Positions 1 to 64,000 of a stretch of 64,000 nt of DNA are shown in pieces (position 1 is the first letter of the stretch; the number at the start of each line of letters is the position of its first letter). Origin of the DNA: Desulfuromusa sp. (GTDB lineage Bacteria; Desulfobacterota; Desulfuromonadia; Desulfuromonadales; Geopsychrobacteraceae). The position numbers and the translations under genes were made by a program. The stretch is from the NCBI GenBank assembly GCA_029933365.1, contig JAOZOH010000002.1, positions 14,224 through 78,223 of the forward strand, given 5' to 3'. Below the pieces are notes generated by a model, which had not been told where the DNA came from, did not search any database, and saw nothing but the letters and a program-made list of their open reading frames with translations.

Positions 1-305
1 CCTTATTAAGGGAGTTGGAAACATTGAACCCTTATGGGGCCGGCAATCCCCAGCCCACTTTCATCAGTCGCAACTGTCAGGTTTATTCACCTCGAATCTT
101 ATCTGATAAACACTTGAAGTTCGATGTAGAACAGGAAGGTTCACGGGTTGCTTGTATCGCTTTCGGGCAAGCTGAACATTTTGACCAATTGAACGGGGAG
201 ATAGATCTGTTGTATCGTCCTTCCATCAACCAGTGGCGCAGCAAGGAATCAATTCAATTGCAAATTGTTGATTTATCTCCTTCAGAGTGTAGACACCATG
301 ACTGA
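1..305 (+). CDS. recJ: Single-stranded-DNA exonuclease RecJ, C-terminal fragment
   Basis: The open frame runs in from the left edge (codon phase starts at base 3) and ends at the TGA at 303-305, so only about 100 C-terminal residues are visible. They carry the RecJ motif LNPYGAGNPQPTF, followed by an OB-fold-like stretch with phenylalanines and glycines in the usual places. RecJ is a 5'-3' ssDNA exonuclease of recombinational and mismatch repair. The catalytic DHH and DHHA1 domains lie outside the window. The last 8 bases overlap the start of murB. Family assignment is firm from the motif; whether the whole gene is intact cannot be judged. Confidence 0.85.
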   Translation, partial: LLRELETLNPYGAGNPQPTFISRNCQVYSPRILSDKHLKFDVEQEGSRVACIAFGQAEHFDQLNGEIDLLYRPSINQWRSKESIQLQIVDLSPSECRHHD

Positions 306-1260
306 CCAATTAAAGCTGAAACTAGCGCAGTTAGCAGATAAAGACATTGGCAAAGTTATATTTGATGAATTACTTTCCCTCCACAACAGTTGGAAAATTG
401 GTGGTATGGCCGATCTGTTTGTTGAGCCGGATAACTCTGAGCAGATAGCGGAAGTGTTACGATTTGTTCGTGAGAATGAAATTCCACTGGTTGTTATTGG
501 ACAAGGAACAAATCTCCTTTTTGATGATGCTGGAGTGCGTGGGGTTGTTTTAAAAATTGGCGCTCGGATGGCGAATATTCAAATAAATGGAAATACGATT
601 GTCGCCGCCGGTGGCGCCTGGGTACCGCAATTGGCACGGTCATCTATGCAGGCTGGATTGAGTGGCTTGGAACATTGTATCGGTATTCCTGGAACCGTTG
701 GTGGACTGGTGATGATGAATGGTGGCAGCCAGCGCAGAGGGATCGGTGAAAATGTTTTCAATGTCACGATTGTCGATAAAACAGGTGCAATTCAGCAGTT
801 AACCCAAGAAGATTGTGATTTTTCCTATCGGCAGAGTGCGCTGCAAGGGACAGGTTGTGTCGTTGTCAGCGTTGAGCTGAATTGCCCTGCAGGGGATATT
901 GGCAGAGTTCGCCACGAAATGATTGAAGATCTGCGTACCAGACGCTACAAATTTCCACGCAAACAACCTAGCTGTGGATCAGTTTTTCTTAGCAGTAAAG
1001 AAATGCATGCAACCGTCGGCCCCCCGGGGAAAATTATTGAAGATGCCGGGTTAAAAGGCCTTCGGATTGGGCAAGCTGAAGTCTCGCAGCAGCATGCCAA
1101 CTTTATTGTTAATCTGGGAGGTGCAAAGTCGGCGGATGTTCTTTTGTTGATTACCCGTATCCGCCGGATCGTCAGAGAAAAAGTTGGTTTTGAGCTGGGG
1201 TGTGAAGTTCGTTATGTCAGTCCACAGGGAGTCATAAAACCAGCTCACCTTTTACGTTAG
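298..1260 (+). CDS. murB: UDP-N-acetylenolpyruvoylglucosamine reductase
   Basis: FAD/NADPH-dependent reduction of UDP-GlcNAc-enolpyruvate to UDP-MurNAc, a cytoplasmic step of peptidoglycan synthesis. About 320 residues. Visible motifs are the FAD_binding_4 segment NSWKIGGMADLF, VIGQGTNLLF, GIPGTVGG, the SYRQSALQG stretch, the catalytic-serine loop QPSCGSVF and the C-terminal catalytic-glutamate region GCEVRYV. The architecture fits the shorter type II MurB. I chose the ATG at 298, which overlaps the recJ stop by 8 bases; an in-frame TTG at 265 would add 11 residues inside recJ with no family support. The gene is probably co-transcribed with recJ. It converges on the next gene, with 14 bases between and no obvious terminator. 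Confidence 0.95.
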   Translation: MTDQLKLKLAQLADKDIGKVIFDELLSLHNSWKIGGMADLFVEPDNSEQIAEVLRFVRENEIPLVVIGQGTNLLFDDAGVRGVVLKIGARMANIQINGNTIVAAGGAWVPQLARSSMQAGLSGLEHCIGIPGTVGGLVMMNGGSQRRGIGENVFNVTIVDKTGAIQQLTQEDCDFSYRQSALQGTGCVVVSVELNCPAGDIGRVRHEMIEDLRTRRYKFPRKQPSCGSVFLSSKEMHATVGPPGKIIEDAGLKGLRIGQAEVSQQHANFIVNLGGAKSADVLLLITRIRRIVREKVGFELGCEVRYVSPQGVIKPAHLLR

Positions 1261-1274
1261 ATCACCTGCGCCTG

Positions 1275-2372
1275 TCAGGAAAATAAAGCATCCAATTCAT
1301 CAAAATCAAAGCGCACCTCGGATAGTTTTTTAATCATATCGATCTTTTCTTTGTCTTCAGCCTGTAGTTTGTACACATCTTCATTGATGGTTCGGTAAAG
1401 CATACCGGTTGTATGATTGGTTGTGCGTAAATAAGGAATATTGCTGCGGTCGATAATCTGCTGAGTGATATTGCTGATTTTGTGGACTCCTGGAATTAAC
1501 ATTCCGACAATTTTGTTTCGATAATCAGGAATCTGGTACATGTTTGATAGTGTCACCAGTAATTCATCCCGACTGCTGGTAACAATTAGCAACGTATCAT
1601 CGCGTAGCAGTTCAGTGACTCGCTGGGTAGATGGTGCACCAATTTGCAAATGGTGAATAATTCTTTTTGTGTCACGTTTGTTCCCCAAAATTTTTAGATC
1701 AAGGATTTTTGCAACGCGGTTCAGGGTCGGATTGGCCAACACAGGTTGATAATTAAATCCACCGAGCACTTTGAAAGATTCATCGGAAAATGCTTTTTCC
1801 AGGTAGCTAAGTGTACTCTCCCGTTTTTCCGCTAAAAGCTTGTTGGGCATGATAGCGCGAACTTCAACCCCCTCTTTTTCAAAAAGGGCCTTGTTCATGT
1901 AGACGTTATCGATGACACTGCCGATTCCACCGCCGGTGATCATGAGAACTTTAGCATCCAATAGTCTGGCGATCCGGGCATTGGAAAGGTTGACGACTGA
2001 TCCAACCCCTGGATGACCGGAACCTTCGATAATTATAAAATCACACTTTTTTTCCAGCGTCGCACAGGCCTGTAGTATTTTTTGTTCCAGACTGTGCGAA
2101 TCTAGTTCTCCATTCAGTGCTTTGCGGGTAGAGTCAGGGTGGATTACGACCGGTGACATGTAGGGTAAGTCGCGCCCCATGCTAAAAATTTGGCAGATAA
2201 GAGCAGCATCGCTATCAACAGTGACTCCTTTATACTCAGTTACCTTGGGGCCTAATGGTTTGATAAATCCCACCCGGCCATATTTCTTTTTTGCCAGATG
2301 AACCAATGACAGGCTGGCAGTGGTTTTACCTATATTCTGCCCGGTTGCCGCAATAAAAAGTTTTTTGGCCAT
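1275..2372 (-). CDS. BioD-like P-loop / DRTGG domain protein
   Basis: 365 residues. The N-terminal ~230 residues resemble the BioD/CobQ-like P-loop domain found in the N-terminus of some phosphotransacetylases (COG0857 type): MAKKLFIAATGQNIGKTT carries the modified Walker A (GQNIGKTT), and FIIIEGSGHPGVGSV is the Walker B-like region. The C-terminal ~110 residues fit a DRTGG-type domain (SSRDELLVTLSN, then GMLIPGVHKI). No phosphotransacetylase catalytic domain is attached, so this is a stand-alone sensor or ligase-like protein of unknown substrate. It lies 53 bases downstream of an aminotransferase on the same strand and probably shares its transcript. Domain calls are fairly secure; the function is not known. 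Confidence 0.8.
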   Translation of the reverse strand: MAKKLFIAATGQNIGKTTASLSLVHLAKKKYGRVGFIKPLGPKVTEYKGVTVDSDAALICQIFSMGRDLPYMSPVVIHPDSTRKALNGELDSHSLEQKILQACATLEKKCDFIIIEGSGHPGVGSVVNLSNARIARLLDAKVLMITGGGIGSVIDNVYMNKALFEKEGVEVRAIMPNKLLAEKRESTLSYLEKAFSDESFKVLGGFNYQPVLANPTLNRVAKILDLKILGNKRDTKRIIHHLQIGAPSTQRVTELLRDDTLLIVTSSRDELLVTLSNMYQIPDYRNKIVGMLIPGVHKISNITQQIIDRSNIPYLRTTNHTTGMLYRTINEDVYKLQAEDKEKIDMIKKLSEVRFDFDELDALFS

Positions 2373-2425
2373 CTAAGGGTCTCCAGAATGTGTGTGATGT
2401 GACAGTGAAATTATCCAGAATCCAA

Positions 2426-3616
2426 TTAATCAGCTGGTAGACCAACCTCAAGGGCAAGTTCTTCCCATCGTGGCAGGCTCCGTTCGATCATTTCATCTTC
2501 AACACAATAGGCAATCCGGAAAAATCCGGGAGCACCAAATCCAGAACCTGGTACCAGAAGGATGCGATATTTTTGTGCTATGCGGATAAATTCCATTTCA
2601 TCAGCTAACGGTGATTTTGGGAAAAGGTAAAATCCACCCCCAGGCTTGACCATTTCAAAGCCAAGTTCAGTCAATTTATTGTAGAGGAGGTCTCGCTTGC
2701 GACGGTATTTCTCAACATCTACACTGACCCGTTGTAAGTTTGTTACAAGTCGCTGCATCAGTGCCGGGGCATTGACAAATCCGAGGACTCGGTTGCAGAA
2801 AATGGTTCCCTGCATAAACAGCTCAACATCAACCATGTCTGGGTTTGCAGCCAGATAGCCAATGCGGTCTCCCGGTAGAGCCAGATCCTTAGAATGTGAG
2901 GTAACAATCAGTGAATTCTGAATCGAATTAAAAATACAAGGGACTGTTTCTCCAAAACTGATTCGGGCATAAGGCTCGTCCGAAATAGCCACGATTGTGG
3001 TCCCAAATTCCTGCTCTTTTTTCTGTAATAAGTTGCCCAGAGAGTTCAGGATAGCTTCTGGATAGATGACCCCCGTTGGGTTGTTTGGGGAATTAACAAT
3101 AATTGCCCGGGTTCTTGCATTGATTGCTGAATCAATAGCATCCAGATCAGGTTGAAAATTATCTTTGGTGATCACCTCTACGGGGATGCCACCCTGATTA
3201 TCAATATAGAATTTGTATTCGACAAAATAAGGGGTGAGTATAATGACTTCGTCTCCTGGATTCAGTAAAGTTTTCAGGACGACATTCAGGGCTGCACCAG
3301 CCCCACAGGTCATGACAATATGGTCTTTTGTGATTTTGTTGCCACATTTTTCTGCAATGACTTCAGCAACAGCAGCCCGGGTTTCATCATAACCGGCATT
3401 GTTCATATAACGATGCATTCCCGGTTTTGGGTTCGCAGCAATCTTTTTTAACTCTTGATGGAGTTCTTCTGGGGGTTCCATGGTGGGATTGCCGAGGGTG
3501 AAATCAAAAATATTTTCATCGCCATATTGTTCTTTTAATGCAGCACCCTCCTCAAACATTTTGCGAATCCAGGAGGCCTTTTTGATATGCTCTTTAATTT
3601 GTGTTGCGACAGGCAT
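2426..3616 (-). CDS. Pyridoxal-phosphate aminotransferase, class I/II (aspartate aminotransferase-like)
   Basis: 396 residues, full length for a fold-type I aminotransferase. Motifs: FTLGNPTMEPP near the N-terminus, the cofactor loop CGAGAALN, NSPNNPTGV, SDEPYARISF, and the Schiff-base lysine in SHSKDLALPGDRIGYLA, with an arginine typical of carboxylate binding in FFRIAYC. The amino donor and acceptor cannot be told from sequence. Lying back to back with pheA, it could be the aromatic or aspartate transaminase completing Phe/Tyr synthesis, but that is inference. It heads a two-gene minus-strand unit with the BioD/DRTGG gene. The start ATG is preceded by GGACTCTC-type sequence containing a weak purine-rich site. 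Confidence 0.9.
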   Translation of the reverse strand: MPVATQIKEHIKKASWIRKMFEEGAALKEQYGDENIFDFTLGNPTMEPPEELHQELKKIAANPKPGMHRYMNNAGYDETRAAVAEVIAEKCGNKITKDHIVMTCGAGAALNVVLKTLLNPGDEVIILTPYFVEYKFYIDNQGGIPVEVITKDNFQPDLDAIDSAINARTRAIIVNSPNNPTGVIYPEAILNSLGNLLQKKEQEFGTTIVAISDEPYARISFGETVPCIFNSIQNSLIVTSHSKDLALPGDRIGYLAANPDMVDVELFMQGTIFCNRVLGFVNAPALMQRLVTNLQRVSVDVEKYRRKRDLLYNKLTELGFEMVKPGGGFYLFPKSPLADEMEFIRIAQKYRILLVPGSGFGAPGFFRIAYCVEDEMIERSLPRWEELALEVGLPAD

Positions 3617-3727
3617 AGAGAGAGTCCTTTATACAGAATTGGTTACATGGATTTGAAGCTGGAAGTTTAACCGCGCTAAACTTGGTGGTCAAGGTCGTTT
3701 TCGCCGGATTTGCGGGTTGTTACAAAA

Positions 3728-3756
3728 TTGATTTTTACTGCCGGTTAAGCTACATT
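3728..3756 (+). promoter_or_regulatory. Candidate sigma-70 promoter for the pheA operon
   Basis: TTGATT (3728-3733), 17-base spacer, TACATT (3751-3756), giving a leader of about 45 nt before pheA. It lies in the 191-base divergent gap between the aminotransferase and pheA. Matches are 5/6 and 4/6 to consensus; not tested. Confidence 0.45.
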
Positions 3757-3807
3757 CCTGCATCTAAAGATTTTTTGCGAATTTATCTTTTTTAGAAAGT
3801 TATTTTT

Positions 3808-4914
3808 ATGAAAAACGGTGATTTAAATGATCTGCGACAACAGATTGACCTGATTGATAACCAGATTCTGGATCTCCTTAATCAGCGGGCTAATGTAGCT
3901 ATTGCTGTAGGTAAGGCCAAGGAAGGGAGTGAGAAATCATTCTATGTGCCGAGCCGGGAAAAAGCAATTTACGAACGGTTAACCGCAAAAAATCCTGGTC
4001 CATTCCCCAATGAAGCGGTTTGTAAGGTTTTTCGTGAGATTATTTCGGCTTCCTTAAATATGGAAATGCCGATGCAAGTGGCCTTTTTGGGTCCCCAATC
4101 GACATTTACCCACATGGCGGCAATGTTGCAATTCGGTTTGTCTGCACAGCTGGTTCCTTTGAAGAGTATTCCAGCTGTTTTTGAAGAGGTTGAACGGGGG
4201 CGGGCTCAATATGGAGTGGTTCCGGTTGAAAACTCAACCGAGGGCGTTGTCAATCACACTCTGGATATGTTTTTTGAGTCCGAACTACAGATGATTGCTG
4301 AGATTATGCTGGAAATTTCTCATAACCTCCTTTCAAAGTCGGGTGATATCGGGCAGATCAAGAAAATTGTTTCCCATCCGCAACCTTTAGCGCAGTGCCG
4401 ACACTGGCTTGAAACCAATATGCCAGATATGCCATTACTTGATGTGGCCAGTACTGCCGCCGCTGCCCAAATGGCTGCCGAAGATGGATCTGTGGCAGCG
4501 ATTGCCAGTCATGCAGCGGCAGTTCAATATAACCTGCAAGTTGTTAAAGCTAAAATTGAAGACAACCCGCATAACTTTACCCGGTTTCTGGTGATCGGTA
4601 AGAAAACTCCAGAAAAGAGTGGAGCAGACAAAACTTCAATCATGTTCAGTGTCAAGGATGAACCGGGAATTCTCTATCGCATGCTTGAGCCATTCAGTAA
4701 GCGCGGGATCAATCTGGCCAAGATTGAGAGTCGGCCGATGAAGCAGAAAGCCTGGGAGTATATTTTCTTCCTTGATTTGATCGGCCATGTTGATGATCTG
4801 GAAATTTCGGCTGCGGTCGAGGAATTGCGTAGCCATTGCCATTTTCTCAAGATTCTTGGTTCCTACCCGATAGCCCGAAATGAAAGTTCAATGGGGGATA
4901 GCGCTCATGTCTGA
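3808..4914 (+). CDS. pheA: Bifunctional chorismate mutase / prephenate dehydratase (P-protein)
   Basis: Converts chorismate to prephenate and prephenate to phenylpyruvate for phenylalanine synthesis. Three domains over 368 residues: an AroQ-type chorismate mutase (about 1-90; LRQQIDLIDNQILDLLNQR), prephenate dehydratase (about 93-270; VAFLGPQSTFTH, VPVENSTEGVVNHTLD, and NFTRFLVIG with the catalytic Thr), and a C-terminal ACT domain (about 275-355; DEPGILYRMLEPF and the ESRP motif that binds phenylalanine). Feedback inhibition by Phe is therefore expected. It starts at an ATG with a weak ribosome site (AGAAAG) and overlaps tyrA by 8 bases, so the two are probably coupled. Confidence 0.96.
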   Translation: MKNGDLNDLRQQIDLIDNQILDLLNQRANVAIAVGKAKEGSEKSFYVPSREKAIYERLTAKNPGPFPNEAVCKVFREIISASLNMEMPMQVAFLGPQSTFTHMAAMLQFGLSAQLVPLKSIPAVFEEVERGRAQYGVVPVENSTEGVVNHTLDMFFESELQMIAEIMLEISHNLLSKSGDIGQIKKIVSHPQPLAQCRHWLETNMPDMPLLDVASTAAAAQMAAEDGSVAAIASHAAAVQYNLQVVKAKIEDNPHNFTRFLVIGKKTPEKSGADKTSIMFSVKDEPGILYRMLEPFSKRGINLAKIESRPMKQKAWEYIFFLDLIGHVDDLEISAAVEELRSHCHFLKILGSYPIARNESSMGDSAHV

Positions 4915-5776
4915 CAATATTTTGATTCCCCGTTTAGCGATTATGGGTGTTGGCTTGATCGGCGGGTCGCTCGCTCTGGCTCTGAAGGGAGCTGGCGCTG
5001 TTGGTGATGTTGTTGGTTGCGGGCGGGGAAAACCAAATCTGGAGAAAGCCATTGAACTTGGGGTGATCGATTCTTATTGCCGTGATCCCCGTGAAGCCGT
5101 TGAAAATGCTGATGTCATCTTTCTGGCTACACCGGTTAAAACACTGGGAACTGTTACACAGCAGTGCCTGCCCGGTTTAAAGCCTGGAGCAATCATTACC
5201 GATGGGGGCAGTGTAAAAGGAGGGGTGGCCAGAACGATTGAACCGATGCTGCCAAAAGGGAACCATTTTGTTCCGGGACATCCGATTGCCGGTACTGAGA
5301 ACAGTGGTGTTGAGGCGGCATTTTCAAGTCTCTATCACGGTAAACGGTGTATTTTGACACCAACAGAAAATACTGATCCACAAGCCCTTGAACTGGTCGA
5401 ACAGATGTGGCGAACAGTCGGCAGTGATGTGGTACGAATGCCGTTGGAAAAGCACGATAAGATTCTCGCTGCAATTAGTCATCTGCCGCATATGGTCGCT
5501 TATTCCTTGGTTAATGCGGTTGGATCCTATGATCATTATGAAGAGAATATCCTTGAATATTCGGCTGGAGGGTTTCGGGATTTTACCCGGATAGCATCTT
5601 CCGATCCAACCATGTGGCGGGATATCGCGGAAACCAATCGTGATGCTTTACTGGAAATGATAGAGCAGTTTGAGAACTCTCTTGCTGAATTGAAAGCAGA
5701 TATTGCCGAGGGGAATGGGGAAAAATTGTTTGAGTTTTTCCTACGATCCAAACAACTTCGGGATGCAATTCTGTAA
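4907..5776 (+). CDS. tyrA: Prephenate dehydrogenase
   Basis: NAD(P)-dependent oxidative decarboxylation of prephenate or arogenate in tyrosine synthesis. About 289 residues, a monofunctional TyrA without chorismate mutase or ACT domain. The Rossmann nucleotide motif GVGLIGGSLALALKGAG is at the N-terminus; TPVKTLG, DGGSVKGG, GHPIAGTENSG and the catalytic-histidine region AISHLPHMVAYSL follow. I take the ATG at 4907 because GGGGGAT lies 7-12 bases upstream and homologues begin close to the Rossmann strand; a frame start at 4880 is buried in pheA. Substrate preference (prephenate against arogenate) cannot be decided here. Confidence 0.95.
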   Translation: MSDNILIPRLAIMGVGLIGGSLALALKGAGAVGDVVGCGRGKPNLEKAIELGVIDSYCRDPREAVENADVIFLATPVKTLGTVTQQCLPGLKPGAIITDGGSVKGGVARTIEPMLPKGNHFVPGHPIAGTENSGVEAAFSSLYHGKRCILTPTENTDPQALELVEQMWRTVGSDVVRMPLEKHDKILAAISHLPHMVAYSLVNAVGSYDHYEENILEYSAGGFRDFTRIASSDPTMWRDIAETNRDALLEMIEQFENSLAELKADIAEGNGEKLFEFFLRSKQLRDAIL

Positions 5777-5803
5777 ACTATTCGTAGCAGTCCAGCAAAA
5801 ACA

Positions 5804-5888
5804 GGACTGTCCCCGTATGGGGGCTGTCCCAAGCTTTTGTGGTGTTAACCACTGCCATTCCATAGCCCGTAAACACTGGGGACAGTCC
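5804..5888. repeat. REP-like inverted repeat (GGACTGTCCCC type) between tyrA and aroA
   Basis: An 11-base arm GGACTGTCCCC (5804-5814) is repeated as its exact reverse complement GGGGACAGTCC (5878-5888). The first arm can also fold locally with GGGGGCTGTCC (5819-5829) around a GTAT loop. GGGGACAG-type palindromes are typical of REP elements associated with RAYT (Y1-family) transposases; no such transposase is in this window. The element lies in the 143-base tyrA-aroA gap. Symmetry is seen directly; the REP assignment is inference. Confidence 0.7.
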
Positions 5889-5919
5889 CGCGTTTACTAA
5901 TTCAAGGATAATTATTCTG

Positions 5920-7230
5920 ATGCATAAAATAGAATCCAGAACCATTGTGCCTGCTACGGGCTTGCGTGGGGAATTTGTTGTTCCCGGGGATAAATCAATT
6001 TCTCATCGTGCCATCATGTTTGCTTCTCTTGCCGAGGGGGAAAGCCGAATCCGGGGGCTTTTACGTGGAGAAGATTGCCTGTCAACACTGAAAGCTTTTC
6101 AAAGTTTGGGAATTGATGTTGTTGAAAAAGCTGATGATGAATTGATAGTCCACGGCTATGGGCTGGGTGGCTTGCAGGAACCAACCGATGTGGTCGATTG
6201 TGGCAACTCGGGCACTACAATGCGCCTGATGAGTGGAATCCTGGCAGCACAGCCGTTTTTTTCGGTATTAACCGGGGATCAATATCTGCGTAAAAGACCG
6301 ATGGGGAGAATCATTAATCCATTAACAGCAATGGGGGCAAAAATCCTTGGGAGAGATGATAATTCCAAGGCGCCACTGGCAATTGATGGAGGTGGGTTGC
6401 ATTCCACGGAATATCATTCACCGATTGCGAGTGCCCAGGTGAAGTCGGCACTGCTCCTTGCTGGTATGCAGGTCGAAGGGACAACCACGGTTTGTGAACC
6501 GCACCTGTCACGGGATCATAGTGAACGGATGTTACGTTATTTCGGGGCGGATCTGGAATCTTTTTCCGGAGGGGCCAGAGTGACAGGACGGGTCCAGTTA
6601 GAAGGGCGTGATGTTGAAATTCCGGGTGATATTTCATCGGCAGCCTTTTTTCTGGTCGCTGGGTTGATTGTCCCCGATTCTGAACTGTTGCTGAAAAACG
6701 TCGGAGTGAACCCGACCCGGTGCGGTATTATCGATATTTTACAACAGATGGGTGGCTCTATCGAACTGATAAACCGGCGCGAACTCTCAGGTGAGCCGGT
6801 TGCTGATCTGTTGGTCAAAAGTAGTGACTTGTGTGGTATTGAAATTGGTGGGAATCTGATCCCTAGAGCCATCGATGAATTTCCAGTTGTCAGTGTGGCC
6901 GCAGCTTTTGCTGAGGGGGTGACAACAATTCATGACGCTAAAGAACTACGCGTTAAAGAAACTGATCGCATTGCTGCCATGTGTGAAAGCTTGGGAGCAA
7001 TGGGAGCAGAAATAGAACCGTTGGATGATGGAATGCGGATTGTTGGTGGGAAAACCTTGCGTGGTGGAAAAGTCAACTCGTTCGGCGATCATCGAATTGC
7101 CATGAGCATGGCGATTGCGGCGTTGGGTTCTGCAACAGAGGTCGAAATTAAAGATACCTCTTGCACCGAAACTTCATTTCCAGGTTTCTGGGATTTGTTA
7201 ACTTTGATATCCAAGGATAACTTAAGTTGA
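5920..7230 (+). CDS. aroA: 3-phosphoshikimate 1-carboxyvinyltransferase (EPSP synthase)
   Basis: Transfers enolpyruvyl from PEP to shikimate-3-phosphate, the sixth step of the shikimate pathway. 436 residues, normal length. Signatures: GDKSISHRAIMFASLAEG (substrate lysine and serine), DCGNSGTTMRLMSGILA, DQYLRKRPMGR, the catalytic-aspartate segment DEFPVVSVAAAFAEG, LRVKETDRI and GDHRIAMSMAIA. An AAGGAT site lies about 10 bases before the ATG. Its stop codon overlaps the cmk start (TTGA). It sits between tyrA and cmk, a gene order widespread in this group. The PEP-site sequence looks ordinary; herbicide sensitivity class not assessed. Confidence 0.96.
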   Translation: MHKIESRTIVPATGLRGEFVVPGDKSISHRAIMFASLAEGESRIRGLLRGEDCLSTLKAFQSLGIDVVEKADDELIVHGYGLGGLQEPTDVVDCGNSGTTMRLMSGILAAQPFFSVLTGDQYLRKRPMGRIINPLTAMGAKILGRDDNSKAPLAIDGGGLHSTEYHSPIASAQVKSALLLAGMQVEGTTTVCEPHLSRDHSERMLRYFGADLESFSGGARVTGRVQLEGRDVEIPGDISSAAFFLVAGLIVPDSELLLKNVGVNPTRCGIIDILQQMGGSIELINRRELSGEPVADLLVKSSDLCGIEIGGNLIPRAIDEFPVVSVAAAFAEGVTTIHDAKELRVKETDRIAAMCESLGAMGAEIEPLDDGMRIVGGKTLRGGKVNSFGDHRIAMSMAIAALGSATEVEIKDTSCTETSFPGFWDLLTLISKDNLS

Positions 7231-7931
7231 ATAAAAAACTGATTATCGCAATTGATGGTCCGTCTGGTGCGGGGAAAAGTACTTTAAGTAAAGCACTGGC
7301 GAAAAAGCTTGGCTACTTGAATATCGATACTGGGGCGATGTACCGTTCCGTTGCATTTCTAGCTAAGCAACAGGGAATAGATGCTTATAACAATGCAGAT
7401 TTAAGGGAACTCTGTGCCAATCTAACTATTGAGTTTGTGCGTAGTAATGGAAATGAGCGGGTCCTGGCCAATGGCGCGGATATTTCGGCGGAGATACGCT
7501 CACCAGAGGTCAGTTTGTTGACCGCTCAGGTGGCTGCCAGTCCTGCTGTGCGCGAAGCGCTGGTGCGACTCCAGCGTGAAATGGGGGAAGACGGTGGTGT
7601 TGTCCTTGAGGGACGGGATATCGGCACATTTGTATTTCCCTATGCAGATGTTAAGTTCTTTCTCTCTGCAACAGCGGCAGAGAGAGGCCGTCGCCGCTAT
7701 GAAGAATTGTTGCTTAAGGGAATTGATGTTGACCTGCAACAAACCATTGCTGAGGTTGAAGCTCGTGATGCGGCGGATACGGCTCGATCTCTTGCTCCGC
7801 TGATGCAGGCAGACGATGCAGTGCTTGTCGATTCTACGCGGTTATCAATAGATGACGTTCTTCAAGAAATGTTGCTCGTTGTTAAAGATAGAGAAGCAAA
7901 CTTGCTGTCTAAAAAGAGAATAACTACTTGA
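7227..7931 (+). CDS. cmk: Cytidylate kinase
   Basis: Phosphorylates CMP and dCMP with ATP. 234 residues with the P-loop IDGPSGAGKSTLSKALA at the N-terminus, NIDTGAMYRSVAF and the CMP-binding segment LEGRDIGTFVFPYA, plus the lid arginines in RRRYEELL and EARDAADTARSLAPL. It starts at a TTG overlapping the aroA stop; AAGGA lies 9 bases upstream and no ATG is available before the P-loop, so the TTG start is well supported. Translation is probably coupled to aroA. In several Geobacter-type genomes ispH follows cmk; here rpsA does. Confidence 0.94.
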   Translation: MNKKLIIAIDGPSGAGKSTLSKALAKKLGYLNIDTGAMYRSVAFLAKQQGIDAYNNADLRELCANLTIEFVRSNGNERVLANGADISAEIRSPEVSLLTAQVAASPAVREALVRLQREMGEDGGVVLEGRDIGTFVFPYADVKFFLSATAAERGRRRYEELLLKGIDVDLQQTIAEVEARDAADTARSLAPLMQADDAVLVDSTRLSIDDVLQEMLLVVKDREANLLSKKRITT

Positions 7932-7942
7932 TAAATATTGGT

Positions 7943-7971
7943 TTGTTTTTTCTTGAGGGCTGTGCTAACTT
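7943..7971 (+). promoter_or_regulatory. Candidate promoter for rpsA
   Basis: TTGTTT (7943-7948), 17 bases, TAACTT (7966-7971) with an extended-minus-10 TGC just before it. It would give a leader of about 60 nt ahead of rpsA, in the 106-base cmk-rpsA gap. Confidence 0.4.
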
Positions 7972-8037
7972 GCGCAGTCTCAATTTGAGCTCGCCGTCGA
8001 GAGGCGTCGGGAAATTCGCAAGGGGGTCACATCTCCA

Positions 8038-9756
8038 ATGGTAGAAGATAAAGACATGCAAGACGAAGAAGAAATGGAATTAGAAGAGGGCGAGGAAAGC
8101 TTTGAGGAACTGCTGAAGGATTATGAACAGGGCGGTTTGGAACTAAAGCGCAACGATGTCGTGCAAGGAACAATTGTGCAGGTTAATCCTGACTCGGTTG
8201 TTGTCGACGTTGGTTACAAGTCGGAGGGTGTTATATCCCTGCGTGAGTTTGCCGATGAAAAAGGGGAGATAAACGTTAAAGTTGGTGATGTTTATGATGT
8301 CCTGTTTGGCGGCGGCGAAAGTGACAGTGGTCTGATTGTCCTTTCGAAAGAGAAAGCTGATCGGCAGAAAATCTGGAATTCTCTTGAAGAGGATGCCGTG
8401 GTTGAGGGTCGGATTATCAGTCGTATCAAGGGCGGTTTGTCTGTTGATATCGGCGTTAATGCGTTCTTGCCAGGATCTCAGGTGGATCTGCGCCCCGTTC
8501 GGAACCTTGATAAGGTGATCGGGCAAAGCTTTGATTTCAAGATCATTAAACTGAACAAAAGACGTGGCAACATTGTCCTGTCGCGGCGAGTTCTGCTTGA
8601 AACAGAGAGAGAATCTCAACGCACTGATACCTTGACAACGTTGGAAGAAAATCAGGTTGTTGAGGGTATTGTTAAGAACCTGACTGATTATGGTGCATTT
8701 ATTGACCTTGGCGGTATTGATGGTTTGTTGCATATCACCGATATGTCTTGGGGACGCGTCAAGCATCCATCTGACATTTTGGCCGTTGGTGACAAGATTA
8801 ATGTCAAGGTTCTCAAATTTGATAAAGAGAAAGAACGTGTCTCTCTGGGTCTTAAGCAGATTGCTCCTGATCCATGGTTGGATGTTCAGAACAAGTATCC
8901 AATTGAGACCAAGGTGACTGGTAAAGTTGTCAGCTTGACCGATTATGGTGCATTTATTGAGTTGGAAGAAGGCGTTGAAGGCTTGATTCATGTTTCTGAA
9001 ATGAGCTGGACCAAGCGGGTTAAACATCCCAATAAAGTTCTCTCAATCGGTGATGATGTTGAATCCGTTGTGTTGGCACTCGATACCGACAACCGCCGTA
9101 TCTCTCTCGGATTGAAACAGATCGAGCCGAACCCCTGGGATGTTATCGGTGAGAAGTTCCCGATTGGTACAATTATTGAGGGTCAGGTTAAAAATATTAC
9201 TGATTTCGGCATCTTCGTTGGCGTCGATGAGGGGATAGACGGTCTGGTTCACATCTCCGATCTTTCTTGGACCAAACGGATCAAGCATCCTTCGGAAGCC
9301 TATAAAAAGGGCGATCTGGTCAAGGCCGTTGTGCTGAATATTGACCGTGATAATGAGCGCTTCTCCCTTGGCTTGAAGCAACTGAATACTGACCCATGGG
9401 AAACTGTACCAACACGCTACGCTCGTGGAACTATAGTCCACGGCAAGGTGACTTCGGTGACCGATTTCGGTATCTTTATTGAGCTGGAAGAGGGCATTGA
9501 AGGTTTGATCCACGTTTCTGAATTGAGCAAGGAAAAGATCGACAGTCCAAAAGATTTTGCCGAAGTTGGCACTGAACTGGAAGCTGCGGTTCTACAGGTT
9601 GATACAGTAGATCGGAAAATTGCTCTGTCGGTCAAAAATCTTGATGTGCAGAAAGAAAAAGCAGAAGTTAACGAATTTATGGGCGCACAAAAAACAGCAA
9701 CATCAAATCTTGGTGATTTGCTGAAAGGTGCCATGGATCGTAAGTCTGACGATTAG
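8038..9756 (+). CDS. rpsA: 30S ribosomal protein S1
   Basis: RNA-binding ribosomal protein that brings mRNA to the 30S subunit. 572 residues with an acidic N-terminal tail (DEEEMELEEGEESFEELL) and six S1 OB-fold domains starting at about residues 39, 118, 204, 291, 378 and 465. Repeats 3-6 share a near-identical core such as TDYGAFIELEEGVEGLIHVS, and the loop W(T/G)(K/R)R(I/V)KHPS recurs in three of them. The family's usual length is about 550-600. AGGGGG at 8021-8026 lies 11 bases before the ATG. The gene ends in a strong intrinsic terminator at 9777. It probably has its own promoter as well as readthrough from cmk. Confidence 0.97.
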   Translation: MVEDKDMQDEEEMELEEGEESFEELLKDYEQGGLELKRNDVVQGTIVQVNPDSVVVDVGYKSEGVISLREFADEKGEINVKVGDVYDVLFGGGESDSGLIVLSKEKADRQKIWNSLEEDAVVEGRIISRIKGGLSVDIGVNAFLPGSQVDLRPVRNLDKVIGQSFDFKIIKLNKRRGNIVLSRRVLLETERESQRTDTLTTLEENQVVEGIVKNLTDYGAFIDLGGIDGLLHITDMSWGRVKHPSDILAVGDKINVKVLKFDKEKERVSLGLKQIAPDPWLDVQNKYPIETKVTGKVVSLTDYGAFIELEEGVEGLIHVSEMSWTKRVKHPNKVLSIGDDVESVVLALDTDNRRISLGLKQIEPNPWDVIGEKFPIGTIIEGQVKNITDFGIFVGVDEGIDGLVHISDLSWTKRIKHPSEAYKKGDLVKAVVLNIDRDNERFSLGLKQLNTDPWETVPTRYARGTIVHGKVTSVTDFGIFIELEEGIEGLIHVSELSKEKIDSPKDFAEVGTELEAAVLQVDTVDRKIALSVKNLDVQKEKAEVNEFMGAQKTATSNLGDLLKGAMDRKSDD

Positions 9757-9776
9757 CTTGTTGTTAAACCTTAATT

Positions 9777-9808
9777 GGGGCTCTTGTTAACGCAGGAGCC
9801 CCTTTTTT
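9777..9808 (+). terminator. Intrinsic terminator after rpsA
   Basis: GGGGCTC (9777-9783), 12-base loop, GAGCCCC (9796-9802), then six T (9803-9808). The downstream arm also supplies AGGAG, the only good ribosome-binding sequence for sppA, which starts two bases after the T-run. Confidence 0.85.
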
Positions 9809-9809
9809 A

Positions 9810-10709
9810 TTGGCTGAAATGAAAAAACGTCCTTTTTTAATAGCATCCCTTACTGTTGCTAGCATTTTTATATTTTTTTTGTTGGTTATTTTTACTGCAG
9901 GGATGTTTCGTAGTGGTTCTGTTGTCGTATCTGTCGGTGATAAACTTGGTGTTCTTGAAGTTGAAGGCCCCATCGTTGATGCACGGCGGATGATTGAGCA
10001 GATTAAAGAATTCCGGGATCACAGTAATATTAAAGCCGTTGTCCTGCGGATTGATTCTCCTGGGGGTGGCGTTGGCCCATCGCAAGAGATTTATGCCGAA
10101 CTTCTGCGCCTAGCTGAAGAGAAGCCACTGGTTGTTTCAATGGGTTCAGTTGCCGCTTCAGGGGGATATTATCTGGCAGTTGCAGGTGAACGCATATTTG
10201 CGAATCCTGGCACAATTACGGGGAGCATTGGCGTTATCATGTCTTTTCCCAACTATCAGGAGTTGATGGGGAAGGTCGGGATTCAGACTGAAGTTGTTAA
10301 AAGTGGACGGTTTAAAGATATTGGTTCAGCAACTCGAACATTTTCTGAAGCAGATCGAGGCTTGCTGCAGGAGATGATTGACGATGTTCATCAGCAGTTT
10401 GTCGAAGCTATCAGTGTTGGACGGCATATGCCAGTTGATAGACTTCAACCTTTTGTGGATGGTCGAATTTTTACTGGTCGTCAAGCTAAGGAGGTTGGTT
10501 TGATTGACGAACTTGGTACTCTAAGCGATGCAATCAAATATGCTGCTTCCGTTGCAGGCATTGATGATGACCCAGATTTGGTTTATCCTGAACCTGAGAA
10601 AATAAATTTAATCGACCGATATTTGCAAAGTGCTGTGAGTCGCTACCTTGGAGTCAATCTCAAAATAAATAAAACGATCGGTCCGCAGTATCTTTGGAAT
10701 GGCTATTGA
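9810..10709 (+). CDS. sppA: Signal peptide peptidase SppA (36-kDa type)
   Basis: Membrane-bound serine protease that degrades cleaved signal peptides. 299 residues: an N-terminal membrane anchor (about 10-32; IASLTVASIFIFFLLVIF), then a ClpP-like fold. The catalytic serine is in SVAASGGYYLAVAG and the lysine general base in VKSGRFKDIG, as in the short Ser/Lys-dyad SppA proteins of S49; RIDSPGGGVGPSQEIY is also typical. The start is a TTG at 9810 with AGGAG 11 bases upstream; an ATG at 9819 would be 20 bases from that site. The ribosome site lies inside the rpsA terminator stem, so expression may depend on readthrough. Confidence 0.9.
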   Translation: MAEMKKRPFLIASLTVASIFIFFLLVIFTAGMFRSGSVVVSVGDKLGVLEVEGPIVDARRMIEQIKEFRDHSNIKAVVLRIDSPGGGVGPSQEIYAELLRLAEEKPLVVSMGSVAASGGYYLAVAGERIFANPGTITGSIGVIMSFPNYQELMGKVGIQTEVVKSGRFKDIGSATRTFSEADRGLLQEMIDDVHQQFVEAISVGRHMPVDRLQPFVDGRIFTGRQAKEVGLIDELGTLSDAIKYAASVAGIDDDPDLVYPEPEKINLIDRYLQSAVSRYLGVNLKINKTIGPQYLWNGY

Positions 10710-10827
10710 TGGTGTGTGTTGCAAAGAGGTTCTACTCTGGTGTTGTAGAATGAGATTGTGCTTAACTATTGGATAGTTTGGTTGAATCGTAACTCATTAT
10801 GATTTATGAAATGTGTGGAAGGTTAAG

Positions 10828-11106
10828 ATGACAAAAAGTGAATTAATTGAGCAGCTTACAGATGGGCATGAACTTCTTAATAAAAAAGATGCCGAAATGG
10901 TCATAAATTTAATTTTTGGCGGGATTGGTACTGCACTTGCCCAAGGGGAGAGGGTCGAAATTCGAGGGTTTGGCTCATTTTCAGTGCGGGAGCGGGATGC
11001 TCGTGAAGCAAGGAATCCCAAAAGTGGTGAAGTGGTTGAGATTCCATCACGGAAAACCCCCTTTTTTAAGACTGGTAAGGAGCTTCGTGAGCGGGTTGAC
11101 GAGTAG
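10828..11106 (+). CDS. ihfB: Integration host factor beta subunit (HU/IHF family)
   Basis: DNA-bending nucleoid protein of about 92 residues. It shows the family pattern: N-terminal helices beginning MTKSELIEQLT, the flank GERVEIRGFGSF, and the DNA-intercalating arm in REARNPKSGE with the conserved proline, ending PFFKTGKELRERV. The KSELIEQL start and GKELRERV end favour IHF-beta over HU, but the paralogue call is moderate. The ATG at 10828 has GGAAGG 5 bases upstream; a GTG at 10813 overlaps that site and is unlikely. A -10-like TATGAT sits at 10798. IHF commonly assists sigma-54 promoters, and one lies 9 kb away at 19754. Confidence 0.9.
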   Translation: MTKSELIEQLTDGHELLNKKDAEMVINLIFGGIGTALAQGERVEIRGFGSFSVRERDAREARNPKSGEVVEIPSRKTPFFKTGKELRERVDE

Positions 11107-11133
11107 TTTTGTGTGAACAATGGAGAGAGAAAA

Positions 11134-11168
11134 GAAAAAGGCTCTGAAATTATCTCAGAGCCTTTTTT
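11134..11168. terminator. Two-way intrinsic terminator between ihfB and 6S RNA
   Basis: GGCTCTGA (11140-11147) pairs with TCAGAGCC (11155-11162) around a 7-base loop. On the plus strand it is followed by six T (11163-11168), ending ihfB. On the minus strand a run of T with one C follows, ending the 6S RNA gene that comes from the other side. Confidence 0.88.
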
Positions 11169-11172
11169 ATGA

Positions 11173-11351
11173 ATTGTTCTCCGGGATGCCGGTGCGACTC
11201 TGTACGGATGACCTGAAGAAAAAGTTTGTCTACGGAAAAAATTTTAGGCGTCCTGCTCGTGGGCAGGCGTGCTCACCATCTCTTCACGCACTGACAGGTC
11301 AGTAAAAACGTTGGTCAAGGGATTAGAACCACCCCATGCACCCCAGAAATT
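11173..11351 (-). ncRNA. ssrS: 6S RNA
   Basis: Read on the minus strand, about 179 nt. The 5' part (TTCTGGGGTGC, 11348-11338) pairs with the 3' part (GCATCCCGGAGAA, 11189-11177) with a two-base bulge, the closing stem expected of 6S RNA. In between are segments close to those of E. coli 6S: TGGTGAGCACGC, then CGAGCAGGACGCCTAAAA, and the 3' end CGGCATCCCGGAGA against CGGCATCTCGGAGA. 6S RNA binds sigma-70 holoenzyme as a promoter mimic in stationary phase. A promoter lies just upstream and the shared terminator at 11134-11168 just downstream. No ORF of note occupies this gap. A covariance-model search was not possible here. Confidence 0.85.
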
Positions 11352-11373
11352 CAAAGATCTTATTTGTAGGTGT

Positions 11374-11401
11374 ATAGTAACAATTTCACGATCTAAGTCA
11401 A
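11374..11401 (-). promoter_or_regulatory. Promoter of 6S RNA
   Basis: On the minus strand TTGACT (11401-11396), 16 bases, TACTAT (11379-11374). A very A/T-rich tract (about 11402-11440) lies directly upstream on that strand, as an UP element would. The start point would be near 11367, about 16 nt before the closing stem, which suggests 5' trimming. Confidence 0.55.
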
Positions 11402-11455
11402 GTATAAAATTAAATAATATAAATACTATATCTTAATATACGGACATCTGAACCT

Positions 11456-12382
11456 ATGAAGTGGACAATCCACCGTTTACAGGTAACGTCTGAAATGTCT
11501 CGTCAGAGGCTTGATCAATACATGTCTCAATCATCAATTGACTTATCCCGAACTCAGGCAAAGAAAATTATTGATCTTGGTGGGGTTCATATTAATGGTA
11601 GAAGGATCAGGAGTTGTTCTACCACAGTTCATCGTGGTGATTCGGTAGAGGTGTATATTGATCAGTTACCGTTAGACCCGTATCGGCTAACCGAACAAGA
11701 TATATTGTTTCAGGATCAATATATTATTGCTATAAATAAGCCAGCGTTAGTCGATACCCAGCCAACCCATGCGCGTTTCAAGGGGACTCTGTATGAAGCC
11801 CTGCAATGGCACTTGAAGGATCCGTTTAGACCACACCTGAAAGCGAATATTGGAATGGTTCAGCGTTTGGATCGAGGGACGTCCGGGATTATTGTTTTTT
11901 CTATTCATCCTCGGGCACATAAGGAGATGACGCGGATTTTTCTGGAACATGATATCAAGAAGGAATATCTTGCCCTGGTGCAAGGAGAACCGGAACAAAA
12001 TCAGGGAGAAATTAGGTCTTTTCTAGCTCGGTCACGTAAGGAAAATCGGGTTAAATCGGTTGAAAAGGGTGGTAAGGAAGCTATTACCAGATTCCAGGTG
12101 CTGGAAAAACTGGTTAATTATTCATTGTTGAACGTTGAAATATTAACAGGTCGTTCCCATCAGATCCGTACCCATATGTCAGAGCAGAATTGTCCGTTAG
12201 TGGGTGACGAGCGCTACGGTGGGATTTCATTTGTCACGGGAATGAAAATATTACGACCATTTCTCCATGCTGAAAAACTCACTTTTCAGCACCCTGTACT
12301 GAACAAGACTCTGGACTTTACAGCTCCAGTACCGGAAGATATGCTGACAGTTATAAACGAGCTGAGGAAAAATATTGCATGA
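11456..12382 (+). CDS. RluA-family RNA pseudouridine synthase with S4 domain
   Basis: 308 residues. An N-terminal S4 RNA-binding domain (about 14-75; RLDQYMSQSSIDLSRTQAKK, then GGVHINGRR) precedes the RluA catalytic domain. The catalytic aspartate is in MVQRLDRGTSGIIVFS, the YLALVQGE and EILTGRSHQIRTHMS motifs follow, and HAEKLTFQHPV closes the fold. Which uridine it modifies (rluC/rluD-like or other) cannot be told. The ATG at 11456 lacks a clear ribosome site; an ATG at 11495 is an alternative that would trim the N-terminus to the S4 domain. It overlaps lgt by an ATGA. Confidence 0.9.
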   Translation: MKWTIHRLQVTSEMSRQRLDQYMSQSSIDLSRTQAKKIIDLGGVHINGRRIRSCSTTVHRGDSVEVYIDQLPLDPYRLTEQDILFQDQYIIAINKPALVDTQPTHARFKGTLYEALQWHLKDPFRPHLKANIGMVQRLDRGTSGIIVFSIHPRAHKEMTRIFLEHDIKKEYLALVQGEPEQNQGEIRSFLARSRKENRVKSVEKGGKEAITRFQVLEKLVNYSLLNVEILTGRSHQIRTHMSEQNCPLVGDERYGGISFVTGMKILRPFLHAEKLTFQHPVLNKTLDFTAPVPEDMLTVINELRKNIA

Positions 12383-13158
12383 TATTTCCACATATTGATC
12401 CAGTTATTTTCAGCATTGGTCCGCTTGCAGTCCGCTGGTATGGGATGATGTATCTATTGGGTTTTGCCGGTGGCTATTTCATGATGTGTCATGTCGCCAA
12501 GCTACGTGAAATGCCAATAAATAAAGATACTATTTCTGATCTACTGTTCTATGCGGTTCTGGGTGTGGTGATTGGCGGACGTCTTGGCTACACTCTGTTT
12601 TATAATGCCAAGTACTATTTAAGCCATCCTCTGGAAATCTTTTATGTCTGGGAAGGGGGGATGAGCTTTCATGGTGGACTCCTTGGAGTATTGCTTGTCC
12701 TGTTCCTGTTTTGTCGTCGACGTGAATTACCTCTTTTGTTGGTTGGTGATTTAGCTGTTTCTGCCGTCCCGATTGGGCTTGGGTTTGGAAGAATTGGTAA
12801 TTTTATTAATGCCGAACTCTGGGGGAGGGTGACTGATCATCCCTGGGGAATTGTCTTCCCTGGTGGCGGTTCAATGCCACGCCATCCCAGCCAACTCTAT
12901 GAAGCGGGTCTTGAGGGCTTGGTGTTATTTATTATTATTTATCTGCTGCATCGTTTCGGGGTGTGTCGCGGTATTCCCGCTTTCAGTTTTATCTTTTTGT
13001 ATGGCACATTTCGTTTTTTGATTGAATTTGTTCGTCAGCCGGATAGTCAGCTCGGGTTTCTTTGGGGAGGGGCAACTATGGGGCAGCTGCTTTCTCTACC
13101 GATGGTTCTATTTGGGCTGGGCGGATTGTTCTATGTGCTAAAGAAGAGAGACTCATGA
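12379..13158 (+). CDS. lgt: Prolipoprotein diacylglyceryl transferase
   Basis: Inner-membrane enzyme that attaches diacylglycerol from phosphatidylglycerol to the lipobox cysteine of prolipoproteins. 259 residues with about seven membrane segments. Diagnostic motifs: VRWYGMMYLLGF, GGRLGYTLFYN, MSFHGGLLG (essential His-Gly-Gly), the Lgt signature GRIGNFINAELWGR, and HPSQLYEAGLEG. The ATGA overlap with the upstream pseudouridine synthase and with the downstream HAD gene suggests one coupled transcript. Several lipoproteins that need it are encoded in this window (29.6, 30.4 and 27.9 kb). Confidence 0.96.
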   Translation: MIFPHIDPVIFSIGPLAVRWYGMMYLLGFAGGYFMMCHVAKLREMPINKDTISDLLFYAVLGVVIGGRLGYTLFYNAKYYLSHPLEIFYVWEGGMSFHGGLLGVLLVLFLFCRRRELPLLLVGDLAVSAVPIGLGFGRIGNFINAELWGRVTDHPWGIVFPGGGSMPRHPSQLYEAGLEGLVLFIIIYLLHRFGVCRGIPAFSFIFLYGTFRFLIEFVRQPDSQLGFLWGGATMGQLLSLPMVLFGLGGLFYVLKKRDS

Positions 13159-13769
13159 GCCAGATAGAAGCGGTTATTTTCGATTGTGATGGGGTGATGT
13201 TTGAAAGTCGCCGGGCAAATCTGGCCTATTATAATCGAATTTTGGAAGAATTTTCCTACCCTCCGGTCTCCACTGAGCAAAAAGAGCTGGTACAAATGTG
13301 TCATACTGCCAGTTCCCCAGTCGTCTTAGCAAACCTTTTACGCAAGGAAGATTTATCCTCAGCACTTATTTTTTCAGCAACTTTGGACTATCGGGAATTT
13401 ATTCCACATATGGAACCGAAGTCTGATTTAATCGAGCTTTTAGAACAGCTCCTCGATTACTACCCCATGGCTATCGCAACCAATCGTGGCCAAAGTATAT
13501 TGGCGATTCTTGATCATTTTAACCTGCATAGTTATTTTTCAGTGGTTGTCACAAGTCATGATGTTGAGCATCCCAAGCCTGCTCCAGATATGTTGTTTTT
13601 GGCTGCAGAATCACTCAATATTAAACCTGAAAATTGTTTGTTCATTGGTGATTCCGAACTGGATAAGCTTGCGGCTACTGAGGCAAATATGCAATTTGCC
13701 AGTTATGGCAGGGAGGTTTCAGGGGTGATTTCATTATTGAATCATTTGGAATTACTTGACTATCTATAA
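13155..13769 (+). CDS. HAD-superfamily hydrolase (phosphoglycolate-phosphatase-like)
   Basis: 204 residues. HAD motif I is VIFDCDGVMFES (nucleophile Asp and the second Asp two residues on), motif II is the threonine in MAIATNRGQS, motif III the lysine in VEHPKPAPDMLF, and motif IV FIGDSELDKLAA. A helical cap sits between motifs I and II (subfamily IA). The substrate is a small phosphorylated metabolite, possibly phosphoglycolate, but that is a guess. The ATG at 13155 overlaps the lgt stop (ATGA) with AAGAGAG just upstream; the longer frame from 13062 lies inside lgt. It converges on the next gene with a 10-base overlap. Confidence 0.85.
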   Translation: MSQIEAVIFDCDGVMFESRRANLAYYNRILEEFSYPPVSTEQKELVQMCHTASSPVVLANLLRKEDLSSALIFSATLDYREFIPHMEPKSDLIELLEQLLDYYPMAIATNRGQSILAILDHFNLHSYFSVVVTSHDVEHPKPAPDMLFLAAESLNIKPENCLFIGDSELDKLAATEANMQFASYGREVSGVISLLNHLELLDYL

Positions 13770-14257
13770 TTTTTGACTTCTTTACCTTGGAGCTTATTCA
13801 AAAGTAAAAAGCTGAACATAACAACAGCAAACATATTAATGCCAAAAGCAGATATCTCATTTGGCAGGCCGGTTTGAATCTGGCAGTAGCCTCCGAAAAG
13901 AAAATTGAAACTAAAGTGAGTCATCCCTTCCACTAAGCTGATTCTGATACCAGCTAATACCCCAGAAATGAACGAATAATAGAGTCCGGCCAGGGCAAAA
14001 TAGGGGATTTGCAGCAGTTGAATAATCAGGGAGAGGTTTAATCCTGCGGTCTTTTGTCTGAATAACAGAATGCCAGCAATGATGCTGATAATAAATGGAA
14101 CAAGATATATCAACAGAAACAGCAGAAACTTAAAGTTATCCAGGACGTTCGCCATCCGGTAAATCATAATAGAAAGTCCCCAGATGCCTCCAATAATTTC
14201 CAGGATAGCAATAAATCGCAGCAACAATCGGTTCAAAATAATTCCTTTTATATCCAA
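13760..14257 (-). CDS. Hypothetical membrane protein, about four transmembrane segments
   Basis: I do not recognise a family. 165 residues, mostly hydrophobic, with likely membrane spans at about residues 10-32 (LLLRFIAILEIIGGIWGLSI), 42-65 (FLLFLLIYLVPFIISIIAG), 75-100 and 137-155 (GINMFAVVMFSFLLL). The soluble loops are short. It overlaps the HAD gene tail to tail by 10 bases. Codon use looks like that of its neighbours. Its start has no strong ribosome site, so moderate confidence that it is expressed. Confidence 0.65.
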   Translation of the reverse strand: MDIKGIILNRLLLRFIAILEIIGGIWGLSIMIYRMANVLDNFKFLLFLLIYLVPFIISIIAGILLFRQKTAGLNLSLIIQLLQIPYFALAGLYYSFISGVLAGIRISLVEGMTHFSFNFLFGGYCQIQTGLPNEISAFGINMFAVVMFSFLLLNKLQGKEVKNYR

Positions 14258-14264
14258 ACCAGAC

Positions 14265-14296
14265 TAAAAAATCCCCGGCAGCGAAAGCTGCCGGGG
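14265..14296 (-). terminator. Intrinsic terminator of the cytochrome operon
   Basis: A perfect 10-base stem CCCCGGCAGC (14273-14282) / GCTGCCGGGG (14287-14296) with a four-base loop. On the minus strand it is followed by ATTTTTTAG, ending transcription about 40 bases after the 12-haem cytochrome gene. Confidence 0.88.
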
Positions 14297-14336
14297 CACA
14301 TGAGAGGAGAGATGATCTTCTCAGGGAATGTATTAA

Positions 14337-16709
14337 TTATTTCTTGGTTATAGGAGCATGTTTTGCCATGTTTTTAAGCATCTCGTTCATCTTGTCCTGG
14401 TGTTCTTTTGGATTCAGCATCCCTTCTTTGCTGACTTTCTCCCAGAGCTCAACTTCACTCATATTCTGGTGACAACCCATACAGGTGTTCGTACGTAAGA
14501 ACGTATCGAGTTCCTTTTTGTTGAAAGCACGGCTAAGAGGCCAGTGGCTGCCAACTGTTGCCAACTGGGTTCCATCACGTGTGACAATTTGCGACCAGTC
14601 AAAGTCCAGCTTTGGAATGGCTTGGATTTGGACACTGTGTTTGCCTGGAATAATCTCCCCAGTTTGTGCGTCGAGCAAATCTGCGACGTAGTTTTCGTGC
14701 TGTTTGGTGCCGAATGTTCCATTACCCAGACCAAGACCTGCTACCTTGGTGTTGCTGTGACAGCTTTCGCAGGTTCTTGCTTTACGCTGGGCGGTATGTG
14801 GTTGTACCGGAGCCATGTCGATTGCCAATGGAACATGTTCCTGTCCCACATACTTGGCCTCATCGGGAGCATCAGCAATCATGTTATTAATAATAACCTT
14901 GCCGGTATCATCGACGACCGTGTAAGTCACTTGACAGCCCGGCATGAGCGGACTGACCTTGCCTTCACCGCCGACGCCAAGAACCGGATCTTCCCAGCGC
15001 AGATAGGAGCGACTTTCCATCGATTTGCCAGCCACAAATGTACCACCAGTGCCCAGTTTCGATTCTGCGGTCTGACCTTGGGAATCGTGGTTGTTACCCG
15101 AAGCGATCCAGTCTGTTGCCCCTTTTTGCTTGCCGTCTTTACTGCTGTAGTCAACCTTCACGTGACAACCGTAACACTGCGGTGCCCAGGAGGCATGACA
15201 GGTGTAACATTCCAATTTTTCGATGTGGCCACTGATGGAGTCCATAGCAACTTTAGCGGATGGATCTTTCCATGTGTCTGCTTTATTGATCGCTTTGAGT
15301 CCTGCGACCTCAAAATCGTTTCCGGTTGCCGAATGAACGATAACCTTGTTGCCACGCCGGATGACATTACCTATGGGGTTGCCGCGGGTTGACAGGATAA
15401 AGCCGTCTTCAGCATCATAGGGATACCCGAACTGTTGACCGGTAATCATCAGTTTTTCGGCGACACCACGTGGCTTAGTCATCTCTTTGCGACCAAATTC
15501 GTCACCGTAGCCGAGAGGCAGTTCCCAAGGATATTTCTTCGGGGTACCATGACAATCGGTACACTCGATTTCAACTTGACCCATCGTGGTGCCATGGATA
15601 TTGCCGTCACCATGCATGTCGATACTGGTATGGCAATCCTGACAGAGCAATCCCCCTTCAGGGTTGCCTTTACGGCTTTGCTGCTGGTGGTGCAGGTCAT
15701 CGGAAATGAACATGTACTTTTTGGTGTGTAGTTTAGGTTGTTTTCCTCCTGCTTCATTATATGGAGACCCGTAGGGAAACTCCATCAACCCCTGATAAGA
15801 AACACCAATCCGCTTGCCTCGGTTGTGACAGGAGTTACAGGTCTCTACCGGGATACCGTCAGTTTTACGATTGCCAGCAATCCGGTGCTTGAGCATATGC
15901 CCCGCCTCATCTTTTTTAATGCTCTTATCATTGCCTTCATAGAAACCATCATTGCTATAGAGAATATGACAGGCCGAGCAACCCATTCCGCGGTAATCAC
16001 CGCGCTTTTCCCGACCACGGACACCGATATGACAGCGGTTGCAGTCGGTGCGCTGATAAGTCATGGCAGCTAATTTAGGATCCGCCTTGACCTCATCAAC
16101 AGTTGGGTTCGGCATTTGTTTCAAGCTTTTCGGGTACTGCTTTGGATACATGGCGATCTGGTCCTTCATGTAGGCTTTGTATTCCTTAGTGCCGACAATC
16201 GGTACCTGAGAATCTACATCTTCTACATCGTAGTTCCCGTAGGGGTTTTTAAATTCAGCGGTCTCTTCAATCCCCCAAGTATGCAAGTTACCAGAAATTT
16301 TCCCCGATTCTGTATTCATTAGAGAGAGTTCTGCACGATAGCCGTAGCCAACGTGGCAGGCGCCACAGGTATTTTCCGCAATCCAGATCGAACCGGGATC
16401 GGGATAATATTCTTTGGGGCCAGGTGCCATCCGTAATGTTGCCGGAATTCCCTTATGGGCTTCTTCTTTTTTTGTTGCTGTCGGATTTCCGCCGTGGCAC
16501 ATAACGCAACCATCGGGATCTCCATGCATCTGCCCGTTCATTTTGAGCTGCTGAGCCATCGGCAGGTCTGCCGGCACAATTTCTTCTATTCCGGCGTGGC
16601 AGTCGGTGGTTGTACATCCACCAGTCCAATCAGCGGCATATGCCATTGAACTCAAGAAGAATGTGGCCACACTGGCCATTGTTAACAACGTCAACATTTT
16701 TTTAAGCAC
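14337..16709 (-). CDS. Periplasmic dodecahaem cytochrome c
   Basis: About 790 residues. A Sec signal peptide (LKKMLTLLTMASVATFFLSS, cleavage likely after AYA) directs it to the periplasm. I count eleven CXXCH haem sites (CVMCH, CGACH, CNRCH, CSACH, CNSCH, CQDCH, CTDCH, CYTCH, CYGCH, CESCH, CMGCH) plus one N-terminal CX4CH (CTTTDCH), so twelve haems if all are filled. A long region (about 430-640) contains few haems. I chose the GTG at 16709 because GGGAGG lies 5 bases upstream; the longer frame to 16751 would bury the signal peptide. Last gene of the operon; it is the likely electron acceptor or outlet of the membrane module encoded upstream. Substrate unknown. Confidence 0.92.
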   Translation of the reverse strand: MLKKMLTLLTMASVATFFLSSMAYAADWTGGCTTTDCHAGIEEIVPADLPMAQQLKMNGQMHGDPDGCVMCHGGNPTATKKEEAHKGIPATLRMAPGPKEYYPDPGSIWIAENTCGACHVGYGYRAELSLMNTESGKISGNLHTWGIEETAEFKNPYGNYDVEDVDSQVPIVGTKEYKAYMKDQIAMYPKQYPKSLKQMPNPTVDEVKADPKLAAMTYQRTDCNRCHIGVRGREKRGDYRGMGCSACHILYSNDGFYEGNDKSIKKDEAGHMLKHRIAGNRKTDGIPVETCNSCHNRGKRIGVSYQGLMEFPYGSPYNEAGGKQPKLHTKKYMFISDDLHHQQQSRKGNPEGGLLCQDCHTSIDMHGDGNIHGTTMGQVEIECTDCHGTPKKYPWELPLGYGDEFGRKEMTKPRGVAEKLMITGQQFGYPYDAEDGFILSTRGNPIGNVIRRGNKVIVHSATGNDFEVAGLKAINKADTWKDPSAKVAMDSISGHIEKLECYTCHASWAPQCYGCHVKVDYSSKDGKQKGATDWIASGNNHDSQGQTAESKLGTGGTFVAGKSMESRSYLRWEDPVLGVGGEGKVSPLMPGCQVTYTVVDDTGKVIINNMIADAPDEAKYVGQEHVPLAIDMAPVQPHTAQRKARTCESCHSNTKVAGLGLGNGTFGTKQHENYVADLLDAQTGEIIPGKHSVQIQAIPKLDFDWSQIVTRDGTQLATVGSHWPLSRAFNKKELDTFLRTNTCMGCHQNMSEVELWEKVSKEGMLNPKEHQDKMNEMLKNMAKHAPITKK

Positions 16710-16804
16710 GATTACCTCCCTTTCACTGTACAAGTAATGATTTGTTCCCATCTGAGCTTATCTAACCTGGTTCAGAAGAGAACACTTCTTATTCAGGGCA
16801 ACAA

Positions 16805-18019
16805 TTAATTACTATTCTTTCTGTGGCAGAGTTGCCCATTGATAATCGGGACTGCAACTTTTAGTAGCGCCGTATAAATCAACAGTCCGAAAGCCAGAAT
16901 GCCGAAACAGACAGTTAATTCATTGAGTGTGGGTTGATACTGAACAAAATCACCAAGGGGTGTTGGAATAAAACCTGAAATAACAAAACCAAGCCCTTTT
17001 TCAACCCAGATACCGACAACAATCATCACACAAGCAACATTCAAAAACCGCGGGTTCTCTCGAACCGGCAAGAGTAAAATAATTGCAGCAATGATATTCA
17101 GAATAACGGCAGACCAGATCCAGGGAGCCAGGACACTTTTTCCATGGAATCCAAGCAAAAAACTCAGGTGAATGGAATGTTCTGAACCGGAGTAGAGCTC
17201 AGTAAATAATTCTGATCCAAACAGTAGCAGGTTGACCAGTAAACTAACGGTTACAATGACCCGAATTTTGGCGATAACATCTTTATGAATTGAGCAGCAC
17301 TTGAAATGTTCCATGATTTTGAAGACCAGAATAATAAATGCTGGGCCGGCAGAAAATGCTGATGCGAGGAAACGGGGTGCTATCAACCCGCTGTGCCAGA
17401 AAGGTCTGGCGGCCAACCCCTGAAATAGGAATGCGGTGATGGTGTGAATCAGAGGAGCCCAGGCGATAGCAAGAAAAACTATTGGGACATAATGGCGTGC
17501 TACCAGTTTTTGCCCTTTATATTTTTTGTAGAGCACATAACCGCACACATAGATATTGAGAAGCAGGTAGCCGTTTAAAACCAGCACATCCCAGGTTAGC
17601 AGTGACATTGGCCAGTTGAAGACGCCGATGACAGGAAACATATGCCAGAGACGGTCAGGACGACCAATGTCGGCAGTGATAAAGAGGAGACACATAATCA
17701 GAGCGGCCACCGCCCAGAGCTCGGTAAAAATAACAACTTTGTGGATTTCTTCGTCTTTAAAAACATAGGCCGGAATAACCATCATGACCGCTGCTGCCGC
17801 CATACCGACTAAAAAGGCGAAGTTGGAAATATAGAGCCCCCAGGAAACCTCATCTCCCATGCCGGTTGTGTACAAGCCATGAGCCAATTGTCGACTGAAG
17901 GCATTGAGTCCGAGCATGCTGATGGCAATCAGTGCAAACATCCAGAGGGCATAGGTCCGATTGCCGATCAGAACCGTTCTTGCCAGATTACTAATAACTC
18001 CAGGGGAACCTTTATTCAT
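16805..18019 (-). CDS. NrfD/PsrC-family membrane quinol-oxidoreductase subunit
   Basis: 404 residues with about ten membrane segments. The NrfD/PsrC/DsrP pattern is visible: GLYISNFAFLVGMAAAAV, the TADIGRPDRLWHMF loop typical of this family, and FGSELFTELYSGSEHS. Such subunits exchange electrons and protons with menaquinone and pass electrons to an Fe-S partner. Here the partner genes are the four-cluster ferredoxin just upstream in the operon and two multihaem cytochromes. AAAGGG lies about 8 bases before the ATG. No molybdopterin catalytic subunit is present, so the module resembles the Tmc/Nhc/Ohc or Geobacter Cbc style of membrane cytochrome complex rather than a full CISM enzyme. Confidence 0.9.
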   Translation of the reverse strand: MNKGSPGVISNLARTVLIGNRTYALWMFALIAISMLGLNAFSRQLAHGLYTTGMGDEVSWGLYISNFAFLVGMAAAAVMMVIPAYVFKDEEIHKVVIFTELWAVAALIMCLLFITADIGRPDRLWHMFPVIGVFNWPMSLLTWDVLVLNGYLLLNIYVCGYVLYKKYKGQKLVARHYVPIVFLAIAWAPLIHTITAFLFQGLAARPFWHSGLIAPRFLASAFSAGPAFIILVFKIMEHFKCCSIHKDVIAKIRVIVTVSLLVNLLLFGSELFTELYSGSEHSIHLSFLLGFHGKSVLAPWIWSAVILNIIAAIILLLPVRENPRFLNVACVMIVVGIWVEKGLGFVISGFIPTPLGDFVQYQPTLNELTVCFGILAFGLLIYTALLKVAVPIINGQLCHRKNSN

Positions 18020-18069
18020 TGCTTAGCCCTTTTGACGGTTGTTGACAGATACAAACTGCTTTCAGCCAA

Positions 18070-19020
18070 CTATTTAGCAAAGGTGTAATAAAATTTTGGT
18101 AAAGTACTGGCTTCTTGTTTGAGGACAAAGACCCGTTCTTGTTCAATGATTTTGCGTACTTCACTTTCTGGATCTCTGAGGTTGCCAAATTTACGGGACC
18201 CAGTCGGGCATACTTCCATACAGGCTGGATATTCTCCACGCCGGGTTTTATGCAGACAGAAAGTACATTTTTCCATAACACCCATGTAGCGGGGGCGGTT
18301 GGAGAGATAACCCATGTCGGGGTTCAGATCTTCGGCAGGAATCTGGGGTTTGGCAAAATTGAAACGTCTTGCATGGTAAGGACAAGCGGCTTCACAATAG
18401 CGACAACCTATGCACCAATTGTAATCAATAACAACAATGCCATCTTTTTCTTTCCAGGTGGCTTTTACCGGACAAACTTCAATACACTTAGGTTCACGAC
18501 ATTGCTGACAGGCGACCGGCATATAAAAGAAATCTTCACTGGACGCCTCTTTTTCAGGGTAGTCATGACTTGATGTCTCCAGGTTGACCGTACCCTGTTT
18601 CATCTTCAAGACTCTGATGTACTGTTTCTGTGGGCTCCGAGACTGATTGTTTTCTTCCATGCAGGCATAAACACATTTTCGGCAACCGATACAGCGTCCA
18701 AGGTTGAGAACGTAGGCAAACTCGACCCCATCGATGGGTTGAGGGTCAGCGATTGTTGCTGAAACACCATATTGTTTGTCTATCCGCGCTTCGAGTTTGG
18801 CAAAGATTTCTTTTTTGTCATCATCGCTTAGTTGTTTGTAATGTTTTTGGATGAAATCATCCGTGGGTGGAACCTCCTCTGCATTGAGGAGAGGAGAGAG
18901 CGACACCGCAGTAGCAGCCGACAGGCAGGCTGCCCCAGCAAGGAAATATCGACGGCTGATGGTTGGTTCCTGCTGGACCTCGTTCTTTAACTCATTGTTT
19001 CTTTTTTCTTCCGTACTCAT
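18070..19020 (-). CDS. Periplasm-facing ferredoxin-type protein with four 4Fe-4S clusters
   Basis: 316 residues. A Tat-like signal SRRYFLAGAACLSAA follows a 22-residue N-tail, so export in folded, cofactor-loaded form is likely. Four cysteine groups are seen: CIGCRKCVYAC, CQQCREPKCIEVCP, CIGCRYCEAACP and CTFCLHKTRRGEYPACMEVC; this is the DmsB/PhsB/NrfC arrangement. It would bridge the NrfD-type membrane subunit and the cytochromes. Its ATG overlaps the stop of the tetrahaem cytochrome gene (TGATG), giving tight coupling. 50 bases separate it from the NrfD gene. Confidence 0.92.
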   Translation of the reverse strand: MSTEEKRNNELKNEVQQEPTISRRYFLAGAACLSAATAVSLSPLLNAEEVPPTDDFIQKHYKQLSDDDKKEIFAKLEARIDKQYGVSATIADPQPIDGVEFAYVLNLGRCIGCRKCVYACMEENNQSRSPQKQYIRVLKMKQGTVNLETSSHDYPEKEASSEDFFYMPVACQQCREPKCIEVCPVKATWKEKDGIVVIDYNWCIGCRYCEAACPYHARRFNFAKPQIPAEDLNPDMGYLSNRPRYMGVMEKCTFCLHKTRRGEYPACMEVCPTGSRKFGNLRDPESEVRKIIEQERVFVLKQEASTLPKFYYTFAK

Positions 19021-19679
19021 CAGAATCTCTCCTGGACAGATTCAGTCAAATATGCCGACTTGGGGTCATCATCAGAATGTCTGGTTTTGCGGAGTGTTTT
19101 TTGCGGCCAGGTTGGTGCCGGAGCGGCAATCTTGTATTTGAACTTTGGTGAATGTGGGTCGTGACATTCGGTGCAAGTGAAATTGACAGGCTCTTCGCCG
19201 TCCTTGAGCAACCAGCTTCCCTGTCTCAGACCATGGGTTCCAGCCAACCAATCACGAACAATAATACCGTGACAACGGGCACAGAGTTTGTCAGGGTTCG
19301 CAAATCGGACTCTGCTTTCACCATCACCAGCAAGGCTGTCACGATCATAAATATGATGACAGTTATAACAACGATCATTAACACCATGATCCAGTTTGAC
19401 AGTAGGATGGGCAAACTGAGGACGAATCACATTCGGGTCTGGAACTTGGACACTGTGACAGATGAAACAATTTCCTGGCATCACAGTATTTACCAGAATT
19501 TCGCCACGTGCTGTTTCTGGTGTGTACCATTCAGCGTTGAGTGGAACAGGGTCGGGAATTTCAGGTCTATTATCCCCCCAGAAAAGGAAAATAAGAATAA
19601 GAATGACAGCTCCGGGGAGCAGAACTTTTTTCCAGAACTCACCGCTGTCAAAAAAAGTCTTTTTCTCTTTATTTTCCAT
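19020..19679 (-). CDS. Membrane-anchored tetrahaem cytochrome c
   Basis: 219 residues. An uncleaved N-terminal anchor (about 17-34; VLLPGAVILILIFLFWG) precedes a periplasmic domain with four haem motifs CFICH, CYNCH, CARCH and CTECH and extra histidines for distal ligation (HPTVKLDHG, GTHGLRQG). First gene of the operon, 64 nt after the predicted sigma-54 start point; AGGAGAG lies 10 bases before the ATG. Proposed role: haem relay between the quinol module and the soluble 12-haem protein. It is not a NapC/NirT type, because the haem spacing and the sequence around the anchor differ. Confidence 0.9.
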   Translation of the reverse strand: MENKEKKTFFDSGEFWKKVLLPGAVILILIFLFWGDNRPEIPDPVPLNAEWYTPETARGEILVNTVMPGNCFICHSVQVPDPNVIRPQFAHPTVKLDHGVNDRCYNCHHIYDRDSLAGDGESRVRFANPDKLCARCHGIIVRDWLAGTHGLRQGSWLLKDGEEPVNFTCTECHDPHSPKFKYKIAAPAPTWPQKTLRKTRHSDDDPKSAYLTESVQERF

Positions 19680-19753
19680 TGAACAATCTCTCCTGAATCA
19701 AAGGTTACAAATTTTTGGTTCTTCAATTGCAGTTATGAACAATAAAGCTTAAA

Positions 19754-19769
19754 AGCAGAAAGTGTGCCA
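19754..19769 (-). promoter_or_regulatory. Sigma-54 promoter of the cytochrome operon
   Basis: Minus strand TGGCACACTTTCTGCT: GG and GC separated by exactly ten bases, with a perfect TGGCAC -24 element and TGCT at -12. The start point would be about 19743, 64 nt before the tetrahaem gene. An NtrC-family activator is encoded divergently. Confidence 0.8.
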
Positions 19770-19787
19770 CAAGTTAAACTACTAGAT

Positions 19788-19900
19788 ATCAGCAGGTTGG
19801 GAATTTTATATTTGCCTGCTGGTACAAAATAAACCACATAACTGGTTCATATGTGATCATCTGTGTGGTATTATTCTCACCAGCTGAAGCTGTACCAGTT
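19788..19900. promoter_or_regulatory. Inverted repeats upstream of the sigma-54 promoter (candidate activator sites)
   Basis: TATCAGCAGG (19787-19796) and CCTGCTGGTA (19815-19824) are an inverted repeat with 9 of 10 matches. CTGGTACA (19819-19826) recurs inverted as TGTACCAG (19891-19898). AACTGGT (19840-19846) is inverted as ACCAGTT (19894-19900). These lie about 45-155 bases upstream of the predicted start point, where NtrC-type enhancers usually sit. Which repeat is the true site is not known. Confidence 0.5.
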
Positions 19901-19941
19901 ATCATATTAATTGATTTGTCCCCCCGAAAGGACATGGATAG

Positions 19942-21912
19942 ATGCGGATTCCACAAATTACGTTATCGATCCGAAGAAAAATGTTGATTGCATTTCTGAG
20001 CTTGGCCCTGGGACCAATTCTATTTCTGGGGAATCTTTCACTACAGCGCATGGAAAAATCCCTGCGCGCACAGATTGCCCAAGGATTACAAGCAGAAGCG
20101 GTCACTGCAGGAAATTCAATTGAAGGCTACCTGAATGGGGTCAGAAGAGACGTTCGCTCCCTCGCCCGCTTTTTGCAGCGACGCCTCAAGGAAGATATGA
20201 ACGCTGATCAATGGGCATTGATTCAAAATGAATTTCTTGCTGCAATTATGGTGGAAAAAGATTACTACCAGATCCGCTTTATCACAGCAGATGGCCATGA
20301 GCAATTGCGTATCAACAATATCGATGGAAAAGCGGTTCTGGTACCAGAATCAGAATTGCAGGACAAAGCTAGTCGCTACTACATTAAAGAAGCTTTTCAA
20401 CGTGCTGCAGATGGGACGTACGTTTCGCATCTTGATCTCAATATGGAATTTGGACAGATTGAGAAACCTAACCGTTTAGTTGTCCGGGTCGCAGCCCCAA
20501 TTATTGCCCCAACCGGGGCAACGGCGGGACTGGTTATCATTAACGTCTTTGGCGAAAAATTGCTTTCCTCTCTCAAATATTTGCTCAATGTAGACGGGAC
20601 CCGACTTCTGTTATTAAACCAGAACCATCAATTTATCAAGATGGACAGTCATGTTGGCAAGGTAACTTTTCTGAGTGCTGATACCTCTGAGCTTGCTAAC
20701 TTCCAGCAAATTATCCCCTTGCTTCCCAAGCCTGACGAACTGCCGATCGTAGCAGCGGTTCAATCTGATATTTTGGCCATTGCATCTGTCAGTGCTGGCC
20801 CTGGACGCCTTTGGTATCTGGCCATAGCTTATCCGCAGAAATATCTCTATACAGAGCTAAACCAGCTGAAAAAAACCTATATACTCTCTTTTTTACTGCT
20901 TGCCCTGCTGGCCACCGCTCTGGCAATTCTTGCTGCTCGGCGTTTTAGTATCCCGATTCGACATTTGTCCCGCTTTGCCAATGCCGTTGCGGGTGGAAAC
21001 TTTGAGATGACCTCAAATATTACCAGCCGGGATGAATTGGGTGAACTATCAGATGCGTTGAATGAAATGGCTCAAGCGCAAAAAGAGACGCATGCGGAAT
21101 TGCGCAATTGGAATGTTCTTTTAAAGGAGGAAGTTGAGAAAAAGGTCGCTGATCTCAGCCGTTCTCAAATGGAAGCAGCTGCTGCTGAAAAGTTGATGAA
21201 TACGCTTGAACGGCAACTGTTGCAAGCAAACAGACTATCTTCTCTAGGGATGTTGTCAGCAACAGTTGCCCATGAGATAGGCAACCCCCTGGCGGGATTG
21301 CGGGTCAAGCTGCAACTGCTGCAACGGCGTAAAGACCTCGATGAGAAACTGCAGCTGGATATAGCTAAAATGTTGACCTTGGTCGATCGGTTAGGGGATT
21401 TTCTTGGACATTTAACCGGTTATCTTGCGCCACAACAAAACCAGGAGCGGGAGCAGACCAATATCAGTCAGGTTCTGCGTGATCTGGTTTTTATCCTCTG
21501 TGAAGAGGCAGAACGTAATCGAATCCACCTGCAGCTACATTTACCAGTTGATCCGCTGTTGGTTTGCTCAAAGGCTCAACAACTGCACCAGATTTTTATG
21601 AACCTGATTCTGAATGCCCTGCAAGCCTGTGATGAAAATGGACAGGTTGATGTTTATGCCAGCGACTCGGGTGGACAAGTTGAAATCAAAATCTGCGATA
21701 ATGGTCGCGGTTTACCGGCAGAACTGATTGATCAGCTTTTTGAGCCGCTTATCACCAGCAAGCCGGAAGGTACCGGATTGGGTCTGCCGATTGTGCAGCA
21801 ATTGGTCGCCGAGTTGAGAGGAAAAATTACTCTTGAAAATCGCCCACAAGGTGGGGTTGAAGCCATTGTTCAATTTCCAGGAGGAGATAGCGGATGCGCG
21901 GGCGAATTCTAA
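19942..21912 (+). CDS. NtrB-like sensor histidine kinase with extracytoplasmic sensor domain
   Basis: 656 residues. Order: first membrane span (about 12-32; LIAFLSLALGPILFLG), a ~280-residue periplasmic Cache-like domain, second span (about 311-332; ILSFLLLALLATALAILAA), HAMP (about 333-385), a coiled coil, the HisKA H-box ATVAHEIGNPLAGL, and HATPase (N-box LILNALQA, G1 NGRGLP, G2 GTGLGLPIV). AAAGGA lies 9 bases before the ATG. It overlaps the response regulator by 19 bases. The pair is divergent from the cytochrome operon and probably senses a periplasmic ligand or redox-linked signal that calls for that operon. Confidence 0.93.
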   Translation: MRIPQITLSIRRKMLIAFLSLALGPILFLGNLSLQRMEKSLRAQIAQGLQAEAVTAGNSIEGYLNGVRRDVRSLARFLQRRLKEDMNADQWALIQNEFLAAIMVEKDYYQIRFITADGHEQLRINNIDGKAVLVPESELQDKASRYYIKEAFQRAADGTYVSHLDLNMEFGQIEKPNRLVVRVAAPIIAPTGATAGLVIINVFGEKLLSSLKYLLNVDGTRLLLLNQNHQFIKMDSHVGKVTFLSADTSELANFQQIIPLLPKPDELPIVAAVQSDILAIASVSAGPGRLWYLAIAYPQKYLYTELNQLKKTYILSFLLLALLATALAILAARRFSIPIRHLSRFANAVAGGNFEMTSNITSRDELGELSDALNEMAQAQKETHAELRNWNVLLKEEVEKKVADLSRSQMEAAAAEKLMNTLERQLLQANRLSSLGMLSATVAHEIGNPLAGLRVKLQLLQRRKDLDEKLQLDIAKMLTLVDRLGDFLGHLTGYLAPQQNQEREQTNISQVLRDLVFILCEEAERNRIHLQLHLPVDPLLVCSKAQQLHQIFMNLILNALQACDENGQVDVYASDSGGQVEIKICDNGRGLPAELIDQLFEPLITSKPEGTGLGLPIVQQLVAELRGKITLENRPQGGVEAIVQFPGGDSGCAGEF

Positions 21913-23240
21913 TTGTTGAAGATGAAGAGATGCTGCGTGAGAGTCTGGTCGATTTTTTTCGTCAGGAAAATTACATTGCTCTAAGTGCAGACACCCTCTC
22001 TGGAGCGCGGCAGGAAATGTCTCAACATGATTTTGATCTGATGATTCTTGACATGAAGTTACCTGATGGCTCCGGGCTTGATCTTCTTGCTGATATTCCT
22101 GATCCTCAATCCCTGTTGGTTATTGTCGCCACCGCATTTCCAGAGGTTCAGACTGCCGTCAAAGCGTTAAAACTTGGAGCTTTTGACTATATTAACAAGC
22201 CTTTTGATCTGGATGAGTTGCAACTGCTGGTTGAAAGAGCGATGGATACCCGTCAATTACGCGGCGAGGTGAATACCTTCAGACAGCGCGAAAAGCAACG
22301 CAATAAACGATCCTGGACACGGTTGGAAGGGGATTCCCACGCTCTGAGAAAAATCCGTCAAGAAATCATGCTGGTTGCTAAAGCGGACACAACGACCACA
22401 TTAATTTTGGGGGAAAGCGGCGTCGGAAAAGAGTTGGTTGCAGAGGCCATCCATTATCAGAGCGCTCGTAGTGAAGGACCTTTGCTTAAAATTAATTGTG
22501 CCGCTTTACCTGCGACATTGTTGGAAAATGAGCTTTTTGGTCATGAAAAGGGTGCTTATACAGATGCAAGTAGTCAGCAAAAAGGACTTTTTGAGCTTGC
22601 CGATAATGGCACTCTGTTTTTAGACGAAATCGCGGAAATGGAGCCGGGATTACAGGCTAAATTACTGCGTGTTCTTGAGGATATGACGGTCACTCGGATT
22701 GGGGGACAGCAACCGGTTCATGTTGATGTCCGTATTGTTACGGCAACCAACAGAAATTTGCTTGATCGAATCAATGCCGGGTTATTTCGAGAAGATCTTT
22801 TTTATCGACTCAATGTTTTCCCAATTCATGTCCCTCCGCTACGGGAGCACCCGGAAGATATCCCTTTACTGGTTAATCTATTTCTCAAAGAGTTTTTATT
22901 GCACAACCTGGACAAAAACTGTGATTTTTCCTCCACGGCTATGGAATGCCTGAAAAAGCACCCTTGGCCTGGTAATGTCAGAGAGCTTAAAAATGTTATT
23001 GAACGAGCAACCCTGCTCCATTCGGGAGGGATCATTTACCCGGAAGATTTGACTCTGGTTGGATGTTGTACTGAGGTTTCCACAACGTCAGAAGAGATGC
23101 AGACACTTGCTGAAGTGGAAAAAAAACATATTTTAGCCGTTTATCAACGCACCGATAACAATAAAACTTGTACTGCAGATATTCTTGGAATCAACCGCCT
23201 CACTCTCAGGCGTAAGCTGAAAGAATATGGGGTTAGCTGA
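21894..23240 (+). CDS. NtrC-family sigma-54-dependent response regulator
   Basis: 448 residues: receiver domain (about 1-120; phospho-acceptor Asp in LMILDMKLPDGSG, Lys in INKPFDL), AAA+ domain (about 145-380; Walker A ILGESGVGKELVAE, Walker B TLFLDEIAEM, and the sigma-54 contact loop written GAYTDA rather than GAFTGA), and a Fis-type helix-turn-helix at the C-terminus (ADILGINRLTLRRKLKEYG). GGAGGAG precedes the ATG by 7 bases. It should activate the sigma-54 promoter at 19754-19769. The GAYTDA/GAFTDA variant occurs naturally in this family, so it is likely active. Confidence 0.95.
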   Translation: MRGRILIVEDEEMLRESLVDFFRQENYIALSADTLSGARQEMSQHDFDLMILDMKLPDGSGLDLLADIPDPQSLLVIVATAFPEVQTAVKALKLGAFDYINKPFDLDELQLLVERAMDTRQLRGEVNTFRQREKQRNKRSWTRLEGDSHALRKIRQEIMLVAKADTTTTLILGESGVGKELVAEAIHYQSARSEGPLLKINCAALPATLLENELFGHEKGAYTDASSQQKGLFELADNGTLFLDEIAEMEPGLQAKLLRVLEDMTVTRIGGQQPVHVDVRIVTATNRNLLDRINAGLFREDLFYRLNVFPIHVPPLREHPEDIPLLVNLFLKEFLLHNLDKNCDFSSTAMECLKKHPWPGNVRELKNVIERATLLHSGGIIYPEDLTLVGCCTEVSTTSEEMQTLAEVEKKHILAVYQRTDNNKTCTADILGINRLTLRRKLKEYGVS

Positions 23241-23252
23241 AGGGAAGAGCAA

Positions 23253-23675
23253 TTAATGGAGATATTTAGTCATTTCCAAAACGTTTCCGTTTTCTTCCTG
23301 AATATATTTTACCTGATCCATCAACTTAAAAATAATCTGGATTCCCCGTCCACCTTCGTCGTGCTTGCGTGCCTTGAGCTTAGTGAGGGCTTCGAGGTCA
23401 AAACCCTGCCCCTGATCAAAAACTTTGATGGTCAGATCCTGATCAGAGGCAGTGATCAATACCCTGACATCTTTGTCAGGGTCACAGCTATTTGCATGAC
23501 AGATTGCGTTTGCCAGGGCTTCCGTCAACACCAGATTAAGGTGATAGGCGAGCTCCCGTCGGTTTCCCTGATAACCTTTCAGGGAATATGCCATGCTCTC
23601 GCCGATCCGCCCGATCACCCCGAGATATTTGGTTTGATTTGGGACCGTTATGTCAACTTTAATCTGTTTTGACAT
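23253..23675 (-). CDS. RsbW/SpoIIAB-like anti-sigma factor kinase
   Basis: About 140 residues of the HATPase_c_2 type. The N-box is LVLTEALANAICHAN, the G1 box KVFDQGQGFD and the G2-like HDEGGRGIQIIFKLMD. Such proteins phosphorylate a STAS partner and bind a sigma factor or another target. I take the ATG at 23675 (MSKQIKV); a longer frame to 23750 would overlap the STAS gene and has no family support. It is the last gene of the minus-strand partner-switching run; only 12 bases separate it from the converging regulator gene. No sigma factor is encoded nearby, so its target is unknown. Confidence 0.88.
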   Translation of the reverse strand: MSKQIKVDITVPNQTKYLGVIGRIGESMAYSLKGYQGNRRELAYHLNLVLTEALANAICHANSCDPDKDVRVLITASDQDLTIKVFDQGQGFDLEALTKLKARKHDEGGRGIQIIFKLMDQVKYIQEENGNVLEMTKYLH

Positions 23676-23706
23676 GCGTATCTTTCTGCCAGAAATTATT
23701 TGTTGA

Positions 23707-24042
23707 TTAAAAACTATCCAGAGCCTCATCCAGATTGGCAAATATTTCAAAAACTCGATGGAGACGTGTCAATTCAAACATTGAACGAACCTGTGGCTGA
23801 AGGCAGCATAGCTTAAGGCTCCCTTCACGGGCGCTGGCATTTTTAAAGCCAGAAACCAAGGCACCAAGGCCGGATGAATCGATAAAGCGAACAGAACTCA
23901 GATCAATGACCAGGTTGCATTTCCCCTCGTCGAATAACTGTAACATCTGCTCCTTAAGATCTCCACTGTTATGGGCATCCATGCGCTCCTCTTCAACGCT
24001 TATATTAACAATGTCGTTCTGTTCGGTCATCTTCAACTGCAT
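23707..24042 (-). CDS. STAS-domain anti-anti-sigma factor
   Basis: 111 residues of the RsbV/SpoIIAA family. The conserved phospho-acceptor serine is in RFIDSSGLGALVSG, after the strand CNLVIDLSSV. In the unphosphorylated form it would bind the RsbW-like kinase encoded next to it and release the kinase's target. AAGGAG lies 9 bases before the ATG at 24042. It sits 31 bases upstream of the kinase and 116 bases downstream of the phosphatase gene; a separate promoter in the latter gap is possible but none is convincing. Confidence 0.92.
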   Translation of the reverse strand: MQLKMTEQNDIVNISVEEERMDAHNSGDLKEQMLQLFDEGKCNLVIDLSSVRFIDSSGLGALVSGFKNASAREGSLKLCCLQPQVRSMFELTRLHRVFEIFANLDEALDSF

Positions 24043-24158
24043 GTTGGGTTCTCCTTCTTTTAGTGTTAGTAGTCGCTCTGCTAAATTGTTTCAATTGTAC
24101 CTCATTTTTCCCACGGTGGGACTAAATCATTTGCCTTTAGGTGGATATTTTTCAACCA

Positions 24159-27100
24159 TCATTTTAAAACTTTCATCACAACCAGGGTCACATCATCATT
24201 AAAATGACGCATACCGGTAAAAATTCGCCCTTGAATCATGATTTGATCAATCAACTCTTGTGGGCTTAAATCATCGCACTCCTCAAGGACTTTGCCAAGC
24301 CTCTCAATGCCGAAAAAATCTTTATCATTGTTTTCAGCTTCAATGATTCCGTCTGTATAGAGAAGCAGGATATCCCCAGGTTCAAGGTCAGTCGCTTTCT
24401 GTTCAAAGGAAACATCAGCTTTGATCCCAAAAATTAAACCTTCGGCATCCAAGGTCATGATTTTTCGTTCCCTATTTTTCCAGAGTAGGGGGGTGTTATG
24501 CCCGGCATTGCCATAAATCAAACGGTGATTAACAGGATTGTATTGCAGGTAAAACATGGTGACAAACAAATCAGAACGATCTAGCTCTTTAAGAAAATAA
24601 CCGTTGAGTGCTTGCAACATCTCTGCTGGTTGTCTGAGCGCTTGCATACGAGAATGGATAAAGGTTCGTGTTTCTGCCATGATCAGCGCGGCACCAATGC
24701 TGTGTCCGGACACATCAGCTATGATCAAGTCATAAGATGAGCCGTCGCGTTCCATAAAGTCGTAATAATCTCCTCCAACCTGATGTGCTGGCACACAAAG
24801 TCCAGCAATAGCAATATGTTCCAGAGTGGGCAGGTTTGACGGAAGCAGGGCTTTCTGAATATCTTTGGCAATCTGCATTTCCCGCTCTTGTTCGCGAACC
24901 CGCAGTAGCTTTTGTAATTGCTGATCATTGCGCCAAGCAATGCTGATTTGCCCAGCCAGGTTTTCAAACAGAGCAATAAATTCTTTGGTAAAGATCCCTT
25001 TTGCAGTTTTGGAAAAAGCTGAAAGGACTCCAATAGGTTCACCCTCAAAAACTATTGGCGTATGGGCTAGGCAGGTGATCCCGTCCCGTTTGATATTTTC
25101 TACCGAGGCAGGTCTGTCGACATTATCAGTGTCATTGACGACCGTGGTGGAATTAGACAGAAATGCCTGCCCAATGTAAGTTTCCATATTGAGATTACGT
25201 TCAAATTGGCCAAAATGTTCCGATGAAGTACCAACCAAACTCTTGACCATCAGTGTCATTGACTCTGGTTCAAGAAAGCGGATGACACAAAGATCGAATT
25301 TGAACTGTTCAGCAAGTAATTCAAGAATACCATCCAGTGTCTTCTGAAAGTCACCTTCGCTGGAGATGATTTGCGAAGCATCATACAGGACGCTCAACTG
25401 CTCCCGACTGGAGGCGTTGCTGATGGTGACTGTACCAAAGATATCAAAAACATCTTCCATCTCACTACCGCGTGCAGAGAGATAATTTTCCAGAATGATA
25501 CGTGCTGGGGCAGCGCCAACATGCCCGGCCAGAGTGCGTTCTGTAAAACTTTTCAGGTTAGGAATCTCGTGGTCTGCAAGGCCTCCTTTGGTATTAATCT
25601 CCTGCTGACCTAAATATTCAGCTATGGCAGCTTGCGCCGGTTTTTCACCTATGAATTTTGACATTAATTCAACAAATTCCATGACGGTTGGCGCTTTGCT
25701 GATACGTTTCAATTTGCCCGGTTTAAGTAACTTTTCCACAAAAACATCGACAAACTTTTCAGCTTGAATTATTTCTGATTTGGTCTGGCTGGTGAAGAAA
25801 GATAAAGTTAAATAGGCAGCTAGATTGAAAAGCATGCTCCAGAACAGGGAGTGAGTATGAATATCAAAACCGCGCAGGCCGAACAGTTCCAGAGGCTTGA
25901 GTAGGTTGATGCCAAACAGACCATTTTGCAGGATATCTGAGTGGAGCCAGCCAGAGCGGACAAACGCAGGAATTAACAGAGTATAAAACCACAGGAGAAA
26001 GCCAAAACTGATTCCTGCAATTGCAGCCTTACTATTGGCTCTTTTCCAAAAAAGTGCGCCAATGACGCTAGGGGCGAACTGAGTGGCAGCAGCAAAGGAG
26101 ATTAGCCCAATATTGACTAAGGCGTATGAATCGCCAATGACCTTGAAATAGAAATAACCGATAAAGATAACTCCGATAATCCCAAGCCGCTTGATGTTGA
26201 TCAGTAGTCCAGAAAAGTTCTGCGCGTGAACATTCAGTTTTAAAATAATTGGCATGACCAAATGGTTGAGAATCATCGTTGCCATCGCTACCGAAGAAAC
26301 CATGACCATGCCGGCTGAGGCAGACACTCCCCCAATAAAGACCAATAGTGCTAACCAGGGTTGTCCCGAAGAGAGAGGCAGGGTCAGAACAAAGTAATCA
26401 GCCTGGGTTGCGTCTCCCCCATTGAGTATCAATCCTCCAAGGGCGATTGGCAGGACAAACAGGTTCATCAGAAAAAGATAGGCTGGGAATTTCCACATTG
26501 CTGCTTTGATATGCTGTTCATCAACATTTTCGGTAATCATGATTTGAAATTGACGGGGTAGAAACATCACCGCCATCATCGACAGAACGGTAAGTGTAAA
26601 CCATTTAGTGTAGGGGGTCTGCTCGGTGCCAAGGGTGAACAGATCGTGGCGTTCCGGAAATTGTTCAAGAAAACGTTGAAAAATATCGCTGAAGCCATCG
26701 AATAGTCCATAGGTGACAAAGATGCCCACGGCAAGAAAAGCGATCAATTTTACTACGGATTCAAAGGCAACCGCTACAACCAGCCCTTCATGCTTCTCTG
26801 ATGAATCAAGAGTTCTGGCACCGAACAGCATACCGAAAATAGCGAGCAGTATGGCAATTATAAATGCCGTGTCGATAGTTCCGGGAAGTTTAGACGCATA
26901 TCCGTATAAACCAGCGCTAGGGATGGCTAACGGTCCGGAAAGGATATCTAAAGTATTGGAAATGGCTTTTAGCTGTAAGGCAATGTACGGGGTGATACCG
27001 AAAACTGCGAACAGAGTGACAATTGCACCAAGAATGGCAGAACGATCATAGCGACTGGAAAGAAAGTCAGCAATACTGGTAATATTCTGCTGCTTGCTGA

Positions 27101-27410
27101 TGCGTACCAACTTGCGCAGTAAAAACCACCAGCCAAATGCAATCAGGGTTGGCCCTAAATAGGTCGGGAGAAATTCCAGACCGCTGGTTGCTGCTTTGCC
27201 AACGCTGCCGTAGAAGGTCCAACTGGTACAATAGACAGCAAGAGACAATGAATAAACATGTGAATTTTTTAGCAGGCAGCGGTCTGTTTTACGGCATTTT
27301 TCAGCGTACCAGGCGACCAGAAACAACAGTGCAAAATAGCCAAGTGAGACGAGCAGAACAGTTTGTGTGGAGAAGATCGACATGAAGAGGATTGTCTTTG
27401 CCGGAATCAT
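24159..27410 (-). CDS. Sodium:solute-symporter / GAF / SpoIIE-phosphatase fusion protein
   Basis: 1083 residues. Residues about 10-560 have 12-13 membrane spans with SSS-family motifs (CTSWTFYGSVGKAATSG, TSIADFLSSRYDRS, GGVSASAGMVMVSSVAMAT). A linker (about 600-670; SFTERTLAGHVGAAPARI) matches the one that follows the symporter in CbrA-type sensor kinases. A GAF domain (about 680-830) and a PP2C/SpoIIE phosphatase (about 860-1080; VGGDYYDF, IIADVSGHSIGAALIM, LLLYTDGIIEA) follow. The phosphatase would dephosphorylate the STAS protein encoded downstream. The ATG overlaps the stop of the 83-residue gene (ATGA). A transporter-like sensor replaces the usual input domain; its solute is unknown. Confidence 0.9.
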   Translation of the reverse strand: MIPAKTILFMSIFSTQTVLLVSLGYFALLFLVAWYAEKCRKTDRCLLKNSHVYSLSLAVYCTSWTFYGSVGKAATSGLEFLPTYLGPTLIAFGWWFLLRKLVRISKQQNITSIADFLSSRYDRSAILGAIVTLFAVFGITPYIALQLKAISNTLDILSGPLAIPSAGLYGYASKLPGTIDTAFIIAILLAIFGMLFGARTLDSSEKHEGLVVAVAFESVVKLIAFLAVGIFVTYGLFDGFSDIFQRFLEQFPERHDLFTLGTEQTPYTKWFTLTVLSMMAVMFLPRQFQIMITENVDEQHIKAAMWKFPAYLFLMNLFVLPIALGGLILNGGDATQADYFVLTLPLSSGQPWLALLVFIGGVSASAGMVMVSSVAMATMILNHLVMPIILKLNVHAQNFSGLLINIKRLGIIGVIFIGYFYFKVIGDSYALVNIGLISFAAATQFAPSVIGALFWKRANSKAAIAGISFGFLLWFYTLLIPAFVRSGWLHSDILQNGLFGINLLKPLELFGLRGFDIHTHSLFWSMLFNLAAYLTLSFFTSQTKSEIIQAEKFVDVFVEKLLKPGKLKRISKAPTVMEFVELMSKFIGEKPAQAAIAEYLGQQEINTKGGLADHEIPNLKSFTERTLAGHVGAAPARIILENYLSARGSEMEDVFDIFGTVTISNASSREQLSVLYDASQIISSEGDFQKTLDGILELLAEQFKFDLCVIRFLEPESMTLMVKSLVGTSSEHFGQFERNLNMETYIGQAFLSNSTTVVNDTDNVDRPASVENIKRDGITCLAHTPIVFEGEPIGVLSAFSKTAKGIFTKEFIALFENLAGQISIAWRNDQQLQKLLRVREQEREMQIAKDIQKALLPSNLPTLEHIAIAGLCVPAHQVGGDYYDFMERDGSSYDLIIADVSGHSIGAALIMAETRTFIHSRMQALRQPAEMLQALNGYFLKELDRSDLFVTMFYLQYNPVNHRLIYGNAGHNTPLLWKNRERKIMTLDAEGLIFGIKADVSFEQKATDLEPGDILLLYTDGIIEAENNDKDFFGIERLGKVLEECDDLSPQELIDQIMIQGRIFTGMRHFNDDVTLVVMKVLK

Positions 27411-27658
27411 GGGTCGCTCTTGTCCCCCATCTCAGCGGAATTACCTTGCGAGCTTTTTTCAACGTAGCATGCAAAAAACCAGATAACGGCTATTGAGACC
27501 GGCCAGCCGATAAAGAAATAGAGAACCAGTATTGGGATACCAAAAATCAGCTGTTCGGTATTGAATATTTGAACAAAAGGAAAATTGATCATAATCAAGC
27601 CTAGAATCAGACAGAGTATCCAAGCTTCTCTAATCGAATTTTTTTGTGATCCTTGCAT
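27407..27658 (-). CDS. Small two-span membrane protein, putative symporter partner
   Basis: 83 residues, two hydrophobic spans (about 12-30, WILCLILGLIMINFPFV; and 40-65, GIPILVLYFFIGWPVSIAVI) and a charged tail. Size, topology and place directly before a symporter match the small subunits or accessory proteins (DUF3311/DUF4212-like) that precede SSS transporters and CbrA-type sensors. It overlaps the fusion gene by ATGA, so the two are made together. AGAGGT lies 6 bases before the ATG. The family match is by pattern only. Confidence 0.75.
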   Translation of the reverse strand: MQGSQKNSIREAWILCLILGLIMINFPFVQIFNTEQLIFGIPILVLYFFIGWPVSIAVIWFFACYVEKSSQGNSAEMGDKSDP

Positions 27659-27688
27659 CGACAGACCTCTTTAGATCTAACAAACTCT

Positions 27689-27714
27689 GCTAAATAACAG
27701 TAAAGTTATTTAGC
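27689..27714. promoter_or_regulatory. Perfect 10-base inverted repeat upstream of the symporter-phosphatase operon
   Basis: GCTAAATAAC (27689-27698), AGTAAA, GTTATTTAGC (27705-27714). It lies 31-56 bases upstream of the small membrane protein's start on the minus strand and over 200 bases from the plus-strand gene. It could be an operator or a leader hairpin; there is no T-run to make it a terminator. The surrounding 265-base gap holds no gene. Confidence 0.5.
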
Positions 27715-27841
27715 AATATGTTGGCACACTACAGAGTAATCCCGAAAGAATAGAATTACAACAATAATTATAGATTTCACATAGAAGAAATTTACCAGAT
27801 ATTTCAAGTCTGTAAAGTCGATCCGACAATTTTTAAAGGGT

Positions 27842-27871
27842 TTGACGCTCGTGAAATGAGTGTGCTACTTA
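27842..27871 (+). promoter_or_regulatory. Candidate promoter of the TPR lipoprotein operon
   Basis: TTGACG (27842-27847), 18 bases, TACTTA (27866-27871), with the extended TGC before the -10. It would give a leader of about 45 nt. Confidence 0.45.
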
Positions 27872-27924
27872 TCGATGAGTAAAGGTTTTTAAGCTACTGC
27901 GTTTTGTATAAAAAGGAATGTTTT

Positions 27925-29664
27925 TTGAAAATTCAGCCTCTTTTGAGAATAAAAAAAATAGTTTTCAGCGTATCTTTCGCACCACTTATTTTCTCTGGCT
28001 GTGTTGCTGTAAATCACCCCCAGCCCACGGCTCAGGCTAATATAGATTCCGTTGACTACCATTCCGAACTGACTGACCCTGAGGCGAAGGCGCTTTTCGC
28101 CTTCAGTCAATTCCGCATGCTCGGTGCAGAAAATCGTTGGGAAGAGGCGATAGCAGTTCTTAAACAGGCAATTCGTTTTGATCCTCGTTCTGACTATTTG
28201 CAGCTGATTCTGGCTAAAGCTTACTTGTACCGTCAGCAGTCAGAGCAGGCAGTTACAGCTTTAAAAGTTCTCCTTGATAGAACCCCGGAGAGTGTTGCCG
28301 GGCATGAGTTACTGGGGGATGTCCTCAGTTCTCAACAAAAGTATGCCCCCGCAATTGACCACTTTCGCTATGCATTGCAACTGGCACCTGAGAATATTGA
28401 ATTGCAGCTGCGGTTGGCTTTGGCTCTTTCCCGACTTGAACGTAACGGTGAGGCGATAGCTGTACTGGAAGCGCTATTGGAACAGCATCCAGAGGCGGAT
28501 TTTTCACGTCTTACTTTGGCCCGATTTTATCTGCAGAACCAGCAAACAGCGAAGGCATTGGCTGCCTACCAACAGTTACTGGAGCGGCAGCCGGAACAGA
28601 TTCAGACGGTTCTGGAATATGGCAAGCTGCTTGAACAAGAGGATCAAAAAGCTGCCTTTAAACTGTATCAGGCATTTATTAGTCGCAATCCACGGGCAGC
28701 GGCAGTCAGGCAGCAGCTGGCGCAATATTTTCTTGCCCATCAGCGACTCGACAAGGCCCTCGAGCAACTGCAAGCGGTGCGGCAGCAGTTTCCCGATAAT
28801 TTACAAGTGATTAATCGCATTGGTCTGATTCAACTGGAACTGGAAAATTGGGTTGCAGCTGAAAGCGCATTTCGCTTATTGGTAGAGCAGGGCGAACAGC
28901 AAGACCATCATCGATATTACCTTACCATGGCACTGTCTGGACAGGGAAAGTTGGCAGAGGCTATCAGTGTTTTAGAACCGATTAAAAATGACTCTTCAGT
29001 TTATACCGAGGCTGAATTACAATTGGCCTACCTCTACAAACAGTCTGATCAGGAAGATCAAGCGATAGCGGTATTGCAGCGGACAATTAAACAGGGAATT
29101 TATCACCCCGATCTGTATTACTATCTGGTGGCTTTCCTGGGGGATCGTGACGACCATGAGCAGGCATTTAAAGTTGCCTTGGCTGGGGTTGAAAAGAATC
29201 CTGAAGAAACCCGACTGCTTTACCAGCTGGGAGTATTGTACGAAAAATTGGACAAGCGGCATACTGCGGTTGAGACGATGGAAAAGATTTTGCTACTGGA
29301 CGATAATCACTCAGATGCATTGAACTTTCTGGCCTATGATCAAGCTGAGAAAGGAACCAATCTGGAAACAGCATTAACCCGGGCACAAAAAGCGTTAGCA
29401 ATAAAACCAAGTGGTTATATTGTCGATACCCTGGGATGGGTCTATTTTAAAATGGGACGTTATGCAGAAAGTCGTGAGCAGCTTGAAAAGGCGATTGAAT
29501 TGCATCCTGATGATGCGGTCATTCGAGAACACCTTGGTGATCTATATCGTGCGATGGAACTTTGGGGGGAAGCCGCTGCGGCGTATCGACGTGCTCTGGA
29601 AATAGATCCAGAGGCACAACAGGTTGAAGAAAAACTCAAAAAACTAACCTTGGAGGGGCATTGA
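27925..29664 (+). CDS. Lipoprotein with tetratricopeptide repeats
   Basis: About 579 residues. The signal peptide ends in a lipobox (PLIFSGC), so it is a lipoprotein; the residue after Cys is Val, which gives no inner-membrane retention signal. The rest is a chain of TPR units (repeated A..Y...L...P pattern, for example VAGHELLGDVLSSQQKYAPA and AIREHLGDLYRAMELWGEAA-like units near the C-terminus), about 14-15 by eye. I take the TTG at 27925, because AAGGAA lies 7 bases upstream; the frame's earlier TTG at 27904 has no site. TPR lipoproteins usually scaffold envelope complexes; the partner is unknown. It overlaps the next lipoprotein gene by one base. Confidence 0.88.
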   Translation: MKIQPLLRIKKIVFSVSFAPLIFSGCVAVNHPQPTAQANIDSVDYHSELTDPEAKALFAFSQFRMLGAENRWEEAIAVLKQAIRFDPRSDYLQLILAKAYLYRQQSEQAVTALKVLLDRTPESVAGHELLGDVLSSQQKYAPAIDHFRYALQLAPENIELQLRLALALSRLERNGEAIAVLEALLEQHPEADFSRLTLARFYLQNQQTAKALAAYQQLLERQPEQIQTVLEYGKLLEQEDQKAAFKLYQAFISRNPRAAAVRQQLAQYFLAHQRLDKALEQLQAVRQQFPDNLQVINRIGLIQLELENWVAAESAFRLLVEQGEQQDHHRYYLTMALSGQGKLAEAISVLEPIKNDSSVYTEAELQLAYLYKQSDQEDQAIAVLQRTIKQGIYHPDLYYYLVAFLGDRDDHEQAFKVALAGVEKNPEETRLLYQLGVLYEKLDKRHTAVETMEKILLLDDNHSDALNFLAYDQAEKGTNLETALTRAQKALAIKPSGYIVDTLGWVYFKMGRYAESREQLEKAIELHPDDAVIREHLGDLYRAMELWGEAAAAYRRALEIDPEAQQVEEKLKKLTLEGH

Positions 29665-30422
29665 TGCGTTGGTTGCTGATTTTTCTACTGGTTCTGCTGA
29701 GTGGCTGTATCCGCCCGCCGGAACCGGTTTGGACGGATATTCCAACGGCAGAACAGCTGTTGCTAAAACTTGCTTCTGAGTCGGGTCGATATTCGTCATT
29801 GGATGGGGCTGCAAGTGTTTCTTTGTCGACCGGGGAGAAGTATTTTTCCAGCCAACAGTTTCTGTTGTTGCAAAAACCGAATCATTTGCGGGCGGATGTT
29901 TTAACCGGGTTTGGTCAGTTGGTTTTACAGCTTGCCTCTGACGGTGAAATTTTGTCGGCATTTCTTAACACGACCGTTCCCGGTAGATTCCTACGCGGTC
30001 CGGCCAGTTATGAAAATATTTTTCGCTTCATCAGGGTTCCTCTTGCAGTCGAAGATCTCCTCCCCTTATTACTGTATGACCCGCCGCTTATAGTCCATCA
30101 GCATAGTAGCGTAGATGTCTCATCAGGGGTTCTGACGCTGACCTTGTCGAGCAACAATAACCGTCAGGAACTGTTGTTTGACCGGCAACTCAGGGTGCTG
30201 GGTTGTCGCTATTATAGCGATGGGGCAAAGTATCTTTCGGTTGATTTCAAGAATCTGTCCGGAAATAATATGTTTCCACATCAGATAGTGATTGATATGC
30301 CTGTGGAACGGACTCGGGTTAATGTGCAATTTTCTGAATTGAAGGTTAATGCGAGTATTGATATCGCTCGATTTTCCCTGAAAGAGCACGCAAATATCCC
30401 CATTGAAGAATTGCCTGATTGA
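29664..30422 (+). CDS. LolB-like outer-membrane lipoprotein (DUF4292-type)
   Basis: About 252 residues. MRWLLIFLLVLLSGC is a lipoprotein signal with lipobox LLSGC. The mature part has the LolB/DUF4292 pattern: a stretch that begins SLDGAASVSLSTGEKYFSSQ, followed by FLLLQKPNHLRADVLTGFGQ and a beta-rich C-terminal half. LolB takes lipoproteins from LolA and inserts them in the outer membrane; DUF4292 proteins may be its distant counterparts. lolC and lolD lie 9 kb further on. GGAGGGG is 5 bases before the ATG, which overlaps the TPR gene's stop (TGATG). Exact role uncertain. Confidence 0.7.
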   Translation: MRWLLIFLLVLLSGCIRPPEPVWTDIPTAEQLLLKLASESGRYSSLDGAASVSLSTGEKYFSSQQFLLLQKPNHLRADVLTGFGQLVLQLASDGEILSAFLNTTVPGRFLRGPASYENIFRFIRVPLAVEDLLPLLLYDPPLIVHQHSSVDVSSGVLTLTLSSNNNRQELLFDRQLRVLGCRYYSDGAKYLSVDFKNLSGNNMFPHQIVIDMPVERTRVNVQFSELKVNASIDIARFSLKEHANIPIEELPD

Positions 30423-30438
30423 GTTGGTTATCACACTG

Positions 30439-32073
30439 ATGAAAAAAGCTTTTTGTTATAATTTTATGTTTTTCACTCTTATTTTCCTGCTGCTTGGCGG
30501 TTGTAATAATAGTGATGAAACTAGCCATCCCGGTGTTGTCGAAGCGCTTACACCTGAGTATGGCGACACCTTTATTGAGGCTTCAATCGGGGATGCCAGC
30601 ACTCTGTTGCCAGTCCTGGCTTCAGATTCGGCTTCCAGCTCGATCAACGGTTTGGTTTATAACGGTCTGGTTCGATACGATAAAAATCTGCAGATTGAGG
30701 GGGAGTTGGCTGAATCCTGGGAAATTTCAGTTGACAATCTGACCATTACTTTTCATCTGCGCAAAGGGGTGACCTGGCACGATGGCACACCATTTACCTC
30801 TGCGGATGTTAAATTCAACTATCAACTTTATATTGATCCTAAAACCCCGACTGCTTACGCCGAATCGTTCAAGCAGGTGACCGGGATTGAAACGCCTGAT
30901 CCCTATACTTTTGTCGCCCATTACGCTAAACCTTATGCCCCGGCGTTGATGAGTTGGGCGATGTCGGTTCATCCTCGACATCTCCTGGAGGGAAAGGATC
31001 TCGCTAAAAGTCGCTTGGCGCGTCATCCCGTTGGGACCGGACCGTACCGGTTTGTTGAATGGGTGGGGGGCGAGAAAATCGTCCTTGAATCAAATCCCGA
31101 CTATTTTGAAGGGGAGCCCTATATTAAACGGGTCGTGTATCGGATTATCCCTGATGTCTCCACCCAGTTTCTTGAATTACAAACCGGCAGCCTTGATTTT
31201 ATGGGACTTTCACCGTTGCAGTTTGATCGGCAGACCGATACCCCTGCGTTCCGACGCTTGTATAATAAATACCGCTATCTTACTTTTAGTTATACTTATC
31301 TTGGTTACAATTTGCAGCGCCCTATCTTCCAGGATAAGCGGGTCAGGCAGGCGCTTTCCTATGCCATCAACAAGCAGGAACTGATCGATGGTGTTCTGCT
31401 TGGTTATGGTTCAGCTGCAACCGGACCATATAAGCCTGATACATGGGTTTATAATGGTGCTGTGCCGAAATATGCGTATAATCCTGATAAGGCTCGGCAG
31501 CTTTTAGCGGATGCTGGTTGGCGGGATACCGATGATAATGGCATTCTGGATAAAGATGGCAAGGATCTGGCGTTTACTATTGTCACCAATCAAGGGAATG
31601 ACCTGCGCTCAAAAACCGGTGAAATTATTCAGCGGCGCTTCAAAGAAATTGGCGTAGAAGTAAAATTGCGAATTATTGAATGGGCAACATTCCTTAAAGA
31701 GTTTATCAACCCAGGCAATTTTGATGCAACAATTCTGGGCTGGAGTGGTGGCCCGGAGCCGGATCAGTATAATATCTGGCATTCCAGTAAAACCGGACCC
31801 CGTGAACTCAATTTTATCGGTTTTAAGAATAGTGAGGCCGATCGTTTGCTGGAAGAGGGGCGGCGAGTTTTTGATTTGCAGCAACGCAAGGTTTACTACG
31901 ATCGTTTTCAGGAAATATTGGCAGAGGAGCAACCATATACATTTTTGTATTTTGGGGAGGCTTTGCCAGCAGTATCCAAGCGTTTTCGCGGTGTAGAACC
32001 TGCTCCAGCCGGAATTCGCTATAATTTCAACCAGTGGTTTGTGCCAAAAGCAGAACAGAAATATGCCCGATAA
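30439..32073 (+). CDS. ABC transporter substrate-binding lipoprotein, family 5 (peptide/nickel type)
   Basis: 544 residues. Signal peptide with lipobox LLLGGC, then the SBP_bac_5 fold: SINGLVYNGLVRYDK, the FHLRKGVTWHDGTPFTSADV signature, and ARHPVGTGPYRFVEW, with VRQALSYAINKQELIDGVLL and a C-terminal YFGEALPAV region. DppA/OppA/AppA relatives bind peptides, and some bind other solutes. The ATG at 30439 is 16 bases after the LolB-like gene; an in-frame ATG at 30403 overlaps that gene and would place an extra segment before the signal peptide. The permease genes follow after a repeat-filled 321-base gap; no ATPases are nearby. Confidence 0.92.
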   Translation: MKKAFCYNFMFFTLIFLLLGGCNNSDETSHPGVVEALTPEYGDTFIEASIGDASTLLPVLASDSASSSINGLVYNGLVRYDKNLQIEGELAESWEISVDNLTITFHLRKGVTWHDGTPFTSADVKFNYQLYIDPKTPTAYAESFKQVTGIETPDPYTFVAHYAKPYAPALMSWAMSVHPRHLLEGKDLAKSRLARHPVGTGPYRFVEWVGGEKIVLESNPDYFEGEPYIKRVVYRIIPDVSTQFLELQTGSLDFMGLSPLQFDRQTDTPAFRRLYNKYRYLTFSYTYLGYNLQRPIFQDKRVRQALSYAINKQELIDGVLLGYGSAATGPYKPDTWVYNGAVPKYAYNPDKARQLLADAGWRDTDDNGILDKDGKDLAFTIVTNQGNDLRSKTGEIIQRRFKEIGVEVKLRIIEWATFLKEFINPGNFDATILGWSGGPEPDQYNIWHSSKTGPRELNFIGFKNSEADRLLEEGRRVFDLQQRKVYYDRFQEILAEEQPYTFLYFGEALPAVSKRFRGVEPAPAGIRYNFNQWFVPKAEQKYAR

Positions 32074-32136
32074 GCCGGGGATAAAGGGGACTCTTGTTTT
32101 TGAATCACCCTTTCCCGTGACGTTGTCGAAGTGGAA

Positions 32137-32374
32137 CAGCTGATTTGAGAATGAGACCGGGAAATGTTTGAGGGCATAGCCCGAGTTTTTTCCGATCCTC
32201 AAAGCAGCTGTGGAATGGAGGGAACCCGAAGGGCAAGGAGTTCGGGTGCCTTTTTCTGCTTACTCTTTTGTGGCATAACAAAAGAGTAAGGCGGCGAGCG
32301 GGGTCGCAACCCTGCGATCTTGAAGTTGTCAACCCGTATTCCGGGGACACGTAACGAGTACATCTCCCCGGAAT
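32137..32374. repeat. Cluster of four inverted repeats in the binding-protein/permease gap
   Basis: The 321-base gap (32074-32394) contains no gene but is almost wholly palindromic. CAGCTGATTTGAG (32137-32149) pairs with CTCAAAGCAGCTG (32198-32210), 12 of 13. CCCGAA (32225-32230) pairs with TTCGGG (32241-32246). CTTACTCTTTTGT (32259-32271) pairs with ACAAAAGAGTAAG (32278-32290), 13 of 13 around a 6-base loop. ATTCCGGGGA (32338-32347) pairs with TCCCCGGAAT (32365-32374), 10 of 10. The last is similar to REP/RAYT-type palindromes. A composite mobile or regulatory repeat is likely; it may also lower expression of the permeases relative to the binding protein. Confidence 0.75.
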
Positions 32375-32394
32375 GCTACTCTTTTGAGAGTTTT

Positions 32395-33390
32395 ATGTTG
32401 AGCTATATTGCCAAACGTCTTTTATTGCTTATTCCTTTATTGCTGGGAATCACATTGATTTCATTCGTGGTGATCCATCTGGCTCCGGGAGAACCGACTG
32501 ACCTGCAAACTCAGCTTAATCCGCAGGCCAGTTCTGAGCTGCAAGAACGTTTGCGTGCTGAATATGGGCTGGATCAGCCCCTTTATATCCAATATGGGAA
32601 ATGGCTCTCGCGCCTGCTGCAGCTCGATTTTGGTGAGTCTTTTGCCACTGACCGCAGGCCGGTTTTAGATAAAGTTCTCGAACGTTTACCCGTGACTATT
32701 TTACTTAATCTGCTGTCGATTGTTTTGATTCTTGCCATCTCCATTCCGCTGGGGATTATTTCCGCAATTCAGCGCAATTCAGGTTTTGATCGCATGACCA
32801 CGATTCTGGTTTTTACCGGCTTTGCTATGCCATCGTTCTGGCTGGCACTGTTAATGATGGATTGGTTTGGTGTGCGTCTGGGGGTATTGCCGGTTTCCGG
32901 TTTGAAATCCCTCGGCTATGAATATTTGAGTTGGGGTGGTCAGCTCCTCGATCGGCTCAGTCATTTGATTCTGCCGGTGTTTGTCTCGGCAATTGGTGGT
33001 TTGGCGGGATTTTCCCGCTATATGCGCTCCAATATGCTCGAGGTGATTCGTCAGGATTATATCTTGACTGCCCGAGCCAAAGGTTTATCTGAACGGACAG
33101 TTATCTATAAACACGCTCTACGTAATGCACTCTTGCCGGTCATTACTATTCTTGGACTCTCAGTGCCTGGGTTGATTGGTGGGAGTGTGATTTTTGAAAC
33201 AATTTTTGCTATTCCAGGGATGGGGAAACTATTTTATGATGGTGTTATGATGCGGGACTACCCGTTGATCATGGGAATCCTGGTCATGGGTGCGGTGCTG
33301 ACATTGTTTGGAAATCTATTGGCGGACATCTGCTATGCTTTGGCAGATCCGCGTATTCGTCACAGTCAACAAGGTGGGAACTCATCCTGA
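32395..33390 (+). CDS. ABC transporter permease, DppB/OppB type
   Basis: 331 residues with six membrane spans. [20 protein letters not shown] is the classic N-terminal start of this family, followed by HLAPGEPTD and ADYGL-like [16 protein letters not shown]. The EAA loop is [30 protein letters not shown], which contacts the ATPase. The ATG at 32395 has GAGAG 4 bases upstream; the frame's earlier ATG at 32320 lies in the repeat cluster and is unlikely. The MshEN-domain gene follows 30 bases on. Confidence 0.92.
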
Positions 33391-33420
33391 TGACAAAAAT
33401 CAAGAAAGACAGGGGGATCC

Positions 33421-34035
33421 ATGCAAGTTAATGCAAATCGTTTGGGGGAGATGTTGTTGGAAGCGGGGCTGATTGATCAGTTTCAACTTGAATCAGCACT
33501 CTCTATGCAACGGAATCTGGGTGGTCGGATTGGCAGCGCTCTGGTTAAACTCGGCTATCTCCCTGAAGAGACGATCGTCGAGTTTTTGGAATCTCAGGAA
33601 AAATACTCCCGGGTTTCTCTGCAGGAGCTTGAAGTGCCAGAGCAACTTATGGCGTTGTTATCGGCTGAAAGGATGTTGGAATTGATGGTGATTCCGATTG
33701 AATTACGTAAAACCGGTAATGAAAAATTGTTGCGTGTTGCGATGACTGATCCGACAAATCTCAAGCTGGTCGATGATTTGCAATTTGCAACCGGATGTAA
33801 AGTGATTCCAGTTCTGGCTTTAGAAGATGAGATTGAACAAGCAATTCAAAATAATACGCCCAAAGAGCCACCTAAACCATCTGAACCTGAGGCAGAAAAG
33901 AGTATTATTGATTACGGTGCCGTTGATTTCAGCGACATTTCCTCTGCAGATCCGCGTCTTGACCGACTGCTTGATCTATTAAAAGAAAAAGGGGTTTTGA
34001 GTGTGCTTGATATTGAGCGGGTAAAGTTTAACTGA
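33421..34035 (+). CDS. Stand-alone MshEN / GspE N-terminal domain protein
   Basis: 204 residues. The first 60 residues fit the MshEN (T2SSE_N) domain twice-repeated pattern: RLGEMLLEAGLIDQFQLESA then IGSALVKLGYLPEETIVEFL, followed by the LQELEVPEQLMALLSAERM segment and a two-thirds GspE-N-like fold (RVAMTDPTNLKLVDDLQFAT). The C-terminal 60 residues are a low-complexity linker and a short helix. No ATPase domain is attached. MshEN domains can bind c-di-GMP in other proteins. It lies between two permease genes, 30 and 2 bases from each, with AGGGGGATCC ahead of the ATG, so it is co-expressed with the transporter. Function unknown. Confidence 0.8.
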   Translation: MQVNANRLGEMLLEAGLIDQFQLESALSMQRNLGGRIGSALVKLGYLPEETIVEFLESQEKYSRVSLQELEVPEQLMALLSAERMLELMVIPIELRKTGNEKLLRVAMTDPTNLKLVDDLQFATGCKVIPVLALEDEIEQAIQNNTPKEPPKPSEPEAEKSIIDYGAVDFSDISSADPRLDRLLDLLKEKGVLSVLDIERVKFN

Positions 34036-34037
34036 TT

Positions 34038-34892
34038 ATGTCACGATCTCGGCGTATTTTTCTTCTCGATGTTGTTTGGCAACGGTTACGCCATAACCGT
34101 ATGGCTCTAGTTGGGGCTGGGATTGTCTTGGTTATGTTTCTGATGGCAGCTGTAGCCTCATTCAGCGGCGTTGATCCGGCGGCTATAGATATTGGCCAGA
34201 GTCTCTTGCCACCCAGTATGGCGCACCCTTTTGGAACCGACGACTTGGGTCGAGAGGTGTTTGTGCGGATGCTTTACGGTGCACGCATTTCACTGTTGGT
34301 TGGGTTTGTCGCAGTCGGAATTTCAACCCTGATTGGCATTATTCTTGGTTCCCTGGCTGGGTACTATGGAAGCTGGGTCGATGCTCTGGTGATGCGTTTT
34401 GTCGATATCATGCTCTGTTTTCCAACCTTCTTTCTGATTCTGGCGGTGATTGCGTTTCTTAATCCGTCAATCTGGAATATCATGATTGTGATTGGCTTAA
34501 CCAGCTGGATGGGGGTGGCACGTTTGATTCGGGCTGAGTTCCTCAGTTTGCGTCAGCGCGATTTTGTTCTCGCTGCACAGGCGCTTGGAGCCTCCGATCT
34601 ACGACTTATTTTTCACCATATTCTCCCCAACGCAATGTCGCCGGTGCTGGTGTCTGCAACCCTGGGTGTTGCGGGTGCTATTTTGACCGAAAGTGCGCTG
34701 TCATTTCTTGGTATCGGGGTGCAGCCCCCGACTCCCTCCTGGGGAAATATGTTGATCATTGGCAAACAGACTCTTGGCAGTGCCTGGTGGCTGTCAGTTT
34801 TTCCAGGTCTGGCTATCTTGATAACTGTCCTGGGCTATAATCTTCTCGGTGAAGGGGTGCGTGATGCCCTCGATCCAAGGTTAAAAGAATGA
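34038..34892 (+). CDS. ABC transporter permease, DppC/OppC type
   Basis: 284 residues, six membrane spans. The OppC N-terminal domain (LRHNRMALVGAGIVLVMFLM) is followed by HPFGTDDLGREVFVRMLYG and RISLLVGFVAVGIS, and the EAA loop is RDFVLAAQALGASDLRLIFH. GNMLIIG and the C-terminal LGYNLLGEGVRDALDPRL are characteristic. It starts 2 bases after the MshEN gene. A palindromic repeat begins three bases after its stop codon. No ATPase (DppD/DppF) gene follows, so the pair would need a shared or distant ATPase. Confidence 0.92.
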   Translation: MSRSRRIFLLDVVWQRLRHNRMALVGAGIVLVMFLMAAVASFSGVDPAAIDIGQSLLPPSMAHPFGTDDLGREVFVRMLYGARISLLVGFVAVGISTLIGIILGSLAGYYGSWVDALVMRFVDIMLCFPTFFLILAVIAFLNPSIWNIMIVIGLTSWMGVARLIRAEFLSLRQRDFVLAAQALGASDLRLIFHHILPNAMSPVLVSATLGVAGAILTESALSFLGIGVQPPTPSWGNMLIIGKQTLGSAWWLSVFPGLAILITVLGYNLLGEGVRDALDPRLKE

Positions 34893-34894
34893 CG

Positions 34895-35018
34895 ATGGCG
34901 TTGCAGAAAGTCCGCCCTCCGGTGTTGTCGTAGTTTTTCAGGATCTCGACATACTGATGTATGCCTTCGTCCCTGAAAAACCACTGCGCCTTGTAGGACA
35001 AAATTTTTGCTTAGCCAT
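34895..35018. repeat. 124-bp palindromic interspersed repeat, copy 1
   Basis: Begins ATGGCGTTGCAGAAAG and ends AATTTTTGCTTAGCCAT, and its two halves are imperfect reverse complements (outer ATGGC/GCCAT, GCAGAAA against TTTTTGC, inner TTTTTCAGG/CCTGAAAAA, centre ACATAC/GTATG). A second copy of equal length is at 39787-39910 with about 19 differences by eye. It starts three bases after the dppC-type stop codon. No ORF inside looks real. Confidence 0.85.
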
Positions 35019-35039
35019 TGCACTACAACGAGACTATTC

Positions 35040-35447
35040 ATGACGGCACTGCAATTTTTAGAAATGCGTTTCTCCGCTTTAAGCGAAGGTGATTATGCTG
35101 CTGTTTATGACAGTTATCATAATGATGCACCCTTCCTACAGCAGTTCAGTGACCGTGGCACCTATATCCGTTTTGCCAAACAACAGTTGGATTCTATTAA
35201 AATTAAAAATTGGCGTTGTTTGCAGCAGCGGGTGGTCGATGAAACACAACTGGAAGTTCTTCTGGTGATGGAGATAACGACTGACGCTGGGGATCAGTTT
35301 TTTTATGAGCTCGCCTTGCTGGTTGAGACAGATGCGGTGTGGCGTTATCACTCGGCCCAGAAGTTGGGAATGGACGACTATACCGGTTCACCTGAACAAA
35401 TTGATTTTTTCCACTTTGATAGTGCTCCACAAAAGATCCGATTTTAA
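35040..35447 (+). CDS. Hypothetical protein, NTF2/YchJ-like
   Basis: 135 residues. ALQFLEMRFSALSEGDYAAV and YDSYHNDAPFLQQFSD, then RGTYIRFAKQQLDSIKIKNW and a strand-rich second half (LLVMEITTDAGDQFFYELAL), resemble the NTF2-like fold of YchJ/UPF0225 proteins. No zinc-binding SEC-C cysteines are present. Function not known. The ATG at 35040 has a weak GAG site; an in-frame ATG at 35007 is inside the preceding repeat element, so I prefer 35040. The element and this gene together separate the transporter operon from mutM. Confidence 0.6.
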   Translation: MTALQFLEMRFSALSEGDYAAVYDSYHNDAPFLQQFSDRGTYIRFAKQQLDSIKIKNWRCLQQRVVDETQLEVLLVMEITTDAGDQFFYELALLVETDAVWRYHSAQKLGMDDYTGSPEQIDFFHFDSAPQKIRF

Positions 35448-35466
35448 AGCAGCAAAACAAGGCTGA

Positions 35467-35517
35467 AGGCTGTAGGTTTAAGACCAAACTCCCCCTCAGT
35501 CCAATAGATTACAGCCT
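35467..35517. repeat. Short inverted repeat before mutM
   Basis: AGGCTGTA (35467-35474) and TACAGCCT (35510-35517), reverse complements 35 bases apart. The 80-base gap to mutM holds nothing else that I can see. It could be a degraded repeat rather than a functional site. Confidence 0.35.
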
Positions 35518-35527
35518 GAACTTAACT

Positions 35528-36343
35528 ATGCCAGAATTACCTGAAGTTGAAACAACCCTACGTGGGATCGCTCCCCATGTGACCGATCGCACCATCCTTG
35601 AGTGTGTCTTTAGAACCGCTAAGTTACGCTTGCCACTTGATCCCACTCTGTGTCATCACCTTCCGGGACAGAAAATTTACAAAGTTGAACGCCGCGCGAA
35701 GTACCTACTGTTGTTCTGTACCCAGGGGACAATAATTTTACATTTAGGAATGTCGGGGAGTCTGCGGATTATTCCCGCTGGAACCACTGAGAGGAAGCAC
35801 GATCATGTCGACCTGATTTTTACCGATGGTCAATGTTTGCGTATGACCGACCCGCGCAAATTTGGTGCATTTATTTACACCGGTACCGATCCATTCGCCC
35901 ACAAATTACTTTACAGCCTTGGGCCAGAGCCACTAACCGATGCTTTTAGCGGAGACTATCTTTATGCTGCCGCTAAAGGGAGAAAACTGACAATTAAACA
36001 GTTCATTATGGATCAAAAAACAGTTGTCGGGGTGGGAAATATTTATGCGAGTGAAGCCCTGTTTCGTGCCAAAATCCGCCCTAACCGAGCAGCAGGAAGA
36101 ATTGGGCTTAAACGTTACAATAATCTATCATGCGCAATTAAGGAGATTTTGATCGAAGCGATAAGTGCAGGTGGAACGACAATTAATGATTTCAATCAAG
36201 TTGATGGCAAACCAGGCTATTTTTCCCAGCAGCTGCAGGTCTATGGGCGGGGTGGTGAGTCGTGTGTGGTTTGTGGCCATCCTTTGCACAGCCAGCGGTT
36301 GGGGCAACGATCTACCTTTTACTGCCCGAGCTGCCAGCGTTAA
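35528..36343 (+). CDS. mutM: Formamidopyrimidine-DNA glycosylase
   Basis: Base-excision repair enzyme that removes 8-oxoguanine and formamidopyrimidines and nicks the abasic site. 271 residues. The N-terminal PELPEVETT has the catalytic proline and glutamate exposed after Met removal. KHDHVDLIFTDG, TDPRKFGAF, the helix-two-turn-helix MDQKTVVGVGNIYASEALF, and the C-terminal zinc finger CVVCGHPL...CPSC are all present. It is a full-length protein with no missing catalytic residues. It stands alone between a small hypothetical gene and a thioesterase, and probably has its own promoter in the 80-base gap. Confidence 0.96.
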   Translation: MPELPEVETTLRGIAPHVTDRTILECVFRTAKLRLPLDPTLCHHLPGQKIYKVERRAKYLLLFCTQGTIILHLGMSGSLRIIPAGTTERKHDHVDLIFTDGQCLRMTDPRKFGAFIYTGTDPFAHKLLYSLGPEPLTDAFSGDYLYAAAKGRKLTIKQFIMDQKTVVGVGNIYASEALFRAKIRPNRAAGRIGLKRYNNLSCAIKEILIEAISAGGTTINDFNQVDGKPGYFSQQLQVYGRGGESCVVCGHPLHSQRLGQRSTFYCPSCQR

Positions 36344-36352
36344 ATCTGATTT

Positions 36353-36436
36353 ACAAATCTCCCCCAGTCCCTCTTTGCCAAAGAGGGGAGCTTTTAAACT
36401 TCCCCCTTAGAAAAAGGGGGATCGAGGGGGATTTGT
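36353..36436. repeat. 84-bp inverted repeat with two internal hairpins, after mutM
   Basis: ACAAATCTCCCCC (36353-36365) pairs with GGGGGATTTGT (36426-36436) with one bulge. Inside are CCCTCTTTG/AAAGAGGG and CCCCCTT/AAGGGGG hairpins. The C-rich then G-rich style is that of a widespread noncoding repeat of many bacterial genomes. It fills most of the 109-base gap between mutM and the thioesterase gene. Confidence 0.7.
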
Positions 36437-36452
36437 CATAACGAGGTAATTA

Positions 36453-36863
36453 ATGGAACAATTTAAATTTCAATTTTCTTACCGGGTCGGGGTGGCTGAT
36501 ATCAATTATGGTGGCCATGTTGCCAACTCAGCTGTGTTGAATTTTTTTCAGGATGCCCGTATCGCCTATCTGGCGAGTCTTGGCCCGTATTCTGAGATTG
36601 ATCTGGGTGGTTGCGGAATTATCATGCCAGAAGCACATGTTTTCTTTCGCCAGGAGATGTTTCTTGGGGATCAGTTGATTATTGGGGTTAAATCACGAGA
36701 TTTAAAGCGTTCCCGTTGGGTGATGGATTATCGTATTGAACGTGATGCCGAATTGACGGCGGAAGGGGAAATTCCGATAGTTTGCTTTAACTACCAAACG
36801 CGTAAACCGTGCCGTATTCCGACCGAGTTTCGCTCTGCACTGACAAACTTCGAAAGATTATAA
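36453..36863 (+). CDS. Acyl-CoA thioesterase, 4HBT hot-dog fold
   Basis: 136 residues. It has the 4-hydroxybenzoyl-CoA-thioesterase pattern: an aspartate-containing loop (VGVADINYGGHVANSAVLNFFQ) followed by the central helix, and MPEAHVFFRQEM and the strand-rich C-terminal half. Substrate not known; YbgC/FadM-like members hydrolyse short or long acyl-CoAs. GAGGTAATTA lies 6 bases before the ATG at 36453. It ends 158 bases before lysS. Confidence 0.85.
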   Translation: MEQFKFQFSYRVGVADINYGGHVANSAVLNFFQDARIAYLASLGPYSEIDLGGCGIIMPEAHVFFRQEMFLGDQLIIGVKSRDLKRSRWVMDYRIERDAELTAEGEIPIVCFNYQTRKPCRIPTEFRSALTNFERL

Positions 36864-36964
36864 ATTGTAGGGTTTTGGAATCGCTTGTAATAGCGCTCCA
36901 CTGTAGATTCTTTTAGGATGAATCTAGTATTGGTGTCCTGTAACTTTTGAAGGGGCTTTCTGCC

Positions 36965-36994
36965 TTGACGAAACCTGGGCTCTGAGGTTATCGT
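36965..36994 (+). promoter_or_regulatory. Candidate promoter of the lysS-lolCD operon
   Basis: TTGACG (36965-36970), 18 bases, TATCGT (36989-36994), 5/6 and 4/6 to consensus. The leader would be about 30 nt. It may drive the start of the long envelope operon. Confidence 0.45.
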
Positions 36995-37030
36995 GCGGCT
37001 CCAAATTTAAGCTGTTAAGGATTGAAAATC

Positions 37031-38515
37031 ATGGAAGAACTGAATGAATTGTTGCAACAGCGGCGTGCCAAAGTTGAGAGTTATCAAGCTGATGGCATTA
37101 ACCCTTTTGCCAATGATTTTGTGGTAACGCATAATGCGCTACAGATACTTGAGGTGCACGCCTCTGATGACAAGCAAAAACTGGAAGAAACGGAAGTCAC
37201 TTATCGTATCGGTGGCCGAATTATGGCGCTCCGTGATTTTGGTAAAGCTGCATTTGTGCAGCTACAGGATGGCAGTGGACGGATTCAACTATACGTAGCA
37301 CGTAATCAGGTAGGTGAGGAGGCTTTCGAACAATTCAAGAAATTTGACATCGGTGATATTGTCGGAATTTCTGGTTCTCCCTTTCGCACCAAAACTGATG
37401 AACTTTCGTTGCGCGCCGCTGAGATTCGGTTGCTGACGAAATCACTTCTGCCTCTGCCTGAAAAATGGCACGGGTTAACCGATGTAGAAACCCGTTATCG
37501 TCAACGTTATCTCGATCTGATAGTTAATCCCGATGTGCGTGAAGTATTTCGTAAACGGAGCCGGATTGTTAGCCTGATCCGTGAATACATGCTTGATGGC
37601 GACTATCTGGAAGTTGAGACGCCAATGATGCACCAGATTGCTGGAGGTGCGACCGCTAAACCTTTTGTAACTCATCATAATACGCTGAAGATGGATCTGT
37701 TTCTGCGGATTGCACCTGAGCTCTATTTGAAGCGCCTGGTTGTCGGTGGCTTTGATCGCGTTTTTGAGATCAACCGTAATTTCCGTAATGAAGGGATTTC
37801 AATCCAGCACAATCCCGAATTTACCATGATGGAATTTTACCGGGCCTATGCAACTTACGATGACATGATGGACTTTACTGAAGAATTGATTTGCCATGTG
37901 ACAAATCAGGTTTGTGGCAGTTTAGTTATCCCATATGGAGAAAAAGAAGTTGATCTGACCCCTCCGTGGGATCGCCTCACCCTGAAGGAGTCGATTGCCA
38001 AGTATGGTGCTGTTGAAATGACGGTTCTGGCAGATCGTAATCAAGCATTTACATATGCGCAATCGCTTGGATTAGAGTTGGATGACAGAATCGGTCACGG
38101 TAAACTGCTGGCAGAAATTTTTGATGAGGTGGTTGAGCCAAAGCTCTGGCAACCAACTTTTATTACCGAATATCCAACTGAAATCTCGCCGTTATCGCGT
38201 AAAAATGACCAGGATCCCGATGTGGTTGATCGGTTTGAGTTGTTTATTGTTGGCCGCGAGTTGGCCAATGCTTTTTCTGAGCTAAATGATCCATTGGATC
38301 AGAAAGAGCGTTTTCTCCAGCAACTTAAAGAAAAGGAAGCCGGGGATGAAGAAGCTCATGGAATGGACGAAGATTACATCCGGGCTCTCGAGTATGGACT
38401 GCCGCCAACGGCAGGTGAGGGGATTGGGATAGATCGACTGGTGATGTTGCTGACCAACTCTGCTTCAATCCGTGATGTCATTTTATTTCCTCAATTACGC
38501 CCAGAAATCAGCTAA
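37031..38515 (+). CDS. lysS: Lysyl-tRNA synthetase, class II
   Basis: 494 residues. OB-fold anticodon-binding domain at about 50-150 ([20 protein letters not shown]), then the class II core: motif 1 region ([14 protein letters not shown]), motif 2 ([20 protein letters not shown]) and motif 3 ([16 protein letters not shown]). The ATG at 37031 has AAGGA 9 bases upstream; the in-frame TTG at 37022 abuts that site. The gene heads the run lysS-lolC-lolD-bamA, an arrangement common in delta-proteobacteria. The LolC start is 21 bases downstream, so both genes share a transcript. Confidence 0.97.
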
Positions 38516-38536
38516 TTCCAACTGCGACGGATAACA

Positions 38537-39787
38537 ATGTCTTACGAATGGTTTATCAGCCTCCGCTATTTACGTGCCAAGCGGAAGCAAACCTTTATCT
38601 CAGTGATATCTTTTATCTCGATTGCCGGGGTGACCCTTGGAGTCGCAGCACTGATTCTGGTTCTGGCGGTGATGAGTGGTTTTACCGATGGGGTACGCCA
38701 TCAGATTCTTGGTAATGTGCCACATGTATTGATCCAGCGCTTTGGTGAGGGGATTGAGAATCCTCAGGAGTTGGTCGAAGCAGCAAAACAGACGCCACAT
38801 GTCCTTTCTGCATCACCCTTTGTCTCTAAAGAAGCAATGTTGCTATCCAAGGGGAATGTATCGGCAGTCAGTGTTAAAGGGATCGAAGCGGAGCATAAAA
38901 TCTTTTCTCAAGCGTTACTGACTCTGGATGGACAACCAGCGACTGAACAGTTTTTTAATACGAAAGCTGAGAGACCTGGAATTATTATTGGCCTTGATAC
39001 TGCAAGCAGCCTGGGTGTTGCGGTTGGTGACTCTATCAACGTCATTCCTCCATTATTCACCATGACCCCTTTTGGGATGATCCCCAAAATGAAGCCATTT
39101 CAGGTTGTTGCTATTTTTGAAAAACAGAGTAGCTTGGTTGACAGTTTTTACGCTTATATTCCTTTGGCAGTTGCGCAGCATTTTTTTGATTTAGAAGGAA
39201 TTGTCAGTGGTGTGGAACTTGAAGTTGATCGATATGAGCAAGCTCCTCAAGTCGCAGATACTCTGAGTACCCAGTTTGTTTTTCCCACCGTTATTCGCCC
39301 TTGGCAAAGTATTTATGGCTCTTTTCTATCAGCACTTAAATTGGAAAAGTTAGGTCTGTTTATTATTCTGGGTATTATTGTCCTGGTTGCCGCCTTCAAT
39401 ATTGCGACGACTCTGATTATGGTGGTCATGGAAAAAAATCGTGATATTGCTATTCTTCGGGCTATGGGTGCCAATGCGCGCAGTATTATGAAAATATTTG
39501 TGATGGAAGGTTTTATCGTTGGCACAATGGGGACGGGTCTAGGGACGGCATTAGGTGTTTTCCTGGCAACTTATGCCGATGTCACAATTAAGTTTCTCGA
39601 ACGTACCTTTGGCATCCGAATTTTTGATCAGGCCGTTTATGGGATGGAACACTTCCCTTCAGAAATTGTAATCAGTGATGTGGTTATTGTTATGGTGATG
39701 GCAATGACTATTTGTCTTCTGGCAACAATCTATCCGGCCTGGCGAGCTTCACGCATGGATCCTACCGAGGCGCTCCGTTATGAATGA
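38537..39787 (+). CDS. lolC: Lipoprotein-releasing permease LolC/LolE
   Basis: 416 residues. An N-terminal membrane span follows the hallmark start YEWFISLRYLRAKRKQTFISVISFIS; then a ~220-residue periplasmic domain (about 47-265) and three C-terminal spans (FtsX-type domain, about 275-405; ILRAMGANARSIMKIFVMEG and LATIYPAWRASRMDPTEALRYE). With LolD it extracts outer-membrane lipoproteins from the inner membrane. A single permease gene suggests a LolF-like homodimer or that LolE is elsewhere. A 124-bp repeat copy begins on the stop codon and separates it from lolD. Confidence 0.93.
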   Translation: MSYEWFISLRYLRAKRKQTFISVISFISIAGVTLGVAALILVLAVMSGFTDGVRHQILGNVPHVLIQRFGEGIENPQELVEAAKQTPHVLSASPFVSKEAMLLSKGNVSAVSVKGIEAEHKIFSQALLTLDGQPATEQFFNTKAERPGIIIGLDTASSLGVAVGDSINVIPPLFTMTPFGMIPKMKPFQVVAIFEKQSSLVDSFYAYIPLAVAQHFFDLEGIVSGVELEVDRYEQAPQVADTLSTQFVFPTVIRPWQSIYGSFLSALKLEKLGLFIILGIIVLVAAFNIATTLIMVVMEKNRDIAILRAMGANARSIMKIFVMEGFIVGTMGTGLGTALGVFLATYADVTIKFLERTFGIRIFDQAVYGMEHFPSEIVISDVVIVMVMAMTICLLATIYPAWRASRMDPTEALRYE

Positions 39788-39910
39788 TGGCGTCGCAAAA
39801 AGTCCGACCTCCGGTGTTGCAGCAGTTTTTCAAGATCTCGACATACATATGTATGCCTTCGCTCTTGAAAAACCACTATGCCTTGGTGATCGAAATTTTT
39901 GCTTAGCCAT
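39787..39910. repeat. 124-bp palindromic interspersed repeat, copy 2
   Basis: Same length and ends as the copy at 34895-35018 (ATGGCG start, AGCCAT end), about 85 percent identical by eye. In the inner stem, TTTTTCAAG/CTTGAAAAA replaces TTTTTCAGG/CCTGAAAAA, a compensatory change that keeps pairing. The centre CATACATATGTATG is fully symmetric here. It starts on the last base of the lolC stop and lies between two genes of the same complex. It could form an RNA hairpin between lolC and lolD. Confidence 0.88.
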
Positions 39911-39931
39911 TTGTGTGGGTGTGAGATCATT

Positions 39932-40624
39932 ATGAATGATGTGGCAATGATTGAAGTATCCGCATTGGGCAAAAGTTTTATGACCCCTGGCGGTGTTATT
40001 GAAGTTCTTCGTGGTGTTAATCTGAAAATCTGTGCTGGTGAACGGGTTGCTGTTGTTGGAACTTCCGGTGCGGGAAAAACCACACTGATGCATATTCTTG
40101 GAGGATTAGATCATCCAACTTCTGGTGAAGTATTGTTTGAGGGGGACAGCCTTTTTGCGTTACGTGGTGCCGAACTCGATGCTTTCCGCAATCGCACCGT
40201 TGGTTTTGTGTTTCAATTTCATCAGTTGCTACCCGAATTTACCGCTTTAGAAAACGTCATGATGCCCCTTTTGATTGGTGGCAGCAGGCGAACTGCTGCT
40301 GCGCAGAAAGCTACCGCAATTTTGGCAGAAGTTGGTTTAGAGCATCGATTGACTCACAAGCCGGGAGCTCTGTCAGGTGGAGAACAACAGCGGGTCGCTA
40401 TTGCTCGTGCTCTGATTCGTGAACCGCGGTTACTGTTGGCAGATGAGCCGACTGGGAACTTGGACAGCCGTATCTCTGATGAAATCATGTTGTTGCTCAA
40501 CCGGATGCATCAGGTTCGTGGCCTGACAATGATCATTGTCACCCATAATATTGCTCTGGCAAATAGCCTTGATCGGACCCTGCGGATCGAAGACGGTATT
40601 CTTGCTGGTGATAATTTAAATTGA
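39932..40624 (+). CDS. lolD: Lipoprotein-releasing ATP-binding protein LolD
   Basis: 230 residues. Complete ABC ATPase of the MacB/LolD subfamily: Walker [11 protein letters not shown]-loop [16 protein letters not shown], signature [15 protein letters not shown], Walker [14 protein letters not shown], and the switch His in VTHNIALA. It powers LolC/E. The ATG at 39932 has GTGAG upstream; the frame opens earlier (39899), inside the repeat element, and that start is unlikely. It lies 61 bases upstream of bamA. Confidence 0.95.
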
Positions 40625-40685
40625 TGTTCTCATTGCTATTTTCTATAATTACGATTTCATTATTTTTCTATGCTGAGGGTTGCAG

Positions 40686-42923
40686 ATGTTGAAGAAATTA
40701 ATATTAACACTTTTTTTCTTATGTATTGCAGCGTTTGCTACTGCTCAAGATTTTACGGTTGCTGACATCCAAATTGAGGGGAATAGCCGGATTGAAACAT
40801 CTTCAGTCATGGCATCTATCTCTATCAAGCCAGGTGATTCAATTTCACTGGATGATGTAGATCAGGCTATGCACAGTCTCTTTGCCTTAGATCGGTTCGA
40901 TGATATTTCTGCAGAGCTGACTGAGGTGCAGGGAGCTAAAATACTTACTTTTGTCGTTCACGAACTCCCTTTGATCCGGCGCATCGAATTTTCTGGAAAC
41001 GATGAACTCTCCAAAGAAAAATTACGGCCCTTAGTGAAAATGAGAACCCCTTCAATCTATAGTCGAACAAAGGTTGAGGAAAGTATTCAGGAGATCAAAA
41101 ATGCCTATATTGAAGATGGTTATCACGCAGTTAAAATAGTACCTGATCTGGAATCTGACCCTAAAAACGAGGCCACGCTCACTTTCAAAATTATTGAGGG
41201 GAAGCAGGTCCTGATCCATGAAATTAAGTTTGTTGGGAACACGATTTTCGACAAAGGAGACCTGCTTAAAAAAATAGAAACCAAGGAACGCTGGTTCCTT
41301 TCCTGGCTCACGGATCGTGGTGCTTATCTTAAAGATACTATGGATCTGGATATAGAAAGAATCAAAGCTGCATATCACGATGAAGGTTATCAGGATGTCA
41401 AGGTGAAACCGGCTGAGGTGACCCTGATCAAAGATAAATATCTGGACATCCTGATTGAAATTGACGAAGGGGCGCAATACACCGTTGGAACACTTAAGGT
41501 CTCTGGTGATCTGATGCTTGCAGAGGAAAAATTACTGCCGTTGGTCAAACTACAGCCTGGTGATATCTTTAGCCGCTCAGAATTGCGTGATAGTATTTTA
41601 GCGCTGACAGATTTGTATGCAGACAGTGGCTATGCTTATGCAAATGTGGCACCCTTGACGAAGAAGGATAAAAAACGACACGTGATTGACCTGAACCTTG
41701 AAGTTGAACAGGGAATCCAGGTTTTTGTTGAGCGGATTGAGGTCAGTGGTAATACAAAAACTCGGGACAAGGTTATTCGTCGGGAAATCCCTCTTTTGGA
41801 AGGGGATCGCTTCAGCGCCAGAAGGGTCAAGGATACAAAGCGTAGAGTGCGCAACCTGGGATTTTTCGATGAGGTCAATGTAACCAATAAACCGGGTTCT
41901 GAAGAGAGTAAAACGGTTCTTGATGTCGAGGTTAAAGAGAAACCCACCGGAACTTTTTCAATCGGGCTCGGTTATTCTTCGGCTGACAAACTGATGGCTC
42001 AAGGGTCAATTTCTCAAGATAATTTTATGGGCTATGGGGTTCGTCTCAACTTGAGTGGTTCTTTTGGTTCAACCAGTACAACTTACTCTCTGGGGATAAG
42101 TGACCCGCACTTTCTCGATACCAATTGGCTATTGGGGGGAGAAGTCTACAAATCAGAGCGGGAATATGATGAATATGACGATCATCGCACTGGTGGATCA
42201 ATTCGTGCCGGTCATCCCGTATCGAGAAAATCTAAGGTTTATTTGACTTATCGTTATGAGCAACAGGAAGTTTTAAATGTTGCCGCAAGTGTTCCTGTGG
42301 ATGACCCATCGATATATGCTCATGAATCGACTCTCTCTTCGATAACAACGGAATGGATTCGCAATAGTACCGATTACTATCAGGATCCGAGTCGTGGAGG
42401 TATTACTAAGCTGAGTCTTGAATACGCGGGCCTTGGTGGTACCCAAGATTTTGTTAAGTCCATTGTTGAACATCGACATTTTTTCCCGCTGTTCTGGGGG
42501 ACCGTGTTTTCGATCCATGGTGAGCTTGGTTATGTTGTGTCGACAAACGATGAGGATGTTCCAATTACTGAAAGATTCTTCTTAGGGGGAATTCGTACCC
42601 TGCGGGGGTTTGAGAATCGAGAGGTGGGGCCAATAGATGAGAATGGTTACTATATTGGCGGTGAAAAAATGGGATATTTTAATTTTGAGTATTTATTTCC
42701 GCTTTACAAAGATCTTGGCTTAAAGGGGGTGCTATTTTACGATACTGGCAACGTCTGGACAGATGATGATCAATACTTCTCTGATATGCGTAATAGTGTC
42801 GGGGCAGGAATCCGCTGGCAGAGCCCGATGGGGCCATTACGCTTTGAATGGGGGTATAATCTGTCCCCACGGGATAATGAAAAACAATCGATATTTGAAT
42901 TTACCATAGGAAAAGCCTTTTAA
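40686..42923 (+). CDS. bamA: Outer membrane protein assembly factor BamA
   Basis: 745 residues. Signal peptide (KKLILTLFFLCIAAFATAQ), five POTRA domains (about 24-95, 96-170, 171-260, 265-345, 348-420; repeated pattern such as VADIQIEGNSRIETSSV and RIEVSGNTKTRDKVIRREI), then a 16-strand Omp85 barrel with the conserved loop motif LRGFENREVGP and a terminal phenylalanine (EFTIGKAF). It inserts beta-barrel proteins in the outer membrane. GAGGG lies 6 bases before the ATG at 40686. skp follows 23 bases later. Other Bam lipoproteins are not seen nearby, though TPR and LolB-like lipoproteins lie 10 kb upstream. Confidence 0.95.
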   Translation: MLKKLILTLFFLCIAAFATAQDFTVADIQIEGNSRIETSSVMASISIKPGDSISLDDVDQAMHSLFALDRFDDISAELTEVQGAKILTFVVHELPLIRRIEFSGNDELSKEKLRPLVKMRTPSIYSRTKVEESIQEIKNAYIEDGYHAVKIVPDLESDPKNEATLTFKIIEGKQVLIHEIKFVGNTIFDKGDLLKKIETKERWFLSWLTDRGAYLKDTMDLDIERIKAAYHDEGYQDVKVKPAEVTLIKDKYLDILIEIDEGAQYTVGTLKVSGDLMLAEEKLLPLVKLQPGDIFSRSELRDSILALTDLYADSGYAYANVAPLTKKDKKRHVIDLNLEVEQGIQVFVERIEVSGNTKTRDKVIRREIPLLEGDRFSARRVKDTKRRVRNLGFFDEVNVTNKPGSEESKTVLDVEVKEKPTGTFSIGLGYSSADKLMAQGSISQDNFMGYGVRLNLSGSFGSTSTTYSLGISDPHFLDTNWLLGGEVYKSEREYDEYDDHRTGGSIRAGHPVSRKSKVYLTYRYEQQEVLNVAASVPVDDPSIYAHESTLSSITTEWIRNSTDYYQDPSRGGITKLSLEYAGLGGTQDFVKSIVEHRHFFPLFWGTVFSIHGELGYVVSTNDEDVPITERFFLGGIRTLRGFENREVGPIDENGYYIGGEKMGYFNFEYLFPLYKDLGLKGVLFYDTGNVWTDDDQYFSDMRNSVGAGIRWQSPMGPLRFEWGYNLSPRDNEKQSIFEFTIGKAF

Positions 42924-42946
42924 AAACGTCCTTCTAGGAGAAAATC

Positions 42947-43456
42947 ATGAAAAGAATTATTGTTGTTTTGTTCGCTTTACTTTTACTTGCTGTTCCTGCT
43001 TTTGCTGCAACAAAAATAGCTTATGTTGACTTACAGAAAGCACTGAATCTTTCTAAGGCAGGTGCCGCAGCAAAAGCCGATATTGCTGCACAGGCAAAAG
43101 AATATGAAAACGAGTTTAAAATCAAACAGGGTGAATTTTTGAAGTTAAAAGGGGAGCTGGAAAAACAGGCCGATCTTCTTTCTGAAAGTGCAAAAACAGA
43201 GAAAATCAAAGAGTATCAGACGAGAGTTGCTGAGCTACAAAAATTTAAAAATGATGCGCAACGTAAGCTCCAGCAAGAAGATTCAAAGCTTACCCAGTCG
43301 ATTATTAAAGACCTGACAAAAATATTACAAGAATTTGGCAAGGATGGTGGCTATACGATGATTGTTGAAAGGAGTGAGGGAGGTGTCGTTTACGTCGCTG
43401 AAGATGTTGTTGATTTAACCGATAAACTCATCAAGGCTTACGACGCAGGTAAATAG
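42947..43456 (+). CDS. skp: Periplasmic chaperone Skp/OmpH
   Basis: 169 residues. A signal peptide (MKRIIVVLFALLLLAVPAFA, cleavage after AFA) then TKIAYVDLQKALNL and a long coiled-coil helix pair (about 40-125, rich in Lys, Glu and Gln), with the C-terminal beta part YTMIVERSEGGVVYVAEDVVDLTD. Trimeric Skp holds unfolded outer-membrane proteins and hands them to BamA. AGGAG lies 6 bases before the ATG. It sits between bamA and lpxD as in most Gram-negative bacteria. Confidence 0.92.
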   Translation: MKRIIVVLFALLLLAVPAFAATKIAYVDLQKALNLSKAGAAAKADIAAQAKEYENEFKIKQGEFLKLKGELEKQADLLSESAKTEKIKEYQTRVAELQKFKNDAQRKLQQEDSKLTQSIIKDLTKILQEFGKDGGYTMIVERSEGGVVYVAEDVVDLTDKLIKAYDAGK

Positions 43457-43507
43457 AACTCTACTGAATTCACTGACATAATTGAACAGATTATAAAGGA
43501 TTGTGTT

Positions 43508-44539
43508 ATGGCAACATTGCAACAGTTAGCCGATTTGGTTGGTGGCGAAATTAAGGGAAATGCTGAACTGGACATTTTCCACGTTGCGCCGATTGACCAA
43601 GCAGGGCAGGGGGATATCACCTTTGTCGCCAATCCAAAATATTTGGCGAAACTGGATGTTTGCCAGGCCTCAGCGGTGATTCTTTCTCCCGGAATAGATG
43701 CTCCGGGAAATAATCTGATCATTTGTGAAAATCCTTATCTGGCATTTGCTAAAATCCTTACCTTTCTGCAGGTTCCGGAGCGACCAGTTAAGGGTATTAT
43801 GCCAGGAGCCTGGGTTGCTGATTCGGCTGTGATTGATAAAACAGCGACCATTTATCCTGGCTGTGTCATTGGTGATCGGGTAAGTATTGGCGCTGGCTCA
43901 ACCTTGTATCCTGGTGTTGTGATTTATGCTGGTGTGACGATTGGTCAGGATTGTTTGCTGCATGCCCAATCTGTCGTTCGTGAGGGTTGTCGCTTAGGTG
44001 ATCGGGTTATTTTGCAACCTGCTGTGGTGATTGGCTCTGATGGGTTTGGTTTCGCACCTGATGGCAGCAGTTATTACAAAATTCCTCAGGTGGGAACTGT
44101 TCTGCTTGAAGATGATGTAGAAATAGGATCCAATAGTTGTATCGATCGGGCTGCCCTCGGAGAGACAGTTATCCGTCGTGGCACCAAACTCGATAATCTG
44201 GTGCAGATCGGCCATAATGTCGAAGTTGGTGAGGATTGTATTCTTGTCTCACAAACTGGGATTGCTGGAAGTTCGAAAATCGGTAATCACTGTACGTTTG
44301 GTGGGCAGGCAGCTATTGCCGGGCATCTGAAAATTGGGGACAATGTCATGATAGGTGGCCGTGGTGGTGCGACTGGTGATGTTGCCCCTAATCAGATTCT
44401 GTCTGGTCTGCCGTTAATGCCGCATAAACAGTGGCTACGTGCAACCATGACATTGCCAAAGCTGCCGGAGATGCGTAAGGATATGCAAAAAATGAAGAAG
44501 CGTCTGGAAGAACTCGAGATGCTGTTGAAGGAGAATTGA
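43508..44539 (+). CDS. lpxD: UDP-3-O-acylglucosamine N-acyltransferase
   Basis: Third step of lipid A synthesis, N-acylation of UDP-3-O-acyl-GlcN. 343 residues: N-terminal uridine-binding domain (about 1-100; [13 protein letters not shown]), then a left-handed beta helix of hexapeptide repeats (about 105-305), with the catalytic histidine in [11 protein letters not shown] and a C-terminal helix that caps the trimer ([19 protein letters not shown]). AAGGAT lies about 9 bases before the ATG. lpxD, fabZ and lpxA follow one another with short gaps. Confidence 0.95.
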
Positions 44540-44541
44540 AA

Positions 44542-44979
44542 ATGATTGTAATGAATATTCAGCAAATTATGAAAACCCTTCCTCATCGCTACCCTTTTCT
44601 TCTGGTTGATCGGCTAGAGGAGGTAGAGGAGGGTGTTAGAGTGCATGGGTTTAAAAATGTTACGGTCAATGAACCATTTTTTCAGGGTCATTTTCCCGAT
44701 CACCCAATTATGCCTGGGGTACTGATTGTTGAAGCCATGGCGCAGGTCGGTGGGGCTTATGTGGCCGTGCTTGATGACATTGGAGATGATCAGGTTACCT
44801 ACTTTGTCGGTATCGACAAGGCGCGTTTCCGTAAGCCTGTTCTGCCCGGTGATGTTCTACGGATGGAGCTGGAGCTAATCTCCAGGCGGCGAGGTATATA
44901 TCAGTTCAAGGGCACTGCTTATGTCGGTGATACCAAGGTTGCTGATGCTGAACTGAAGGCCACTTTTGCAGATAAATAA
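44542..44979 (+). CDS. fabZ: 3-hydroxyacyl-ACP dehydratase FabZ
   Basis: 145 residues, hot-dog fold. The motif LPHRYPFLLVDRLEEV and the active-site block FFQGHFPDHPIMPGVLIVEA with the catalytic His and Glu are present. It dehydrates 3-hydroxyacyl-ACP in fatty acid elongation and competes with LpxA/LpxD for the same substrate pool. I take the ATG at 44542 (MIVMNIQQ), which has AAGGAG 9 bases upstream; the ATG at 44551 would be 18 bases away. It begins 3 bases after the lpxD stop codon. Confidence 0.95.
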   Translation: MIVMNIQQIMKTLPHRYPFLLVDRLEEVEEGVRVHGFKNVTVNEPFFQGHFPDHPIMPGVLIVEAMAQVGGAYVAVLDDIGDDQVTYFVGIDKARFRKPVLPGDVLRMELELISRRRGIYQFKGTAYVGDTKVADAELKATFADK

Positions 44980-44991
44980 AATGGAGAAATT

Positions 44992-45765
44992 ATGATCCAT
45001 CAAACGGCAATTATTGCGCCCGGGGCAGAACTTGATTCCACGGTGACGGTCGGTCCTTATGCGGTTATCGGTGAGCATGTAAAGATTGGTGCTGGAACAA
45101 CTGTTGGTCCTCATAGTGTAATTGAAGGGCATACCGAAATTGGATCTGATAACCAGATTTTTCAGTTTGCTTCCATTGGAGCAATTCCACAGGATCTTAA
45201 ATTTGCAGGAGAGGTTTCCTATCTAAAAATTGGCGACCGTAACCGAATTCGTGAGTTTGTGACGATCCATCTTGGCACAGAAGATGGTGGCGGTATAACG
45301 ACCGTTGGGAATGATAATCTGATTATGGCTTATGCGCATGTGGCACACGATTGTATTGTTAAAGATCATGTAATCCTAGCAAATGCAGCAACGTTGGCAG
45401 GACATGTTGAAGTTGGTGATTATGCAATTCTTGGTGGTTTGAGTGCGGTGCATCAGTTTGCTCGAGTTGGTTGCCATGTGATGGCCAGTGGCGGTTCAAT
45501 GATTGGCCAGGATGTGGTTCCCTATGCGATTGTTCAAGGTGATCGAGCAAAAGTGGTTGGTTTAAATCTGACCGGGTTGAAACGGCGCGGTTTTACCAGC
45601 GAAGCCTTAAGCAATATCAAAAAGATCTATAAACTTGTGTTTCGTTCCAACCTCAAGTTGGAAGACGCAATCACTGAGATAGAGAAGCAGTTTGATTCCT
45701 CTAAATCGGAGGTTGCAACCTATCTTGATTTTTTGAGGAAAAGTGAGCGTGGCCTGGCACGTTAA
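44992..45765 (+). CDS. lpxA: UDP-N-acetylglucosamine acyltransferase
   Basis: First committed step of lipid A synthesis. 257 residues: a left-handed beta helix (MIHQTAIIAPGAELDSTVTV, VTIHLGTEDGGGITTVG), the catalytic histidine in AYAHVAHDC, and the C-terminal helical domain (FTSEALSNIKKIYKLVFRS). GGAGAAATT lies 6 bases before the ATG. The usual INRGT motif reads IHLGT here; the TEDGGG core that follows is intact. Confidence 0.95.
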   Translation: MIHQTAIIAPGAELDSTVTVGPYAVIGEHVKIGAGTTVGPHSVIEGHTEIGSDNQIFQFASIGAIPQDLKFAGEVSYLKIGDRNRIREFVTIHLGTEDGGGITTVGNDNLIMAYAHVAHDCIVKDHVILANAATLAGHVEVGDYAILGGLSAVHQFARVGCHVMASGGSMIGQDVVPYAIVQGDRAKVVGLNLTGLKRRGFTSEALSNIKKIYKLVFRSNLKLEDAITEIEKQFDSSKSEVATYLDFLRKSERGLAR

Positions 45766-45799
45766 CCATCGCTTTCAACTTTATTGGGTAGCAAAGGTT

Positions 45800-45832
45800 G
45801 CGAGATCCGTATGGTTCTCGCCTTTTGTTTTT
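45800..45832 (+). terminator. Weak terminator-like hairpin between lpxA and lpxB
   Basis: GCGAGA (45800-45805), 10-base loop, TCTCGC (45816-45821), then CTTTTGTTTTT. The stem is only six pairs, so this may act as a partial stop or attenuator rather than a full terminator. Confidence 0.4.
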
Positions 45833-45848
45833 AAGGTCTGTACTTTTT

Positions 45849-47015
45849 ATGCCAAATATTGATACTGGACAGTCCTGTAAAGTGATGATTGTTGCCGGGG
45901 AAGCTTCGGGTGACCTGCATGGCAGCAATTTGATCAGGGCTGCTGCTGAATATCATCCTCAGTTAAGCTTTTATGGTGTTGGTGGTGATAAAATGCAGGC
46001 TGCTGGATGCCGCATTCTTTTCCCTTCCAATGAATTATCGGTCATGGGGGTAGTTGAAGTTGTCCGCCAGTTACCGAAGATCTTTCACCGATTTCAACAA
46101 CTTAAGCGGCTTATTCGTGAAACTGAAAAACCTGATTTGTTGATTTTGATTGATTTTCCAGATTTCAATCTGCGGCTCGCCAAGGTTGCCAAAGCCGCCG
46201 GAGTACCAGTTCTGTATTACATCAGCCCCAAGGTCTGGGCCTGGCGCAGTGGTCGGGCAAGAATCATCGCTGATCGGGTTGACCGTCTGGCGCTGATTTT
46301 TCCTTTTGAACCGCAGATTTATGAATCACTAGGTGTAAAAGCTGAGTATGTCGGCAATCCATTACTGGATGAGTTTATAGAGAACCAACCACAAGGTCTG
46401 TTACGAAACAGCCATGGGATTGAGGCGGAAGAGCAGGTCATTGGAATTTTCCCCGGTAGCCGGAATAGCGAACTGGAACATATTTTAGATACCTTGATCG
46501 AAACTGCTGAACTTTTACATCAACAAAGGCCTGCTGCGAAATTTTTGTTGCCAGTTGCCCCGTCATTGTCACGCGATCTTTTAGAACAGAAATTTACTGC
46601 TGCCGGATTACCGGTTCTAATTGTCGAAGAAAATATTTATGAGGTTGCAGCTGCGTGTAACGCAATCTTGACTGTATCAGGAACCGTGACATTACAGATA
46701 GCCTTGGCTGGAACACCGATGGCCATTCTATACAAGGTAGCACCTTTAAGTTATGCCATCGGTAAGCGTTTAATCAAAATAGAATATGCCGGGTTGACAA
46801 ATATTGTTGCAGGACGCGGTGTTGTTCGCGAATTTATTCAGGATGCTGCAGAGCCTGCAGCAATGTCTCGAGAGGTCTTACGTTTGCTCGAAGATCAAGA
46901 TTATATTGAAACAATGCGTAGAGACCTGGGTGAGGTTCGACAGTTGCTCGGTGAGCCTGGTTGTTCGGTGCGGGTCGCCGCTATTGCCGCAGAAATGTGT
47001 GCAGCGATTTCTTAG
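45849..47015 (+). CDS. lpxB: Lipid-A-disaccharide synthase
   Basis: 388 residues, glycosyltransferase family 19. Joins UDP-2,3-diacyl-GlcN to lipid X. Motifs: IVAGEASGDLHGSNLI, VGGDKMQAAG, LIDFPDFNLRLAK, YYISPKVWAWR and FPGSRNSELEHILD, and the sugar-nucleotide site in VSGTVTLQIALAGTPM. I take the ATG at 45849 with AAGGT 11 bases upstream; an in-frame TTG at 45798 lies in the hairpin and adds residues homologues lack. Neither lpxI nor lpxH lies next to it, so the UDP-diacyl-GlcN hydrolase must be elsewhere. Confidence 0.95.
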   Translation: MPNIDTGQSCKVMIVAGEASGDLHGSNLIRAAAEYHPQLSFYGVGGDKMQAAGCRILFPSNELSVMGVVEVVRQLPKIFHRFQQLKRLIRETEKPDLLILIDFPDFNLRLAKVAKAAGVPVLYYISPKVWAWRSGRARIIADRVDRLALIFPFEPQIYESLGVKAEYVGNPLLDEFIENQPQGLLRNSHGIEAEEQVIGIFPGSRNSELEHILDTLIETAELLHQQRPAAKFLLPVAPSLSRDLLEQKFTAAGLPVLIVEENIYEVAAACNAILTVSGTVTLQIALAGTPMAILYKVAPLSYAIGKRLIKIEYAGLTNIVAGRGVVREFIQDAAEPAAMSREVLRLLEDQDYIETMRRDLGEVRQLLGEPGCSVRVAAIAAEMCAAIS

Positions 47016-47031
47016 ACGAGGTTGTTTCGTT

Positions 47032-48774
47032 TTGCTGACAGATAAACAAAAGAATATCTATCTCAGACTCATCAGTTATGCTTTGCCGTATAAGTGGATT
47101 ATTGCACTATCGATGGTGGCTTCCATGGGGGTTGCTGCAACAGATGCCATTCTCGCTTATCTGGTTAAGCCGTTTGTTGATGAGTTGATTGTTGCTGGCA
47201 ACATGGAACTGGCAAAGGTAATACCGTTTCTGGTTGTTGGTCTGGCAGCTTTTAAGGGCATCTCCCGTTACGTTCAGGAGTACTATATTCGTACCGCAGG
47301 TCAGAGTGCTGTTCAAGACATTCGTAATCAAGTTTTCGGCCATTCAATCAAATTGTCGATGCGCTTTTTTACCGGCAATTCTTCTGGCTCATTGATGTCA
47401 AGAATTCTCAATGATGTCAATGTATTGCAAGCTGCACTTGCAGAGGTTCTGGTAACTTTGCTGCGCGAGACTCTGACCATTGTGGCTTTGACCGGTTACG
47501 CTTTTTATGTCGATTGGAAGATGACTCTGATGGCTTTTGTTGTGATTCCTATATCTGTTTGGCCCGCAGCTGCCATTGGTAAAAAAATAAAAAAGTTTTC
47601 CCGGCGTGGTCAGGATGCGATGGGAAATGTGACCAGTGTTCTGGAACAGAGTTTTTCCGGTATTAAGGTGATTAAAGCATTTGCTACTGAAGAACGGGAA
47701 GAACAGAAATTTGTTCAGGAAAATTCCGGTTTTTTTAAATTTATCCGTAAAACATTTAAATATTCGGCAGCTTCGGCTCCTGTAATGGAGCTTCTGACGT
47801 CATTTGGCGTCGCTGCTGTTCTCTGGTACGGCCTGAATCGGGTTGCGGTAGACGCAATGACAAAAGGTGAACTGTTTTCCATTCTTGCAGCTGTTCTGAT
47901 CATGTATACGCCGTTGAAGCGACTGACGAAAGTTAATAACACGATTCAAAAAGCGATCGGAGCCGCAGAGCGGGTTTTTGAAGTACTAGATAATCAGGCT
48001 GAAATTATCGATGCTCCAAATGCAGTTGATTTGCCTCGAAGTCAAGGGTACGTCAGTTTTGAAAATGTCAGGTTTGCTTATGATGACGATCTGGTTTTGC
48101 GCGATTTTTCTGTACAGGCAAAACCGGGTGAGGTTGTTGCTCTGGTCGGGGCAAGTGGTGCCGGGAAAAGTACTCTGATCGGATTATTGAACCGGTTTTA
48201 TGATCCACAGCAGGGGCGCATCCTGATTGATGATCACGATATCCGTGGAGTCACCCAGAAAAGTTTGCACGCAAATCTGGCGTTGGTTGATCAAGAAACG
48301 TTTCTGTTTAATGATACTATCGCCAATAACATCCGCTATGGACAATCTGATGCCGATTTTTCCCTTGTAGAGTCGGCTGCCACTCAGGCTTATGCTGATG
48401 AATTTATCCGGCAGATGCCCGATGGTTATGAGACGAAAATTGGTGATCGCGGTGTGCGCCTGTCTGGTGGACAGCGGCAGAGGCTCTGTATTGCTCGTGC
48501 AATTTTGCGTGATGCTCCGATATTGTTATTAGATGAAGCAACCAGTGCTCTGGATACTGAAAGTGAAGCCATGGTGCAGCAGGCTCTCGGAAATTTGATG
48601 CAAAATCGGACTACGTTTGTTATCGCACATCGTCTTTCTACCATTATGCACGCAGATCGAATTCTGGTTCTTGATCAGGGTGAAATCGTTGAATCAGGAA
48701 ACCACCAGGAATTGCTTGAATACGGTGGACAGTACAAACGTCTCTGCGATGCACAATTTGGAGAGCAGAGCTGA
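47032..48774 (+). CDS. msbA: Lipid A export ATP-binding/permease protein MsbA
   Basis: 580 residues: six membrane spans (about 20-315) and an ABC ATPase (Walker A GASGAGKST, signature LSGGQRQRLCIARAI, Walker B ILLLDEATSALD, His in IAHRLST). It flips lipid A-core across the inner membrane. The start is a TTG at 47032 with GAGG 10 bases upstream; no closer ATG lies in frame before the first span. It begins 16 bases after the lpxB stop codon. The stop TGA at 48772-48774 overlaps an ATG that begins an 8-codon remnant frame (see the repeat at 48782). Confidence 0.94.
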   Translation: MLTDKQKNIYLRLISYALPYKWIIALSMVASMGVAATDAILAYLVKPFVDELIVAGNMELAKVIPFLVVGLAAFKGISRYVQEYYIRTAGQSAVQDIRNQVFGHSIKLSMRFFTGNSSGSLMSRILNDVNVLQAALAEVLVTLLRETLTIVALTGYAFYVDWKMTLMAFVVIPISVWPAAAIGKKIKKFSRRGQDAMGNVTSVLEQSFSGIKVIKAFATEEREEQKFVQENSGFFKFIRKTFKYSAASAPVMELLTSFGVAAVLWYGLNRVAVDAMTKGELFSILAAVLIMYTPLKRLTKVNNTIQKAIGAAERVFEVLDNQAEIIDAPNAVDLPRSQGYVSFENVRFAYDDDLVLRDFSVQAKPGEVVALVGASGAGKSTLIGLLNRFYDPQQGRILIDDHDIRGVTQKSLHANLALVDQETFLFNDTIANNIRYGQSDADFSLVESAATQAYADEFIRQMPDGYETKIGDRGVRLSGGQRQRLCIARAILRDAPILLLDEATSALDTESEAMVQQALGNLMQNRTTFVIAHRLSTIMHADRILVLDQGEIVESGNHQELLEYGGQYKRLCDAQFGEQS

Positions 48775-48781
48775 TGAAGCT

Positions 48782-48944
48782 AGAGTCCTGTCATGCATAA
48801 ACTGTCGCACCTTGCTTGTTCTTTTACGCGCCAACTGCGTTGTGTCTTCCGCTGTATAGCTTTGGCTATGCAGCGAAAAACACGCCTTGTTGACACGCAA
48901 AATCCCGGCGCAAGTTTGCAACATTCTACGCCCGACAGGACTCT
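48782..48944. mobile_element. 163-bp palindromic element inserted in the 5' end of the acyltransferase gene
   Basis: Terminal inverted repeats AGAGTCCTGTC (48782-48792) and GACAGGACTCT (48934-48944), 11 of 11. Inside, the halves are imperfect reverse complements about the centre ATAGC-TTTG-GCTAT near 48863. Both ends are flanked by CT, a possible 2-base target duplication. Cutting out exactly these 163 bases joins ATGAAGCT to GGGTGAC and gives an ATG-led frame starting on the last base of the msbA stop codon. No transposase inside, so it is a MITE or palindromic repeat moved in trans. Origin is inference; the restored frame is seen directly. Confidence 0.8.
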
Positions 48945-49602
48945 GGGTGACCGACTGCTGTTGATGTTTGTTCCTTTTATCGCCTCACGGCTGATGCATT
49001 TACTTAATTTGACGTTGAGAAAAGAAACCCTGGGAGAGGATCAACTTCGTAGTGCTTGGGAGCGTGGTGAGCAGGCTATTATTCCTTTTTGGCACGATCA
49101 ACTGTTTTTGCTGGTTTTTGGATACCCGGCGAAACATGCAAAATTGTTGATAAGCGCGTCAAAGGATGGTGAACTTCTTGCTCGAACTATGAAATACTTT
49201 GATCAGGACACTGTTCGGGGGTCATCCTCGCGTGGTGGTCGTGCCGCCTTCAAGGAGATGCTGGATTTGTGCAAAGAGCCAGTTGATATCGTTTTAACTC
49301 CGGACGGTCCCAGGGGGCCCAGACATGAACTTAAGGATGGTGTCGTGCAGTTGGCACGGATGAGCGGCCGTCCAATTATCCCGATGGCGTTTGTCTGTAA
49401 TCGTGGACATCGGTTTCAATCCTGGGATCGGTTTTTGTTTCCTTATCCATTTGGACGAGGAGTCTATTCTTTTGGGAAACCGCTTTATTTTGACAAACAA
49501 GAGGGTGTGGATGTGTTTCGTGAGCGGCTGAAAAAAGCGATGCAAGATAACCAACAACAGGCTGAAGCTCGGCTGGAGTCGTATGGTGTATCTGCTGTAT
49601 AA
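48793..49602 (+). CDS. Lysophospholipid/LPS acyltransferase-like protein (DUF374), N-terminus remodelled
   Basis: The family core begins near GDRLLLMFVPF (48946 on) and contains PFWHDQLFLLVFGYP, the region ASKDGELLARTM, SSRGGRAAFKEM, and TPDGPRGPRHELKDGVVQLA, typical of DUF374 acyltransferase-fold proteins. Substrate unknown; the place between msbA and waaA points to lipid A or Kdo-lipid A. The frame is open from an ATG at 48793 inside the 163-bp element, adding about 50 odd residues (MHKLSHLACSFTRQLRC...). No good ribosome site is seen for 48793, nor for the later ATG at 48964. The original start was probably an ATG at 48774. Gene identity is secure; the start is not. Confidence 0.78.
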   Translation: MHKLSHLACSFTRQLRCVFRCIALAMQRKTRLVDTQNPGASLQHSTPDRTLGDRLLLMFVPFIASRLMHLLNLTLRKETLGEDQLRSAWERGEQAIIPFWHDQLFLLVFGYPAKHAKLLISASKDGELLARTMKYFDQDTVRGSSSRGGRAAFKEMLDLCKEPVDIVLTPDGPRGPRHELKDGVVQLARMSGRPIIPMAFVCNRGHRFQSWDRFLFPYPFGRGVYSFGKPLYFDKQEGVDVFRERLKKAMQDNQQQAEARLESYGVSAV

Positions 49603-50878
49603 TTTGTTATTATTACTTTCTGCACTATTTCTGGTGCCGTATTACCTGCTACGTGGATTTCGTTACGGCAAAAGTCGTCGTGGTATCAGAGAGCGGTTAG
49701 GTTATTATTCTCCGGAACAACTGAGCTTACTTCGAGAAAAAAAAACGATCTGGATTCATGCCGTTTCAGTTGGTGAAACTCGTGCGGCAATGCCTTTGAT
49801 CAGACAAATCCGCTTACAATATCCTGATTATCTGATTCTTGTGACTAATGTTACCGAGACCGGCCATGCGATTGCTCTAGAAGATAAAGAAATTGATCTT
49901 TGTCTGTTTTTTCCTTTCGATTTTTCCTGGGCTGTACGTAGAGCCCTTAGTACGGTCAATCCCGAACTGATTATAATTGTTGAAACCGAAATCTGGCCTA
50001 ATTTTACCCGTCAGGCACATCAATTTGAGATTCCGCTGATACTGGTCAATGGACGCATATCGGATCGTTCTTTCCCCCGTTATCGTTTTTTCCGATTTTT
50101 ATTACGACCGATTCTGGATCGATTTTCCTCTTTTTGCATGCAGTCGCAGACTGATGCTGAACGGATTACTGCTTTGGGGGCCCCCGATGGAAGGGTGGAG
50201 AATACTGGCAACCTCAAGTTTGATCATGATTTGATGAAGGTGACAACAGAACAAGTGCAGCAGAAAAAAAATCAATACCAGCTACCTGAGCAGGTCGCAA
50301 TTCTGGTTGCTGGAAGCACCCATGAGAAGGAAGAAAAACTGCTTCTTGAGGCCTATCGACAAATATCGACACAGATTGAGCGGAAGCTGCTTCTGGTTCT
50401 GATCCCACGCCATCCGGAACGTAAACGGGAAGTACAGTCTCTGCTGAAAGAAGCTGGATTCAAGTATCGACTGCGTAGTTCTTTGCAGGAAGGGGACAAG
50501 GCACTTTCTCCCGGAGATGTTTTGCTTGTCGATACTCTGGGTGAGGTTCTCGATTTTTATAGTGTTGCTGATCTGGTTTTTGTTGGCGGAAGTCTCGTTC
50601 CTATTGGTGGCCATAATCTATTGGAGGCGGCATTGTTGGCAAAACCAGTTATATTTGGACCACATGTCCATAACTTTAAGGAAATTTCTGCAAAATTGAT
50701 TCGGGCCGGCGCCGGCGTAAAGGTTGCAACTCAGCAGGAGTTGGTCAGGCATAGTATCATTATGCTTAACGATCCAGCACGTAGCCGGGCTATGGGACAG
50801 GCGGGAAGTTCTTTAATTGCAGAAAATGCCGGGACAACCGAGCGTACTATGCGGCATATCTCCAAAGCTTTGAAATGA
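49583..50878 (+). CDS. waaA: 3-deoxy-D-manno-octulosonic acid transferase
   Basis: 431 residues, GT30. Adds Kdo from CMP-Kdo to lipid IVA. Signal-anchor at the N-terminus (LLYNLLLLLSALFLVPYYLLR), then the Kdo-transferase start IWIHAVSVGETRAAMPLIRQ, LIIIVETEIWPNF, NGRISDRSFPRYR, and the C-terminal donor site VGGSLVPIGGHNLLEAA with GPHVHNFKE. It overlaps the acyltransferase gene by 20 bases, with GGAG 5 bases before the ATG. Whether it adds one or two Kdo units cannot be told. It is coupled to lpxK by an ATGA. Confidence 0.95.
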   Translation: MVYLLYNLLLLLSALFLVPYYLLRGFRYGKSRRGIRERLGYYSPEQLSLLREKKTIWIHAVSVGETRAAMPLIRQIRLQYPDYLILVTNVTETGHAIALEDKEIDLCLFFPFDFSWAVRRALSTVNPELIIIVETEIWPNFTRQAHQFEIPLILVNGRISDRSFPRYRFFRFLLRPILDRFSSFCMQSQTDAERITALGAPDGRVENTGNLKFDHDLMKVTTEQVQQKKNQYQLPEQVAILVAGSTHEKEEKLLLEAYRQISTQIERKLLLVLIPRHPERKREVQSLLKEAGFKYRLRSSLQEGDKALSPGDVLLVDTLGEVLDFYSVADLVFVGGSLVPIGGHNLLEAALLAKPVIFGPHVHNFKEISAKLIRAGAGVKVATQQELVRHSIIMLNDPARSRAMGQAGSSLIAENAGTTERTMRHISKALK

Positions 50879-51939
50879 GTAAACTGACTGGTTTCCATCA
50901 TCGCTTTGTAGCTCAAGGTGCAAATAATCTGTCTGAGAGAATTCTTTTGCTGCTCCTCCTGCCCTTTTCATTCATTTACGGGGCAGTCAGTTGGGTTCGT
51001 AATCTTTGTTATGATTATGAATGGTTCCCCGCTTATAGTTCTTCTCTCCCAGTGATTTCTGTCGGGAATCTTGCTGTTGGCGGAACCGGAAAAACCCCCG
51101 TCGTTGACTGGCTGGTAAAAGAGTTTCACAAACGGGGAAAGCATCCCGCAATCATCAGTCGTGGCTATTCTGGAAACTTTGACGGCGCTGTCGGGGTCGT
51201 TTCAACTGGAGATGGAATTTTAATGACAGCTGTCGAATGTGGGGACGAGCCCTATCTACTGGCGAGAAGAAATCCATACTGTCCGGTTTACATTTCTAAA
51301 AAGCGGATTGATGGTATCAAGGCTTTGGAAAAGCTGCCAAATATTGATGTGATCATTTTGGATGATGGATTTCAACATCGGGCGGTCAAGCGGGATGTCG
51401 ACCTGGTTTTGCTCGATGCCACCCGGCCACTTGGAAATAGCTTGCCTCTTCCAGCAGGGAATCTTAGAGAATTCCCGGGTGCTTTGAAAAGAGCCGATTT
51501 CCTGCTTATGACTCGCTCTGGAGTTCAAGGACAATCCGATTTTATGGGGTATCATGCCTATAATAGCTGCCATCAACTGGCTGATATTGCCGTCTGTCTC
51601 GATGGACATGCGGTTCCTATCAGCCAGCTCAAAAAGCTTAATCTTCTGGCTTTTGCTGGAATAGCTGATCCTGAGAGTTTTTTTACCTCTCTGGAAAATA
51701 TGGGATTGTCGTTGCAACGGAAACTCCCTTTTGCGGATCATGTTGAATATCAAAATCAGATCATGAAACAGCTGCATACCCAAGCAGTCAGTGTAGATGC
51801 CTTGATCACAACTGAAAAAGATGCTGTCAAGCTGTCGGCTGATATGTTTGAATTGCCCTGTTATCAAATTTCTATGGATATCAATATTGATAATTCCACC
51901 GAATTGATTGAAAATATAACAAAACGTCTATGGAGTTAA
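50875..51939 (+). CDS. lpxK: Tetraacyldisaccharide 4'-kinase
   Basis: 354 residues. Phosphorylates lipid IVA precursor at the 4' position. A membrane-associated N-terminus (LLLLLPFSFIYGAVSW) is followed by the P-loop in VGNLAVGGTGKTPVVDWL, HPAIISRGYSGN, ECGDEPYLLARR, and VIILDDGFQHRAVKRDVDL with the DDGFQHR motif. C-terminal AFAGIADPESFFTSL and FADHVEYQNQ match the family. ATGA overlap with waaA. It completes the Raetz-pathway enzymes present here (lpxA, D, B, K, waaA). Confidence 0.95.
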   Translation: MSKLTGFHHRFVAQGANNLSERILLLLLLPFSFIYGAVSWVRNLCYDYEWFPAYSSSLPVISVGNLAVGGTGKTPVVDWLVKEFHKRGKHPAIISRGYSGNFDGAVGVVSTGDGILMTAVECGDEPYLLARRNPYCPVYISKKRIDGIKALEKLPNIDVIILDDGFQHRAVKRDVDLVLLDATRPLGNSLPLPAGNLREFPGALKRADFLLMTRSGVQGQSDFMGYHAYNSCHQLADIAVCLDGHAVPISQLKKLNLLAFAGIADPESFFTSLENMGLSLQRKLPFADHVEYQNQIMKQLHTQAVSVDALITTEKDAVKLSADMFELPCYQISMDINIDNSTELIENITKRLWS

Positions 51940-51942
51940 GAA

Positions 51943-52116
51943 ATGCCTGTACCTTCTGAACTGTTAGAGATTCTGGCCTGTCCAAAGTGTAAACAGGTGG
52001 TGGAACTTGCCACTGATGGTGACATTATCTTTTGTAATGCGTGCCAATTACGTTATCCGGTGCGTGACGATATTCCGGTTATGCTGATTGATGAAGCTGA
52101 GTCTGTGGAGAGTTGA
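51943..52116 (+). CDS. Trm112-like zinc-ribbon small protein
   Basis: 57 residues, reading MPVPSELLEILACPKCKQ at the start, then IIFCNACQLRYPVRDDIPVML. Two CxxC pairs (CPKC and CNAC) form the zinc ribbon of the Trm112/UPF0434 (YcaR) family. YcaR-like genes often lie next to lpxK. GGAG is 7 bases before the ATG and the gene sits 3 bases after lpxK. Its precise role is unknown in bacteria. Confidence 0.85.
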   Translation: MPVPSELLEILACPKCKQVVELATDGDIIFCNACQLRYPVRDDIPVMLIDEAESVES

Positions 52117-52121
52117 ACCTG

Positions 52122-53159
52122 GTGTCGGCCAAGAATTTAGGGAACCAACCAATACGGCGGATTCTGGTGCGTGGCGTCAACTGGATTGGCGATGCAGTGA
52201 TGACGACTCCGGCACTTGCTGCTTTACGTAGCCATTTTCCACGAGCGGAAATTGTGATGCTAGCCAATCCTCTGGTGTCAGAGCTGTTCCAGTTTCATCC
52301 GAGCGTCGACCGGGTGATGATCTACGATAAAAAAGGTTGGCATCAAGGATTGGGTGGCTTATGGCGGATGTCCAAAGAGTTACGCGATGAGCATTTTGAT
52401 GCGGCATTTTTGTTGCAGAATGCCATTGAAGCAGCATTGTTGGCTTTGTTTGCCGGGATCCATCGGCGGGCAGGGTACACAACTGATGGACGACGGCTGC
52501 TACTTAACTATCCGGTACATGTGACCGCTGCAGATAAACAGTTGCACCATACCGATTACTACTTGGGCTTACTTGCTCAGTTGGGAATCGAAGGTGGTGA
52601 TGGAAAGTTGTGTCTGGCTTGTACTGATGTTGAGCAGCAGTGGGCACAATCGACTCTTCAGAATGATAATGTCATCGCTATCAATCCGGGTGCTGCTTAT
52701 GGTTCGGCCAAGCGCTGGTTCCCTGAGCGATTTGCCGAAGTCGGTGATGCTCTTGCTGAACGTTATGATGCTCGAATCTTGCTGACAGGTGGCCCTGGGG
52801 AAATAGAAATAGGTCGTGATATTGCTGCTGCGATGCAATGTCAGCCTCTTAATATGATCGGAAAGACCTCGGTCAGGGAGATGATGTCGCTGTTGGCGCA
52901 CAGTCGACTGTTGGTGACCAACGATTCTGGGCCAATGCATGTTGCCGCAGCGTTTTCGACACCCATTGTGGCAATTTTTGGCCCGACAGATCATACCACC
53001 ACGTGTCCGGCGTCAGAAAACGTAAAGATAGTGCGCAAACAAGTCGATTGTGCTCCTTGTTTGTTGCGGCAATGTCCAACAGATCACCGCTGTATGACAG
53101 AGATAACGGCCGCTGATGTTATCATGGCAGCTGGCCAATTATTGGATATGTCCGAATGA
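52122..53159 (+). CDS. waaF: ADP-heptose:LPS heptosyltransferase II
   Basis: 345 residues, GT9. Adds the second heptose to the inner core. Motifs: ILVRGVNWIGDAVMTTPAL, AINPGAAYGSAKRWF, LLTGGPGEIEIGRDI, and the donor site TNDSGPMHVAAAFSTPIVAIFG. A C-terminal cysteine cluster CAPCLLRQC...CM is present, as in many WaaF. I take the GTG at 52122, since GGAGAG lies about 9 bases upstream; a TTG at 52113 would be too close to that site. It follows the Trm112 gene by 5 bases and is coupled to waaC. Confidence 0.92.
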   Translation: MSAKNLGNQPIRRILVRGVNWIGDAVMTTPALAALRSHFPRAEIVMLANPLVSELFQFHPSVDRVMIYDKKGWHQGLGGLWRMSKELRDEHFDAAFLLQNAIEAALLALFAGIHRRAGYTTDGRRLLLNYPVHVTAADKQLHHTDYYLGLLAQLGIEGGDGKLCLACTDVEQQWAQSTLQNDNVIAINPGAAYGSAKRWFPERFAEVGDALAERYDARILLTGGPGEIEIGRDIAAAMQCQPLNMIGKTSVREMMSLLAHSRLLVTNDSGPMHVAAAFSTPIVAIFGPTDHTTTCPASENVKIVRKQVDCAPCLLRQCPTDHRCMTEITAADVIMAAGQLLDMSE

Positions 53160-54211
53160 AAGTACTGATCGTCAAGGTGAGTGCTCTGGGGGATGTAATT
53201 CATACCCTTCCAGTTCTGGCTTATTTACACAGTGCCTGTCCTGAGGTTGAAATTGACTGGTTGGTTGAAGAGGGATTTTTCCCGGTACTTGATGGTCATC
53301 CGTTGCTTCGGCAGTTGATCCCACTGCAGACTAAGCGCTGGAGACAACTTTCTCCACTCTCGATGTTGCGTGAATTATGGCGTTTTGCTAGGCGGTTGCG
53401 TCAGCGCCGTTATGATCTAGTTTTTGATTTGCAAGGCAACAGCAAAAGTGGGTTTTTTACACTGATCAGCCGTGGCAGAGATAAATATGGTTTCGATCGT
53501 CATCAGGTGCGTGAATGGCCAAACTTGCTGGCAACGCGTCATCATATTGCCCTGAGTGATGATGATCACCATGTTGCCCAGCGGGCTTTGGCTATTGTGC
53601 GGGCAGCCCTTTCCGAGGGAACCGATTTGCGCTCAGCCGGGCCGCTGCAGGTACTCCCAATGGCTCGGAAAATAGTTGAAAAGCAATTGCAGCAACTTGA
53701 TCTCTTGCACCGTTCCCTGGTGGTGCTCCATTATGGTACGACGTGGCAGACAAAGTTGTGGAGTTTAGAAAGTTGGCAACGGTTGGCAAGACAGCTGGTT
53801 GAGCAGAGCGATTTGTTGCCGCTTTTGACTTGGGGGAATGACGAGGAACTTAAGGCTGCTACTGTGATTTCCGAGGCAACAGCAGGACAGGCAGTTATCT
53901 GGCCGCGTGGCAGTTTGCCCGAACTAGTGGCGCTGTTGGATTGCGTTGATTTGGTCGTTGGTTGTGATACTGGGCCAATTCATATTGCTGCAGCCCTGGG
54001 TACCCCGACGGTTTCACTGTTTCGAGTGACGGACGCAACCCGCAATGCACCTACTGGGGAAATTCATCGCAGTTTACAGACCCCGATGAGTTGTGCTGGT
54101 TGCTTGCTGAAGCAGTGTGACAAAGATGCACAATGTGCCGCATCAATTTCAGTTGCCGATGTCTATCGAGCAATCACTGAACTTACGACTGCTGCAAGCA
54201 AGAGAGGTTAA
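53156..54211 (+). CDS. waaC: LPS heptosyltransferase I
   Basis: 351 residues, GT9. Adds the first heptose to Kdo. MKVLIVKVSALGDVIHTLPVLAYL is the strongly conserved WaaC start; VFDLQGNSKSGFFTLIS, HYGTTWQTKLWSLESW, and the donor site GCDTGPIHIAAALGTPTV follow. The C-terminal CAGCLLKQC...C cluster mirrors the one in waaF. ATGA overlap with waaF. Gene order and start favour WaaC, but transferase order cannot be proven from sequence. Confidence 0.9.
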   Translation: MKVLIVKVSALGDVIHTLPVLAYLHSACPEVEIDWLVEEGFFPVLDGHPLLRQLIPLQTKRWRQLSPLSMLRELWRFARRLRQRRYDLVFDLQGNSKSGFFTLISRGRDKYGFDRHQVREWPNLLATRHHIALSDDDHHVAQRALAIVRAALSEGTDLRSAGPLQVLPMARKIVEKQLQQLDLLHRSLVVLHYGTTWQTKLWSLESWQRLARQLVEQSDLLPLLTWGNDEELKAATVISEATAGQAVIWPRGSLPELVALLDCVDLVVGCDTGPIHIAAALGTPTVSLFRVTDATRNAPTGEIHRSLQTPMSCAGCLLKQCDKDAQCAASISVADVYRAITELTTAASKRG

Positions 54212-54213
54212 CG

Positions 54214-54792
54214 ATGCAGGAAAAAATTAGCCAACACCTTAATCGTCATATTGAAGTTTTTCAACAGGCGGTTATCCCGATGGTAGCGGATGTTGAACGC
54301 TGTGCCCAGTTGATGTGCCGGGCGTTAAAGCAAGGGAATAAAATCCTTGTTATGGGCAACGGTGGTTCTGCCGCCGATGCCCAACATTTTGCTGCCGAGC
54401 TGGTTGGTCGCTTTTTGAAAAATCGGGCAGCATTGCCAGCAATTGCTTTGACCACCGACACGTCAATTCTTACCGCTGTTGCTAACGATTTTGGCTACGA
54501 GCAGGTATTCAGCCGTCAGGTTGAAGCGCTGGTCAAGCCTGGTGATGTTGTTATAGGTATCTCAACCAGTGGCAATTCTATCAATGTTCAGCGGGCACTC
54601 GATTTGGCATCAGAGTTAGATTGTAAAACGATTGCTTTTTTGGGTCGTGATGGGGGCAGCATAGCAGCACAGGTTGATCTGCCGTTGATCGTGGCTGTAA
54701 AAGAGACACCGCGTATTCAGGAGGTGCATCTGACCTTGATCCATATTCTTTGTGATCTGATTGAGTCTGAAATGTTTGTGGACGCTGAATGA
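54214..54792 (+). CDS. gmhA: Sedoheptulose-7-phosphate isomerase
   Basis: 192 residues, SIS-domain. Converts sedoheptulose-7-P to D-glycero-D-manno-heptose-7-P, the first heptose step. The SIS core is seen in MGNGGSAADAQHFAAELVGRF and GISTSGNSINVQRALDLA, and the C-terminal IQEVHLTLIHILCDLIE carries the metal/active histidines. GAGGTTAACG lies 5 bases before the ATG. With hldE and gmhB 7-9 kb downstream it makes the ADP-heptose pathway except for HldD, which is not in the window. Confidence 0.95.
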   Translation: MQEKISQHLNRHIEVFQQAVIPMVADVERCAQLMCRALKQGNKILVMGNGGSAADAQHFAAELVGRFLKNRAALPAIALTTDTSILTAVANDFGYEQVFSRQVEALVKPGDVVIGISTSGNSINVQRALDLASELDCKTIAFLGRDGGSIAAQVDLPLIVAVKETPRIQEVHLTLIHILCDLIESEMFVDAE

Positions 54793-54805
54793 TGGAATTC
54801 GATGT

Positions 54806-55918
54806 ATGCGATTAGCTTTTGTGCTGTTCAAGTATTTTCCCTATGGTGGTTTACAGCGTGATTGCATGAAAGTTGCTCATGAATGTCTACAGCGTGGTCA
54901 CAATATTGATTTTTATTGCATGGAATGGACTGGGTCACGTCCGCAGGGGATGACGGTTCATATTGTTGATGTAAAAGAGTGGCGCAACTATCGACGTTAC
55001 GAACTGTTCGCCCGCCAGGTCATGCAGCAGCTTGACCATGTAGAATATGATGGTGTAATCGGTTTTAACCGTATGGCAGGCCTTGACCTCTACTTTGCTG
55101 CCGATCCTTGTTTTGCTCTCAAATGCGAACAGCGGCAGTTCTGGTATCGTTATCTGCCTCGTTCTCAGAGCTTTTTACGTTCTGAAGCGACGGTGTACAG
55201 TCGGAATAGTGTAACAGAGCTCATGTTATTGTCGGATCAGGAAATTCCGCAGATCCAACGTTTGTATGGTACTGCCACACAACGTTTTCATCTTTTGCCG
55301 CCTGGTGTGGCCAGAGATCGATTGGCAGTGGATGATTATCATCAGCAACGAATTGAGTTTCGACGAGAACTTGGTTTGAGTAAAGAGCAAAAATTATTAC
55401 TCATGGTTGGTTCTGGTTTTAAAATCAAAGGGGTTGATCGAGCTGTGGCGGCGCTGGCGCGTCTTCCGGAACCTCTGCGTCAGAAGTGTGTTCTAATGAT
55501 TCTCGGTCACGACAACAGTAGTCAGTTTAAGCGACAGGCACGTCGACTAGGGCTGGGTAGTCAGGTTCGATTTATGGGCGGGCGTGACGACGCATCCCGA
55601 TTCTTTTTTGCCGCAGATCTGCTGGTGCATCCAGCGTATCGTGAAGCAGCAGGGATGGTTCTGCTTGAGGCTGTGGCGGCCCAGCTGCCCGTATTGGTCT
55701 CTGATACCTGTGGTTATAGTTTTCATATCCAACGCTCAAAAGCAGGTTGTGTCCATCAATCACCGTTTGATCTACAGCGTTTTAGTTGTGAGTTAGCGAC
55801 AATGCTTGAAAAAGATCCATACGATTGGCAGCAGGCTGCGCGTGAGTATGTTGCGACTATAGATATTTTTGGTTTGGCGACAAAAGCTACCGATGTGATT
55901 GAGCAGGTACTGCAATGA
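54806..55918 (+). CDS. waaG: LPS core glycosyltransferase WaaG-type (GT4)
   Basis: 370 residues. Resembles E. coli WaaG closely in landmark segments: FVLFKYFPYGGLQRDCMKVA at the start, VIGFNRMAGLDLYFAADPC, the ILPPG-type LLPPGVARDRL, and the retaining GT4 site HPAYREAAGMVLLEAVAAQLP. It would transfer glucose (or another hexose) to heptose II. The start ATG at 54806 is preceded by GGAATTC; an upstream in-frame ATG at 54761 lies in gmhA. It is coupled to waaP by ATGA. Confidence 0.9.
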   Translation: MRLAFVLFKYFPYGGLQRDCMKVAHECLQRGHNIDFYCMEWTGSRPQGMTVHIVDVKEWRNYRRYELFARQVMQQLDHVEYDGVIGFNRMAGLDLYFAADPCFALKCEQRQFWYRYLPRSQSFLRSEATVYSRNSVTELMLLSDQEIPQIQRLYGTATQRFHLLPPGVARDRLAVDDYHQQRIEFRRELGLSKEQKLLLMVGSGFKIKGVDRAVAALARLPEPLRQKCVLMILGHDNSSQFKRQARRLGLGSQVRFMGGRDDASRFFFAADLLVHPAYREAAGMVLLEAVAAQLPVLVSDTCGYSFHIQRSKAGCVHQSPFDLQRFSCELATMLEKDPYDWQQAAREYVATIDIFGLATKATDVIEQVLQ

Positions 55919-56727
55919 TTGTTTTACCAAAATCATGGCAACAGCAATGGCAGGGCAAAGATCTTTTTGAACAGATACTGAGCCTTGAAGGGGAAGAGTT
56001 CCGTAATATGGACGGGCGGCGAACCTTGCGTTTTGAAAAAGATGGTCGGGGCTATTTTGCCAAACTCTATTCTGGTATTGGCTGGCCGCGGATTTTAAAG
56101 AGTCTGCTGACTCTACGTAAGCCGCCTGTACTGTCTGCAGCTAACGAATGGCTGGCAATCAAAAAGCTGGAAGAGCTTGGTGTCACAACCATGACCCTGG
56201 TCGGTTATGGTGAGCAGGGCGCCAGCCCCGCACATCGGCAATCCTTCATTATCACCCAAGAGTTGGAACAGACTGAAAGCCTTGAGGATTTTTGCCGCAA
56301 CTGGAAGGATCAAGCACCTGATTGTCGACTCAAGTGGGCCATGATCAGAAAATTGGCTCAAATTTCGCGACAACTGCATGAAAATGGGATAAATCATCGT
56401 GATTATTACCTGTGCCATTTCTTGTTGGATATTTCGTCTGGGCGAGACAATGTAAATCCTGATAGCCTAACCCTATTTCTGATTGATTTACATCGGGTCC
56501 AATTCAGATGCCGACTACCACAGCGCTGGCGTCTTAAAGATTTGGCCGGTCTTTATTTTTCCAGCATGGAGATTGGTCTGACACAGCGCGATTTATACCG
56601 TTTTATCTGTGTTTATACCCACCAGTCGTTACGGCCAGCTCTTTCTGAAAACAAGCGATTGTGGCAGCAGATTGAGCGCAGAGGAGAGCGCTTGTTGAAA
56701 CGTTTTTACCGGAAATATAGCTCATGA
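55915..56727 (+). CDS. waaP: LPS core heptose(I) kinase RfaP/WaaP
   Basis: 270 residues, atypical kinase fold. N-terminal VLPKSWQQQWQGKDLFEQIL and EGEEFRNMDGRRTLRFEKDG match WaaP; the catalytic region is GINHRDYYLCHFLLD (HxD with the catalytic Asp), and LFLIDLHRVQ is the metal-binding segment. It phosphorylates heptose I, adding negative charges to the inner core. ATGA overlap with waaG and with the next gene. Close similarity to the gamma-proteobacterial type, so horizontal spread of the waaG-waaP pair is possible but not shown. Confidence 0.92.
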   Translation: MIVLPKSWQQQWQGKDLFEQILSLEGEEFRNMDGRRTLRFEKDGRGYFAKLYSGIGWPRILKSLLTLRKPPVLSAANEWLAIKKLEELGVTTMTLVGYGEQGASPAHRQSFIITQELEQTESLEDFCRNWKDQAPDCRLKWAMIRKLAQISRQLHENGINHRDYYLCHFLLDISSGRDNVNPDSLTLFLIDLHRVQFRCRLPQRWRLKDLAGLYFSSMEIGLTQRDLYRFICVYTHQSLRPALSENKRLWQQIERRGERLLKRFYRKYSS

Positions 56728-58247
56728 ATGTTTTGCGGCAGTTTATTTATAACTACAGGTGGCTCCTGTTGATTGCACTGTTGTCGCTACTGTTGAAAAT
56801 AGTCTTACTGCTGCAGGGTGAGATAGTAAATCCTGATGCCGTGACTTATATTGCAGCAGCAGAGAGCCATTCTCAGGGGCTATTTAGCGAAGGGTTACGC
56901 TACTATCGGATGCCATTGTATCCCTTATTGTTGGCTGTAATGCATATTATAATTCCCAATTGGATTCTTGCTGGGCAGTCATTGACAATTTTTTCTTTGG
57001 TGTTGGTTTTATGGCCTTTATATGCCATGACCAAGCGGTTATTTACTCATCAAGTTGCACTTTGGACCATACTTCTATTTGCGGTTTTGCCAGAATTCAA
57101 TACACTTGCCATTATGCGTGACCCGCTGTTTTTATTGTTGGTACTGAGTGCGCTATACTTCTTGGTGATATTTTATCAAGACAAGCAGATCTGGTGGATT
57201 GTAGGTTTTGCCGTGCTATCTGTTTTGGCGTCTCTGGTTCGTATTGAGGGGATATTGTTGTTTATACTTGCCACACTTCCTATTTTGTTTTACTGGCAGC
57301 AACTAAGGAAGGTGGGCAGTAGTCAGGTTCGATTAGTTATCTGTCTGTTTCTGATTTTTGCTACCATGACCTCTCTTCTCTGGGGTGTGAATGTAGTTGG
57401 TTTCAATAGGGAACTACGCTTGAATGAGGTGACAAGGTGGGGGAGTGATCTGCTTAGTTTAGATTTTTTCTCTGGATATCAGCTCTTAATGGAGTCAATA
57501 AAAAATCTCCAGCATAGTTTGCCTGGAGGACATTTACGTAATAACTTGCTAGAAGTAACTCGCCATTATGCCCCATTGATTTATTTCATTGGTCTGTTTG
57601 AGGTGTTAGCTACAGCCGTTTTCCCTACTTCTCTATTGGCTTTCTGGGCGTATCGCTGGCGGGGGAAAAGACTATTTTGCTCTGATCGCTGGCTGATTTT
57701 GTTACCATGGGCGTCATTCATCTTGCTCAATCTTCTCTTTTTGCTGAAAATGAACTTTATTCAGACCCGCTATTTCTGGATTCCTATTGTTCTGAGTCTA
57801 CCCTGGGTTGGTTTTGGAATCAGCTTATGGTGGCAATATCGCCAAACCCGGAAATTGGTCGTAATAATAGTGGTGACAATGATTTTTATCGCTCCACTGT
57901 CAAAGACTCTTGCTGTTACTGGCAGGTCGAAGGATTTAGCTGTTATTTCTGTTGGCAGATGGTTGCAGGATTGTGATCCGCAGCAACAGAAGGGGATTTT
58001 TTTCAATGATCGTCTTATCCCGCTTTATGCTGGTCGAACTTCCGATGTCTCAAAGGTACGTACCGTGAAGCAGATAAGGTCTCTTCTGCGTAATGGTGAC
58101 CCTGCTAGCATAATTGCACTCCGTTTAATCAAGGAAGATAGTCACAATTTGCAGTTTGATGGTTTTACGCACGTCAGTACATATGGAGATGGGGCTAGGG
58201 TGTATATGATTTTTACCAAAGGGCATAGCGCTAGTTTGTCAAAGTAA
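56724..58247 (+). CDS. GT39-type membrane glycosyltransferase (ArnT/PMT-like)
   Basis: 507 residues, about 10-12 membrane spans. First luminal loop EIVNPDAVTYIAAAESHSQG and the second RYYRMPLYPLLLAVMHIII fit the PMT_2/ArnT fold; the usual acidic residue of this family would be the Asp of NPDA. It would use a lipid-linked sugar donor and act on the periplasmic side. The acceptor, lipid A, core or O-antigen, is not known. ATGA overlap with waaP. It ends tail to tail with the next minus-strand gene, with a 17-base overlap. Confidence 0.8.
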   Translation: MNVLRQFIYNYRWLLLIALLSLLLKIVLLLQGEIVNPDAVTYIAAAESHSQGLFSEGLRYYRMPLYPLLLAVMHIIIPNWILAGQSLTIFSLVLVLWPLYAMTKRLFTHQVALWTILLFAVLPEFNTLAIMRDPLFLLLVLSALYFLVIFYQDKQIWWIVGFAVLSVLASLVRIEGILLFILATLPILFYWQQLRKVGSSQVRLVICLFLIFATMTSLLWGVNVVGFNRELRLNEVTRWGSDLLSLDFFSGYQLLMESIKNLQHSLPGGHLRNNLLEVTRHYAPLIYFIGLFEVLATAVFPTSLLAFWAYRWRGKRLFCSDRWLILLPWASFILLNLLFLLKMNFIQTRYFWIPIVLSLPWVGFGISLWWQYRQTRKLVVIIVVTMIFIAPLSKTLAVTGRSKDLAVISVGRWLQDCDPQQQKGIFFNDRLIPLYAGRTSDVSKVRTVKQIRSLLRNGDPASIIALRLIKEDSHNLQFDGFTHVSTYGDGARVYMIFTKGHSASLSK

Positions 58248-59157
58248 GGGCGGTGTCGAAATTGATCTTTTCGATAATCTCACCCGACAAGGTACTATTG
58301 GCTGATAAATTGTAAATATTGACCCCTTTGTCCTCTGCCGCTTGGCGCCCCAGTTCAAAACAAACTTTGATATACGGATTATAGACCGGCAGAAAGTCCG
58401 GGGCAATATTGTGGCTGTACTTGCTGTCGAAATAGGTTTTTCCTGTCCCGCCCAGATCCATCCCGATCAGATATGTGTATTGATAACCAAGGGCTACAGC
58501 CAATTGAGTAGCCCATACTGCGACGGTTTTGGAAGAAAAGAAACCAAGTTCGGCATTGGTGCTGAAGCCGATAGTCCCTCGTGCACGGTTATGATCCGGT
58601 GATAGATAGATATCAATGTGATTGTGGTAGATATCATAAAATTGCTTGGCAGATAAACGCGGCTTATCGTAATGCTTATCAACTGATTCGATCAGGTAAA
58701 TATTATCATGCTGTTGCAATAATTCTGGGTTACGCTCACATAGATGTGAAATGCCAGAAAATGGGAAAAAACATTTGGCCCCAGACTTGATGGATTGCTC
58801 AACAAATTCCCAGCACACATCAAATACCCGGTGATCAGCAATGACGCAATGGGTGGGGATCACATCGGCCTGAATAAATCTTTTTATTGAACCATTGAGG
58901 CTGATACTATGGTGAGGTGGTATCCGTCTTAAATCGATATCTTTAAGTGACGGTCCGGCAGCAATGATAAATGCACTAGTATTCTCTGGCGCTTTAATTG
59001 ATGTCGCTGAACGAACCACGCTCAACTTCGCACCACGCCAGATGACCTGATGGCCAGCATCGGTACGAACCATTTTAAATTGTGGATGACAGGTGTCAAG
59101 GTGTTTCCAGTTTCTTGTAAGCAAGGCGCGGCGCAGCTTACGTTGCCATTTTTTCAT
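58231..59157 (-). CDS. DUF115-like protein (MptE/sialyltransferase-like fold)
   Basis: 308 residues. The core has the pattern AFIIAAGPSLKDIDLRRIPP, then SLNGSIKRFIQADVIPTHCVIAD and GYQYTYLIGMDLGGTGKTYF, resembling DUF115 / MAF-flag10-type proteins and distantly the CST-I sialyltransferases. Members attach or handle sugars or pterins; the exact reaction is unknown here. GAGGAAATC lies 4 bases before the ATG. Placed in an LPS cluster, a role in a surface glycan is likely, but that is inference. Confidence 0.65.
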   Translation of the reverse strand: MKKWQRKLRRALLTRNWKHLDTCHPQFKMVRTDAGHQVIWRGAKLSVVRSATSIKAPENTSAFIIAAGPSLKDIDLRRIPPHHSISLNGSIKRFIQADVIPTHCVIADHRVFDVCWEFVEQSIKSGAKCFFPFSGISHLCERNPELLQQHDNIYLIESVDKHYDKPRLSAKQFYDIYHNHIDIYLSPDHNRARGTIGFSTNAELGFFSSKTVAVWATQLAVALGYQYTYLIGMDLGGTGKTYFDSKYSHNIAPDFLPVYNPYIKVCFELGRQAAEDKGVNIYNLSANSTLSGEIIEKINFDTALTLTN

Positions 59158-59180
59158 GATTTCCTCGCCAAATAAGTACC

Positions 59181-59212
59181 ATTATGTTTGATTCCCAGGG
59201 AGTTGCTGTCAA
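59181..59212 (-). promoter_or_regulatory. Possible promoter for the DUF115-like gene
   Basis: On the minus strand a perfect TTGACA (59212-59207) followed after 20 bases by CATAAT (59186-59181); a 17-base spacer gives AAACAT, a poor -10. The spacing is not ideal. Confidence 0.3.
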
Positions 59213-59250
59213 GTTTTTTTGTTATCATGCGCGATGGCAACCAATGTGTA

Positions 59251-60657
59251 TTACTTTGGTAGTTTTTGGTTAAACCATTTTTGTAACTGTGGTTGAGCCT
59301 TCCAATTGGTTAGAAAACGTTCTCTGTCAATTTTATAATGGCGTAAAAAAGTACGCAGATAACGAAACTCCCGCATGGCATCCAAATCGATTACATAAGG
59401 CTGGTTTTTGTGAACCAGAAAGTTTGTCGCTTTGCAATCCCCATGGTGGATGCCGATACTATGTAGTAATGAAAAAAGCAAAACAAACTGCCTAGCGGTC
59501 TTACTATTAGTGCTCTCCTTCGTTGGTTGTTGACTGAGCATATCAGTGGCATCTGGTGCATCGATGTGTTCACACACATAGTATGCCCCCCAACGTAAAG
59601 GGCCCAAGCGTTTTTCAATCACCGCGATTGCTCGTGGTGTAGCAATCCCGGAAATGGTCAGACGGTGAGAATTTCCCCAAGAGACCCAGGCACGGCTGGG
59701 GCGCAGACAGCGTTTTAACCCATGCCAAAAATTTTTGATATTATATCGTTTGATAACCCAATCACCTTGTTGATGATGGATCTGCGTTACCGTGGCACTA
59801 TTGCCGTCTTTTAATATTTTACCTGCTGTAATCAGGGAGTCAGGGTCAGATAGTAGTTGCTGTATGCGTTCAGAGTTGGCATCGCGACGATAAATGGCAA
59901 CCTGGCGTTTGCTGTCACGTCGAATAAATTCACTGCAAGTTCTGTAACTTTTCTTGATATATTTGTGCCGTCGCTGCTTACGCTTTATAGCTAGCAAATC
60001 AATTAGAGGATTGAGCAGTTCGGTTAAATCGAGATGGCGTTGCCGGGCGTATTCTGTGAGTGCCGGTTCGATTAGATGGTCAAAAGTTGGAGTTAGCTGT
60101 GCAAAAAACAGAGCAAGGTTACCCAAGCTGGGTTCGTGGCTTAATGGCGTTCCCGCATGTTGATTGTTTATGGTATCAGCATCAATCGTGTACCAGCGCT
60201 GCTTGCTATACAAAAAGTTGTTCAGGTGCAGATCCTTTTGCCACAGACCAGCCTGATGGTGGGCTGCCTGTTCTGAGAGCAGTTGGTGCAAGAAACTGAG
60301 GCGTTGCTCGTCGTCGGTTAGTTTCTGCCAGATAGTTAGCGCTGTCTCAGCCCCAGGTAGCTGTTCAAATATCAGTACAGGTGTCTGGTCATTCAGTTGG
60401 CCAGAAAATAGCAGGGATGGTGTGGTGATATTGGTTTCCTGCAGAGCGGCAACGCCAACTTTTTCACGCTGCCAGTGACGCTTGGCACTGTGTGGGTCGA
60501 GGAACAGCTTGGCGACGACCGGTTTTCCTTGCCAGTGTCCACTACAGACCAGACGTTTTCTCGGCAGGTTGCGTAATGGCTTTTCACATACCAGTAAGGA
60601 ATCGTTCTCGCAACTAAGCTGCAGAGAGGCTGGCCAGGATGGAATATCAGTGAGCAT
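59251..60657 (-). CDS. Double-kinase LPS core kinase-like protein
   Basis: 468 residues with two kinase-like (WaaP/RIO/InaA-type) domains in tandem. The first (about 1-200) has QKDLHLNNFLY and IDADTI; the second (about 265-460) has IHHGDCKATNFLVHKNQPYVIDLDAM, so both have the HxD-type catalytic and DxD-type metal sites. The first reads WQKDLH, with Trp-Gln-Lys where His-x-Asp is expected two residues earlier, so its activity is less certain. It probably phosphorylates heptose or core sugars, as WapP/WapQ-like proteins of Pseudomonas are thought to. The ATG lacks a good ribosome site. It is minus-strand, next to the DUF115-like gene. Confidence 0.75.
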   Translation of the reverse strand: MLTDIPSWPASLQLSCENDSLLVCEKPLRNLPRKRLVCSGHWQGKPVVAKLFLDPHSAKRHWQREKVGVAALQETNITTPSLLFSGQLNDQTPVLIFEQLPGAETALTIWQKLTDDEQRLSFLHQLLSEQAAHHQAGLWQKDLHLNNFLYSKQRWYTIDADTINNQHAGTPLSHEPSLGNLALFFAQLTPTFDHLIEPALTEYARQRHLDLTELLNPLIDLLAIKRKQRRHKYIKKSYRTCSEFIRRDSKRQVAIYRRDANSERIQQLLSDPDSLITAGKILKDGNSATVTQIHHQQGDWVIKRYNIKNFWHGLKRCLRPSRAWVSWGNSHRLTISGIATPRAIAVIEKRLGPLRWGAYYVCEHIDAPDATDMLSQQPTKESTNSKTARQFVLLFSLLHSIGIHHGDCKATNFLVHKNQPYVIDLDAMREFRYLRTFLRHYKIDRERFLTNWKAQPQLQKWFNQKLPK

Positions 60658-60696
60658 GTTTATCTTATCTACCAGTGTGGGAATAAAAAAAAGATA

Positions 60697-60724
60697 TTTC
60701 TATTGAGTGAGTAAGTATTATAAT
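60697..60724 (+). promoter_or_regulatory. Candidate promoter of the 60.8-63.8 kb operon
   Basis: A perfect TATAAT at 60719-60724 with a poor -35 (TTTCTA, 60697-60702) 16 bases upstream. The leader would be about 54 nt. It lies between the divergent double-kinase gene and the 60785 gene. Confidence 0.45.
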
Positions 60725-60784
60725 GACCCGTTTTTATTGTCTGACAAACTCAGAATTGACATTCATAATAAGGGATTTAAAAAA

Positions 60785-61753
60785 ATGAAGAAACCCTATT
60801 TGCCAATCAACCTTGAAAAAATAAGCACCTATTCTTTGCTGGATCGAGATAATAAGGTAAATGTGGCGGAACATTTTGCAGCTGTTCCCACCGCCGATAG
60901 TTCTTTCAGAACATTCTACGACAGCCTGCCAAATTTGCTTGGTGCAGAATCGTTACGTGCAGTTGTCACAGCCATCATTAATGCCCACAGAAAGCAACGG
61001 CCAGTTGTGTTGGCGATGGGGGGACATGTCATTAAATGTGGCCTGCAACCAGTTTTGAAGAAATTAATCGATTCCGGGATTATTACCGCTGTGGCAATGA
61101 ACGGATCGGTTGTTATTCACGACTACGAAGTTTCGCTGGTCGGGGCAACTTCTGAAGACGTGGGGGCCGTCTTGCAATCGGGGGATTTTGGTTTTTCCCG
61201 TGAAACCGGTCAGGGGATAAATGCTGCTTTGGTTGAAGGTCAAAAGGATGGGGTTGGTTTTGGTCGCGCAGTCGGAAATGCAATTATCCGGCATGAACAT
61301 CCCTATCGAAATTCCAGCCTCCTCGCGACCTGCGTCGAAAACGATATTCCCGTTACCGTTCATGTTGCTATTGGGACTGATATTGTTCACCAGCATCCTC
61401 AGGCAGATGGAGCTGTGATCGGAGCACTTTCAATGCATGATTTCCGTTTGTTGGCCTCGGTGGTTGCTGATCTAGGCGATGGGGGGGTCTGGCTCAATGT
61501 TGGTTCGGCAGTTCTGCTACCTGAGGTTTTTCTTAAAGCATTATCCGTTGCACAGAATCTGGGTTACCAGGTTGATAATTTCACCACCGCAAATTTTGAT
61601 ATGATCCAGCACTATCGACCATTGCAGAACGTTGTCAAACGACCGACAACAGGGCAGGGTCGTGGCTACACGATTACCGGGCATCATGAAATCAATATCC
61701 CGCTACTGGCATTTGCTGTGTTGGATGGCTTGTCAAAAGAGGAACGGTCATGA
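60785..61753 (+). CDS. Conserved hypothetical protein next to hldE
   Basis: 322 residues; I do not recognise the family. VVLAMGGHVIKCGLQPVLKK looks like a Rossmann-type or deoxyhypusine-synthase-like nucleotide motif; AMNGSVVIHDYEVSLVGATS, SRETGQGINAALVEG and PVTVHVAIGTDIVHQHP follow. Many glycines, histidines and acidic residues suggest an enzyme. AAGGGA lies 9 bases before the ATG at 60785; an earlier frame start at 60707 has no site. ATGA overlap with hldE ties it to ADP-heptose or sugar-phosphate metabolism. No signal peptide or membrane span. Confidence 0.75.
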   Translation: MKKPYLPINLEKISTYSLLDRDNKVNVAEHFAAVPTADSSFRTFYDSLPNLLGAESLRAVVTAIINAHRKQRPVVLAMGGHVIKCGLQPVLKKLIDSGIITAVAMNGSVVIHDYEVSLVGATSEDVGAVLQSGDFGFSRETGQGINAALVEGQKDGVGFGRAVGNAIIRHEHPYRNSSLLATCVENDIPVTVHVAIGTDIVHQHPQADGAVIGALSMHDFRLLASVVADLGDGGVWLNVGSAVLLPEVFLKALSVAQNLGYQVDNFTTANFDMIQHYRPLQNVVKRPTTGQGRGYTITGHHEINIPLLAFAVLDGLSKEERS

Positions 61754-63222
61754 ATCGACAACAGTTGGAGCAAATTTTCACCTCAATGAAAACGGCCAGG
61801 GTGTTGGTGGTTGGTGACCTGATTCTAGATAAATATACTTGGGGCAGCGTTGACAGGATTTCACCAGAGGCTCCGGTTCAGGTGGTTGAAGTAGAGCGTG
61901 AAGAGGTGCGTCTTGGTGGTGCTGGCAATGTGGTTAATAACTTACTTTCATTGGGCTGTCAGGTTTCGCTTGCTTCGGTGGTTGGTGCTGATGCTGATGG
62001 TCGTGAGCTGCTTTCGCTATTGCAGCAAAAGGACCTTGATTTTTCCGCTATCCAGCAATTGAAGCAGCGTAAGACCAGTTGTAAAACCAGAATATTGGCA
62101 AATCGTCAGCAGATATTGCGAGTTGATCGGGAGTCTGTTGGACCAATTACAGCTGTTGAGCAGGACGAGTTGTTTGCCAAGGTTTCGACATTATTACCTG
62201 ATGTTGATGCTGTTCTCATCTCCGATTATCTCAAAGGAGTACTGGTGCCGGAGCTGTTGCAACGGATTATTATTGCGTGTCAAAAGCAACAACTGCCGGT
62301 AGTTATTGACCCTAAGGGGAAAGATTTCAGCCGTTATCGTGGTGCTACCGTTTTGACTCCTAACCGTCGTGAGGCGGAGATTGCTACCAGTACTGCAATT
62401 AGCGATGAGGGTTCTTTGCTTGAAGCGGGTGGCCAATTGTTGCGCCAATTGCAACTTGATGCTGTTGTGCTTACTCGCAGCGAAGCGGGTATGAGTCTGT
62501 TTACCGCAAATGGAGCTGTCAATCATTTTCCCACCGAGGCGCGCGAGGTATTCGATGTCTCTGGTGCTGGCGATACTGTTGTCGCTACTATTGGCGCTGC
62601 TTTAGCAGTCGGTTTGCAACTGGAAGATGCAGTTAAATTAAGCAACTTAGCTGCTGGAATTGTCGTTGGTAAACTTGGTACCTCAACTGTTGTTCCTGAC
62701 GAAATTCTCAATTTGCTCTTACGTCAAAGTGGGACAACGGAAAGTAAAATTCTCTCTTCGATCCAAATGCAGACAGCTCTGGAACCATTACGTGCTGCCG
62801 GAAAGCAAATTGTCTTTACTAATGGTTGTTTCGATCTGCTGCATGCCGGACATGTAAAGTATTTGCAACAGGCTCGTCAGCTTGGGGATTTGTTGATATT
62901 AGGGCTCAATTCTGACACGTCGATCCGCAGGCTCAAAGGGGAGAAGCGCCCTTTACTGGAGGAAACGGAACGAGCACAGATTCTTGCTGCGCTGGACTGT
63001 ATTGACTATCTGGTTATTTTCGAAGAGGACACCCCACTGGAATTATTGGCAGTTGTCCGACCAAATGTATTAGTAAAAGGTGGAGATTATCTAGCAGAGG
63101 AGGTTGTCGGCAAAGAACTGGTTGAAAGTTATGGTGGCAAGGTTGAGTTGATTCAGTTTGTCGAAGGTAAATCGACAACCAATATTATCGATACGGTGCT
63201 CAATCGGTATCGTAATGATTGA
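61750..63222 (+). CDS. hldE: Bifunctional heptose-7-phosphate kinase / heptose-1-phosphate adenylyltransferase
   Basis: 490 residues. N-terminal PfkB kinase (about 10-320): LVVGDLILDKYTWGSVDRIS, RLGGAGNVVNNL, and the anion hole DVSGAGDTVVA. C-terminal nucleotidyltransferase (about 345-490): FTNGCFDLLHAGHVKYLQQA and GEKRPLLEETERAQILAAL. It makes D,D-heptose 1,7-bisphosphate and, after GmhB, ADP-heptose. ATGA overlap with the unknown gene upstream; the gmhB start lies 8 bases inside its end. The full fusion is the common form in Gram-negative bacteria. Confidence 0.95.
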   Translation: MNRQQLEQIFTSMKTARVLVVGDLILDKYTWGSVDRISPEAPVQVVEVEREEVRLGGAGNVVNNLLSLGCQVSLASVVGADADGRELLSLLQQKDLDFSAIQQLKQRKTSCKTRILANRQQILRVDRESVGPITAVEQDELFAKVSTLLPDVDAVLISDYLKGVLVPELLQRIIIACQKQQLPVVIDPKGKDFSRYRGATVLTPNRREAEIATSTAISDEGSLLEAGGQLLRQLQLDAVVLTRSEAGMSLFTANGAVNHFPTEAREVFDVSGAGDTVVATIGAALAVGLQLEDAVKLSNLAAGIVVGKLGTSTVVPDEILNLLLRQSGTTESKILSSIQMQTALEPLRAAGKQIVFTNGCFDLLHAGHVKYLQQARQLGDLLILGLNSDTSIRRLKGEKRPLLEETERAQILAALDCIDYLVIFEEDTPLELLAVVRPNVLVKGGDYLAEEVVGKELVESYGGKVELIQFVEGKSTTNIIDTVLNRYRND

Positions 63223-63793
63223 TCAGGGGTTGCGTCCGGCAATTTTCCTCGATCGCGACGGAACTATCAATGTTGAAAAAGGGTACCTGATTCACCTGGA
63301 CGATTTTGAATTTCTACCTGGCGTACCGGAAGCCCTGAAAAAACTCCAGAATGCCGGTTTTCTGTTGGTCATTGTGACCAATCAGTCGGGAATTGCACGC
63401 GGTTATTTTAGTCTGGAGCAAGTCAACAAGTTGCATCAGTATATTATTCTTCAGCTTGAACAATTTGGAATATCTCTTGCGGGCATCTATATTTGTCCAC
63501 ATCACCCAACCTGTGGGCAGGGTGAGTATCTGCGCGATTGTGAATGTCGTAAGGGGAAACCTGGGATGCTACTTAAGGCCGCAGAAGATCTGAACATAGA
63601 TTTGCGCCACTCATTTATGATTGGTGATAAACTTGCTGATATTGAAGCTGGTTACGCAGCAGGTTGCAGTACTTATCTGGTTAAAACTGGATATGGGAAA
63701 GATTTTGAAGCAGCCGCCACAACTTATGGGGCAGAGGTAGTGAATGATCTGCCGACAGCTGCTGACAAGATTGTTGAGGTAAAAAATGACTAA
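63215..63793 (+). CDS. gmhB: D,D-heptose 1,7-bisphosphate phosphatase
   Basis: 192 residues, HAD family subclass III with zinc. Motif I IFLDRDGTINVEKGYL, the threonine region LVIVTNQSGIARGYF, the zinc-binding loop CPHHPTCGQGEYLRDCECRK, and motif IV MIGDKLADIEAGYAAG are all present. It dephosphorylates the C7 position between the two HldE steps. I take the ATG at 63215, 8 bases inside hldE; the frame's earlier start at 63158 is within hldE. Confidence 0.95.
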   Translation: MIDQGLRPAIFLDRDGTINVEKGYLIHLDDFEFLPGVPEALKKLQNAGFLLVIVTNQSGIARGYFSLEQVNKLHQYIILQLEQFGISLAGIYICPHHPTCGQGEYLRDCECRKGKPGMLLKAAEDLNIDLRHSFMIGDKLADIEAGYAAGCSTYLVKTGYGKDFEAAATTYGAEVVNDLPTAADKIVEVKND

Positions 63794-63935
63794 TTTTTTC
63801 TTTGCATTGCCATGGTGTAATGTTAGTCTTCTTTGGTGTTCATCTTGAACATGTGCGAAGGGGGCCATTCTTTGTAAGACATTTCACCTAGTTGTTCAGG
63901 TTTAATATGGACACTTCACTTATTGGGGGATTACT

Positions 63936-63971
63936 ATGAAAAAAGGCCTCCTCCGCAGAATCTGTGGGTAG
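63936..63971 (+). other. Possible 11-residue leader peptide
   Basis: ATG at 63936 after a strong GGGGGA site (spacing 5) opens a frame MKKGLLRRICG that stops at TAG 63969-63971. Its codons and the following bases fold: CCGCAG-AAT-CTGTGG with one wobble pair. It may be a leader before a gene beyond the window, or chance. The 142 bases between gmhB and it hold nothing else that I can identify. Confidence 0.3.
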
Positions 63972-64000
63972 GCGGCAGTAAAAAATAGAGCATTGCTTCC

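Follow-up and report, generated by a model that had tools for sequence, protein, structure and literature searches.

An IS630-type palindromic element appears to supply the start of an acyltransferase gene in Desulfuromusa

Introduction

How does a conserved lipid enzyme come by its start when a palindromic element separates the first codons of its gene from the rest? The question is raised by one junction in the window, the whole 64-kb stretch of DNA analysed here (64,000 nucleotides, from a Desulfuromusa-like bacterium of the Desulfuromonadales), at which an msbA-type gene ends and a gene for a lysophospholipid acyltransferase-like protein begins. From reading the translations, we take the gene order round the site to be lpxD, fabZ, lpxA, lpxB, msbA, acyltransferase, waaA-like and lpxK-like; the name msbA follows the look of the translation and the call made in an earlier reading of this DNA (the original prediction) rather than a family search. 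The acyltransferase, the sole gene of the neighbourhood put to a family search, is DUF374 (9e-25), and by tblastn it is 86% identical to its counterpart in a Deltaproteobacteria MAG (L001), 84% to that in a Desulfuromusa MAG (L002) and 79% to that in Desulfuromusa kysingii (L005).

The explanation that we favour, with a probability of about 70%, is that an IS630-type MITE sits on the start of the acyltransferase gene and now supplies its start codon and first 50 residues by way of a translational restart, following one old insertion that has been kept. The features concerned are as follows.

46804..48774, + strand: msbA-type exporter ORF, from the mechanical ORF listing, with TTG at 46804 and stop TGA at 48772-48774
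48774..48800, + strand: remnant of the old gene start, ATG AAG CTA, then five codons mostly of the element, then TAA
48781..48782, no strand: left TA of the CTAG target, from other copies and the uninterrupted CTAG in L001 and L028
48783..48943, + strand: palindromic element of 161 bp, best read as an IS630-type MITE, from its fold, comparison of copies and ends
48783..48792, + strand: left terminal inverted repeat, 10 bp without the target base, from the sequence
48934..48943, − strand: right terminal inverted repeat, 10 bp, from the sequence
48944..48945, no strand: presumed right copy of the target dinucleotide, now TG, from comparison with L001 and L028
48793..49602, + strand: lysophospholipid acyltransferase-like gene (DUF374, PF04028) in its present form, 269 aa, from the family search and the ORF
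48793..48942, + strand: element-encoded first 50 codons, of which 46 are identical in the homologue P0001
48943..49602, + strand: conserved enzyme core, 219 codons, from an alignment of 15 sequences

The exporter gene probably starts near 47.03 kb and not at the TTG at 46804. In the 15-sequence alignment, the majority of the homologues of the acyltransferase open with MKxGDRLL, two codons ahead of the core start at 48943.

Results

The original prediction described an element with 11-base perfect terminal inverted repeats and a palindromic interior, and both descriptions are borne out. Counted with the target base, the repeats occupy 48782-48792 and 48934-48944; without it, they are 10-bp perfect repeats inside a longer imperfect palindrome, with an RNA fold of −66.1 kcal/mol (z −6.94; 0/200 shuffles equally good) and a DNA fold with a z score of −4.07. 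The predicted length of 163 bp stands for the net insertion, which consists of one TA and, with the ends set by comparison with other copies, an element proper of 161 bp (48783-48943) with TA as its target. The element is short and has no transposase, and exact matches to AGAGTCCTGTC within the window are just the two repeats of this copy. Searches of plasmid and phage collections gave no match to it at E ≤ 0.01, and an Rfam scan at E ≤ 1 returned nothing inside the element and one chance CRISPR-repeat match outside it. The TG on the right (48944-48945) was probably once TA, a change from CTA to CTG being silent for leucine.

Reading frames at the junction are likewise arranged as predicted. 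The msbA stop overlaps an ATG (TGATG); the frame from this ATG at 48774 ends after eight codons at the TAA at 48798-48800; and the shifted frame is open through the element, which encodes some 50 residues (48793-48942). The new internal start that had been proposed corresponds to ATG 48793, the predicted start, which lies inside the element and opens the frame of 269 aa. The msbA-coupled ATG persists upstream, and the remnant that it opens overlaps both the msbA stop and the new ATG. The best anti-SD duplex lies upstream of the old ATG (−6.4 kcal/mol); the ribosome-binding site of the new ATG is weak (−2.4 kcal/mol), which counts against our favoured explanation. An AlphaFold model of the 269-residue protein, built from 15 sequences, is weak (mean pLDDT 59.8) and indicates no folded domain in residues 1-50; because confidence there is low, in blocks of pLDDT 36-49, the extension may simply be a tail that the enzyme tolerates.

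In the nearest relatives examined, the site is uninterrupted, as the original prediction had anticipated. Between msbA and the core there are at most 44 nt in relatives, against 171 in the window, as measured in 56 of 57 loci (L051 is unmeasured, and at least one negative gap, −183, is an artefact of the matching stretch). CTAG is present at the junction in five relatives' loci, including L001 (TGATGAAACTAGGCGATCG) and L028 (TGATGAATCTAGGTGATCG). When the element was BLASTed against the 400 bp upstream in the relatives' loci, the sole match was of 19 bp, in L002 (E 0.035).

One homologue does carry the extension. Among the best 120 of 7576 homologues, P0001 is the only protein of 269 residues, the others there having 202-222, and it is the sole match, among three candidates, in a search with residues 1-50 alone, a search that needs shared 5-residue words and restricts length. 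P0001 agrees with the window at 46/50 residues of the extension and 190/219 of the core, and these 4 and 29 differences indicate that it probably comes from another species. Relatives with the same insert at every site and a conserved peptide within it were named in the original prediction as speaking against an intruding element; P0001 fits this in part, as it has the extension with its peptide conserved, and the other relatives examined are without it. With P0001 as the query, the acyltransferase was found in 34/44 genomes of the family and 103/136 of the order. Among the matches listed, residues 1-14 are uncovered, and the earliest-starting one begins at residue 15 (G052) with an in-frame TGA present; matches starting between residues 35 and 47 were inspected in part.

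That a diverged relative has this extension too suggests that the insertion happened once, long ago, and was retained. Because L001, whose core is at a similar distance from the window as that of P0001, differs from the window at 50/86 fourfold sites, an unconstrained insert of equal age should have changed more; in a neutral simulation at 15% site divergence, the chance of no stop together with at most four changes was 0.0001. As a control, we took four pairs of copies that share a site between two closer genomes and do not belong to recognised genes. They have 28, 49, 45 and 46 of 50 residues the same, and in all but one pair an in-frame stop interrupts one copy or both. The flanks of these pairs gave best translated matches of 94-98%, the other side in L228/L231 reaching only 75%; the four were those with the same flanks out of seven, L199/L232, L156/L231 and L156/L228 being different sites. 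Because two of the pairs, from genomes closer to each other, differ no more in residues than P0001 does, this control is small and speaks mainly through the stops.

The MITE could instead be an inert leader, with translation starting in the core at TTG 48961 or ATG 48964, so that some 8-10 residues would have been lost and not 50 gained. Anti-SD pairing upstream of these two codons is, at −3.7 kcal/mol, stronger than the −2.4 at 48793, and homologues have little N-terminus ahead of LGDRLLL. However, the pairing comes from a 9-base stretch whose start, 20 nt upstream, lies at the limit of the scan and makes for a long spacing, and P0001, which is known as a protein only, has no methionine where the window has this internal ATG (it reads LLLLVV there, and a TTG is possible), yet its element frame is open with nearly all of the 50 residues the same. 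We therefore consider a start in the core unlikely.

The argument from constraint presupposes that a single insertion underlies both P0001 and the window copy. Similar elements could also have entered the same CTAG independently and recently in the two lineages, leaving the peptide unconstrained, and such a coincidence is eased by a target that is sequence-specific and by other copies that, among the matches listed, share much of the frame (38/50 over the full length, 34/39 over part of it). Against it, no other match listed comes as near to the window as P0001 does when all 50 residues are compared (46 vs at most 38), and MHKLSHLA and ASLQHSTPDRT, the variable end parts of the element, are common to P0001 and the window only, among the matches listed; these shared end parts favour a single insertion. 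The central parts speak less clearly and leave some room for two separate, young insertions: there, other copies in the same frame agree with P0001 at 34/39 (L164) and 35/41 (L145) residues, again among the matches listed. We rate two separate insertions as rather improbable, and we infer a single origin of the extension in the window and P0001, and selection on it.

What has been kept might also be the mRNA hairpin and not the peptide, in which case a stem that is cleaved by RNase, or that stabilises the message, would set the ratio of MsbA to acyltransferase. The RNA fold of the element is strong (z −6.94), and the available parts of the sources describe precedents in Correia and ERIC for hairpin effects on mRNA (PMC2229807, PMC10969869). 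A hairpin alone would nevertheless leave unexplained an open frame with 46/50 residues the same in two proteins, and it seems to us a fairly remote account of this site.

The original prediction supposed that the element has other copies, and these are present: at E ≤ 1e-6, related copies occur in 23/44 genomes of the family and 46/136 of the order, with 18 matches each in G003 and G012. Among eight relatives' genomes, G003 and G004 had strong, multiple matches, and most other matches at E ≤ 1 were near chance. Because several copies sit at contig ends (G016 C186:1-120, G017 C93:1-107, G033 C35:7-139), the repeat probably breaks assemblies, and the copy counts are probably lower bounds.

The copies that we studied are a sample of those found. 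In a set of 58 that includes the window, with the short matches L159, L160 and L161 dropped, 43 are exactly 161 bp long. TA flanks the element on the left in 40, on the right in 42 and on both sides in 29; the base after the right dinucleotide is G in 53, and the base before the left dinucleotide is C in 37; and the whole CTAG is present on the left in 26, on the right in 39 and on both sides in 19. The outer base of the flanking TA is more variable than the inner base, whereas a simple TA duplication predicts otherwise; mutated CTAG and a relaxed target would both explain this.

A few copies depart from the common form. One, 318 bp long (L117 1501-1818; G003 C32:20889-21206), has other sequence, palindromic by eye, nested inside it, and at two places, L125 1501-1596 and G003 C102:2524-2553, the two ends lie only 96 and 30 bp apart, probably as shortened copies. 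G020 has six copies with identical scores to the query, and the three that were read (L234, L235, L236) have CTAG on both sides, which suggests a recent spread of the second subfamily.

Among 61 copies checked, that in the window is the only one identified as carrying the start of a gene, and a frame of at least 80 codons continuing across the element was found in none (0/61). This check left out copies without both ends in the locus, the duplicates L148 and L149, the nested L102 and the partial or short L109, L110, L083 and L125. We also inspected 17 other loci whose downstream frame begins within the element or extends out of it, frames ending in the element being left out; judged by inspection and not by gene prediction, copies beside a recognisable gene seem to leave it its own start beyond the element (e.g. 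L199, L226, L232, L089), and the frames at the remaining loci look antisense or due to chance.

A pattern search for ends revealed an IS630-family transposase between element-type ends at L238 868-2086 in G035, and a second transposase with ends on both sides, in a form nearer the second subfamily, at L240 125-1347 in G042. The left end of L238 has 27/30 bases in common with the first-subfamily consensus, and the 26 bases that follow CTAG find no better match inside the L238 element than 14. The ends of the window copy match L238 at 23/30 (left) and 19/30 (right) bases, and L240 matches the second-subfamily consensus at 20/30 at best. Both transposases match the NCBIfam IS630 family (NF033545; the second part above cut-off), a Pfam helix-turn-helix and DDE_3. 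Nine transposase loci in the family have a DDE_3 match; such ends stand on both sides in two of the nine (L238 and L240) and on one side only in L244, and the script found no such ends round the transposase in L237, L239, L241, L242 and L243. The copy-rich genomes G003, G012 and G016, whose assemblies are incomplete, gave no intact IS630 transposase with ends, but one partial match in G003 and none in the other two. The IS630 transposase fragment L141 in G003 was set aside, such ends being absent from the sequence examined. The transposases of L238 (938-2076) and L240 (141-1273) are both split in two frames. Their identical offset suggests programmed frameshifting.

IS630 reportedly has a preference for TA in CTAG, to go by the title of Tenzen and Ohtsubo 1991. 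The Tc1/mariner-like ISY100 duplicates TA, according to the part of the source available (PMC2170065). The IS630/ISY100 type has TA duplication in common with our element; unlike the MITE of 161 bp, IS630 encodes a transposase and is autonomous, and the L238 element measures about 1.2 kb. Its ends, its CTAG/TA target, its copies and the matching insertion sequence make a MITE mobilised by an IS630 transposase the best reading of the 161-bp element; it is of the kind of RUP, ERIC and Correia, beside which we set it by description. Such a transposase would have acted in trans.

We also considered whether the frame within the element is kept across the family. The same frame is open in 34/58 copies. 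A test on the 43 copies of exactly 161 bp (23 and 19 in the two subfamilies, and the window) found 19 open frames where 13.2 were expected in one subfamily (P 0.0115, the copies not being independent) and 10 against 9.7 in the other (P 0.547); this is not clearly beyond the neutral expectation, and family-wide selection on the frame was not upheld. The kinship with the Rickettsia palindromic elements that the original prediction had proposed, which would make this a family of coding palindromes spreading inside genes, is hence very improbable: those elements are also palindromes of about 150 bp that lie in frame inside genes, but nearly half of the first-reported ones were in genes, as far as the available text goes (PMC10969869), whereas here no long frame crosses any of the 61 copies, one gene start is involved, the frame is not clearly kept, and the element is set further apart by its IS630-type ends, by its target (CTAG/TA) and by an insertion sequence with matching ends.

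Discussion

On our favoured explanation, the MITE would have entered a CTAG at codons 3-4 of the acyltransferase gene, a short way past the msbA stop, inserting into its TA presumably by cut-and-paste, and would have severed the old start after three codons. It would at the same time have supplied, at its base, an ATG and a stop-free frame that was by chance in phase with the core. The old ATG, with its ribosome-binding site still within msbA, would now begin an 8-codon peptide whose stop overlaps the new frame just after ATG 48793, and ribosomes arriving from msbA would probably terminate and restart there. The overlap has the geometry of termination-reinitiation, which at 48793 would yield an enzyme of 269 residues whose first 50 are encoded by the element; on this reading, the extension would be translated and either tolerated or kept. 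A stronger version would have the MITE domesticated, serving a conserved lipid enzyme both as an N-terminal module and as the means of translational coupling: the stop-start overlap would have turned into a relay of eight codons with restart on the ATG of the element, and the 50 residues would be under selection in at least two lineages. This is possible, although we hold it only tentatively and lean against it.

MITEs with IS630-type ends are known, as are MITE frames fused to genes, according to the available parts of the sources (PMC2229807, PMC2759123, PMC10969869). As described in these excerpts, RUP of Streptococcus pneumoniae resembles our element in being short, in its TA target and in terminal repeats that match a proposed IS630-family mover; it differs in its length (107 bp vs 161), its host, its sequence, the likeness being one of description, and its description as intergenic (PMC2229807). 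The enterobacterial ERIC, or RU-1, is of similar size, forms a hairpin, has TA at its ends and is mostly intergenic, with open frames that are sometimes fused to genes (PMC2759123, PMC2229807); its reported fusions to proteins of conserved superfamilies concern C-terminal regions, whereas here the element gives a conserved enzyme its start (PMC2759123). Correia, or NEMIS, of Neisseria shares TA ends, terminal repeats, a stem-loop and gene-fused frames, and differs in its host, with processing by RNase III described for it, the likeness again being by description and not by sequence (PMC2229807). In the open-licence literature, we found no report of MITEs in Desulfuromonas or of IS630 MITEs in Geobacter and, by title and the start of the abstract, none of a MITE-supplied N-terminal extension or start codon with translational coupling.

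These results add a widespread IS630-type MITE family in the Desulfuromonadales, for which an insertion sequence is a candidate parent. They also add an instance of a conserved enzyme that apparently owes its start to a mobile element, with operon coupling retained. If borne out, this would be a concrete example of small repeats adding protein sequence at the starts of genes, where the enterobacterial fusions to conserved proteins were C-terminal.
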